NCBI GenBank assembly: GCA_017883235.1
Contig: JADGNY010000062.1
Location: 1 to 39,297, forward strand
Direction of reading: 5' to 3'
Length of the DNA stretch: 39,297 nucleotides
DNA from: Thermoanaerobaculia bacterium
GTDB taxonomy: Bacteria; Acidobacteriota; Thermoanaerobaculia; Gp7-AA8
Positions 1 through 39,297 of this stretch are shown piece by piece. Below the pieces are notes generated by a model. It did no database searches. It saw nothing but the letters and a program-made list of their open reading frames with translations, and had not been told where the DNA came from. The stretch's first letter is position 1. Every line of letters begins with the position of its first letter. The position numbers and the translations under genes are program-made.

Positions 1-2
1 GG

Positions 3-269
3 ACCTCGCTGCAGAATGAGGACTCCGCCGCCACGGTGGCCGTGCTCGGGGAATCCTGGGTGGCGCAGGCCCAACACGGGACGATGCCGCAGTTCGTGAG
101 TGCGTTCGTGAACGGCAAAGGGAATCGAGTCGTCGGGGGCAGGCTCTATGGCGACCGACGGGCGATCCTGGATTGGGAATACGAGATGGGTGAGACGAAT
201 TCGAAGGGCCAGGCCCTCGTAATGAAGCAAGGAGATCGCTGGCGCGTGCAGGATGTCAGCTTCCATTGA
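3..269 (+). CDS. C-terminal part of an unknown protein (cut by window edge)
   Basis: The frame is open to the left edge, so the gene starts outside the window; the in-frame GTG at 36 need not be the true start. About 88 residues are visible. The tail has alternating hydrophobic strands and ends in a KQGDRWRVQDVSFH-type segment, which resembles the last beta strands of small NTF2/SnoaL-like or lipoprotein-like domains. That is only a shape resemblance and I do not assign a function. No neighbour helps: the next gene is 256 bp away behind a palindromic repeat. Confidence 0.6.
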   Translation, partial: TSLQNEDSAATVAVLGESWVAQAQHGTMPQFVSAFVNGKGNRVVGGRLYGDRRAILDWEYEMGETNSKGQALVMKQGDRWRVQDVSFH

Positions 270-332
270 AAGGCTATCGCGCAGCCGCGCGTACGCTTGA
301 CTTGAAGCGCGGAAGCCAAGAAGCAACAGGCA

Positions 333-345
333 GGGGCCTGACCCC
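333..345. repeat. GGCCTGACC-family word (lone copy)
   Basis: The palindromic 13-mer GGGGCCTGACCCC (one central mismatch) follows an AGAAGCAACAGGC stretch. The same word with a similar AGAAGCAGAG lead-in recurs near the RAYT transposase at 20172-20247. This is the only copy seen away from that region. Confidence 0.55.
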
Positions 346-374
346 ACAATCAGGGACCGTCAATGTCTCTAGAG

Positions 375-510
375 ACTCCATCCTGACGCGGAGCGCAGCG
401 ACACCGTCAGGATCTCCGGTCAGACCGCTCGCTAGTTGCCCATCGGCATGGCCGGCGCGGTCGAACCGGAGATCCTGACAGTGTCGCTGCGCTCCACGTC
501 AGGATGGAGT
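375..510. repeat. REPIN-like inverted repeat (two 46-nt arms)
   Basis: Arm 375-420 is the reverse complement of arm 465-510 at 44 of 46 positions, around a 44-nt spacer that itself contains GACCGC/GCGGTC (423-428 and 457-462). Each arm is also a small hairpin: ATCCTGACG at 380-388 faces CGTCAGGAT at 405-413. Two REP-like hairpins in inverted order is the structure of a REPIN, the non-autonomous element mobilised by RAYT transposases, and a RAYT lies at 19041-20000. That this RAYT acts on this element is an inference. The element ends 15 bp before the next start codon and so occupies that gene's upstream region. Confidence 0.75.
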
Positions 511-525
511 ATCTAGGTTCACATC

Positions 526-2349
526 ATGCGCCGCTTCCTTGCGTCTTTCGCGCTGTCACTCCTGGCATCAACCGCGTTTGCCATCGAGCCCCCTCGGGAG
601 AAGGAGCGCTGGACGACGCTGGCAATCGACGAGCTGACGATCTACAGCAATGCGAACGACTTCACCACCCGCAGCGTGGCCTCGAGTCTGGTGCGCCTCC
701 GCGACACGCTCTCCATCGTCACGAAGCTCAAGGTCCGTTCGCCGCTGCCGACCCGGGTCTATATCTTCAGCGATCAGCGCGGCTTCGCGCCGTACTGTGA
801 CGCGGCGATCGGCCGGTCCGATCAACTCTCCGGCCTCTTCCTCTCGCACCCGGACGGCAATTACGTCCTGATCGACGGCAGCGCGCGAAGCGTCGACCGG
901 GTCGTCTATCACGAGCTGACACACTACTTTCTCCGCAACACCATTTCCGGCGACGTGCCGCTCTGGTTCAACGAGGGGCTGGCCGAGTTCTACTCGACAT
1001 TCAAGGAGCACAACGACACCGTTGATGTCGGACTGCCGGTCGAGGAGCACATCGCCTGGCTGCGTACGCAGTCCCTCATCCCGCTCAAAGACCTCTTCGC
1101 CATCAACCGCGAATCGAAGGAGTACCACGAGGGCAGCCGGCAGGGCGTGTTCTACGCCCAGTCGTGGGCTCTGGTGCATTACCTGATGATCGGCAACCCG
1201 GAGCGGCGCGAGCAACTCGGCACGTACGTCGGCCTGATCGCCAACGGGCGAACGATCGACGACGCATTCCGCACGGCGTTCCACGGCACGTACGACGACC
1301 TGGAGCGCGAGCTGCGGAAGTACATCCGCGCCTTCTCGATGTCCTACATCCGCTACACACTCAAAGATCTCAAGGCCGTCGAAGTGCCGGCGCCGAAGCC
1401 GCTTGCGCGCGACACACTGCTGGTGGGCCTGGGCGATCTGCTCATGCACTCTTTTTCTCCGCACTTCGGCGAGGCGGAGACGTTCATCGCCGCGGCGATG
1501 AAGGCGAATCCGTCGAATGCCGATGCCTACGCGGAGATGGGCGTTGCGAAATCGTGGCAACGGCAGACCGCCGAGGCCGAAACGTATTTCGAGAAGGCCG
1601 TGCAACTCGGCAGCCGCGATGCGTCGCCCTACGTTCTCTACGGTGACTCGATCCTCCGCCGCCTCGATGCCGGCATCCGCCGCGGTGCCGGCGCGCCATC
1701 GCCGGACATCGCCAGGGCGCGGAGTCTCTTCCGCAAAGCGACGGAGCTGGATCCGCATTCGGCGATCGCCTTCTCCGGCCTCGGCGCGACGTACGCGATG
1801 ACGGCGGACGATCCGGCCGCCGGCATTGCCGCGCTGGAGCGAAGCCTCGCGCTCGCACCGTCCGAGTGCAACACGATTTACAACCTCATCCTGCTCGAGG
1901 TCCGCGCCGGCCTTCGCGATGATGCGGCCAAACGGCTCGATGCATTGGCCCGCCTCTCCGACGATCCGGAGATGGTGCGGCACGCGCGCGAGAACCTGTA
2001 CATCGCCGATCTCAATCGCGCCAACGCGCTGGGCCGCGCCGGAAAGCACGCCGAGGCCGCCGAGATCATGAAGAGTGTGGCCGCGCAGACGACGAATGAA
2101 CAGTTGCGGGCCGATCTCAAGGAACAGCTAGCCTCGCTGGACCGCGTAGAGACCACCAATGTCCAGGTGACCGATTTTCAACGCGCCGTGGAAGCAGCCA
2201 ACACAGGCAGGTTCCAGGAGGCGCTGGCGATGATCGACGCGCTGATGCCGAAAATCACCGAGCCTGAGATGCTCGCCGCCGCGAAGGATTTTCGCGCAAA
2301 GGTGACGGAGTACATCGCCGCGACGAAACCGAAGAAGAAGAAGGGTTAA
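526..2349 (+). CDS. Secreted HExxH metallopeptidase-like protein with TPR repeats
   Basis: 607 residues. A signal peptide (about 1-19, MRRFLASFALSLLASTAFA) indicates export. A zinc-binding HELTH motif lies at 129-133, followed by WFNEGLAEF (about 147-155), whose glutamate fits the third ligand of gluzincin peptidases of the DUF1570/'peptidase MA-like' kind. Residues about 300-460 contain TPR-like helical repeats (for example NPSNADAYAEMGVAKSWQRQ) and the C-terminus is lysine-rich (KPKKKKG). Family members are secreted proteins of mostly unknown substrate, so proteolysis is inferred from the intact motif. The start is the ATG directly after the REPIN-like element; no strong Shine-Dalgarno is visible. 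It converges on the chemoreceptor gene across a heptamer palindrome. Confidence 0.8.
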   Translation: MRRFLASFALSLLASTAFAIEPPREKERWTTLAIDELTIYSNANDFTTRSVASSLVRLRDTLSIVTKLKVRSPLPTRVYIFSDQRGFAPYCDAAIGRSDQLSGLFLSHPDGNYVLIDGSARSVDRVVYHELTHYFLRNTISGDVPLWFNEGLAEFYSTFKEHNDTVDVGLPVEEHIAWLRTQSLIPLKDLFAINRESKEYHEGSRQGVFYAQSWALVHYLMIGNPERREQLGTYVGLIANGRTIDDAFRTAFHGTYDDLERELRKYIRAFSMSYIRYTLKDLKAVEVPAPKPLARDTLLVGLGDLLMHSFSPHFGEAETFIAAAMKANPSNADAYAEMGVAKSWQRQTAEAETYFEKAVQLGSRDASPYVLYGDSILRRLDAGIRRGAGAPSPDIARARSLFRKATELDPHSAIAFSGLGATYAMTADDPAAGIAALERSLALAPSECNTIYNLILLEVRAGLRDDAAKRLDALARLSDDPEMVRHARENLYIADLNRANALGRAGKHAEAAEIMKSVAAQTTNEQLRADLKEQLASLDRVETTNVQVTDFQRAVEAANTGRFQEALAMIDALMPKITEPEMLAAAKDFRAKVTEYIAATKPKKKKG

Positions 2350-2378
2350 GGAGCGCTGGGTTTTCGCCGGCCCAGGCT

Positions 2379-2455
2379 GAAACCAGAAACCAGAAACCAG
2401 AAACCAGAAAGGCCCGTTCTAGTTTCTGGTTTCTGGTTTCTGGTTTCATTTCTGG
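2379..2455. repeat. (AAACCAG)n heptamer palindrome between convergent genes
   Basis: The left arm (2379-2410) has four tandem copies of GAAACCA/AAACCAG; the right arm (2423-2455) is the inverted set TTTCTGG, again about four copies, around a short GGCCCGTTCTA-type centre. It lies exactly between the 3' ends of two convergent genes, so the transcript of either strand would fold into a long hairpin and it could serve as a bidirectional terminator. The same heptamer builds the larger element at 32817-33003. Confidence 0.85.
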
Positions 2456-2461
2456 CTCCGT

Positions 2462-4957
2462 TTACTTATCGCCGGTAAACTGGAACTTCGAGACCTCGGA
2501 CTCGAAATCGCGGCCGCTGTTCACGAGGCTCTGCACTGTGGCGTTGAATTCGCGGGCGATGCCATCGTTGACCTGGGCGATTTCAAGCATGGCCTTCGAG
2601 GCATCGGCGATGCGGTCGGTCTCCTGGAGCTGGCGATCGAGGGAATCGCGCATGGCCCGGGCATCCTCGGCGATCTTTTCCAGGGCTGAGGTGATGCCGC
2701 GTCCAGCCAGCGACTGCTCATCAGTGGCGTTCCTGACCTGTGCGGCGATCTCGCGCACGCGTTCGGCCTCCATCGCCAGGAGCTCCGTACCGCGGGCCTG
2801 CTCGCTCGAGGCACGGTTGATCTCGGCGATGTGATCGGACATCCGCGAGGCCACCCCGTGCAGATGGCGGCTGGCCTGGGCCTGATCTTCCAGAGAGCGC
2901 GAGATCTTCGTGGCCATCTCGTACGAATGTCCCGCGCTCCCGACGATCTTCGCTAACGACGCCGAGGCATCGTCGGCCAGATGGACGGTCTCTTCGACAC
3001 GGCGAACGCCTTCCTGCATCTTGGTGGCGGCCTGCTTCGACCCGCTCTGCACCGCCTTGACGATGGCGCTGATCTCCTTCGTCGATCCGCGCGTCCGCTC
3101 GGCCAGCTCGCGGATCTCGTCCGCCACGACCGTGAAGCTTCTGCCGTGTTCGCCCGCCTGCGCGGCGATGATGGCGGCGTTCAGCGCGAGGAGGTTCGTC
3201 CTGTTCGTGATCTCTTCGATGACATGGACGATCTGGCTGATTTGCCCGACGCTGCGCTGCAGATCGTCGAGCGTTTCCGCGGTGCTGTTGGTGACGTCGC
3301 GCGAGATGTTGATTCCGTCGACCGTGTTCGCCACCGCCCCACCGCCTGCCTCGGCGTCTTCGCGAACCTGACGCGAGATGTCAGCGGTCGATTGCGCGCT
3401 GACCCGCAGCTCGGCGATGGTGGAATCCATCTCCGATACGAACGACAGCACTTCCTCGCCGATTCTGGAAAGGACGTCGGCGCGCTGCGACATCTCGTTC
3501 ATCGAGGCGTTCATCTCCGTCGTCGACGACGATGTCTTCTCGACCGACTGGAAGAGGTAGTCCATGCTGCGGGCCACTTCTTCCGACGAGGCCTGCAGTT
3601 CGAGAGCGCGGCTCGATGCGTCCTGCGTCAGCTCCGTGACCGTGTCCGCCGCGCCGAGGACGCCTCTGATGCCGCCGCGTACGTTCTCGACGGCGAGCGA
3701 TGAGTTTCCCGTCAGCGTCGATTGATCGCGCGCGCGGAGCAGAAGGGACTCCGTGCCACCGGTAATGACGCGAACGCCCTCGGTGATCGTCGAGCCGCTG
3801 CCGCCGACGCGTCCGAGGAGCCCGCGCAGATTGGCACGGGTCTCGCCGAAACTGATGGCCAGCTCGCCCACTTCGTCGTCGGAGAAAGCGTGCGACGTCT
3901 TGTTGAAATCACCCTGGGCCATGCTGGCGGCCAGGGCGCGGAGCGCGCGTACGGGCCGGACGACGTCACGCGAGAGGAAAAGCGTCGCGGCCACGAAGGC
4001 AGCCAGCGTGAAGAGCGCGACGATGATCGTGTAGAAGGTGATCTGCAGCGGGATGTTCTGGTAGAGCGACCACGGGATCGTCATCACCAGGATGGAGCCG
4101 TCTTTCAATTTGGAAAAAATCGCCACGTGAGGCGAGATGAACTGGGAGCTGTCACCGCTGCCGATGCTCCGGATGGAGTCGACCTCGGAGGGCGTGAGTG
4201 CGTCGGGAATGCTCGATCGCATCGCACCACGCGGCGGGATGATGACCACCGCGTATTCGGCCGGTACGTATTCGAGAAGCGTATCGACGATGTGCGGATC
4301 GATTTTCGCGGAAAGGTTGGCGCTTTCGAAGACACGCTGGAAGCGGTCCGATGCCGAGGCAATGGCCAGCTCTTCGAGTGTCGTCGATACCTTGGAAGAG
4401 ATCAGCGCTACGAGCGCGGCGAAGGAGATCAGAAACGAGCCGATGAAAACGATGGCGATCTTGCGGCCGAGCGTAAACCGCCGGCCGATGTACCGCAGTG
4501 CGCCGCTATGCATGGCATGCTCGGCAAGCAACCGTTTGCCGGAGGCGTATGCCCAGATCACCGACGGGAAGGCACCGATACACGCCGAGACGAAAAAGTA
4601 ACCCAAGCCGAGCATCGTCGGCATCACCAGAAGCGCGGCGACGATCGCGAAGAGAACACTGCCCGCGCCCCACAAGAGAAACGTGAGCGTCTCCGTACGC
4701 TCGAGGCATTCCGATGCCGGGTCTGAAGCATCTTTCCCGCTCCGGACCGCGACATCGACGGCATCGGCCAGCGGCACAAGCACGATCCAGATCAACACCG
4801 CGTTCACCGTAAAGAACACGGCGAAGAGGCCGATGGTCAACGCTGCCGTACGGAACGACATCCCGATCACCTGGCTGAGAAAAACATACGACAGCGGTCC
4901 GATGACCACCGCGGGTGGCACCAGCAGCGAGACGACGTACTTATGTGAGAAGGACAC
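2462..4957 (-). CDS. Methyl-accepting chemotaxis protein with multi-pass membrane N-terminus
   Basis: 831 residues, start GTG at 4957. Hydrophobic segments at about 8-28, 37-61, 92-114, 117-137, 167-188 and 304-328 suggest six membrane passes. Residues about 189-303 would be the only sizeable extracytoplasmic part and have no sensor domain I recognise. A HAMP linker follows (about 329-382; [20 protein letters not shown] then [11 protein letters not shown]). The rest is the long coiled-coil signalling domain, whose hairpin tip (about 587-615) carries NLLALNAAI and [20 protein letters not shown], the CheA/CheW contact region. The tip reads [15 protein letters not shown] where AAIEAARAGEQGRGF is usual. 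No other che gene is in the window, so it is an orphan receptor. It ends in a convergent arrangement with the peptidase gene. Confidence 0.93.
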
Positions 4958-5293
4958 GGGTGGCGGGATTATATGTGCGTCTTACCTGTCATCCGCCTGT
5001 CATTACCGAGCCCGCCGGAGCCGGGACGGTGAAAACAGATGGAGATGCGGTACTGACGCGGCTGGAACGCGCAGGACCACGGCGGCTTGCGTCTCACGTG
5101 GATGTGATGGCGAGCAACCGTGTCAGTGATAACCACGCTTCGCTCCGGTCACGGGATCGGTCAAATTCTCCACCGTGAGCGAGCACGTCTTCGATACCGT
5201 CCTCCGTTTCTGAAACCGCAAGAGCCATCGGCCTGGCCGGGACAGCGAAGCTGTAGCCGGCAGTCCGCGACAACCCGAAAAAGGAGAGAACAG
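4958..5293. other. Divergent intergenic region with candidate structured gltA leader
   Basis: No convincing gene in 336 bp between the chemoreceptor and citrate synthase starts. The last ~85 bases before citrate synthase (about 5206-5275) can fold: ACAGC-GAA-GCTGT (5242-5254) is flanked by CCGG on both sides (5237-5240 and 5257-5260), and an upstream GTTTC/GAAAC pair is present. A structured 5' leader is plausible, but I could not match it to a known riboswitch class. The start is fixed by AAGGAG at 5281-5286. Confidence 0.35.
4968..4973 (-). promoter_or_regulatory. Possible -10 element for the chemoreceptor gene
   Basis: The reverse strand reads TATAAT here, a perfect sigma-70 -10 box, only 11 bp before the GTG start at 4957. 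A start point about 7 bp downstream would leave almost no leader. I see no convincing -35 box at 16-18 bp; two TGACAG words lie nearby at other spacings. Either the mRNA is nearly leaderless, or the true start codon is further inside the gene, or the match is chance. Confidence 0.3.
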
Positions 5294-6571
5294 ATGAGCA
5301 TTGCAACCCTGCTGCTGAAAGGAAAAGAGTACGACTTTCCTGTCCTTGAAGGGACAGAAGGCGAAACGGCCATCGACATCACGTCGCTACGCGCCAAGAG
5401 CGGCGCCATCACCCTCGATCCCGGCTACGCGAACACCGGCTCGTGCACCAGCGCGATCACGTTCATCGACGGAGAGAAGGGAATCCTGCGCTACCGCGGC
5501 CATGCCATCGAAGATCTGGCCGGCACCGCGAGCTTCGTCGAGGTCTGTTACCTGCTGATCCACGGAGAGCTGCCCACGCCGGCGGAACTGCTTGTCTTTG
5601 ACGATCAGTTGACACGGCACAGCCTCATCCACGAGGACATGAAGAAGTTCTTCGAAGGCTTCCCTCCCTCCGCCCATCCGATGGCCATTCTCTCGGCCAT
5701 GATCGCGTCCCTCTCTGCCTACTATTCCGAGCACGACAACGAGTTGAACATCATCCGGCTCTTGTCGAAGGCGAAGACGATCGTGTCGTTCGCTTACAAG
5801 AAATCGATCGGACAACCGTTCATCTATCCGTGCAATGCTCTGAGCTATACGCAGAACTTCATGCAGATGATGTTCGCCGTGCCCGCCGAGGACTACGTTG
5901 TTTCGCCAGTCGTCGACCGCGCCCTCAATCTGCTCCTGATCCTGCACGCCGATCACGAACAGAACTGCAGCACGTCGACGGTGCGGATGGTGGGCAGCAG
6001 TGGCGCGAACCTCTTCGCGTCGATCTCGGCCGGCATCTGCGCGCTGTGGGGACCGCTGCACGGCGGCGCCAATCAGCAGGTGATCGAGATGCTGCAACAG
6101 ATCCGCCAGTCTGGCCAGAGCGCGCGGAAGTTCGTGGAACGCGCCAAGGAGAAGGACTCCGGCTCCAAGTTGATGGGGTTCGGGCACCGCGTTTATAAGA
6201 ATTTCGACCCGCGTGCCACGATCCTGAAGAATGCCGCCGACCAGGTGCTGGCCGCCCTCGGCATGCGCGACCCGCTGCTCGACACGGCCATGGAACTGGA
6301 GCAGATCGCGCTGAGCGATCCGTATTTCATCGAACGGAAGCTCTATCCGAACGTCGACTTCTACAGCGGCATCCTCTACCGCGCCATGGGCATCCCCACC
6401 AACATGTTCACGGCCATGTTCGCCCTGGGCCGCCTCCCCGGCTGGATCGCACAGTGGAAGGAAATGGTCAAAGAGCCGAAGACGAAGATCAATCGTCCGC
6501 GGCAGTTGTACGTCGGCAAGACCGCTCGCGAGGTCGAGTCAGTCGAAACCCGCATAGCTGCAACAGTTTGA
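5294..6571 (+). CDS. gltA: Citrate synthase
   Basis: 425 residues, the usual size of type II bacterial citrate synthase. It condenses acetyl-CoA and oxaloacetate to citrate in the TCA cycle, in the cytoplasm. The catalytic residues are present: H256 in WGPLHGGAN, H298 in GFGHRVYKNFDPRA and D355 in YPNVDFYSG; LHADHEQNCSTST (218-) is the conserved helix before them. The N-terminus has the small beta domain typical of the E. coli-like hexameric type, so NADH or 2-oxoglutarate regulation is possible but not visible. I chose ATG 5294 because AAGGAG lies 7 bp upstream and the protein then begins as family members do; the frame is open further upstream to 5120 but that part is unlike the family. Confidence 0.96.
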   Translation: MSIATLLLKGKEYDFPVLEGTEGETAIDITSLRAKSGAITLDPGYANTGSCTSAITFIDGEKGILRYRGHAIEDLAGTASFVEVCYLLIHGELPTPAELLVFDDQLTRHSLIHEDMKKFFEGFPPSAHPMAILSAMIASLSAYYSEHDNELNIIRLLSKAKTIVSFAYKKSIGQPFIYPCNALSYTQNFMQMMFAVPAEDYVVSPVVDRALNLLLILHADHEQNCSTSTVRMVGSSGANLFASISAGICALWGPLHGGANQQVIEMLQQIRQSGQSARKFVERAKEKDSGSKLMGFGHRVYKNFDPRATILKNAADQVLAALGMRDPLLDTAMELEQIALSDPYFIERKLYPNVDFYSGILYRAMGIPTNMFTAMFALGRLPGWIAQWKEMVKEPKTKINRPRQLYVGKTAREVESVETRIAATV

Positions 6572-6575
6572 GAGG

Positions 6576-6601
6576 AACGGCGGCGAAAGCCGCCGTTTCG
6601 C
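6576..6601 (+). terminator. Probable intrinsic terminator after gltA
   Basis: AACGGCGGC and GCCGCCGTT form a perfect 9-bp GC-rich stem closed by a GAAA tetraloop, 4 bp after the gltA stop. The following T tract is weak (TTTCGCCTTT), so termination strength is uncertain. Confidence 0.6.
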
Positions 6602-6693
6602 CTTTGCCTCCTGTCCCGGCCGGAACCAATGCCGGAATGTCTGCCGGCCGGAAGATCTGCGACACACGCTACGCTAGAATCCGTCCACCATGT

Positions 6694-6752
6694 CGAGGTC
6701 TCGCGGTGTCTGAATCAAACGACCGCGAAACCTCGCAACCTCGCAACCGCGC
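6694..6752. repeat. Octamer (AACCTCGC)n repeat with an inverted arm at the SDR gene start
   Basis: CGAGGTCTCGCGGT (6694-6707) is the reverse complement of ACCGCGAAACCTCG (6721-6734) apart from one base. The right side continues as tandem octamers CCTCGCAA, CCTCGCAA, CCGCGCAA. The design (tandem short word plus inverted partner) matches the heptamer palindromes elsewhere in the window. Here it overlaps the first codons of the SDR reductase and may have added residues to its N-terminus. Confidence 0.6.
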
Positions 6753-7443
6753 AACCGCGTTGATCACCGGCGGCTCCCGCGGCATCGGCCGGGCTGTCGT
6801 CGAGCGCCTCACGCGCGACGGCTGGAATGTCGCCTTTACCTACGCGACGTCGACGGATCTGCCCGAGGGCCTGGCGCTTCAGGGTGACGTCCGCGACTCC
6901 GCGCGCAATGCCGCCATCGTCGACGAGGTGATCGCGAAGTTCGGCACGCTCGACGCGCTGGTGAACAACGCCGGCATCCGCCGCGACGCGCTGCTCTACA
7001 ACATGACTGACGAGGAATGGCGCGAGGTCATGCAGACGAACCTCGATGGTGCGATGTCGATGACGAAGGCGGCGTTAGCGCCGATGATGAAACAGCGCCG
7101 CGGCGCGATCGTGAACGTCGCTTCGCTCAGCGGACTTCACGGCGTCGTCGGGCAGACGAACTACGCCGCCGCGAAGGGCGCGCTGATCGCCCTCACTCGC
7201 TCACTGGCGCGGGAAGTCGCGCGCAGCGGCATCCGCGTCAACTGCGTCGCGCCGGGCCTCGTCGATACCGACATGATCGCCATGCTCGACGCCGAGGTGA
7301 AGAAGGAGATGATCCGCACGATTCCGATGCGGCGCGAAGTGAAGCCCACCGAGGTCGCGGCGGCGATCGCGTTTTTGCTAAGCGACGATGCCAGCGCGAT
7401 TACGGGGCAGGTGCTGTGCGTGGATGGGGGAACGTCGGCGTAG
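6706..7443 (+). CDS. fabG: Short-chain dehydrogenase/reductase, FabG-like 3-oxoacyl-ACP reductase
   Basis: 245 residues from GTG 6706. The Rossmann motif is TGGSRGIG (21-28), followed by NNAG (87-90) and the catalytic S140 (NVASLSG), Y153 and K157 (YAAAK); PGLVDTDM follows the active site. This is the classical NADPH-dependent SDR pattern and it is closest to FabG, which reduces 3-oxoacyl-ACP in fatty acid synthesis. It stands alone rather than in a fab cluster, so another 3-oxo substrate (for example acetoacetyl-CoA) is possible. The start is uncertain: residues 5-16 are encoded by an octamer repeat, there is no clear Shine-Dalgarno, and family members usually start only 4-8 residues before ALITGG. 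The 3' end is 4 bp from the convergent membrane protein gene. Confidence 0.85.
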   Translation: MSESNDRETSQPRNRATALITGGSRGIGRAVVERLTRDGWNVAFTYATSTDLPEGLALQGDVRDSARNAAIVDEVIAKFGTLDALVNNAGIRRDALLYNMTDEEWREVMQTNLDGAMSMTKAALAPMMKQRRGAIVNVASLSGLHGVVGQTNYAAAKGALIALTRSLAREVARSGIRVNCVAPGLVDTDMIAMLDAEVKKEMIRTIPMRREVKPTEVAAAIAFLLSDDASAITGQVLCVDGGTSA

Positions 7444-7447
7444 CCGC

Positions 7448-7866
7448 TTACCGCGGAACGAACACCCTATAGATCAGCGCCGTACCGAAGCCCCACGCTC
7501 CATTCACCAGCAGACCGACCATCATCGTCTTCGGATCCCATCCGCCGGCGATCGGCATGTGTTTAAGCGGGGCGACGATGAACCAGGCTACGAGCGTCGG
7601 GAAGATGGCGCCGAAGAGGATGGCGGCGATCCAGAACGCGGATCCGCGGCGGCGCGCGATCACCAGCATCATGATGACGCCCCACACGCCGCCCCAGAAT
7701 GCCAGCGAGATCACCGCGGGCATTCCGAACGGCGGCACCGGATTCATCGACCACGGCGCACGCGGCACATAGCCGAAGTGGTGCAGGCACCACAGCACGG
7801 CCTGATGGAAAACGAGGGTAGCGACGAAACCGGCGATGAAGGCAACGATTCCACGTTTGGCCATGA

Positions 7867-7870
<4 letters not shown>
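7448..7870 (-). CDS. Small four-helix membrane protein of unknown function
   Basis: 140 residues with four likely membrane helices (about 8-28, 50-72, 77-100 and 113-135) and few charges, ending YRVFVPR. I do not recognise the family. Its ATG overlaps the stop of the UDP-xylose synthase gene by 4 bp (ATGA), so it is translationally coupled as the last gene of the UDP-sugar operon. A link to envelope sugar chemistry is inferred from position only. A second ATG 6 bp downstream is an equally possible start. Confidence 0.75.
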
Positions 7871-8795
<925 letters not shown>

Positions 8796-8799
<4 letters not shown>

Positions 8800-10127
8800 T
8801 GGACGTGCTCCCGACTACGCGCGTCCTCGGTACGGCCGACGGAGATATACGTGAACCCCTCGGCTTTCATCCGATGCGGATCGTAGACGTTGCGGAGATC
8901 GACGATCAACGGCTGCTTGAGGAGCTTCTTGACACGCTCGAGATTCAGCGCACGGAACTCGTTCCACTCCGTGGCGATGACCAGCGCGTCGGCCCCTTCC
9001 GCGGTCTCGTACGCATCGCCGCAGTACGTAATGTTCTCGAAGATCTTCTTCGAGTTCTCCATCGCGCCCGGATCGTAGGCGCGGATGAGGGCACCCTGTT
9101 TCTGCAGGCCCTTGATCAGCGGAATCGTCGGCGAGTCGCGCATGTCGTCGGTCTCCGGCTTGAACGCCAGGCCGAGAATGGCCACGGTCTTGCCGCGAGC
9201 TTCACCGTCCAACGCGCCGATGACTTTGCTGACCATGCGCTCTTTGATGCTTTCGTTGACGCGAAGCACAGCCTCGATGATCTGGAATTCGTAGCCGTAT
9301 CGCTTGGCGATGTCGGCGACCGCGGATGTGTCCTTCGGGAAGCAGGAGCCGCCGAAGCCGGGCCCCGCTTGCAGGAACTTCGAACCGATGCGGGAGTCGA
9401 GACCCATGCCGCGGGCCACATCCTGCACGTCGGCGCCGAGGAGCTCGCACATCACGGCGACCTCGTTGATGAACGAGATCTTCGTGGCCAGGAAACCGTT
9501 CGCCGCGTACTTGATCAGCTCCGACGACTCGACGTTCGTCACCACGAAGGGGATTTCCAGCGAGTGCAGAGGCGCATAGATCTCCTTCATCAATCCGATC
9601 GAATCCTCGTCGGAAGCGCCGATGACGACGCGGTCGGGCTTCTGAAAGTCTTCGATGGCTGAGCCCTCACGCAGGAACTCCGGATTGGAGACGATCGAAC
9701 CCTTGTGACCGTTGCCGGATTGGTCGAGGATGCGCTCGATCATCCGGCCGGTGCCGATCGGTACGGTCGACTTGGTGATCACAAGCTTCGGCCCGTTCAT
9801 ATGCTTCGCGATCGTGTTGGCCACATCCTCGACGTAGCGAAGATCGGCCGAGCCGTCCGGCTTCGGCGGCGTTCCTACCGCGATGAAGATGGCCCGGCTG
9901 CGCCGGATGGCTTCCGGGAGGTCGGTGGTGAAGCGGAGACGTCCCTCGCCGACGTTGCGGCTGACGATCTTATCGAGGCCCGGCTCGTAGATCGGGATCT
10001 CCCCGTGATTGAGTGCGTCGATTTTCTTCGGATCGATGTCACAACAGATGACGTCGTTGCCAAAGTCGGCCAGTCCCGCCCCTGTTACGAGCCCGACATA
10101 ACCCGTTCCTATGACTGCGATATCCAC
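8796..10127 (-). CDS. ugd: UDP-glucose 6-dehydrogenase
   Basis: 443 residues from GTG 10127. GTGYVGL (7-13) is the NAD-binding loop; K206, and C262 in [12 protein letters not shown] (255-266) with K266, are the conserved catalytic residues. The C-terminal UDP-binding domain holds [16 protein letters not shown]. The enzyme oxidises UDP-glucose twice to UDP-glucuronate in the cytoplasm. I chose GTG 10127 because GGAGG lies 7 bp upstream (10135-10139) and the Rossmann strand begins at once; the frame extends to 10226 but that part comes from a heptamer repeat. It is the first gene of an operon with uxs and the small membrane protein, each junction overlapping by 4 bp. Confidence 0.95.
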
Positions 10128-10177
10128 CTGGAATCCTCCGGGAAAAAATGCGCCTGCGCGCGGCGCGAGATCGTACC

Positions 10178-10262
10178 TTAAAAGGCAGAAGGCAGAAGGC
10201 AGAGGGCAGAAATGGCCCCGAAGCACTTCTGCCTTCTGCCTTCTGCTTTCTGCCTTTAAAAA
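10178..10262. repeat. (GGCAGAA)n heptamer palindrome after the mla operon
   Basis: The left arm (10178-10211) holds about four GGCAGAA-type heptamers, preceded by TTAAAA. The right arm (10227-10260) is the inverted set TTCTGCC, ending in CTTTAAA. The arms differ at only a few positions. It begins at the mlaD stop codon and ends 51 bp before the ugd start, so it probably terminates the mla transcript. It has the same architecture as 2379-2455 but a different heptamer. Confidence 0.85.
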
Positions 10263-11518
10263 GGCGGCGCCGTCGAAGTTGTCGTCGGCGGCGGCACATC
10301 CGGCGTTTCGCTCTTCGGCACCGGCTTCACGGCCGGCGGCGCCGGTGGCGGCGCGGCGGAAGGCCTGGACGAATCGGTGTCGTAACGCTTTTGAATTCCG
10401 CTCTGCTGCCGGTTGCGAATGAGCCAGCGAAGAAGTTTCGACTCGTTGATACCGATCAGGATGTCGTTCACCGATTCGTAAACCGATGGATCGCTGATCA
10501 ACTTGCCGGCCGTCCCTTCGCCTCGATTGATCTTGGCCACGGTGTCGTTGAGCTGACGCAGGAGACCGTTGAACTCGACCAGCGTCTTATCGCCGTACTC
10601 TTTGTCGTTCATCAGCCGTGGGACGAGACCCTGGCCGCTCTGGTAGGACGCGGTGAGCGCGGCCAGGTTCGCCGAGGTGAGACGAAGGTTCTCGACGAGG
10701 TCCAGGACTTTCTTCTTCCCATCGGGATCATTGAGCAGCGCCGGCAACGCGCCCTGTCCGCTCTTCAGACTTCCCTCGACCTCGGTGACGAGCGTCTGCA
10801 GCGAACGAGCGCTTTCCTGGAGCGAGCCGGTGAATGACGCGGCAAAGGCATCGTCGTAGACCAGCTTCCCAACCAGCCCCTTGCCGCTCTCGACATGCCC
10901 GAGGATGGCGTTTGTTTTGTTGAGCGTCGTCAGAAACGTATCGGTGATCCGCTGCTTCGTCTCCGGTGCACTCGTCAGCTCGCCGATGAGTCCTTCGCCG
11001 TGATCGACGCGCCCGAGGATGTTCTTCAACGAATACGAGATCTGCACGAAGTTGTCGACGAGGTCTTCACCGGAGGAGATGAGCTGGTCGACGTTGGTTT
11101 GCCGGGCTGCCGGGATCAGCGAGCCGGGCTCGTCCGCGTCGAACTTCGGACTGCCCGGCGAGATGTCGATGTAGCTGTCGCCGGCGAGGAGGCCGAGTTT
11201 CTTCAGCCGGGCCCGCGAGTCGGTGCGGATGCGGTCCGCGTACTTGCGGTCGACCATCAGTTCGATGTCGACGTCGCGCATCTTCGGATCGCGCGGGAGA
11301 GTGATGTCTTTGATGACGCCGACGGTGACGCCGGAGATCTTGACGGGGTTGCCTTCCGCCAGGCCGGTGACGTTGTCGAGCCGGACTTTGTATTCGTTCT
11401 TCCGCGAGAAGATCTTCTGCTCCGATCCGATGAAGAAGACGAAGATCATCAGCACCAGCAGCGCGGCCGCAACGAGAAGCCCGACGCGGATCGTTTTTTC
11501 TTTTGGTTTGGTTGCCAT
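10256..11518 (-). CDS. mlaD: MlaD/MCE-family lipid-binding subunit of an ABC transporter
   Basis: 420 residues. One N-terminal membrane helix (about 12-31) anchors an MCE domain (about 38-120, with VTGLAEGNPVKISGVTVG). A long helical periplasmic region follows, with repeated G-(E/K/Q)-G motifs: GEGLIGEL, GKGLVGKLV, GQGALPALL, GQGLVPRLM and GEGTAGKLI. The C-terminal ~45 residues are proline-rich and probably disordered. MCE proteins form hexameric rings that carry phospholipid between inner and outer membranes with MlaE and MlaF. At 420 residues it is much longer than E. coli MlaD (about 180) and nearer to the longer helical-bundle MCE proteins of other phyla. It is last in mlaE-mlaF-mlaD, 31 bp after mlaF, and its stop lies inside a heptamer palindrome. 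Confidence 0.88.
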   Translation of the reverse strand: MATKPKEKTIRVGLLVAAALLVLMIFVFFIGSEQKIFSRKNEYKVRLDNVTGLAEGNPVKISGVTVGVIKDITLPRDPKMRDVDIELMVDRKYADRIRTDSRARLKKLGLLAGDSYIDISPGSPKFDADEPGSLIPAARQTNVDQLISSGEDLVDNFVQISYSLKNILGRVDHGEGLIGELTSAPETKQRITDTFLTTLNKTNAILGHVESGKGLVGKLVYDDAFAASFTGSLQESARSLQTLVTEVEGSLKSGQGALPALLNDPDGKKKVLDLVENLRLTSANLAALTASYQSGQGLVPRLMNDKEYGDKTLVEFNGLLRQLNDTVAKINRGEGTAGKLISDPSVYESVNDILIGINESKLLRWLIRNRQQSGIQKRYDTDSSRPSAAPPPAPPAVKPVPKSETPDVPPPTTTSTAPPF

Positions 11519-11549
11519 CGTTTTGTACCGGTTTCCTGCTTCCCAGATT

Positions 11550-12380
11550 TCAGTGAGTCGGCTGCGCGGCCGTGACGGCGGATGCTTTGAGGAACTCGCG
11601 CAGCACGGGGTGATCGGCGTTGCGTGCTTCTTCCATCGTCCCTACCCATTCGAAAACACCCTCATTGAGAAAGGCGATGCGGTCGCCGACCGAGAACGCC
11701 GACTGGATGTCGTGCGTGACCACCACCGAGGTGACGTTCAGTTTCGACTGCAGATCGATGATCAGCTCATTGATCTTGTGCGCCGTGATCGGATCGAGAC
11801 CCGTGGTCGGCTCGTCGTAGAGAATCATCTTCGGATCGAGGACGATCGACCGCGCCAGGCCGACGCGCTTGCGCATTCCGCCGGAGAGGTCGACCGGCAT
11901 CAGTTGCTCGGAGTTCGGCAGATTGACCAGCCCGAGTTTCTCGCGCACGGCTCTGCCGATCTCTTCCTCGGACATCTCGGCATGCTCGCGCAGCGGGAAG
12001 GCGATGTTTTCGAAGACGGTCATGGAGTCGAAGAGCGCGCCGCTCTGGAAGAGCATCCCGAACTTCTTGCGGACGCGGTACAGCTCCTCTTCCGGATGGT
12101 CGGTGATGTCTTCGTCCTCGACGATGACCCGGCCGGTGTCGGGCGCTTCGAGCCCGAGCATGTGCCGCAGCGTGACCGACTTCCCGCTGCCCGATCCGCC
12201 GAGGATGACCAGGACCTCGCCGCGATAGACCTTGAGATCCGCGCCGCGCAGGACCTGCTTCGTGCCGTAGGCCTTGTTGACGCCGCGGAACTCGACGAAG
12301 AGATCGCGGACATGCGTCCTCCTGTCAGGAGTCTGGCGCGGCTCGGCGCGGCGGTCGGCAACGATCGTCGATTCAGTCAT
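11550..12380 (-). CDS. mlaF: MlaF-type ABC transporter ATPase
   Basis: 276 residues. Walker A is GGSGSGKS (61-68), the signature LSGGM (165-169) and Walker B ILYDE (186-190), followed by PTTGLDP and a VVTHD switch histidine. The pattern and the MlaE/MlaD neighbours identify the ATPase that powers lipid transport across the envelope. The first ~28 residues before the core (rich in R, D and T) are an unusual charged extension; an internal start near residue 24 cannot be excluded. The start codon shares one base with the mlaE stop (TGATG). Confidence 0.93.
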   Translation of the reverse strand: MTESTIVADRRAEPRQTPDRRTHVRDLFVEFRGVNKAYGTKQVLRGADLKVYRGEVLVILGGSGSGKSVTLRHMLGLEAPDTGRVIVEDEDITDHPEEELYRVRKKFGMLFQSGALFDSMTVFENIAFPLREHAEMSEEEIGRAVREKLGLVNLPNSEQLMPVDLSGGMRKRVGLARSIVLDPKMILYDEPTTGLDPITAHKINELIIDLQSKLNVTSVVVTHDIQSAFSVGDRIAFLNEGVFEWVGTMEEARNADHPVLREFLKASAVTAAQPTH

Positions 12381-13222
12381 CAGAAGAGGAACAGGAAGAG
12401 CTTAGTGAGAAAGAAGTCCATGATCAAAACCGTGATCGACGCCGTGACGACGGTGGCCGTGGTGGAACGCCCGACACCGTCCGCACCGCCGGTGGTGCTC
12501 AGCCCGTTGTGGCAGGCGATGAGGCCGATGGCGAATCCGAAGAAGAAGGTCTTGCCGATGCCGGAAGCGAGATCGTTGTACTTCACGGTCTCGATGACAC
12601 TGCGGATGTAGAAGTTCGAGCTGAGGTGAAGGCTGCCGACGGCGATGATCAATCCGCCGAGGATACCGATGAAGCAGGCCAGAGTCGTCAGGAGCGGCAT
12701 CATGATCGTCGTGGCCAGAACGCGCGGCACGACGAGCTTGCGGACGGGGTTCGTGGCCAGCGCCCGGAGCGCATCGATCTGCTCGGTGACTTTCATCGTG
12801 CCGAGCTCCGCGGCGATGCCGGCGCCGACCCGGCCGCCAACCATGAGCGCCATCAGCACCGGTGCGAGCTCGCGGATCAGCGAGAGCGAGACCACTTTCC
12901 CGATGAACAGCGAGCCGCCGAAGTCGGAGAGGGAGTAGGCGGTCTGCAGCGCCAGCACCATCCCGATAAAGAGCGAGGTGATGGCCACGATGGAGAGGGA
13001 CCGGACGCCGATCTGATCGAACTGCGCGATGACGATCGCACGGTCGATCGGCCCGCGGATGAATTGCTGGACGGTCTGCACCGCCAGATCCGACAGCCCG
13101 CCGAGGTAAAGCAACCCCTCGTCCGCTTTCCGCCGGACGCGGTCAAGCAGGGAATTCCCCCGCTCCAGCAGAGTGGGGGTCGCCGGTTTCGGGGCGGTGT
13201 CGCTTTGGAGGATAGAGGTCAA
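12380..13222 (-). CDS. mlaE: MlaE-type ABC transporter permease
   Basis: 280 residues. An amphipathic N-terminus is followed by five or so membrane helices and the family motif RELAPVLMALMVGGRVGAGIAAELGTM (positions about 115-142), diagnostic of MlaE/DUF140 permeases. It forms the inner-membrane pore of the phospholipid transporter with MlaF and MlaD. It is the first gene of the operon. No mlaB (STAS) or mlaC (periplasmic carrier) is nearby, which is common outside Proteobacteria. Confidence 0.93.
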   Translation of the reverse strand: MTSILQSDTAPKPATPTLLERGNSLLDRVRRKADEGLLYLGGLSDLAVQTVQQFIRGPIDRAIVIAQFDQIGVRSLSIVAITSLFIGMVLALQTAYSLSDFGGSLFIGKVVSLSLIRELAPVLMALMVGGRVGAGIAAELGTMKVTEQIDALRALATNPVRKLVVPRVLATTIMMPLLTTLACFIGILGGLIIAVGSLHLSSNFYIRSVIETVKYNDLASGIGKTFFFGFAIGLIACHNGLSTTGGADGVGRSTTATVVTASITVLIMDFFLTKLFLFLF

Positions 13223-13259
13223 ATGTATGCAGTTCCGATGACATCACGAACTGTACACC

Positions 13260-13341
13260 GGTTGCTGGGTTACTTACCCTCCGTCCCGGCATCGACCACC
13301 GAGACCATGCAACGCTGCAACCCAGCAACCCAGCAACCCAA
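13260..13341. repeat. Octamer (CCCAGCAA)n palindrome between PBP and mlaE
   Basis: GGTTGCTGGGTT (13260-13271) pairs perfectly with AACCCAGCAACC (13319-13330). The right side continues as tandem octamers CCCAGCAA repeated about 2.5 times. It lies just 3' of the PBP stop and upstream of mlaE, so it is placed to terminate the PBP transcript. Confidence 0.75.
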
Positions 13342-13343
13342 CC

Positions 13344-15803
13344 CTACTGCCCGCCGAAAATCGCGCGCAGCAGCTTCCGGATCCCGTGTTCTTTCTGCTT
13401 CTGCTGCTGTTGCGGACTCGGCCGGTTTTGTTGGGCAGGATTGAGTAGCAGACCTCCCTGCGCATCCGTCTGCGCGGGCTCGGCGTTATCGCGCCAGAAC
13501 GGACTCGGCTCACCGCTCCCTGCATGCAGTGGACAGACGGAAGCGGGTTCGGTGCCCGCGACGAAGATCTCGTTCTTCGTCTGCGGGCAATACGGCGTGG
13601 CCAGCATTCCTGACAGCGGATCGATCTGCCGTTCGACGACGTCCTCGGGGCGTTTCCAGTCGACGTCGGCAATCATGCCTCCGACGCGATTCATGTTCGT
13701 CGTCCAGATCGGGACGCAGGCATCGCCCCCGGCCAGCCGGACGCTGTGGCCATCGTCGAAGCCGAGCCAGACCAGCGACAGGATGCGAGGCGAATAGCCG
13801 ATGAACCATGCGTCGCGATAGCTGCTGGTGGTCCCGGTCTTCCCCGCGAACGGCCGCGTGAATCCGAGCGCGTGGGCTTTGACGGAGGCGGTACCATAGT
13901 TGAAGACATCCTTGAGGATGTCGTTCATCACGTAGCAGACGCTGGCCGGCGCCACGCGCTTCATCTTTACCTCGCGCGACTCCAGCAGTTTTCCTTCGCG
14001 CGTCGAGACCGCCAGGATCGAGATAGGCTCGGCCTTCACGCCGAGGTTCGCGAACGCGGAGTAGGCGTAGGCGATCTCGAGAGGCGTCACCTCGAATGAG
14101 CCGAGCGACACAGACGGATACGGCTCCAGATGACTCTCGATGCCGATCGTCGCCGCGGTCTTGATCACATTCGGCACGCCCGCGTTCATCGCCGCGCGCA
14201 CGGCCGGGATGTTGTACGAATGCGCCAGCGCTTCGCGCACCGATACCTGCCCGTGATACTTGAGGTCGTAGTTCTGCGGCGTCCAGACCGCGTTGCCGCT
14301 CTTGACGCTGATCGGCGAATCGTCGAGCACTGTCGCCGCGGTGAAGGCCTGCTGCCCGCGCGCGGGATCCATCGCCGTGGCGTAGACGAACGGCTTGAAA
14401 AGCGATCCCGGTTGCCGGCGCGCCTGAATGGCCCGGTTGAACTGCGTCTTCGAGTAGCTCCGTCCGCCGACGAGCGCTTTCACGTAGCCCGTGCCGGGCT
14501 GGATCGTCAGGACGACGCCTTCAAGCGGCGTGGGCGAGTTGCGCAGATACGGATAGTGCTTGTTCAGTGCATCGATGCCACTGTCGAGCGACTGCTCGGC
14601 GGAGCGTTGCATGATCGTGTCGAGCGTCGTGAAGACGCGCAGCCCCTCGGTGCGAAGCTGCGTCTCGGGATAGGTCTCCTTCAACTGCTTGAGCACGAGG
14701 TCGACGAAGAACGGCGCGCTGCGCGACATCTTCGGGAAACGCGCCGTCGCCAGCGGACTGGCCACCGCCTGTTCATAATCGGTGTCGTTGATGTATCCCT
14801 GCTCTTTCATGAGCTGCAGCACGGTGTCACGCCGCCCCTTGGCGCGATCGGGATGCGAGAGCGGCGAGAGAACATTCGGCGAGCGGATGATGCCGGCCAG
14901 CGTGGCCGCCTCGGGGAGCGTCAGGTAGGTCACATGCTTGCCGAAATAGACCTGCGACGCCTGCTCGACACCGCTGATCTGCACCGCGCCGTTCTGCCCG
15001 AGGTAAATCTCGTTGAGGTACGCCTCGAGGATCTGGCTCTTGCTGTAGCGCGCCTCCAGCAGGACGGCCATCAATGCTTCGTGAGCCTTACGTCCCCAGC
15101 TTCGCTCCGGGTTGAGATAGAAGTTCTTGATGAGTTGCTGCGTCAGCGTCGATCCGCCATGCGAAATGTTCTTGTTGCGGATATCGGTCACCAGCGCACC
15201 GAGCGTTCCCCGGATGGAGATCCCCTGGTGGTGATAGAAGTTCTTGTCCTCGGTGGCGATGATCGCTTCGCTGACGACCTTCGGTACGGCGTCGATCGAG
15301 ACCGGCAGCCGGTCTTCCATCTCGTTGTTATAGATCGACGTGATCAGCTCCGGCTCGATGCGGATGCCGCGTAACGTCACGCCGTCGTCGAGCCGCCGGA
15401 TGGCGTGCACGGTCCCGCCACCGTCCATCTCGATCGCCACCGGCAACGCGCGGAACTCGATGTCGGGATACTCGAAGTTCTGGAGATAAATCTCGAGCGT
15501 CCCACCGGCGTAGCGATACTCCCCGGGGTTCGCAATCCGGACGTTGGTCTCGTGATAGCCGACATGGTTGAGCTTGGGTTCCAGCAGCGCCCGCGGGATG
15601 GTCATCCCCGGTACGATCGGCGTAGCATCCGAATAGATCCTGCTCGGCAGATCCCACCGCCGGCTCGAATCGAACTTCTTCGTGATGACGGCGTAGGTGT
15701 AGCCAACGTACGCCAGAAAGCCGACGAAGCAGACCATGACGAGGAAGGCAATCCCCGCCGAGTGCCGCCAGAAAAAGTCTTTGATCCCGGAACGGTTAGG
15801 CAT
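13344..15803 (-). CDS. Class A penicillin-binding protein (PBP1b-like glycosyltransferase/transpeptidase)
   Basis: 819 residues, the normal size for bifunctional PBPs that polymerise and cross-link peptidoglycan at the periplasmic face. Membrane anchor about 17-39; a UB2H-like region (about 50-160) suggests the PBP1b type. The GT51 domain carries catalytic E185 in ATEDKNFYHHQGIS and GGSTLTQQLIKN (from 216). The transpeptidase carries S467-K470 (SLFK), S529-N531 (SYN) and K655-T658 (KTGT). The C-terminus has four scattered cysteines and ends Q/P-rich then basic (RKLLRAIFGGQ). The gene stands alone, divergent from the TonB-domain gene. Confidence 0.94.
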   Translation of the reverse strand: MPNRSGIKDFFWRHSAGIAFLVMVCFVGFLAYVGYTYAVITKKFDSSRRWDLPSRIYSDATPIVPGMTIPRALLEPKLNHVGYHETNVRIANPGEYRYAGGTLEIYLQNFEYPDIEFRALPVAIEMDGGGTVHAIRRLDDGVTLRGIRIEPELITSIYNNEMEDRLPVSIDAVPKVVSEAIIATEDKNFYHHQGISIRGTLGALVTDIRNKNISHGGSTLTQQLIKNFYLNPERSWGRKAHEALMAVLLEARYSKSQILEAYLNEIYLGQNGAVQISGVEQASQVYFGKHVTYLTLPEAATLAGIIRSPNVLSPLSHPDRAKGRRDTVLQLMKEQGYINDTDYEQAVASPLATARFPKMSRSAPFFVDLVLKQLKETYPETQLRTEGLRVFTTLDTIMQRSAEQSLDSGIDALNKHYPYLRNSPTPLEGVVLTIQPGTGYVKALVGGRSYSKTQFNRAIQARRQPGSLFKPFVYATAMDPARGQQAFTAATVLDDSPISVKSGNAVWTPQNYDLKYHGQVSVREALAHSYNIPAVRAAMNAGVPNVIKTAATIGIESHLEPYPSVSLGSFEVTPLEIAYAYSAFANLGVKAEPISILAVSTREGKLLESREVKMKRVAPASVCYVMNDILKDVFNYGTASVKAHALGFTRPFAGKTGTTSSYRDAWFIGYSPRILSLVWLGFDDGHSVRLAGGDACVPIWTTNMNRVGGMIADVDWKRPEDVVERQIDPLSGMLATPYCPQTKNEIFVAGTEPASVCPLHAGSGEPSPFWRDNAEPAQTDAQGGLLLNPAQQNRPSPQQQQKQKEHGIRKLLRAIFGGQ

Positions 15804-15854
15804 CGATGTGAGGGTACCAACAAACGAGCCGGATCAGAGATTGCCCGGCTCCCC

Positions 15855-15880
15855 ACGGCGCCTCCGCGCCTCCGCGTTGA
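15855..15880. repeat. Tandem octamer (GCCTCCGC), unpaired
   Basis: GCGCCTCCGC is repeated in tandem in the 101-bp gap between the divergent PBP and TonB-domain genes. A near copy lies at about 17558-17577, just downstream of that same TonB-domain gene, so the gene is bracketed by the word. No inverted partner is seen at either site. Confidence 0.5.
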
Positions 15881-15904
15881 GAATTTCTTGTACTCTCAGT
15901 CCTG

Positions 15905-17506
15905 ATGGCCAAAATGACCTCCACGCTCTGTCTGCTTGCGCTCCTGGCGACCGCGGCGTCCGCGGACGACACGGCAGCCTCAATCGCTCTTCTCGTGAAC
16001 GACGCCAACGCCGAGGCCGTCTCCGCCCGCGTGGGGCCGGCGCTGGCGTCAAAGGACAACGTCACCCGCGCGGCGGCCGCGCGCGTGGCGCTCGTGCGCG
16101 GGCTGACAAGCGTGCTGACGCAGATTCGCGAGGCGCTGACGGCCGAAAGCGATCCCGACGCCGCGCGCGAAGAAGTTCGGGCACTGGTCATCCTCGGCGA
16201 CGCCTCCGACATCGATCGCGCCCGTTCCGCCACCCGGAAACTACCGGCCGCGATCGACGATGTGATCAGTAGCGCCGTCTCTCGCCGGCCGGATGCGTTC
16301 GAAATCTACGCGACGGCGCTTCGCGCCCAGGGCTTCGTTCCGACCGCGAGCTTTTTCACTCAAGCTCTCTGGCGCCGGCCCGCCACAGCGGTCGCTGCCG
16401 GCTCGCGGCTTCTCGGCATGCACGACAGCGCCGGCTGGAGTGCCCTTCTGACCTCACTTCGTGAGTCGCAACTGGCCATGCAGCCCGGCGTCATGGGCGC
16501 CTCTCTCAACATGCCGGTCGAAGAGATCCGCGTCGCGTCAGTGTGGTACCTCATCCGCTCCTACCTGCCCGACCCGTCGATGATCGACGAGAATGTGCGC
16601 TCCGCGCTGTCCGCTCCGAGGGAGGAAGCGAGCATGCGCGAAGCATTCGGCCGCGAGTTGCTCCGCCGCATGTTGGGCGCCGAACGGAAGGACGATCCGC
16701 GCTGGCTGGACTGGCTGCAGAGCGCCGAGGCCGATCCTCTCCTCGGCAATGACGAATCGCTCTTTCAGTACTTCACCGAAAAAGAGTTCCTGGTGCGCAA
16801 GAACCACTGCGGAACGGTCAGCTACGACTGCCGGATGCCGGAGCATCGGCCGACCAGGACGATTCCGTCGACGGCCGTGGCGGAGCCTGCCTATTTTCTT
16901 CCGGGCGTACTGCCTCCCGGCGTCGCCGGAGCCGTGGTCGCCGAGACGCGATGCAACGGCCCGTGGCTGGCCACCGCCGACGCGACCAGCGACATATCGG
17001 GTCGCGTGCAGGCCATCGAGCTGAAGCGTATCGAGATCGATTCTGCCTGCGAAAAAGCGGTCACAACGCTGATGCGGCTCTCGCTGGCCACCCCGTCGTC
17101 GATCCAGGCGCCGCTGGCGACCGGCAACATCCTGCTCGTTCACGGCCGGAAACAACCGCCATGCCTCGATGAAGCGCCTCTGTCCGCATCGACAGCCTCC
17201 ACGATTCATCAGATTGGCGGCAAGGTAACGGCCCCTCGCGTAAAGCATCGCCAGGAGCCGCAGTTCCCCGAGTCGGCGCGCCGGGCTATGGGACCGGCAA
17301 CAAACGTCATCGTGATCCTGCGCTGCATCATTTCGCACGATGGCTGCGTGCGCGCCGTCCAGTTGATCAAGCAATCACCGTTTCCGGAACTGAACGCCGC
17401 CGCCCTCTTTGCGATCGGCCAGTGGGCCTTCGAGCCCGGCCGCCTCGCCGGCGAACCAGTCGACGTCGAGTTCAACCTGACGGTGAATTTCAGGACGTCG
17501 GGATGA
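15905..17506 (+). CDS. Secreted alpha-helical protein with C-terminal TonB domain
   Basis: 533 residues. A signal peptide (about 1-20, ending ATAASADD) is followed by an alanine-rich helical region (about 20-290) resembling HEAT or TPR solenoids, a middle part with three to four cysteines, and a TonB C-terminal domain (about 437-530: EPQFPESARRAM, then VIVILRCIISHDGCVRAV, WAFEPGRLAGEPVDVEFNLTV). Such energiser-less secreted TonB-domain proteins are common in Acidobacteriota, where the domain is thought to bind periplasmic partners rather than to transduce energy. The partner is unknown. The start could be ATG 15905 or ATG 15914. Confidence 0.8.
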   Translation: MAKMTSTLCLLALLATAASADDTAASIALLVNDANAEAVSARVGPALASKDNVTRAAAARVALVRGLTSVLTQIREALTAESDPDAAREEVRALVILGDASDIDRARSATRKLPAAIDDVISSAVSRRPDAFEIYATALRAQGFVPTASFFTQALWRRPATAVAAGSRLLGMHDSAGWSALLTSLRESQLAMQPGVMGASLNMPVEEIRVASVWYLIRSYLPDPSMIDENVRSALSAPREEASMREAFGRELLRRMLGAERKDDPRWLDWLQSAEADPLLGNDESLFQYFTEKEFLVRKNHCGTVSYDCRMPEHRPTRTIPSTAVAEPAYFLPGVLPPGVAGAVVAETRCNGPWLATADATSDISGRVQAIELKRIEIDSACEKAVTTLMRLSLATPSSIQAPLATGNILLVHGRKQPPCLDEAPLSASTASTIHQIGGKVTAPRVKHRQEPQFPESARRAMGPATNVIVILRCIISHDGCVRAVQLIKQSPFPELNAAALFAIGQWAFEPGRLAGEPVDVEFNLTVNFRTSG

Positions 17507-17589
17507 GGGTAGCCGACGACCGTAGTTGGTTGCAAACTTGCCTGGTTGCCCGTCCGCATCTCCGCGCCTCCGCGTGAACCGTCCTCCGG

Positions 17590-18130
17590 GGTCAGCAAAA
17601 GGAAGCACGCGAACTTCAAAACGAAGCACGCGAGCGTCGAATCGATGCGCGCTAACCTCAGAACGGAGCACCCGAGGATCGAAACAACGCAATTGCTCTT
17701 GCCATGGTAAGAGTCAATGTTCGAAACGAAGCAATAATATCTCACCATGGTAAGAACAGGAGGTTCAGAACGAAGCCCGTGAGGATCGAAACGATGCTCG
17801 CGAGGGTCGAAACGAAGAACGCGAGGATCGAAACGATCCTCGCGTTCTTGCCATGGTAAGAGCGTTAGCGTCATAACGGCGATATGGATCTCACCATGGT
17901 TACAGTTTGACGCTCAAAATTACGAAAGGTCTCTTACCGTGGTTCAAATCGAGGTCGAAAACGAAGCAAGCGAACGTCAAAATGATGCTCGCGAGTTTCA
18001 AAACGAAACAAGCGATGGTCGATGCGAAGCAAATGCTCTTACCATGGTACGAGTGTCAGCGTCGAAAACGACATTCGTTTTGATGCTTGCCAGCTTTGTT
18101 TCGACCTGGCGCACATCGTTTTGATCCTGA
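17590..18130. repeat. Phased 21-bp degenerate repeat array with CCATGG palindromes
   Basis: Unit consensus is about TCGAAACGAAGCACGCGAGGA. Unit starts at 17616, 17637, 17658 and 17679 are exactly 21 bp apart; 17765, 17786, 17807 and 17828 are again 21 apart; so are 17977, 17998 and 18019. Between runs lie six palindromes near CTCTTACCATGGTAAGAG, with CCATGG (or CCGTGG) at 17702, 17745, 17851, 17894, 17938 and 18042. After about 18065 the unit appears in inverted orientation. Because 21 is a multiple of three, frames stay open and give heptad-like peptides, but no frame spans the array without stops and there is no start signal. I read it as non-coding repetitive DNA. Confidence 0.8.
17815..17849. 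repeat. Perfect 16-bp hairpin with AAA loop inside the array
   Basis: Positions 17815-17830 and 17834-17849 are perfect reverse complements, separated by AAA. It is produced by one 21-bp unit running into an inverted copy, and the CCATGG palindrome follows one base later. There is no T tract, so it is not a canonical terminator. Confidence 0.85.
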
Positions 18131-18284
18131 CGGAGCAAGCGAGCGCCCGATCGCATACCGGTTTGATCGAACGATTCGAACCTCAGATCGCCTGCACGCA
18201 ATGTTGCCGCGGAACGTCGCAACGTCGCCTGCAAACCGTCAGAAGGTCGCACCGATCGCCGGGACCTTCGTGGCCATTCGTGGC

Positions 18285-18830
18285 CAGCGAGAGGGTCAAG
18301 CGAGAGGGGAGGGTCAAGCGAGAGGGTCAGGCCCTTCCTTCAAGAGAGAGCGAGGAGAGGGTCAGAGAGAGGGTCAGAGGGTCAGAGAGAGAGGGTCAGA
18401 GGGTCAGGCCCTTCCTTCGGAGGGTCAAGAGCGAGGAGCGAGAGGGTCAGAGCAGCGAGAGGGTCAGGCCCTTCCTTCAGGGTCGGCCCTTCCTTCAGCG
18501 AGAGGGCCCTTCCTTCAGCGAGAGGGCCCTTCCTTCAGCGAGAGGGTCAGGCCCTTCCTTCGGCCCTTCCTTCGGAGGGTCAAGAGCCCTTCCTTCCGAG
18601 AGCAAGGGGCCTTCCTTCCGAGAGGAGAGGAGGGTCAGGGTCCGAGAGGGTCAGGGTCCGAGAGGGGTCCGAGAGGGGGTCCGAGAGGGTCAGGCCCTTC
18701 GTCATCCCTTGCGTCATCCCTTGGAGGGAAAGGGAGGGAAAGGGGGCCAGGCCGTTAGAGGGGGTCGGAAGGGTCGGAAGGGGGGTCGGAAGGGTCAGGC
18801 CCTTCGTCTTCCCACCGCAAGAGAGCCATG
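18285..18830. repeat. Purine/pyrimidine mosaic of shuffled short words
   Basis: About 545 bp are built almost wholly from a few words (GAGAGGGTCAG, GCCCTTCCTTC, GGAGGGTCAAGAG, AGCGAGAGG) joined in varying order. GGTCAGGCC occurs six times, always in this orientation (about 18325, 18401, 18461, 18544, 18688 and 18792). G-runs at 18726-18746 and 18760-18794 fit the G-quadruplex pattern. Frames are open only because stop codons are absent from the words. It lies about 200 bp from the 3' end of the RAYT gene. Confidence 0.85.
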
Positions 18831-19040
18831 CCTGGCTCATGTGGCTGGAGGGATCGTGCTGGAAGGATCGCGGTGAGAGGCTTTCACGCTCCGAGTAAGG
18901 CGACATTCCTTTCGCTACATTTCTGAGCCACGACGCGCAGGTGTCGCCTGACGTGGTTCTCAATCCGGCAAGGAAACCAGAAACAGCTTTCCGCTGTAGG
19001 CCGGTTACTCGCAGGTTGACGCTACGCAGCGCGCCGGCTC
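18831..19040. other. Gap between mosaic and transposase
   Basis: About 210 bp with no gene or recognisable element. Word repetition stops near 18830. Confidence 0.4.
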
Positions 19041-20000
19041 TTACGCGAGCTGCAAGGTGGTGATCGCTTGTCGCGCGAGACCTTGTAACACTTCGTCGGC
19101 GGCCAGTTCACGATCACCGCGGCGAACCAGCGTCGAAATGTACCCGGAGCTTCGAAGTCGGAGAGCGGCGGCGATCTCGCGGAGACGCAGCAGCCCTTCG
19201 TTCCATGCAATCCACGCGGCCAGCATGCGGGGGACGCCGCCGTGTCGATGCCGCAGATCCTTCTCGTCAATACCGCAAGTCTTCGCAACCGCCTTCACGA
19301 CCGTGGCCATCTTGAGCCGAGGGATCAGCCGTTGCGTCATCGCGTGCTCGTCGCTCCGTGGCTTCTCCGCGACAACCTTCCGCATCTTCTCGATCCACTC
19401 CGCGCTGCCGAGGTAAATCTGCCCGACTAGCTTCTCCCAGATGGACTCCGTCGAGCCGATCTTCGCCGTCACGTATTCGCGATACATGTCGTGGCACTTC
19501 GGGCGCTCCGTATGGAGATCAAACAGCCACTCGGAGTAAAGCCACTCCGGGATCAGCTCGAGGCCGGCGTGAGCTCGGTAGCTCGACCACCGGTACTCGG
19601 CCGGATCGGCGACCATGCCCGCGCGGACGGGATTCAGGACGGTGTAGCGCCTCACCTCGTCCAGGTAATTCTGCTCGTCGACGAGAATCCCCTTGTAGCG
19701 GCCCTGGAAGAGGTGTCCCACACGCTCGTATCGCTTGTTGAATATGCGAACGTATTCGCTGTTCAGCCAGTGCATCCCCTTCGCGAGCGTGCGGAACGGT
19801 GTCTCGATGACGAGATGGTAGTGGTTCGTCATCAGGCAGTACTCGTGGAGACGCCATCGGAACCGTTTCACCGCGGCGGCGAGTAAGGAAAGGAACAGCA
19901 GGCGGTCGCGGTCTTCTCGGAAGATGTCCTTTCGCTCGTTCCCTCGGGATGTGACGTGCCAGAAGGCGCCTTCGTATTCGAGTCTCAGAGGTCTTGACAT
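19041..20000 (-). mobile_element. REP-associated tyrosine transposase (RAYT, Y1/HUH family)
   Basis: 319 residues. The IS200-like Y1 domain is complete: HVTSRGNERKDIF near the N-terminus, the metal-binding HxH in MTNHYHLVIETP (H60, H62), and RRYTVLNPVRAGMV with the likely nucleophile Y119. Residues about 215-319 form a second helical domain (CGIDEKDLRHRHGG, then LREIAAALRLRSSGYISTLVRR) resembling the DnaA C-terminal/HTH domain often fused to RAYTs. RAYTs cut single-stranded REP hairpins, are usually single-copy, and spread REP/REPIN elements rather than themselves. The ATG follows a perfect CCGAGG-GAT-CCTCGG hairpin (20003-20017) that could hide the start in mRNA. Flanks are rich in GGCCTGACC words in opposite orientation on each side. 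Confidence 0.92.
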
Positions 20001-20002
20001 AC

Positions 20003-20017
20003 TCCGAGGATCCCTCG
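20003..20017 (-). promoter_or_regulatory. Hairpin just before the RAYT start codon
   Basis: CCGAGG-GAT-CCTCGG is a perfect 6-bp inverted repeat ending 2 bp before the ATG. A similar hairpin (CCGAGG-AGAT-CCTCG) stands at the same place before the copied RAYT 5' end at 20445-20500, so hairpin and start codon move together. It may repress translation or be the recognition hairpin of the transposase; this is inference. Confidence 0.5.
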
Positions 20018-20139
20018 GCTGCGCGAAAACACGTCAAAACTCCACCGAATCGGCCGAGGAGTTTCCATTCCGAGGAGGTATCGGGAGCGTTTCTCTACTG
20101 CAGGTAGAGCGGCGATGGAGAAAGGAGAGAAGCAGAGGC

Positions 20140-20445
20140 ATGGCCCCACTCACTTTCACTCACTTTGGCCGAGGCCTGACCCCATTCACCCTTTGACCCC
20201 ATTCACCCTTCGCATTCACCCTTCGAGAGAAGCAGAGGCCTGACCCCATTTTGACCCCATTTGACCCTGGCCCCATTGACCCCATTCACTCCTTTGAGGC
20301 CTGGCCCCGATCAACAATCCGAGTGGCCCAAGTATCAGTCCGTAAATGAGTTACGCACGACCGAAAACCGAAGGCCTGACCCTCCTGATGACCCTACTGA
20401 TGCTCTCGTGATGACCCTCCTGATGCTCTCGTGATGCTCTCGTAG
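20140..20445. repeat. Word mosaic on the 5' side of the RAYT
   Basis: Tandem and scrambled copies of GACCCCATTCACCC, GAGGCCTGACCCC and AGAGAAGCAGAGGC occupy about 20140-20310; after a unique stretch, a second mosaic of GATGACCCTCCT and GATGCTCTCGT occupies about 20376-20444. GGCCTGACC copies (20174, 20238, 20373) are all in the orientation opposite to those on the 3' side of the gene. Confidence 0.8.
20325..20382 (+). repeat. ~55-bp dispersed element, copy A
   Basis: Shared pattern: AAGTATC, about 10 bases, GAGTTANGC, then GAAAATCGAAGGCCTGACCCT. Copy A has GAGTTACGC and AAAACCGAAGGCCTGACCCT. Copies B (21443-21502) and C (21632-21690) lie in the same orientation beyond the 140-aa gene. Confidence 0.7.
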
Positions 20446-20500
20446 GCGACTTCGGAATTCGAGCCGCATGGTCTTGACATACATACGAGGATCTCCTCGG
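20445..20500 (-). pseudogene. Copied 5' end of the RAYT gene
   Basis: The reverse strand carries a CCGAGG-AGAT-CCTCG hairpin, then ATGTCAAGACC (start at 20480) and GGCTCGAATTCCGAAGTCGCCT. It matches the RAYT start (ATGTCAAGACC and GACTCGAATACGAAGGCGCCT) with one indel and a few substitutions, and similarity ends after about 35 bases. No transposase body follows; a word mosaic begins at once. It is either the remnant of a second RAYT or a copy made from the first one's 5' end. Confidence 0.65.
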
Positions 20501-20634
20501 TTGAGACGAAACATGGATTTTTTTTGCTGCAGGGGGTAGGGAAATCCACCGCTGCGACACTCTAGATATTGGGAGATGACGGTTGCAACCGTCACCATCG
20601 ACTAATATATCGAAATTTAGTGGAGGTCACCTCG

Positions 20635-21057
20635 ATGTCGATCGATCAGAACCGTACTTCAACAAAGAAGCGGCTTAACTTCCATGACGGTGGTGCCATG
20701 GACTATACGTTTGCTCCTGGAACGCTGTCGTATGACAGCCGTGACGGACTGGTAGTGTCGTTCTACCTTAGTATGAACGACGGATCCGAAAAACATATAG
20801 GATTAGTACCCCGATCGAACGTCGAGGGAACGCTCGGATTCTTAGCGCCGTTTGGGCTCACGCTTGCAGGCGGAAAAAAGCTCAAGGACATTGCAAGCAA
20901 GAATGTGTACGCCAGCTTTGGTGCGTTCTTGTTGGTTGCTGCTGCAACGATTCCCGTCAAGTTGTACCTCGACAAGGTCAAGACAGCCCATTCAAGCTAC
21001 TACACACTGGATGAAGATCACGAACTCTGCATCAAGGAACCAATGTATGTTCGCTAA
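20635..21057 (+). CDS. Unknown 140-residue protein with one hydrophobic segment
   Basis: The start is ATG 20635 with GGAGG at 20622-20626, a good Shine-Dalgarno 8 bp upstream. The protein begins MSIDQNRTSTKKRL, is polar for ~75 residues, and has one hydrophobic stretch (about 103-121) that could be a membrane helix, followed by a charged tail (LDEDHELCIKEP). I do not recognise it. Its codon use is less GC-rich than the housekeeping genes, and it sits inside the RAYT/repeat region, both consistent with acquired DNA. Confidence 0.65.
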   Translation: MSIDQNRTSTKKRLNFHDGGAMDYTFAPGTLSYDSRDGLVVSFYLSMNDGSEKHIGLVPRSNVEGTLGFLAPFGLTLAGGKKLKDIASKNVYASFGAFLLVAAATIPVKLYLDKVKTAHSSYYTLDEDHELCIKEPMYVR

Positions 21058-21442
21058 GTCACTGCTGTCCAAAACAGCGCGGAAACGCCCACATTGACCC
21101 TGACCCCATTGCCTGTTGACCCTGTTGCGCAGCGGCGGAGAGCAGCCAAGTAACCTGAGAAACCTTTTGGCGGCAGCTTCCGACTTCGGTGCCTTTGAGC
21201 GATCGACGGGTCGGTTTTCGTGCGTTTGTGGCATAACTCACTTACCTCCTCAAGGAAGGAGTGCAACCAACCGAACGCCCCCCTACCATCAATAATGGCG
21301 AGTCCGGCACGCGGCGACCTCGAAGGTATGCTTAGCGGCGTTACGGACCGGAAGCAGATTGTCCATTCTGCCCCGGAGATCCTTGCCGGCACTACGTATT
21401 CGTTGGCACCCGCCAGCAGCGCGATGCTTCGCGAAGCAAAGA

Positions 21443-21502
21443 CTACCGAAGTATCGATTGGTCAATGAGTTAGGCGCAGTTGAAAATCGTAGGCCTAGCC
21501 CT
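21443..21502 (+). repeat. ~55-bp dispersed element, copy B
   Basis: GAAGTATCGATTGG, then CAATGAGTTAGGCGC and GAAAATCGTAGGCCTAGCCCT. It differs from A and C by scattered substitutions and is in the same orientation. Confidence 0.7.
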
Positions 21503-21631
21503 TTTGCTCTTCTCCCGCCGGAAGGAATCGAGCGTCATCGGCCTAGGCTGACAAGCCTCGGTCTTGGCTCTCGGCGCGCTTCTTCGCGGCACAAATAACT
21601 CGCGAGTCGTACGAATGTTCAGAAACTGGCA

Positions 21632-21690
21632 ACCTAAGTATCGGTCAATCAACGAGTTAAGCAGAGCCGAGAATCGAAGGCCTGACCCTA
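21632..21690 (+). repeat. ~55-bp dispersed element, copy C
   Basis: CTAAGTATCGGTC, then CAACGAGTTAAGCAGAG and GAGAATCGAAGGCCTGACCCT. It is followed by further GACCCTAGCCCTATGACCCT words, as copy A is followed by its mosaic. Confidence 0.7.
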
Positions 21691-21784
21691 GCCCTATGAC
21701 CCTGCATGATCGTCGCGACAAGTGCCTGACTCGCCTCTGGCGAGAGTCCGCTCCAACGAAGAGCTTGGATGCCCATCGGCGGAA

Positions 21785-22243
21785 TCACTTTGATGCCTGC
21801 GCAAACAAAAACAGTATCAGGCCAAGGCAACCAGCGCCTATGCCGAACACCACGCCGAGCTCGGTACCGGTGAAGAGTATGAGGATTCCCAGAATACCAA
21901 TTGCGCAACCGACGACCGATGTGGTGCGTTTTACAGTTGCGGCTCGGGCGACTGCCGCCGCCCTGGCCGGAGCTCCAGCCTCCCACCGGGCCTGGGAAGC
22001 TCGGTGTGCTTTTTCGCGGAAGAAGGCTTGGAGCTCGATCGTATTCTCGGCTAGCTTCCACCGTTTCGTGGTCGGGGGACGAACGTGGTCGGTTCCACTA
22101 ACTCGGCCAGCATCAATCCATTGTCCGAGTTCCGCCAAGGAGAGTTCATATTCGCCGTCCGCGATTCGGATGCGCCATGCTTCTGGTGCGTTGGTGAGTT
22201 TCTTCGCCATTGGATCGAGGGCATCTAGCTCGTACTTAGACAC
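21785..22243 (-). CDS. Membrane protein with N-terminal GYF_2/DUF4339-like domain
   Basis: 152 residues from a GTG start. Residues about 22-68 follow the GYF_2 pattern (WRIRIADGEYELSLAELGQWIDAG, then RVSGTDHV and RW), a small domain that is often a sensor or adaptor at the N-terminus of bacterial membrane proteins. A charged alanine-rich linker (about 70-105) and two hydrophobic segments (about 108-126 and 129-148) follow. The function is unknown. It lies at the edge of the repeat region. Confidence 0.65.
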   Translation of the reverse strand: MSKYELDALDPMAKKLTNAPEAWRIRIADGEYELSLAELGQWIDAGRVSGTDHVRPPTTKRWKLAENTIELQAFFREKAHRASQARWEAGAPARAAAVARAATVKRTTSVVGCAIGILGILILFTGTELGVVFGIGAGCLGLILFLFAQASK

Positions 22244-22245
22244 CT

Positions 22246-22387
22246 AACAATTGCACACAGATAACGCATTACCGATCGGTGCGCCGTCGCCTAATCCCGC
22301 CTCTCCAGAGGGCGGATCGGTGAGTTATGCGACGACGTAATGCTGCATAACGATGTTTAGAAACGGTGAGCACAGCAATCGCCCTCC
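22246..22387. other. Intergenic region with imperfect inverted repeats
   Basis: ATAAC...ACCGATC faces GATCGGTGAGTTAT (about 22262-22330), enclosing a CCGCC/GGCGG hairpin; next to it GTTATGC and GCATAAC form another inverted pair (about 22323-22350). The boxes look like integron attC core sites, but no integrase gene is in the window. Confidence 0.4.
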
Positions 22388-23512
22388 CTACACCCCCACC
22401 TCTTCCGCCTTCGCATACCCCTCCACCGCTTCATCCTCGTACCCCCCGTGGTACTCGCGGGCATCCGGGCGTTTGATCTGCGAGTGGGGGACGATGCGGT
22501 CGCGGCGGGCGCCGCGGAAGTCGGAGAGAGAGTGGAAGCCGCGTGCGTCCATGAAGTCGGACATGCCGGTGGTCAGGGTCTTGATCACGTTCGGGCCGAT
22601 GGCGTGGTCGAGCATGGCGGCGGTGCAGACCTGCGTCGTGCCGCAGCCGAGGAGAAAGTAGTTCAGGGCATGGTCGAAGGTGGAGATGCCGCCGATGCCG
22701 GAGAACTCCTTGTCGGGGAAGGCTTTGGTTAACTGGGCCATCTTGGCCATCGACAGCGGGAGGATGGCTGGGCCGCCCAGGCCGCCGGGGGAGACGTAGC
22801 CTTCGACGTTCATCTCGAAATCGAGGGTGGCCGGATCGATCGGCGGGAGGGACGGCCAGGTATTCGATGACACCACCGCGTCCGCGGCGCCGCGGAAGCA
22901 TGCCTCGGCTTCCTCAACAATGTTCGACGTTGCCGGCGTCAGCTTCACCCACACCGGGATCTTCGACACCTCCTTGACCGCCATGGTCACCACCGAGCAG
23001 AGGACCTTGTCCTTGCCGACGTTCGAGCCCATATCGACGCGGTCCATGTGCGGGCAGGAGAAGTTCAGCTCCAGCGCGTCCGCTCCTTCGCCCTGACAGG
23101 CCTTGGCCAGCGTCTGCCAGTTGTGCAGCTCCTTATCGTTGCCGGAGCCGGCCATGATCGAGGCGACCAGGATCTTCGTCGGGTATGCCTTCTTGATCGC
23201 CGCCAGCTTGCCGATCCACCAGTCCAGCGGCTTGTCGGAGATCAGCTCCCAGTTCCAGGAGGCCATCACCGTCGTGCCCGGGCGCTTCGTCATCGAGAGG
23301 CGCGCTCCCTGGTCCTCGGAACGGAGGAACTTCGTCTTCGGACCCTTGACGTTGACGACGGGATGCAGGCCGATCGTCTTCGTCACCACGCCGCCCCACC
23401 CAGCCTCGAAGGCGCGGATGATGTTCGCGTCCGACTCCGTCGGCGGTGCCGAGGCCAGCAGGAACGGATTCTCGAAGCGGATACCGGTGAACGTCGTCGA
23501 CAGATCTGCCAT
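22388..23512 (-). CDS. preA: PreA-like dihydropyrimidine dehydrogenase subunit, without ferredoxin domain
   Basis: 374 residues. A TIM-barrel DHODH/DPD-type flavoprotein: FENPFLLASAPPTESDANI at the start, K45 and N150, and C153 in ELNFSCPHM, the acid-base cysteine used by dihydropyrimidine dehydrogenases (class 1B DHODHs also use cysteine). Whole-length similarity is to the catalytic subunit that reduces uracil or thymine with NAD(P)H. E. coli PreA is about 410 residues and ends in a two-[4Fe-4S] domain; this protein ends in an acidic tail with no CxxCxxC cluster, and no PreT partner is adjacent. The electron donor is therefore unclear. AGGAGG precedes the ATG. Divergent from the M13 peptidase with 72 bp between. 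Confidence 0.85.
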   Translation of the reverse strand: MADLSTTFTGIRFENPFLLASAPPTESDANIIRAFEAGWGGVVTKTIGLHPVVNVKGPKTKFLRSEDQGARLSMTKRPGTTVMASWNWELISDKPLDWWIGKLAAIKKAYPTKILVASIMAGSGNDKELHNWQTLAKACQGEGADALELNFSCPHMDRVDMGSNVGKDKVLCSVVTMAVKEVSKIPVWVKLTPATSNIVEEAEACFRGAADAVVSSNTWPSLPPIDPATLDFEMNVEGYVSPGGLGGPAILPLSMAKMAQLTKAFPDKEFSGIGGISTFDHALNYFLLGCGTTQVCTAAMLDHAIGPNVIKTLTTGMSDFMDARGFHSLSDFRGARRDRIVPHSQIKRPDAREYHGGYEDEAVEGYAKAEEVGV

Positions 23513-23584
23513 GGGTTCCTCCTATTGGGGAAACGGCGATTGTAACAAGGTTGTGCGAGGGGGCGCGGAGTAGACTGCCGTTTC

Positions 23585-25630
23585 ATGAAGATAGCAGCCG
23601 CCGTCATTCTCCTCGCCGCCGCTAGTGTTTTCGCGCAACCCGCGCCGGAAAAACAACCCCTCACCGCCCTCCCCTACACGCCGAGCCTCGACATCCCGTC
23701 GATGGATCGGACGGCGAATCCGTGCGCCGACTTCTACCAGTACTCGTGCGGCGGATGGATGACCAACAACCCCATCCCGCCTGACCAGGCGTCGTGGAGC
23801 GTCTACGGCAAGGTCACCGAGGAGAATGAGGAGTACCTCTGGGGAATCCTCCTCGATGCCGCCAAGCCGCGCGCCGACCGCACGGTCGTGCAGCAGAAGA
23901 TCGGCGACTATTTCGACGCCTGCACCGACGAGTCGCACATCGAGGAGCTGGGGGCCAAGCCGCTGCAGCCGCTGTTGAACGAGATCGCCGCGCTGAAGGC
24001 GAAGCACGAGCTGGGAACGTTTCTCGCGCACCAGCATTTGCGCTCGAGCGGAAGCGGCTGGCTCTTCGGCTTCGGCTCGACGCAGGACTACAGCGACGCC
24101 TCGCAAGTCATCGCCGAGGCCAGCGCGGGCGGGCTGGCGTTGCCGGATCGCGACTACTACCTCAAGACCGACGCGAAATCGAAAGAGATCCGCGAGAAGT
24201 ATCTCGCCCACGTCGCGGCGATGCTGTCGCTGATCGGCGAGTCGAAGGCGGAAGCGAAGAAGGATGCCGCCACGGTGATGCGCATCGAGACCGCGCTGGC
24301 GAAGGCATCGCTCACCCGCGTGGAGCGCCGCAATCCTTACAACCTGGCACACAAGATGACGGTGGTGGAAATAGACAAGATCGCGCCGGCGCTCGAATGG
24401 AAATCGTATCTCGCCATAAGCGGCGTGATCGGCAACGTGCACACGCTGAACATCACCGAGCCGAAATTCTTCAAGGCGGTACAGAAGGAGCTGACGTCCG
24501 TCCCCTTGGCGGACTGGAAGGCCTACCTGCGCTGGCACGCCGTTCATAGCCGCGCGCCGTATCTCTCGAAGAAGTTCGTCGAGGAGGATTTCAACTTCTA
24601 CCGCAAGACGCTGCGCGGCGTGAAGGCGATGCCCCCGCGCTGGAAGCGCTGCGTCCAATACGTCGACCGCGCCCTCGGCGAAGCGCTGGGGCAGGAGTTC
24701 GTGGCCCGCACCTTCACCGCGGAAACGAAGGCCAAGACGGTCGACATGACCAAGCGCATCGAGACAGCCATGGAGGATGAGATCAAGAATCTCGACTGGA
24801 TGACGCCGGCCACGAAGCAGCGCGCGCTGGAGAAGCTCCACGCGGTGGCGAACAAGGTCGGTTACCCCGACCGCTGGCGCGACTACGGCAAGCTGAACGT
24901 CGTGCGCGGCGACTTCTATGGCAACGGCACGCGGGCGATCGTGTTCGAATCGGCGCGCGATCTGAACAAGATCGGCAAGCCGGTCGACCGCGACGAGTGG
25001 GGGATGACGCCGCCGACGGTGAACGCCTACTACGACCCGCAGATGAACGACATCAACTTCCCCGCCGGCGTCCTGCAGCCGCCGCTGTACGACGCCAAGC
25101 TCGACGACGCACCGAACTACGGCAACACCGGCTCGACCATCGGCCACGAGCTGACGCACGCCTTCGACGACGAAGGCCGCCAGTTCGACGCGCAGGGCAA
25201 TCTGAAGGACTGGTGGACGCCGGACGACGCCAAGAACTTCGAAGACCGCATCAATTGCGTCCGCGACCAGTACGCGGGCTACACGATCGTCGACGACATC
25301 AAGATCAATTCGAAGCTGACCTCGGGCGAAGACGTCGCGGACCTCGGCGGAACCCTCCTGGCCTACATCGCCTGGAAGGCAGCCGATCCCAACGACACGA
25401 CGCCGATCGACGGATTCACGCCCGATCAGCGCTTCTTCATCGGCTTCGCCCAGTGGGCGTGTGAGAACCAGCGGCCGGAGAATCTGCGCGCCAATGCCAT
25501 CACCAATCCGCACTCGCCGGGCAAATACCGCATCAATGGGATCGTGTCCGATCTCCCGCAGTTCCAGAAGGCATTCAATTGCAGCGCGGACTTACCGATG
25601 GTGAGGGCGAAGGCGTGCCAGGTGTGGTGA
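23585..25630 (+). CDS. Secreted M13-family zinc endopeptidase (neprilysin/PepO-like)
   Basis: 681 residues, the usual length of bacterial M13 peptidases. Signal peptide about 1-18 (ends VFAQP). The substrate strand NAYYDP begins at 480; the zinc site is H521-ELT-H525 with the third ligand E582 in GEDVADLGG and D586 behind it; the C-terminus CQVW matches the CxxW ending typical of the family. M13 enzymes cleave short peptides on the outer side of the membrane. Its own promoter probably lies in the 72-bp divergent gap. Confidence 0.95.
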   Translation: MKIAAAVILLAAASVFAQPAPEKQPLTALPYTPSLDIPSMDRTANPCADFYQYSCGGWMTNNPIPPDQASWSVYGKVTEENEEYLWGILLDAAKPRADRTVVQQKIGDYFDACTDESHIEELGAKPLQPLLNEIAALKAKHELGTFLAHQHLRSSGSGWLFGFGSTQDYSDASQVIAEASAGGLALPDRDYYLKTDAKSKEIREKYLAHVAAMLSLIGESKAEAKKDAATVMRIETALAKASLTRVERRNPYNLAHKMTVVEIDKIAPALEWKSYLAISGVIGNVHTLNITEPKFFKAVQKELTSVPLADWKAYLRWHAVHSRAPYLSKKFVEEDFNFYRKTLRGVKAMPPRWKRCVQYVDRALGEALGQEFVARTFTAETKAKTVDMTKRIETAMEDEIKNLDWMTPATKQRALEKLHAVANKVGYPDRWRDYGKLNVVRGDFYGNGTRAIVFESARDLNKIGKPVDRDEWGMTPPTVNAYYDPQMNDINFPAGVLQPPLYDAKLDDAPNYGNTGSTIGHELTHAFDDEGRQFDAQGNLKDWWTPDDAKNFEDRINCVRDQYAGYTIVDDIKINSKLTSGEDVADLGGTLLAYIAWKAADPNDTTPIDGFTPDQRFFIGFAQWACENQRPENLRANAITNPHSPGKYRINGIVSDLPQFQKAFNCSADLPMVRAKACQVW

Positions 25631-25641
25631 TTGGATGAGGG

Positions 25642-25708
25642 CGGGAGTCGGGGGTCGGGGGTCGTAGTTGAGGCCTCCGACTCCCGACTCCCGACTCCCG
25701 ACTCCCGA
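25642..25708. repeat. (GACTCCC)n heptamer palindrome
   Basis: The right arm (25677-25708) has four tandem CCGACTC/GACTCCC heptamers; the left arm (25642-25664) has three inverted ones (GGGAGTC, GGGGGTC, GGGGGTC). It lies 11 bp after the M13 stop and 9 bp before the next start, so it also provides GAGGAGA as the likely ribosome site of the VWFA gene. The same heptamer builds the element inside the debranching enzyme gene. Confidence 0.85.
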
Positions 25709-25717
25709 GGAGACCTC

Positions 25718-27391
25718 ATGCGAAAGACCGTCATAGCAGTCGCGTTACTGTTCGCCGTTTCTTCGCAATCACAACAGCCATCGCAGCCGCGGGCTGCAGA
25801 ACCGCCTCCGCTCGTCGAGAAAGTCGATGTCTCCGTGGTCAACGTCGATGTGACGGTAACGGATCGCCGCGGGCAGTCGGTGACCGGTCTCACACGCAAC
25901 GATTTCGAGATCTTCGAGGACGGCAGCGCGCAGGCGATCTCGAATTTCTACGCCGTCGAGAACGCTCAGGCCAGGACTGATGTGCAGCATGCCGCTGATG
26001 CGCCGTCTCCGCCGCCCGAGCGGTTCCGCCGCAAGGTCCTGGTTCTGATCGACAACATCAACTCCACCATGCGCGGGCGCAATGTGGCGCTGGCGAAGCT
26101 GGAAACGTTCATCAATGATCATTTCGACGATGGCCGATACGACTGGTCGATCGCCACAGTCGACAATCGTGTTCACCTCCTGCTGCCGATGACCTCGGAC
26201 AAAGCAGTCCTGCACAACATCGTCTCGGAGATCCGGCGCAGCCCGTCCCGCAAAGAGATGACGGCGACCTTTGCCAAAACCGAAGTCAGCCGTTCACTCG
26301 ACAACGGGACGAACCCGGCACAACTACACCTCGCGCCACCTCAAACCGCGAATGCGGACATCGTAGCGGGGAACAATTTCAGGGAAGAAGCAAACCTGGC
26401 TGAGCAGATGATGTTCGCCACTTCCTCAACCGGGGCCATCGTGCAGGCCGCTCGCGCGTTCGGCACGAGCGAAGGACGAAAGATCATTCTTCTCGTCACC
26501 GGCCAGTTGCCGCTGGGCCATGTCTCCCCGATCGATCGCATCGGCGGTGACGCTCACAGCGAGCTTGGTAATCACATCCAGACACTGACGAGCAGCGACA
26601 GAGAGCTAAGCGACATGCGGGAACAGCTCGTGCGCGAAGCCAACGCCTCGAATACGAGTTTTTACATCATCGCCGCCGACGGCCTCGAACCGCTGGAGCA
26701 GGCGGCTCTCACCTCGCACTTCGGCGGGCCGCCGTCGGGATCGAACGCTCCTGATACATCGCCGATGTACTGGCTGGCCAACGAGACCGGGGGCGCATAC
26801 ATGACGGGCAACCGGATGGATCAATCGTTCGCCGAGTTCGACCGCCGGTCGGCCACTTTCTATTCGCTTGGCTACATGCCGCGGCACGCCGAGGATACCC
26901 ATTACCACCGCCTGTCGGTGCGAGTAAAGGGACATTCCGACTACCGCTTGCAGTATCGCGATGGATATGCGAGCGCATCGACCGACTCGCAAATGAACCG
27001 GACACTCCGTTCGCCGCTGGGCGCCTCCATGCAGCCATCGACGATGCCCGTGTCTCTCATTGTGGGAGTGCCGCGGTTCCGAGGTGAAGTAGCCATTGTG
27101 CCCATCCAGGCAACCATGTTGATGGAGTCGCTGCAGTACATCACCGACGCGCGCGGCTCGCGGACCCGGCTCCATGTCTACGTTTCGATCTTCGACGCAG
27201 ATGGCCGCAACATCACTCTGTCGAAGTCGTTTGTCGACGTCTCCGTCCAGCCGAACGAATCAGCCACCGGCCCGATGACGGTCACCATCCCGCCGCTGGC
27301 GTTGACCAAGGGAACCTATCGCGTCGTCGTCGCCGTGCGCGATGAGCTGACCGATCACGTCGGACTGGTTTCGCAGAAGATCGAACTGTAG
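25718..27391 (+). CDS. Secreted VWFA-related Acidobacterial domain protein
   Basis: 557 residues from ATG 25718 (GAGGAGA just upstream). Signal peptide about 1-18, then VDVSVVNVDVTVTDRRGQSVTGL (about 37-59), TRNDFEIFEDG and the VWA-like core with VLVLIDNINSTMRG (MIDAS-like DxNxS instead of DxSxS), KIILLVTGQ and YFYxLGY-type strands (ATFYSLGYMP). This architecture defines the 'VWFA-related Acidobacterial domain' family, numerous in Acidobacteriota and of unknown function. The C-terminal ~150 residues look like a beta-sandwich. The domain is the best taxonomic marker in the window. Confidence 0.88.
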   Translation: MRKTVIAVALLFAVSSQSQQPSQPRAAEPPPLVEKVDVSVVNVDVTVTDRRGQSVTGLTRNDFEIFEDGSAQAISNFYAVENAQARTDVQHAADAPSPPPERFRRKVLVLIDNINSTMRGRNVALAKLETFINDHFDDGRYDWSIATVDNRVHLLLPMTSDKAVLHNIVSEIRRSPSRKEMTATFAKTEVSRSLDNGTNPAQLHLAPPQTANADIVAGNNFREEANLAEQMMFATSSTGAIVQAARAFGTSEGRKIILLVTGQLPLGHVSPIDRIGGDAHSELGNHIQTLTSSDRELSDMREQLVREANASNTSFYIIAADGLEPLEQAALTSHFGGPPSGSNAPDTSPMYWLANETGGAYMTGNRMDQSFAEFDRRSATFYSLGYMPRHAEDTHYHRLSVRVKGHSDYRLQYRDGYASASTDSQMNRTLRSPLGASMQPSTMPVSLIVGVPRFRGEVAIVPIQATMLMESLQYITDARGSRTRLHVYVSIFDADGRNITLSKSFVDVSVQPNESATGPMTVTIPPLALTKGTYRVVVAVRDELTDHVGLVSQKIEL

Positions 27392-27447
27392 CTCTTCGAG
27401 CCGCTCCTACGGCCTTCAGCCGCCACAAACTGACTCGTCTCGTTGTC

Positions 27448-27476
27448 TTGACTTCATTGCGGAGGTGTGCAATTCT
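27448..27476 (+). promoter_or_regulatory. Possible sigma-70-type promoter of the three-gene secreted operon
   Basis: TTGACT (27448-27453), a 17-bp spacer and AATTCT (27471-27476) stand 44 bp before the microprotein start. The -35 matches at 5 of 6 positions; the -10 is weak (3 of 6, including the key A2 and T6). Confidence 0.35.
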
Positions 27477-27519
27477 CTGCCTCGCCACGAAATCACTGGA
27501 CTTCAAGAAGTAGAACGAT

Positions 27520-27759
27520 ATGTTCCGTCGCGTTGCGTTGCTGTTTGCGGTGCTCATTCTGGTTAGCTCCATGTCCTTCGGCCTTCCGAGCGGGTGCTCG
27601 AACTTCCTCTGTTTTCAATTCGACGACACCAGCTCCGTCTGCAGCCAATCCCTCCAGAATGGCATCGGGGATCGAGCCGGCTGCGTCACGGTGCGCCTAA
27701 TGGAGGGCGGCTATTACTACGTCACGTACTGCCAGTCGGTGTACTGCTACTACGTGTAA
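27520..27759 (+). CDS. Secreted cysteine-rich microprotein (79 aa)
   Basis: A signal peptide (about 1-20) precedes a ~58-residue mature part with six cysteines at 26, 31, 41, 55, 71 and 76, and a tyrosine-rich end (YYYVTYCQSVYCYYV). Six cysteines could form three disulphides in the periplasm or outside. I do not recognise a family. The start is supported by the leader peptide; the stop is 12 bp before the next gene, which suggests co-transcription with the 718-aa and PDZ proteins. It could be a peptide product, an inhibitor or a structural partner; nothing in the sequence decides. Confidence 0.65.
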   Translation: MFRRVALLFAVLILVSSMSFGLPSGCSNFLCFQFDDTSSVCSQSLQNGIGDRAGCVTVRLMEGGYYYVTYCQSVYCYYV

Positions 27760-27771
27760 CGGGATAGGCAT

Positions 27772-29928
27772 ATGAAGTTGGCACCCGCGACGGTCGTGTT
27801 GCTGCTGTCGGCGACGACGTTACTCGATGGAGCTGAGCTCGCGCGTGTGGCTGGCCGTGGCATCGATGCCACCACCTGTGATGGTGGGGTGAGCGCACGC
27901 CAGTTGTGCGTCGGAGCCGCATGCAAGACACTCACGATCCCATTTACAAGCCTCTCGCAATCGCACGGCAGCCTGAATCTGCCGGCCGGCCGATGGGAGC
28001 TCACCGTAACGTCGTCGCGCTGTTGGGCTCCGGCAGTCACTACGGATGCAAGCGCCTCCAGCACCCTTCCGATCTGGCCCGCTGCCGCAATTCACGGAAC
28101 TGTCGATCCCGCTACCGGCGACATCTCGGGCACCCTCCGGGCTGAGCTTAGACTCACCGGCGGCGGTGATGAGCAAGACGCACCACGATTCTCGGAAGAC
28201 TGCACTGTCGCGAATGCGCGATGGAGTTGCCGCGTGCCGGCAACCGGTTTTCACTTCCGCCTGTCACTCGATCAACATGCGCCGTGGTACGCCCGCAACG
28301 TCCGCATGAGCACCGGCGAAGAGAAGGACTTCGGCGCAATCCGGATCGAACGTGGAGCGTCTGTCGCCGGAACGATCGCAACGACGCGCGGCAGCCACGA
28401 GGAAACGGTGGTCGAGCTCACGCCCGCGTCCCCCTTTCCCTCGTCTCCGCCTCAAAAGACCAAACACCGGCGTGTGGTGGTGAAAGGAGCCAACGGGGGC
28501 CTCTTTCAGTTCACGGCAGTGCCGAAGGGAGCCTATCGCCTCACCGTCTCGCGGCCCGGATGGCTACCGGCGGAGGTGAAGTCGATTCGCGTGGAAGAGG
28601 GACGGGAATCCTTCCTGGAGAAGCCGTTTCAACTTGTAAGAGCTGCTGTCCTCGATGTCTACATCACTCCACCGTTGTCGGCCGAAGAAGAACCATGGCT
28701 TGTGCGTCTCGAGACCGGTGGCGGAGCAGTGAACAAGATAATCTCTGAATCCCCGGCCTCGGTTTCGGGGGAATGGCGCAATGATGCGCTGCGTGCAGGA
28801 AAGTACGCTCTGTCCGTGGTTGACCGGCACGATAACGTTCTCCGCCGGGAGACCGTTGAAGCGAGCGTCGATGCAGCACCTCAGTTTCTGAAAATCATCA
28901 AAGTTCACGTCCGCGGCGTAGTCAAGATGGGCACCGTTCCATTCGAATCACAGATTGAGTTCTCTGATGTCGAAAACTCGGCGGACATCACTCTTCAGGC
29001 AGACGCTGCGGGCAAATTCGAGGGGATTCTCCCGCACCAGGGTCGATGGTTCGTCCAGATTCTCAACCTGGCGAAGACGTTCTACGTGAAAGATGTCCCT
29101 GTCGAGGTCAAGCGAACGTCCGAGGAAGCGGTTGCTACCGTTAACGTCACCTTGCCCGGCGGCAAAGCAAAGGGGCGTGTAACCACGAAAGCCGGAGATC
29201 CCGCGAAAGCGGATGTCATCGTATTCCGTGACGGCGGCAAGATAAGCGGGGATGGAGCAACGCTACCGGACGGATCTTTTGAAGTAGAAGGTCTCCAGCC
29301 GGGGCCCGTCACTCTCGTCGCCGTTACGAAGGGATCGGAAAGCGATTATGTCTCCTACCTGGTCGCCGAAGACGATCCCGCCATTGCGCAAATCGTGATG
29401 GAAGACCTCACGGAGGTGAAGTGCCAGCTAGTCGCTGAAGACGGATCTCCCATCGTCGGAGCCCTCATCCGGTATAGCGCAGCGGGAATGACGCGGAGGC
29501 GCGAGGCGATCAGCGATCCGAGCGGACAGTTCTCGATTCGGATTCCGCAGGACACACATAGCCTGCTGGCGGCCGTCGTCGTCGAAGGATTCCCCGTGAC
29601 GCTTCGAAAATTGGATCCCGGGAGTTCTGAGACGCAACTGATCATTCTCGGCACTGCCTCGGCGTCGCTCCATGTCGTGCTGCGTCCCGGCGGCGGGAAC
29701 TGGCCACTCGTCACGTTGGACGGCCAGGCGTTTCTCTCGATCACTGCCTTCCTGGGGCTGCCGTTACCGGACGGGCGTGTGGGTATGGTCGACGACGGTA
29801 TCCAGGTCCCGTTCGCGCCGGGTGTCTACACGATTTGTTCCGCGCGAGGGGACAGCAACTGCCAGGTTGCCCGTGTGGCCGCGGGCCACGATGAGACGGT
29901 CTTCATGGACGGGGCGAAATCGAAATGA
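27772..29928 (+). CDS. Large secreted protein with carboxypeptidase-regulatory-like repeats
   Basis: 718 residues. A signal peptide (about 1-20) is followed by a cysteine-containing N-terminal domain (TTCDGG, LCVGAACKT, SSRCW) and at least three transthyretin-like beta-sandwich units. These are recognisable by their endings: GGLFQFTAVPKGAYRLTV (about 242-260), DGSFEVEGLQPGPVTLVAV (about 500-520) and SGQFSIRIPQDTHSLLAAV (about 583-601). Such CarboxypepD_reg-like domains serve in adhesion and display on exported proteins. No catalytic domain is visible. ATG 27772 is preceded by GGGATAGG. Its last codons overlap the PDZ gene by 4 bp. Confidence 0.78.
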   Translation: MKLAPATVVLLLSATTLLDGAELARVAGRGIDATTCDGGVSARQLCVGAACKTLTIPFTSLSQSHGSLNLPAGRWELTVTSSRCWAPAVTTDASASSTLPIWPAAAIHGTVDPATGDISGTLRAELRLTGGGDEQDAPRFSEDCTVANARWSCRVPATGFHFRLSLDQHAPWYARNVRMSTGEEKDFGAIRIERGASVAGTIATTRGSHEETVVELTPASPFPSSPPQKTKHRRVVVKGANGGLFQFTAVPKGAYRLTVSRPGWLPAEVKSIRVEEGRESFLEKPFQLVRAAVLDVYITPPLSAEEEPWLVRLETGGGAVNKIISESPASVSGEWRNDALRAGKYALSVVDRHDNVLRRETVEASVDAAPQFLKIIKVHVRGVVKMGTVPFESQIEFSDVENSADITLQADAAGKFEGILPHQGRWFVQILNLAKTFYVKDVPVEVKRTSEEAVATVNVTLPGGKAKGRVTTKAGDPAKADVIVFRDGGKISGDGATLPDGSFEVEGLQPGPVTLVAVTKGSESDYVSYLVAEDDPAIAQIVMEDLTEVKCQLVAEDGSPIVGALIRYSAAGMTRRREAISDPSGQFSIRIPQDTHSLLAAVVVEGFPVTLRKLDPGSSETQLIILGTASASLHVVLRPGGGNWPLVTLDGQAFLSITAFLGLPLPDGRVGMVDDGIQVPFAPGVYTICSARGDSNCQVARVAAGHDETVFMDGAKSK

Positions 29929-30356
29929 AATACGCATTCGTTGTGCTGGCAACGCTGGCGACATTGTCCGATATGGCGAAAACGACCGGCGCTGTGCCAG
30001 AACAACCGGGATGGCTGGGGCTCGGCTACACGTATAACGTGACAAACACAAGGACAGGCCGCACGGTCTGGCTCTTCGTACGCCAGCTCGCGCCAAAGGG
30101 CCCCGCAGAGCTGGCGGGCTTGAAGGTTCAGGATGTCATCACCGGCATCAACGGCAAGCAGATTTCCTACAGAGACGAGCTCGAAACGCTGCATTTCTTC
30201 AGCGGAATCCACCAGGGCGAGCATGTTCAACTGCAAGTCAGCCGCGGACGTACCGTACAAACCGTCACCGTCGTAGCCGATGCGCTTCCTTCCGAAATGG
30301 CCAAGAGGCGCCAGCTCAACGAAGAGGTAGCGAAACGGCAGCGAGGACAACCCTGA
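29925..30356 (+). CDS. Exported single-PDZ protein
   Basis: 143 residues with a short hydrophobic leader (about 1-23) and one PDZ domain (about 28-110: GWLGLGYTY, LAPKGPAELAGLKVQDVITGINGKQI, VQLQVSRG). The end is basic and helical. PDZ domains bind C-termini or exposed strands; without a protease domain it is probably an adaptor. The start overlaps the upstream stop (ATGA), so it is coupled to the 718-aa protein, its most likely partner. Confidence 0.8.
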   Translation: MKYAFVVLATLATLSDMAKTTGAVPEQPGWLGLGYTYNVTNTRTGRTVWLFVRQLAPKGPAELAGLKVQDVITGINGKQISYRDELETLHFFSGIHQGEHVQLQVSRGRTVQTVTVVADALPSEMAKRRQLNEEVAKRQRGQP

Positions 30357-30477
30357 TCGTCTCTCGCGCTGTGTCTCTTCAATTCCCCTCTTAAAGCAAC
30401 CTGGCAGCCCGCGCGGCAGAACGATTTAGGCAGAGAAGATGTCTGAAGCCTTGATCAACCAACGCTGCCTGCCGTGC

Positions 30478-30888
30478 CTACCCCGCCTCCAAGTACCTCT
30501 CCACACACCCCGCCAGCTCCTTGATGTCGAACGGTTTGCGGAAAACGCGTTGCACGCTGCCGGGGCAGCGCTGGGCGATGGCGACGTCGGGGAGAATCGT
30601 CTTTTCGGCGCTTGTGATGATGAGAACCGCCGGCGGGTCGTGGAGCGACTTCACCGAGGGATCGACGAGGAAAGCCTCGAGGGAGTCGAGAACGTCGATT
30701 CCGCTCATTTTCGGCATCATCACGTCGAGGATCATGACGGCGTAAGGGTTCGTGACGATCAGGTGCAGCGCCTCAACGCCGTCTCGTGCGCCGTCGACGT
30801 TGACCAGATCGTGACTCTTCAGATATTCGATGAGCAGCCGTCGGATGGTGTCGTCATCTTCAACGACCAGCACGTTGCTGTTGGGCAT
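30478..30888 (-). CDS. Single-domain response regulator (CheY-like receiver)
   Basis: 136 residues. Receiver fold with the acidic pair E10-D11, phosphoacceptor D55 in MILDVMMP, T92 and K118 (FRKPF). There is no output domain, so it signals through protein contacts or phosphotransfer. The start is ATG 30888; the frame extends much further upstream but only as the antisense of the debranching enzyme. It is divergent from the debranching enzyme with 42 bp between, and no histidine kinase is in the window. Confidence 0.9.
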   Translation of the reverse strand: MPNSNVLVVEDDDTIRRLLIEYLKSHDLVNVDGARDGVEALHLIVTNPYAVMILDVMMPKMSGIDVLDSLEAFLVDPSVKSLHDPPAVLIITSAEKTILPDVAIAQRCPGSVQRVFRKPFDIKELAGCVERYLEAG

Positions 30889-30930
30889 GGGGAGCACTCC
30901 GGAACTGGTCCGTAGCATAAAGTTCGCCAC

Positions 30931-32907
30931 ATGATCGCTTTCGGCCCCGACGTGCTGCACGATTTCGAACGCGCCTCGGGGCTCGAATGGCTGGAGACGA
31001 ACGGTCTGGGGGGCTGGGCGAGCTCGTCGATCACGTTCGCGAACACGCGGCGGTATCACGGGATGCTCGTCGCCGCCTTGCCCGGCCGCACGGAGCGGAC
31101 CGTGCTCGTCGCGAAGCTTAATGAGACCGTGGCCGGCGTCGATCTCGCCGCCAACCGTTTCCCGGGCTGCATCCACCCGCGCGGCTTCGAGCATCTGGTC
31201 TCGTTCCAACGCGGCCTCTTTCCGGTATGGGAGTACGTCACCGGCGGCGTCACCCTGCGCAAAACGATTGTTGCGCCGCACGGCAGGAACGTGACCATCG
31301 TTTTGTACGAGGTCATCGACTGCGCATCGCCCTTTCCACTCCGGCTCTCCCCCTTCCTCGCCGGCCGCGACTATCACTCCCTCATCCACAACAGCGACGC
31401 GGCCCTCCCCTACGTCCATATCAGCGTGCCCGGCGCAACGTTCGAAGCGAAGCCCGATCGCTGGCGGAATTTCGTCTACGACCGCGAGCGTGAACGCGGC
31501 CTCGATTGCGAAGAGGACCTCTTCACCCCCGGCTCGTACGTCATCACTCTGAAGCGCGGCGACGTGTTGCCGGTGGTGCTTGCGACGGAGGACCGGAAAT
31601 GGGATGCCCTGGCAATGATCGAAGAAGAACGCCGGCGGAGGCTTGCGCTTTACGGGGGTCGGGAGGCGGGGGTCGGGAGTCGGAGAGAGGATTCCGTATC
31701 GAAATCTCCGACCCCCGACTCCCGACTCCCGACTCCCGATCTGATACTCGCTGCCGACCAGTTCCTCATCGAGCGCGACGACAAAAAGACCATCATCGCC
31801 GGCTATCACTGGTTCACCGACTGGGGACGCGACACAATGATCGCGTTGCCGGGACTCTGCCTCGCCACCGGCCGCTTCGATGATGCAAAACAGATCCTCC
31901 GCCGCTGGCTGGCCGCGGCCAGCAACGGGATGATTCCCAACCGCTTTCCCGACGGCACGAACGAGCCTGAGTTCAACTCAGCCGATGCCGGCCTTTGGCT
32001 GTTCATCGCCATCTGGCGCTATCGCGAAGCGAGCGGCGACGAAGTCTTCGTCCGCGAGGAAGCGTTGCCCGTACTTCGCGAGGCCATCAACTGGCTCGAG
32101 CGCGGCACGCGGTACAACATCCACGTCGACCTCGACGGCCTCCTTTATGCCGGCGCGCCAGGCGTGGCGCTGACGTGGATGGATGCGATCGTCGACAGCG
32201 AGGCGGTGACGCCGCGGCGCGGCAAGCCTGTGGAGATCAACGCGCTCTGGTACAACGCCCTCCGGATCGTGGCCACGCTCACCGGCGATGCCGCGCTGGC
32301 GTCACGCGCCGATACGGTGAAGGAGGCGTTCGAAACAGCGTTCTGGAATCGCGAGGCGCAGTGTTGTTTCGACGTGGTGAACCCGAACGATGCATCGATC
32401 CGCCCGAATCAGCTCTTCGCCATCGCTCTGCCGTTCCCGCTTTTCGACGACGTGCGCGCCGAGGAGATCCTCAGCGTGTGCGAAGCCAAGTTGCTCACGC
32501 CTGTCGGTCTTCGCACGCTCGCGCCATCCGATCCGTGCTATCACGGCCAACTCCTCGGCGATCAACACGCGCGCGACACCGCCTATCACCAGGGAACCGT
32601 CTGGCCCTGGCTCCTCGGCGCCTACATCGACGCCCTGGTTCGTTATCGCGGCGACGCCGGCCGCGAAGCCGCGCGCGGCCTCATCGCCAACATGCAGGCC
32701 CATCTCGCCGACGCCGGCGTCGGCACAATCAGCGAAATCTTCGACGGCGACGCCCCCCACACTCCGCGCGGTTGCATTGCACAGGCATGGAGCGTCGGGG
32801 AGGTACTGCGGGTATCAAAACCAGAAACTAGAAACCAGAAACCAGAAACCAGAAATCAAAAGCAGAAACCAGAAACCAGAAACCAGAAACGCAAAACCAG
32901 AAACTAG
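30931..32907 (+). CDS. Glycogen debranching enzyme (amylo-alpha-1,6-glucosidase, GDE_C type) with repeat-derived inserts
   Basis: 658 residues. The N-terminal domain (about 13-240) begins GLEWLETNGLGGWASSS with ANTRRYHGMLVA, typical of archaeal/bacterial GDE. The (alpha/alpha)6 catalytic domain (about 271-628) has YHWFTDWGRDTMIALPGL, TWMDA, PVEINALWYNAL and QGTVWPWLLG; it removes alpha-1,6 branch stubs from glycogen. Two parts are not native: residues about 242-270 are encoded by a (GACTCCC)n palindrome that fits in frame between the domains, and the last ~29 residues (KPETRNQ repeats) come from an (AAACCAG)n array that also supplies the stop codon. The original C-terminus was probably near 628. 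Followed by glgB. Confidence 0.88.
   Translation: MIAFGPDVLHDFERASGLEWLETNGLGGWASSSITFANTRRYHGMLVAALPGRTERTVLVAKLNETVAGVDLAANRFPGCIHPRGFEHLVSFQRGLFPVWEYVTGGVTLRKTIVAPHGRNVTIVLYEVIDCASPFPLRLSPFLAGRDYHSLIHNSDAALPYVHISVPGATFEAKPDRWRNFVYDRERERGLDCEEDLFTPGSYVITLKRGDVLPVVLATEDRKWDALAMIEEERRRRLALYGGREAGVGSRREDSVSKSPTPDSRLPTPDLILAADQFLIERDDKKTIIAGYHWFTDWGRDTMIALPGLCLATGRFDDAKQILRRWLAAASNGMIPNRFPDGTNEPEFNSADAGLWLFIAIWRYREASGDEVFVREEALPVLREAINWLERGTRYNIHVDLDGLLYAGAPGVALTWMDAIVDSEAVTPRRGKPVEINALWYNALRIVATLTGDAALASRADTVKEAFETAFWNREAQCCFDVVNPNDASIRPNQLFAIALPFPLFDDVRAEEILSVCEAKLLTPVGLRTLAPSDPCYHGQLLGDQHARDTAYHQGTVWPWLLGAYIDALVRYRGDAGREAARGLIANMQAHLADAGVGTISEIFDGDAPHTPRGCIAQAWSVGEVLRVSKPETRNQKPETRNQKQKPETRNQKRKTRN
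31654..31740. repeat. (GACTCCC)n heptamer palindrome inside the debranching enzyme gene
   Basis: The left arm (31654-31687) has GGGGGTCGGGAGGC-type inverted heptamers; the right arm (31705-31740) has CGACCCC followed by three CGACTCC units. The block is about 84-87 bp, keeps the frame and contains no stop, encoding GREAGVGSRRE and PTPDSRLPTPD. It falls in the linker between two domains, where an insert is tolerated. Confidence 0.85.
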
Positions 32908-33003
32908 AAACCAGAAACCAGAATGCTGCGCTCCGCCGCCATTTCTGGTTTCTGGTTTCTAGTTTCTGGTTTTGCGTTTCTGGTTTCTGGTTTCTAGTTT
33001 CTG
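32817..33003. repeat. Long (AAACCAG)n palindrome with 61-nt near-perfect arms
   Basis: The left arm (32863-32923) and right arm (32943-33003) are reverse complements at 60 of 61 positions, around a 19-nt loop (32924-32942). The arms are runs of AAACCAG with irregular words (ACTAG, GCAAAACC) that are mirrored exactly. More (AAACCAG) copies (32817-32862) precede the left arm. The element contains the debranching enzyme stop (32905-32907) and ends 14 bp before glgB. Confidence 0.92.
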
Positions 33004-33017
33004 CATTTGATGACACG

Positions 33018-34937
33018 ATGGGCAAGATGGCAACCTCCCTCCTCAGCGACTGGGATTACCACCTCTTCAACGAAGGAAGCCACACCCGGCTCTGGGAAAA
33101 ACTCGGATCGCACGTCGTCACCCGCGACGGCGTGACGGGAACGATGTTCGCCGTCTGGGCACCGAACGCGGGCTCGGTCAGCATCATGGGCGACTGGAAC
33201 GGCTGGAATCCGGAGGAGCTCTACCTCGAGGACCGCGGCCCTTCCGGGATCTGGGAAGGCTTCGTGCCGCACGTCGGCAAAGGGGCGCATTACAAGTTCC
33301 ACATCCGCTCGAAGCACAACGGCTACCGCGTCGACAAGGCCGATCCGTTCGGCATCCTTCACGAGACCCCTCCCGCCACCGCCTCGGTGGTCTGGGATCT
33401 CGACTACGAATGGCACGACGACGACTGGATGCGCGATCGCGCGCAACGCAACGCCATCACCGCGCCGATGTCGACTTACGAGATGCACATAGGTTCGTGG
33501 CGGCGCGACGGCGACAGGCCGCTCACCTACCGCGAGCTCGCCGAGCCCCTGGCCGCCTACCTGCGTAAGATGAACTTCACGCACGTCGAGCTGCTGCCGG
33601 TCATGGAGCATCCGTTCTACGGCTCCTGGGGCTATCAGTGCACCGGCTACTTCGCCGCCACGAGCCGCTACGGCACGCCGCAGGATCTGATGTACCTCAT
33701 CGACGTCCTGCATCAGAGCGGCATCGGCGTCATCCTCGATTGGGTGCCGTCGCACTTCCCGACCGACGAGCATGGGCTGTCGTATTTCGACGGCACGCAT
33801 CTCTTCGAGCACGCCGATCCGCGCAAGGGATTTCAGCCGGACTGGGGATCGCTGGTCTTCAACCTCGGCCGCAATGAGGTGCGCTCGTTCCTGCTCTCCA
33901 GCGCGCTCTACTGGCTCGGCGTCTTTCACACCGACGGACTGCGCGTCGACGCCGTCGCCTCGATGCTCTATCTCGACTACTCGCGCAAGCACGGCGAGTG
34001 GATCCCGAACGAGTTCGGCGGCCGCGAAAACCTCGAGGCCATCAGTTTTCTGCGCCGTCTCAACGAGGACGTCTACAAGGTCCATCCCGACGTGCAGGTC
34101 ATCGCCGAGGAATCGACATCGTGGCCGATGGTGTCGCGTCCGACGTATGTGGGCGGACTCGGATTCGGGATGAAGTGGGACATGGGATGGATGCACGACA
34201 CGCTGCGCTACTTCGCGCTCGATTCGGTGCATCGCAAGTTCCATCACAACGATCTGACCTTCCGGGCCATGTACGCCTTCACGGAGAACTTCGTGCTGCC
34301 GCTATCGCACGATGAGGTGGTGCACGGAAAAGGCTCGCTGATCCGCAAGATGCCCGGCGACGAATGGCGGCGGTTCGCCAACCTGCGGCTGCTCTTCGCT
34401 CATATGTACTCGCAGCCGGCAAAGAAGCTGCTCTTCATGGGCGGCGAGTTCGGCCAATGGCGGGAGTGGAATCACGACGCCAGCCTCGATTGGAGCCTGC
34501 TCGATTCGGAGCCGAACGCCGGCTTGCAGCGCTGGGTCGAGGATCTCAACAAAGCCTACCGCGACATCCCCGCGCTGCACGAGCTCGACTTCTCGCCGGA
34601 AGGCTTCGAATGGATCGACTGCTGCGATACGGAGAACAGCATCGTCGTATTAATGCGGAAATCGAAGTCGGAACAGCCGGTGATCGTGGCGCTGAATTTC
34701 ACGCCGATGCCGCGCTACAACTACATGATCGGCGTCCCCACCGGCGGCCGATGGGAAGAGCTGCTGAACAGCGACGCCGCGATCTACGGCGGCAGCGGAC
34801 AGGGAAACATGGGCGGCGTCGATGCCGCTCCCATCCCGCTGCACGGCCGCAAGTGGTCGGTCAATCTGACGCTTCCGCCGTTAGGGGCGGTGTTTGTGAT
34901 GAATAGCGTTCCATCTGATGAGAGCACCACTGTCTAA
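33018..34937 (+). CDS. glgB: 1,4-alpha-glucan branching enzyme
   Basis: 639 residues. An N-terminal CBM48 (about 35-120, FAVWAPNAGSVSIMGDWNGW) precedes the GH13_9 barrel with the triad D311 (DGLRVDAVASMLYLDYSR), E364 (VIAEEST) and D432 (LSHDEVVHGK), and a C-terminal beta domain (from about 530). It makes the alpha-1,6 branches of glycogen. It lacks the extra N1 domain of the ~730-residue E. coli enzyme, as many bacterial forms do. ATG 33018 and ATG 33027 are both possible; no good Shine-Dalgarno is seen because the upstream DNA is the long palindrome. Confidence 0.96.
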   Translation: MGKMATSLLSDWDYHLFNEGSHTRLWEKLGSHVVTRDGVTGTMFAVWAPNAGSVSIMGDWNGWNPEELYLEDRGPSGIWEGFVPHVGKGAHYKFHIRSKHNGYRVDKADPFGILHETPPATASVVWDLDYEWHDDDWMRDRAQRNAITAPMSTYEMHIGSWRRDGDRPLTYRELAEPLAAYLRKMNFTHVELLPVMEHPFYGSWGYQCTGYFAATSRYGTPQDLMYLIDVLHQSGIGVILDWVPSHFPTDEHGLSYFDGTHLFEHADPRKGFQPDWGSLVFNLGRNEVRSFLLSSALYWLGVFHTDGLRVDAVASMLYLDYSRKHGEWIPNEFGGRENLEAISFLRRLNEDVYKVHPDVQVIAEESTSWPMVSRPTYVGGLGFGMKWDMGWMHDTLRYFALDSVHRKFHHNDLTFRAMYAFTENFVLPLSHDEVVHGKGSLIRKMPGDEWRRFANLRLLFAHMYSQPAKKLLFMGGEFGQWREWNHDASLDWSLLDSEPNAGLQRWVEDLNKAYRDIPALHELDFSPEGFEWIDCCDTENSIVVLMRKSKSEQPVIVALNFTPMPRYNYMIGVPTGGRWEELLNSDAAIYGGSGQGNMGGVDAAPIPLHGRKWSVNLTLPPLGAVFVMNSVPSDESTTV

Positions 34938-34946
34938 CGTCGAGAG

Positions 34947-34980
34947 CCTTCTCCCCCGCGTTTTTCAGCGGGGGAGAAGG
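34947..34980. terminator. 13-bp hairpin between glgB and treZ (dispersed repeat type)
   Basis: CCTTCTCCCCCGC (34947-34959) and GCGGGGGAGAAGG (34968-34980) form a perfect stem around GTTTTTCA. It is followed by TGCCGAAGGCGGATGAGGGG, a sequence I recall as a widespread bacterial intergenic repeat. It may act as a terminator, but treZ starts only 62 bp further on, so partial read-through is likely. Confidence 0.6.
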
Positions 34981-35042
34981 TGCCGAAGGCGGATGAGGGG
35001 GCCGTTCTCGCGCTGTCTTTGGCTATCTCCACAGGAGCCTTT

Positions 35043-36815
35043 GTGAATCCTGCTTCGCCATCAGGCGTCGCCCTCGGCGCGAATCTGATTGAACCCGGCC
35101 GCTGCGAGTTTCGCGTCTGGGCGCCGTACGTCGACAACATTGAGCTCCATATCGTCGCGCCTGACGATCGGCGCATCGCATTGACGAAGAACGCCCGCGG
35201 ATATCACGAGGCGATCGTCGATGCCGGCGCCGGCACACGCTATTTCTTCGTCGTCAACGGCAGGGAACGTCCTGATCCCGCGTCGCGCCTGCAGCCGGAA
35301 GGCGTTCATGGGCCGTCGGAGGTCGTGCCGCGCGACTTCGAATGGCACGATACGGATTGGCGCGGCGTGCCGCTCGATGACTACGTCATCTACGAACTGC
35401 ACGTCGGAGCATTTACAATAAAAGGCACCTTCGACGCCGCCATCGATCACCTCGACGAGCTGAAGGATCTCGGCATTACTGCCATCGAGCTCATGCCGAT
35501 CGGACAATTTCCCGGCACGCGCAACTGGGGCTACGACGGCGTCTACATCGGCGCGGCACAGCAGTCATACGGCGGGCCGTTCGCTCTGAAACGCCTCATC
35601 GATGCCTGTCACCGGCGCGGCCTCGCTCTGCTCCTCGACGTCGTCTACAACCACCTCGGCCCCGAGGGAAACTACCTTTCCGAATACGCTCCGTACTTTA
35701 CCGATCGCTACAAGACACCGTGGGGCGTGGCTCTGAACTTCGACGGCCCGCACAGCGACGATGTGCGCTGGTTCTTCATTCACAACGCCCTGCAATGGAT
35801 CGATGAGTTCCACATCGACGGACTGCGCGTCGACGCCGTCCACGCCATCGCCGACCGCTCCGCCGAGCCATTCCTCCAAGACCTGACCTCGGCCATACGC
35901 GAGCGCGCCGAGACGCTCGACCGGCGCATCTACACCTTCGCCGAATCGAATCTGAACGATCCGCGCGTGATTACGCCAGCAACCGACCACGGCCTCGGCT
36001 TCGATTCACAGTGGTCCGACGATCTTCATCACGCCCTCCACACGCTGCTCACCGGCGAGCAGGACGGCTACTACGCCGGCTACGGCCGCACGAGCGATCT
36101 GGCCCGCACGTTAACGTCCGGCTATCTCTACACCGGCCAGCACTCGCCCTACCACGGACGCAAATACGGCCTGGCCCCAAAGACGCGCGACGGCAAACAG
36201 TTCGTCGTCTTCGCCCAGAACCACGACCAGACCGGCAACCGCATGCTCGGCGAACGCCTCTCGACGATCGTCTCCCCCACCAAACTCCGCCTCGCCGCCG
36301 CCGTCGTCATCCTCTCCCCCTTCATCCCCATGCTCTTCATGGGCGAGGAGTACGGCGAAACCGCCCCCTTCCAGTACTTCACCTCCCACGACGATGCGGA
36401 CCTGATCGAAGCGGTACGCAAAGGGAGATTGGAGGAGTTCGACGATTTCGACTGGCACGGGGAGCCGCCCGATCCGCACGATGAGGGGACGTTCAGGCGC
36501 TCGAAGCTTTCTCGTATAGAGCTCGAGGGCCTGCGTAACCTCTTCCGCGAGCTATTGCGCCTTCGTCGCGAAACCCCCGCGCTGCGGTCGCTCGATCTCG
36601 ATGCGGTCGAAACGCATGCCGATGACGAACGTCGCACGCTGCTCGTGGAACGAGGGGACACGCTGCTGGTGTTGAACTTTAGCAATGAGACGCAGGCGAT
36701 CGTGTTGCCTTTTGACGGCAACTGGATGTCGATGTTCGAAACGGGCGGGGGGGTGGAGGGGCGGAGGGTGGTGGTGGAGGGGGCTGGGTTCGCCCTGTTC
36801 AGAAGGGTTGCGTAG
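35043..36815 (+). CDS. treZ: Malto-oligosyltrehalose trehalohydrolase
   Basis: 590 residues from GTG 35043 (AGGAG 5 bp upstream). CBM48-like N-terminus (about 20-85, RCEFRVWAPYVDNIELHI), then the GH13_10 barrel: DDYVIYELHVGAFT, VVYNHLGPEGNYL, nucleophile D264 (DGLRVDAVHAI), acid E301 (FAESNLND) and D395 (AQNHDQTGNRMLGERL), which mark TreZ. It releases trehalose from maltooligosyl-trehalose made by TreY. No treY lies in the window, so the partner must be elsewhere. Together with the debranching and branching enzymes it links glycogen turnover to trehalose, a common osmotic and desiccation protectant. Confidence 0.95.
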   Translation: MNPASPSGVALGANLIEPGRCEFRVWAPYVDNIELHIVAPDDRRIALTKNARGYHEAIVDAGAGTRYFFVVNGRERPDPASRLQPEGVHGPSEVVPRDFEWHDTDWRGVPLDDYVIYELHVGAFTIKGTFDAAIDHLDELKDLGITAIELMPIGQFPGTRNWGYDGVYIGAAQQSYGGPFALKRLIDACHRRGLALLLDVVYNHLGPEGNYLSEYAPYFTDRYKTPWGVALNFDGPHSDDVRWFFIHNALQWIDEFHIDGLRVDAVHAIADRSAEPFLQDLTSAIRERAETLDRRIYTFAESNLNDPRVITPATDHGLGFDSQWSDDLHHALHTLLTGEQDGYYAGYGRTSDLARTLTSGYLYTGQHSPYHGRKYGLAPKTRDGKQFVVFAQNHDQTGNRMLGERLSTIVSPTKLRLAAAVVILSPFIPMLFMGEEYGETAPFQYFTSHDDADLIEAVRKGRLEEFDDFDWHGEPPDPHDEGTFRRSKLSRIELEGLRNLFRELLRLRRETPALRSLDLDAVETHADDERRTLLVERGDTLLVLNFSNETQAIVLPFDGNWMSMFETGGGVEGRRVVVEGAGFALFRRVA

Positions 36816-36955
36816 CGAATCGCCAGTCGCTACCCTCTAACCCGACACGTCGTGGTCCGTGGCGGGTGAACCGCAAATCCGTTAAGCTGACAGGGACTCG
36901 CAAAGCCGTCAAGATTCATCAGGAAGTGCAATCGTTTGCACGACGTCTAAGGACT
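36816..36955. other. Gap after treZ
   Basis: TAGCGA/TCGCTA can form a short weak stem just after the treZ stop. Nothing else is recognised. Confidence 0.35.
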
Positions 36956-37351
36956 TCAGCGCCAGGACAGTATTTTTAGTAGCAGCCGAGTCGCCAGACT
37001 GTGGATTCGTAACCGGCTGGGCAATTCCGCTTCGAACTCCTTCGTCACTAGCGCCTTACAGACCTCCCAGAGATCCTTCCCTTGTCTCGGCGCGTCGTCA
37101 TCAAAATACTTTGACTTCAACGAAGCCAGGCGACCTTCGTCCTCGCCGCTGATCCGACAGTCGCGCTCCGCAAACTCTTCACCCAGCTCACCTGGTGTCA
37201 TCGGGAGCCCTGCCATTCGACACTCAGCCGCCACGTAGTCGAGCATCACGCTCTCATCGCCAGTCGGAGCGTTGCGCATCAAGACCGCGAAGTGTTTCTG
37301 CGCACTACTTACGATCGAATCGTTTCTCACAAGTCTCCGTTCTTCGAACAT
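36956..37351 (-). CDS. Unknown 131-residue protein
   Basis: A soluble, charged, mostly helical protein beginning MFEERRLVRNDSIVSSAQKH, with one acidic stretch (SGEDEGRLASLKSKYFDDD) and a basic C-terminus (RIHSLATRLLLKILSWR). I do not recognise it. No Shine-Dalgarno stands out. Codon use is less biased than in the glycogen genes, suggesting accessory DNA. Confidence 0.45.
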   Translation of the reverse strand: MFEERRLVRNDSIVSSAQKHFAVLMRNAPTGDESVMLDYVAAECRMAGLPMTPGELGEEFAERDCRISGEDEGRLASLKSKYFDDDAPRQGKDLWEVCKALVTKEFEAELPSRLRIHSLATRLLLKILSWR

Positions 37352-37502
37352 GCAATTTACAATTCTACATCATTCTCAGATGCTGGTACCAATCGGCGTC
37401 AGTTTGGATGGGGGATCTGGTTGCCCTGATCGAATCGCGCGAGTGCGAAGCGGCGCAGGCCTACGAACTGAAAACGTACGAACGATGAGAGAATAGAGCC
37501 GG

Positions 37503-37811
37503 ATGCTACTCCCTGAACTCGAATCCTTCCACGCTTGTATTCATGAGGCTTTCCGTCGCCGGGATTTCGACGATGACGCCTCGGGACCCCATGAGAGGGT
37601 GCCATTCAACGAAGAAGCCGTCCCTTTGGCTAGGGCGATCGTAAAGAAGTGCCGCGAGGTGGGGATTGATACGGCGCTGTTGGATAAATTCATCATCGAT
37701 CCGGATGGCTTCAAGGTGAACTCCCAGCCGGGGAAACCTGGCAGGCGGACGCTTGGAGATATCGACTCTGAGCTTGACCGCATCGAAAGCGATCCGCGAG
37801 GCGGCGCGTAA
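37503..37811 (+). CDS. Unknown 102-residue protein
   Basis: A soluble acidic protein starting MLLPELESFHACIHEAFRRRDFDDD. It has predicted helices, then GFKVNSQPGKPGRRTLGDID and a DRIESDPRGGA tail. GAGCCGG precedes the ATG. No family recognised. It is divergent from the 131-residue gene. Confidence 0.5.
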   Translation: MLLPELESFHACIHEAFRRRDFDDDASGPHERVPFNEEAVPLARAIVKKCREVGIDTALLDKFIIDPDGFKVNSQPGKPGRRTLGDIDSELDRIESDPRGGA

Positions 37812-38003
37812 CATCAAACTGACCCACTACCTCAGTTTGGCGAGCCCCGATTGGCGCCCGTATGGCGATCGATAGCCGCGGCGGATTCGAGCCGAGGCGG
37901 GGTCGACCTCGAAACGCCGCAATATGAGCAATCCCCTAGCCGCCTCCAGGAGCTGTACTGCCTGTATGAAGTGAGCGGGTGATCGGCATATCATGACGTG
38001 CTC

Positions 38004-38495
38004 ATGCGTCGGGCTGTCACAGGAGTGCTCTTGCTCATCTGTGCGGGGCTTGTGTATGCCGTCGCAGGTGCGCTCGATGAGGCCTTCCAGCGGCACACAT
38101 CAGTGTTCCTTTGGCTCTGGGTGTTTATCCCAGTGACCTCGTGGTGGTTTGTCCATAACCACCGGATGGACGAGTGGACGAGAGAACCCAAGAACATTCG
38201 CCTCCTCATTACGCTTGCGGTTGTCGCGATATCACTCGGATGCAACCGTCACTATCTGCGCTTCGAGCAGCGCGTAGGGCACGCCCTCGTTGATGGCTAT
38301 GAAGTGGACATCCACGAAGACGATTCGAGCGATAGTCCGGGCGAGATTGATGCGACAATACATTCCGCTCACTGGTACACAACCGGGCTTCTCTACCTTC
38401 TCCGGCTGCTGTCAGTGGCAACGGAGTTCATGCTGCCTGCGCTCACCTGGTCAGTGCTCACTCCCAAAGAAGTGCCGCCGGCAGCCGCGGCCTAA
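38004..38495 (+). CDS. Unknown membrane protein, four predicted helices
   Basis: 163 residues from ATG 38004 (an in-frame GTG lies 6 bp earlier). Membrane segments at about 6-22, 32-50, 67-83 and 127-150, with a histidine- and acid-rich loop between the third and fourth (DIHEDDSSDSPGEID). No family recognised. Confidence 0.55.
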   Translation: MRRAVTGVLLLICAGLVYAVAGALDEAFQRHTSVFLWLWVFIPVTSWWFVHNHRMDEWTREPKNIRLLITLAVVAISLGCNRHYLRFEQRVGHALVDGYEVDIHEDDSSDSPGEIDATIHSAHWYTTGLLYLLRLLSVATEFMLPALTWSVLTPKEVPPAAAA

Positions 38496-38579
38496 CCTTT
38501 CGCTTGCAGCGGAGCGCACCCCAGAAGCCCGATAGCTTGCCCAGGCTAGATCGCTCGGACTCTAGCGCTTGCCACCACC

Positions 38580-38822
38580 TTAGACCTTCAACCTGCGGAC
38601 GTTCGTTTCGGTGAAACCGCGAAGGAGCTCGTTGACGCCGACGTCGAGTGCGCGCGCCAGACGGACGATCACCGGTAAGCCGGGAGCTTTCAGTCCTCGC
38701 TCCATCTCACCGACGTAGTTCGTGCTGAGCCCCGTCAGCTCGGCCAGACGTTCCTGGGAGAGGCCGCGGCGCTTTCGCGTTTCGCGTAACGAGGTACCGA
38801 ACAGCTCGGCCACGGATTGCAT
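38580..38822 (-). CDS. XRE-family helix-turn-helix regulator
   Basis: 80 residues, almost all one HTH_3 domain: TRKRRGLSQERLAELTGLSTNYVGEMERG (about 15-43) then LPVIVRLARALDVGVNELL. It binds DNA as a dimer, probably at its own divergent promoter. It is divergent from the 90-residue gene with a 63-bp gap, an arrangement typical of a regulator and its target. Confidence 0.85.
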   Translation of the reverse strand: MQSVAELFGTSLRETRKRRGLSQERLAELTGLSTNYVGEMERGLKAPGLPVIVRLARALDVGVNELLRGFTETNVRRLKV

Positions 38823-38885
38823 GCTTGCACGCTAAAGTTTGGGTATCGTGACCACCATCTTAAGTTGCGGTTTCGAGAGGCCTGC

Positions 38886-39158
38886 ATGAGCAAGATGAGC
38901 ATGTTCCCCGTTACCGCGAACCTGAACCGCCGCGAGACACTGGAGATCGAGTTACCCGGCTTCCTTGTCCGCGCCCTGCAGGAGCGCGTCCGAGAGGCAA
39001 ACGAGAGCGCGGACGACGAGGAACGCGTGGATCTCAACCACCTCATCGAGGTGCAACTTGCGGAGTGCGTCACGATCGCGGACGTGGCGCGGCTGGAGCG
39101 CGAGGTGCCGGGAATGAGCGTCGCGGTTTCCCGCTGGTTGGCGGCTATGAATGAGTGA
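38886..39158 (+). CDS. Short unknown protein, possibly ribbon-helix-helix-like
   Basis: 90 residues from ATG 38886. The segment ETLEIELPGFLVRALQERVREAN, followed by DLNHLIEVQLAECV, has the strand-helix-helix spacing of RHH (CopG/Arc-like) DNA-binding proteins, but the match is loose. The C-terminal part (ADVARLEREVPGMSVAVSRWL) is helical. Pairing with the divergent XRE gene could mean an antitoxin-like or regulatory pair; no toxin gene is seen. Confidence 0.55.
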   Translation: MSKMSMFPVTANLNRRETLEIELPGFLVRALQERVREANESADDEERVDLNHLIEVQLAECVTIADVARLEREVPGMSVAVSRWLAAMNE

Positions 39159-39202
39159 TCATCGAGACCGTTGATCACCGAAGTGTCATTCCCCAACCTG
39201 TC

Positions 39203-39269
39203 ATCCTGAGCCTGCCGGAGCGCTGAGCAAGCGTAGCGAGCGAAAGGCGCGGAGGACGGCGAAGGATCT
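39203..39269. repeat. Dispersed ATCCTGAG...AAGGATCT repeat at the window edge
   Basis: ATCCTGAG (39203-39210) and AAGGATCT (39262-39269) bracket a CGGAGC, GAGCAAGCG and AGCGAGCG interior. I recall this word order as a common dispersed intergenic element in several phyla. The word set (ATCCTGA, GAGC, AGCGA) is shared with the REPIN-like element at 375-510 and a half-site at 18124. Confidence 0.55.
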
Positions 39270-39297
39270 CAAGATTCGCTGCACTTGCCACAGGCGC

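What the first reader, a model, noticed from the sequence alone, without database searches (positions are those of the whole stretch)
2379..2455. Heptamer palindromes as a class: each site uses its own 7-8 bp word
Five sites share one design, tandem short words then the inverted tandem, but with different words: AAACCAG (2379, 32817), GGCAGAA (10178), GACTCCC (25642, 31654), CCCAGCAA (13260), AACCTCGC (6694). Most lie between transcription units. Cyanobacterial STRR elements are also tandem heptanucleotides, but the palindromic layout and word diversity within 35 kb are striking. This suggests a process that makes such elements rather than one spreading sequence.
Basis: partly seen in the sequence, partly recalled or inferred. 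Interest (0 to 1): 0.65.

Follow-up and report, generated by a model that had tools for sequence, protein, structure and literature searches.

The report
Paired heptamer hairpins with changing words
This soil bacterium carries many small DNA hairpins built from about four copies of a seven-letter word facing about four inverted copies; the design is constant while the word differs between families and lineages, which points to a still unidentified process that spreads and perhaps rewrites them.

Summary
In detail: five compact inverted pairs of tandem heptamers (2379, 10182, 25642, 31653, 32818); octamer sites 6694 and 13260 are half-palindromes. Shuffles gave no arrays. In 1.18 Mb of the same 6.92 Mb Acidobacteriota genome I found 85 pairs, 80 of period 7; a blind subsample predicts about 300.

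"Each site its own word" is wrong. Words form families (AAACCAG, AAGGCAG, GGGNGTC and others) with strict rules: arms near 31 bp, one order per word in this genome, arms 1-150 bp apart, one variable position in each of four families tabulated, closeness to stop codons. Variants of one loop recur in 13 of 33 AAACCAG elements, mostly with unrelated flanks, so whole units spread. One loop motif occurs with three neighbouring words, though this rests on four elements. Relatives carry other hairpins, other words or nothing at compared spots.

The kind is in print: Xanthomonas GGGAATC convergent pairs (PMC4692102) and Geobacter paired 7-8-mers (PMC2700814). Added here: several words under one design, turnover, in-frame copies, and words without G-tracts, which speaks against G-quadruplexes as the common basis. 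Best reading: non-autonomous mobile hairpins with arms kept uniform; enzyme unknown.

The parts
2379..2410 (+). left arm, (GAAACCA)4.6, element 1 (AAACCAG family)
2417..2447 (-). right arm, inverted AAACCAG units, element 1
   Evidence: folds at -54.8 kcal/mol, z -10.5
6722..6759 (+). octamer array (ACCGCGCA type) at the 5' end of a short-chain dehydrogenase gene; short inverted partner at about 6695-6707; weak site
   Evidence: z -3.7; a diverged form is present in congener G002
10182..10210 (+). left arm, AAGGCAG family, between MlaD and UDPGDH genes
10226..10253 (-). right arm, inverted AAGGCAG units
   Evidence: z -9.8
13260..13271 (-). single inverted partner GGTTGCTGGGTT of the octamer array at 13308
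   Evidence: pairs in the fold
13308..13340 (+). octamer array AACCCAGC; weak, half-palindromic site
   Evidence: z -4.4
25642..25664 (+). left arm, GGGNGTC family, 12 bp after the stop of the M13 peptidase gene (stop at 25630)
25677..25708 (-). right arm, inverted GGGAGTC units
   Evidence: z -5.4
31653..31683 (+). left arm, GGGNGTC family, inside and in frame with gene 30931-32907
31708..31739 (-). right arm, same element; insert absent from the G001 ortholog
   Evidence: z -8.4
32818..32923 (+). three consecutive AAACCAG arrays, left side of a nested element
32942..33002 (-). two inverted arrays, right side of the nested element; loop of the commonest AAACCAG loop family

Best explanation
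The sites are short non-autonomous mobile hairpin elements, typically about 80 bp: two arms of about 31 bp (four tandem heptamers plus a few bases) facing each other around a loop. Shown here: elements with variants of one loop sit at many places; arms come in pairs, in one order per word in this genome, 1-150 bp apart; the window's elements are absent from a congener wherever the place could be compared, while three inserts in genes are shared by the genus. Inferred: (1) a trans-acting factor that reads direction recognises the tandem heptamers, each word having one free position, and moves or copies the unit; (2) within a family the arms are kept uniform by slippage or gene conversion, so loops drift while arms stay; (3) now and then a variant unit takes over all units and a new word is born (AAACCAG, AAAGCAG, AAGGCAG on one loop motif); (4) copies survive mainly just after stop codons, where a strong hairpin is tolerated or stands in for an older one. 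No enzyme was identified.
For: Pairing and order: in six word families, 78 consecutive array pairs in the usual order all lie 1-150 bp apart, none from 150 to 5000 bp; the opposite order occurs 0 times within 160 bp and 11 times beyond (238-3567 bp); 3 plus 1 same-direction neighbours within 60 bp. Each of 12 words with two or more elements shows one order only, e.g. 31 of 31, 12 of 12, 9 of 9, 8 of 8. An exact GGGAGTC pair pattern has 22 places in G000 and 12 in G002; the opposite layout 0 in 297 genomes. Arms are 30-32 bp in 85 of 170. Dispersal: 13 of 33 AAACCAG elements have variants of one loop (70 of 528 loop pairs similar, shuffled control 0), median flank score 7.5; AAGGCAG 4 of 9. Word change: 5 cross-word loop pairs share an 11-mer, shuffled mean 0.15, maximum 1. 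One variable position: GGG[A95 G78 T19 C3]GTC of 195 units; AAAC[C272 T26 G1]AG of 299; AA[G81 A56 T1]GCAG of 138; AATGTT[G31 C16 A2 T1] of 50 (units with more than two differences left out). Turnover: elements 2379, 10182 and 25642 are absent at the syntenic place in G002; exact triple AAACCAG is absent from both congeners but has 239 hits in G006 of another genus. Insertion marks: direct duplications of 18 bp (L128) and 22 bp with two mismatches (L066). Stop codons: in 48 co-directional gaps median distance 4 bp against 23 for random placement.
Against: No enzyme: none of 9 Y1 transposase loci (about 1.5 kb each side) carries a heptamer pair. Clear flanking duplications in only 2 of 85. None of 231 GGGNGTC loop pairs is similar, which simple copying does not predict. 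In a glycosyltransferase gene the 110-bp 'loop' is conserved host sequence, so arms need not arrive as one compact unit. Within the AAACCAG loop cluster a few pairs also have similar flanks (scores 23, 27, 28.5), i.e. local duplication. The word-change evidence rests on five pairs among four elements (L155, L140, L137, L065), and at 9 bases sharing is only slightly above shuffles (10, mean 4.85, maximum 9). Order is not universal: of 14 IMG/VR stretches with triple AAACCAG, my finder gave pairs of that word only in L187, in the opposite order, and none in the usual order.
Confidence: 0.45

Rival explanations
1. In-place origin: polymerase slippage expands a heptamer near an existing hairpin and a template switch at the replication fork copies it in inverted orientation a short distance away. 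No unit moves; words are local accidents. (Slippage with a 7-nt polymerase footprint is cited as a proposal in PMC4679880, passage read.)
For: Orthologous spots hold different words or plain hairpins; arms vary in unit number; GGGNGTC loops all differ; arms can enclose conserved host sequence; close range of 1-150 bp.
Against: The same word at many unrelated places, and loops shared by 13 of 33 AAACCAG elements; one order only, which a template switch does not predict; arms are not mirror copies of each other: mirrored unit identity is about what unit frequencies predict in three families and below it in GGGNGTC.
Confidence: 0.2
2. Paired binding sites of a host DNA-binding protein (regulator or nucleoid protein), kept by selection; the heptamer is the recognition word with one free position and the two arms bind a dimer or bridge.
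For: One variable position per word in four families, fixed order and coupling, about 31 bp arms; the Geobacter authors proposed IHF/HU sites for similar pairs (PMC2700814, passages).
Against: Several unrelated words in one genome would need several proteins; loops shared between unrelated places; sites mostly at gene ends rather than promoters, 15 of 85 between divergent genes; absent from the congener at the three places compared.
Confidence: 0.15
3. Hairpins serving as transcript ends: any strong hairpin after a stop codon is favoured, and tandem heptamers are one way of making it.
For: Median 4 bp from the stop codon in co-directional gaps; very stable folds; by eye, several relatives have unrelated hairpins at the place of the 10182 element.
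Against: 15 of 85 between divergent genes and 10 inside genes; hairpin strength does not explain tandem units, one order per word or shared loops; mismatches across GGGNGTC arms. U-tracts were not scored.
Confidence: 0.1
4. Arms are written on both sides of resident DNA by a dedicated enzyme, so the loop is the old sequence.
For: Conserved first 35 codons of a glycosyltransferase between the arms, ungapped against outgroup G010; possible loop homology (REDS against RDDF) in the debranching enzyme; lysine-rich linker between arms in a LigD-like gene; GGGNGTC loops all differ.
Against: Shared loops in AAACCAG and AAGGCAG; in an exporter gene the loop is not clearly related to the linker of orthologs.
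Confidence: 0.1

Closest known systems
GGGAATC heptameric repeats of Xanthomonas (Rehm et al. 2015, PMC4692102; passages read)
   Same: Heptamer units with degenerate positions, mostly four units, convergent pairs (70 and 75 cases among 186 and 183 repeats), mostly intergenic and often within 50 bp of stop codons, 7-11% intragenic, generally not linked to insertion sequences.
   Different: One word studied, read as a G-quadruplex element. Here several words share the layout, most without G-tracts, with family-specific loops and turnover between congeners.
Paired 'putative global regulator binding sites' of Geobacter metallireducens (PMC2700814; passages and supplementary legends read, figures not held)
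   Same: Several words in one genome (octamers GTTGCTYN and TCTCCGTS[Y], heptamer MTYCTGA), three to five tandem units, pairs on opposite strands at variable distance; also a family of four GGGACCG units found in and between genes.
   Different: Other words and another phylum; read by the authors as regulator sites; loop families or orthologous turnover not described in the passages read.
STRR sequences of cyanobacteria (Mazel et al. 1990, recalled)
   Same: Tandem heptanucleotides with several words.
   Different: Direct arrays; PMC4692102 reports only a few inverted pairs for its G-rich repeats in Nostoc PCC 7120.
P6b repeats of the Nostoc tRNA-Leu intron (recalled; PMC4476775 seen in a search listing only)
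   Same: Short repeats in a stem-loop, two word classes.
   Different: One locus in a group I intron, not dispersed.
REP/REPIN elements with RAYT transposases (PMC2817692, PMC3116915, PMC3733652; search listing only)
   Same: Short dispersed extragenic palindromes spread in pairs.
   Different: Arms here are tandem heptamers, and no RAYT locus in the genome carries them.

Membership tests
Convergent heptamer repeats of the Xanthomonas type | tandem heptamers, about four units per array | tested here: met
   80 of 85 pairs have period 7; 85 of 170 arms are 30-32 bp
Convergent heptamer repeats of the Xanthomonas type | convergent inverted pairs | tested here: met
   78 close pairs in the usual order, 0 in the opposite order within 160 bp
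Convergent heptamer repeats of the Xanthomonas type | mostly intergenic, near stop codons | tested here: met
   75 of 85 intergenic; median 7 bp from 3' gene ends, own gene caller
Convergent heptamer repeats of the Xanthomonas type | G-tract units able to form G-quadruplexes | tested here: not met
   GGGNGTC has a G-tract; AAACCAG, AAGGCAG and AATGTTG do not. Met by one family only
Cyanobacterial STRR | tandem heptanucleotides as direct arrays without inverted partner (recalled) | tested here: not met
   156 of 185 arrays of six word families lie in close inverted pairs
REP/REPIN | linked Y1 (RAYT) transposase beside the element | tested here: not met
   9 Y1_Tnp matches in the genome, none with a heptamer pair within about 1.5 kb; one has an octamer pair
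REP/REPIN | GTAG or CGTC tag at one end of the palindrome | not tested
   no systematic tag search was made
MITE of a DNA transposon | target-site duplication | tested here: not met
   clear duplications in 2 of 85, one more by eye at L125
MITE of a DNA transposon | autonomous relative with the same terminal repeats | tested here: inconclusive
   no same-word pair in usual order at 150-5000 bp in 1.18 Mb; 5.7 Mb of the genome not read
Intrinsic terminator | stable hairpin after the stop codon | tested here: met
Intrinsic terminator | U-tract and termination activity | not tested
   no RNA data; U-tract not scored
Known structured RNA | match to an Rfam family | tested here: not met
   0 matches in the window at gathering score

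The most novel reading that the evidence does not exclude
A word-writing element system: one conserved machinery, present in several phyla, lays two facing arrays of about four heptamers on either side of a short stretch of DNA; the word is set by an exchangeable recognition or template part, so each lineage has its own vocabulary, and words evolve by unit replacement while architecture and arm length stay fixed. The Xanthomonas, Geobacter and Acidobacteriota repeats would be one system.
Probability: 0.1. Interest if true: 0.85.

Novelty: new variant of a known kind. Interest (0 to 1): 0.55.

Why it matters
An excess of heptamer repeats in bacterial genomes has been noted for years with little explanation beyond polymerase slippage (PMC4692102 and PMC4679880, passages). 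The rules found here (about four units, one order per word within a genome, coupled arms, one free position, shared loops) separate the design from any one sequence. They speak against G-quadruplexes as the common basis and make the question testable: some factor should recognise tandem heptamers in a directional, paired way. They also show a source of in-frame linker peptides in housekeeping genes.

Tried and rejected
RAYT link: rejected; 9 of 9 Y1 loci lack heptamer pairs, although L165 has an octamer pair. Fixed target-site duplication: rejected as a general signature. Flanks as pre-existing palindromes: true for a minority only (5 of 85 at score 10 or more, 0.8% in controls). Arms as mirror copies of each other: rejected; mirrored unit identity is 0.77, 0.44 and 0.43 against 0.76, 0.39 and 0.39 expected in three families, and 0.15 against 0.29 in GGGNGTC. 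Loop always host-derived: supported in the glycosyltransferase gene, unclear elsewhere, contradicted as a general rule by shared loops. Arm length independent of period: suggestive only (period 9: 24-34 bp, n = 4; period 8: median 27, n = 20). Octamers do not obey the order rule: the CGCGGAG type occurs in both orders in G001. Solved-structure search of the debranching-like protein found distant glycogen debranching enzymes and did not cover the insert. One paper search gave nothing. No protein structure was predicted, because no candidate protein emerged. Gene contexts rest on a gene caller of my own.

Rows dropped or doubled: pairs whose arms differ by more than one letter, or lie more than 160 bp apart, were not counted; the loop clustering used loops of 5-60 bases and the cross-word test 8-60; units with more than two differences were left out; the 85 pairs count at least two nested sites twice (window 32859/32894, L038).

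Full report
What was checked. The window is a whole 39,297-bp contig (C87) of a 6.92 Mb genome in 246 contigs; named relatives of one of its proteins are Acidobacteriota. Five compact inverted pairs of tandem heptamers lie at the stated places and two octamer sites are weaker. Neither 10 window shuffles nor one shuffle of a 746 kb sample gave an array.

How common. Reading 1,184,200 bp of the genome (and the window) with a pair finder gave 85 pairs: 80 of period 7 and 5 of period 8, median loop 18 bp. On contigs picked by number only, 21 pairs in 480 kb predict about 300 in the genome; the window is about three times denser. In 753 kb of relatives there are 33 pairs: 26 of period 7, 5 of period 8, 2 of period 9, with words such as GATTTTG, AGAGATC, GGCTCATA and AATGTTG beside GGGAGTC.

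Words are families. Leaving out stretches fetched for AAACCAG (but keeping 20 that lie on contigs known to hold it), 49 pairs divide into AAGGCAG 10, GGGNGTC variants 19, AAACCAG 7, AAGGATG 3, the rest 1-2 each. Triple AAACCAG has 101 overlapping hits in the own genome, none in the two congeners and 239 in G006 of another genus; 4 of 60 genomes, the own one included, have any. A compact GGGAGTC pair pattern occurs in 2 of 297 genomes of the phylum, the own one and congener G002 (congener G001 was not in that draw).

Rules of construction. (a) Order: each of 12 words with two or more elements has one order only. Of 33 AAACCAG places, 29 have both arms as exact units in that order; the other 4 show only the right arm as exact units, three of them with a clearly degenerate left arm. 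The opposite GGGAGTC layout is absent from 297 genomes. Outside this lineage the rule fails or is untested: in 14 IMG/VR stretches with triple AAACCAG my finder gave pairs of that word only in L187, in the opposite order, and octamers of the CGCGGAG type occur in both orders in G001. (b) Arms: 85 of 170 are 30-32 bp; in most elements listed the loop-side phase is the same, CCAGAA|loop|TTCTGG, GTCGGA|loop|TCCGAC, GCAGAAGTG|loop|CACTTCTGC (by eye). (c) Coupling: 78 pairs in usual order, all within 150 bp; no opposite pair within 160 bp; four same-direction neighbours. (d) One variable position per word in four families. (e) Mirrored units of the two arms are about independent in three families; in GGGNGTC they are anti-matched, 11 of 72 equal where 39% is expected, 0 of 5000 permutations as low. 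That may reflect an unequal-armed ancestor or selection against perfect palindromes; AAACCAG arms are nearly perfect.

Where they sit. With a gene caller of my own, 48 of 85 lie between co-directional, 15 between divergent and 12 between convergent genes, and 10 inside genes. In co-directional gaps the median distance to the stop codon is 4 bp, random placement gives 23, and 37 of 48 are closer to the stop than to the next start. Inside genes they read through in frame, e.g. GVGSRES...PTPDSRLPTPD.

History at single places. Between MlaD and UDPGDH the window has AAGGCAG. Of 10 relatives read by eye, G013 has a heptamer pair with the word GATTTTG, G009 an octamer pair, G001, G002, G010, G012, G015 and G017 unrelated hairpins, and G003 and G016 none that is clear. 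At 2379 congener G002 has a different palindrome with two GTCTAAA units per arm, seen twice in that stretch; at 25642 other palindromes; at 13260 nothing; at 6694 a diverged form of the same octamer palindrome. The gene that holds the 31653 element and borders 32818 is not at that place in G002; its insert is missing from the G001 ortholog. By contrast GGGNGTC-type inserts in a glycosyltransferase, an E1 dehydrogenase-like gene and a LigD-like gene (named from reading the sequences) are present in G000, G001 and G002, while the outgroups aligned lack the repeat peptides: G010 for all three genes, G003 for two, G012 for one. So families differ in age.

Spread and rewriting. Variants of one 18-nt loop occur in 13 of 33 AAACCAG elements; flanks are unrelated for most pairs (median score 7.5), similar for a few (up to 28.5). 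AAGGCAG has a shared loop in 4 of 9; none of 231 GGGNGTC loop pairs is similar. The motif TGCTCCGCTCA occurs in loops of AAACCAG, AAAGCAG and AAGGCAG elements: 5 cross-word pairs share 11 bases against 0.15 expected, but they involve only four elements. These words differ by single steps, and mixed arms exist. I read this as whole-unit dispersal plus, less surely, concerted change of all units in an element.

Insertion marks. Direct duplications of 18 and 22 bp flank the elements at L128 and L066, and a longer one was seen by eye at L125. At L128 the duplication seems to span an ATGA gene overlap, so that both genes stay whole (read). Some AAACCAG elements sit at the centre of another palindrome: L140:4043, L135:3480, L137:3863. 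In the glycosyltransferase gene the arms enclose the enzyme's conserved first 35 or so codons, so arms can flank resident sequence. I have no single mechanism that explains both this and the shared loops, other than two routes or loop replacement.

No enzyme. The genome has 9 Y1 transposase matches, one in the window (19041-20000, minus strand), none with a heptamer pair nearby. Rfam gave nothing in the window.

What is known. Rehm et al. 2015 (PMC4692102, passages) describe GGGAATC heptamers in Xanthomonas: mostly four units, 70 and 75 convergent pairs, near stop codons, generally not with insertion sequences. The Geobacter metallireducens genome paper (PMC2700814, passages and legends) lists several classes of tandem 7-8-mers in pairs on opposite strands at variable distance. 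PMC4679880 (passages) treats TAACTGA direct repeats and cites slippage as a proposal. One search named Acidobacteria and others were general; their listings showed no report of this class in that phylum, but only open-licence papers are held and only the listed rows were seen. The class is therefore known in kind; the multi-word rule set, turnover, loop evidence and in-frame copies are what I add.

Noticed in passing
window 19041-20000 (-), with repeats at 17596-18870 and 20147-20443: A Y1 (RAYT-like) transposase gene flanked by degenerate tandem TGACCCC and GAGGGTCA repeats and by CCATGG-centred palindromes; a separate repeat system in the same window.
   Followed up: partly
L166 around 11440-11550 and 4460-4560 (G002): A palindrome of about 86 bp with ends GGGGTCAGGTCTAAAGTCTAAAGT occurs twice in this stretch of congener G002, once at the place of the window's 2379 element.
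   Followed up: partly
L128:4029-4097: Element that seems to sit at an ATGA stop/start overlap of two genes, with an 18-bp direct duplication that leaves both genes whole.
   Followed up: partly
L187:5942-6013 and 7969-8044 (IMG/VR): AAACCAG-type pairs in the opposite order (GGTTTCT first), with mixed AAGGTTT units.
   Followed up: no
GGGNGTC elements of the own genome: The variable fourth base differs across the two arms far more often than chance (often one arm mostly A, the other mostly G).
   Followed up: partly
L154:13331 and 14177; L077:3740; L111:14622: Octamer pairs of the ACGCGAAG / CGCGGAG type, the two in G001 with arms of 22-24 bp and opposite orders; apparently another class.
   Followed up: no
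L083 and L085, between the MlaE and PBP genes: A Fic-like gene (named from reading the sequence, no family search) sits in this intergenic spot in G001 and G003 but not in the window.
   Followed up: no
L126, gene 2498-5845 (-): An exporter-like gene (named from reading the sequence) is 89% identical to G006 over the 134 residues after the insert but 74% and 71% to the two congeners over the whole query; it carries an AAACCAG insert, and G006 is the other AAACCAG-rich genome.
   Followed up: partly
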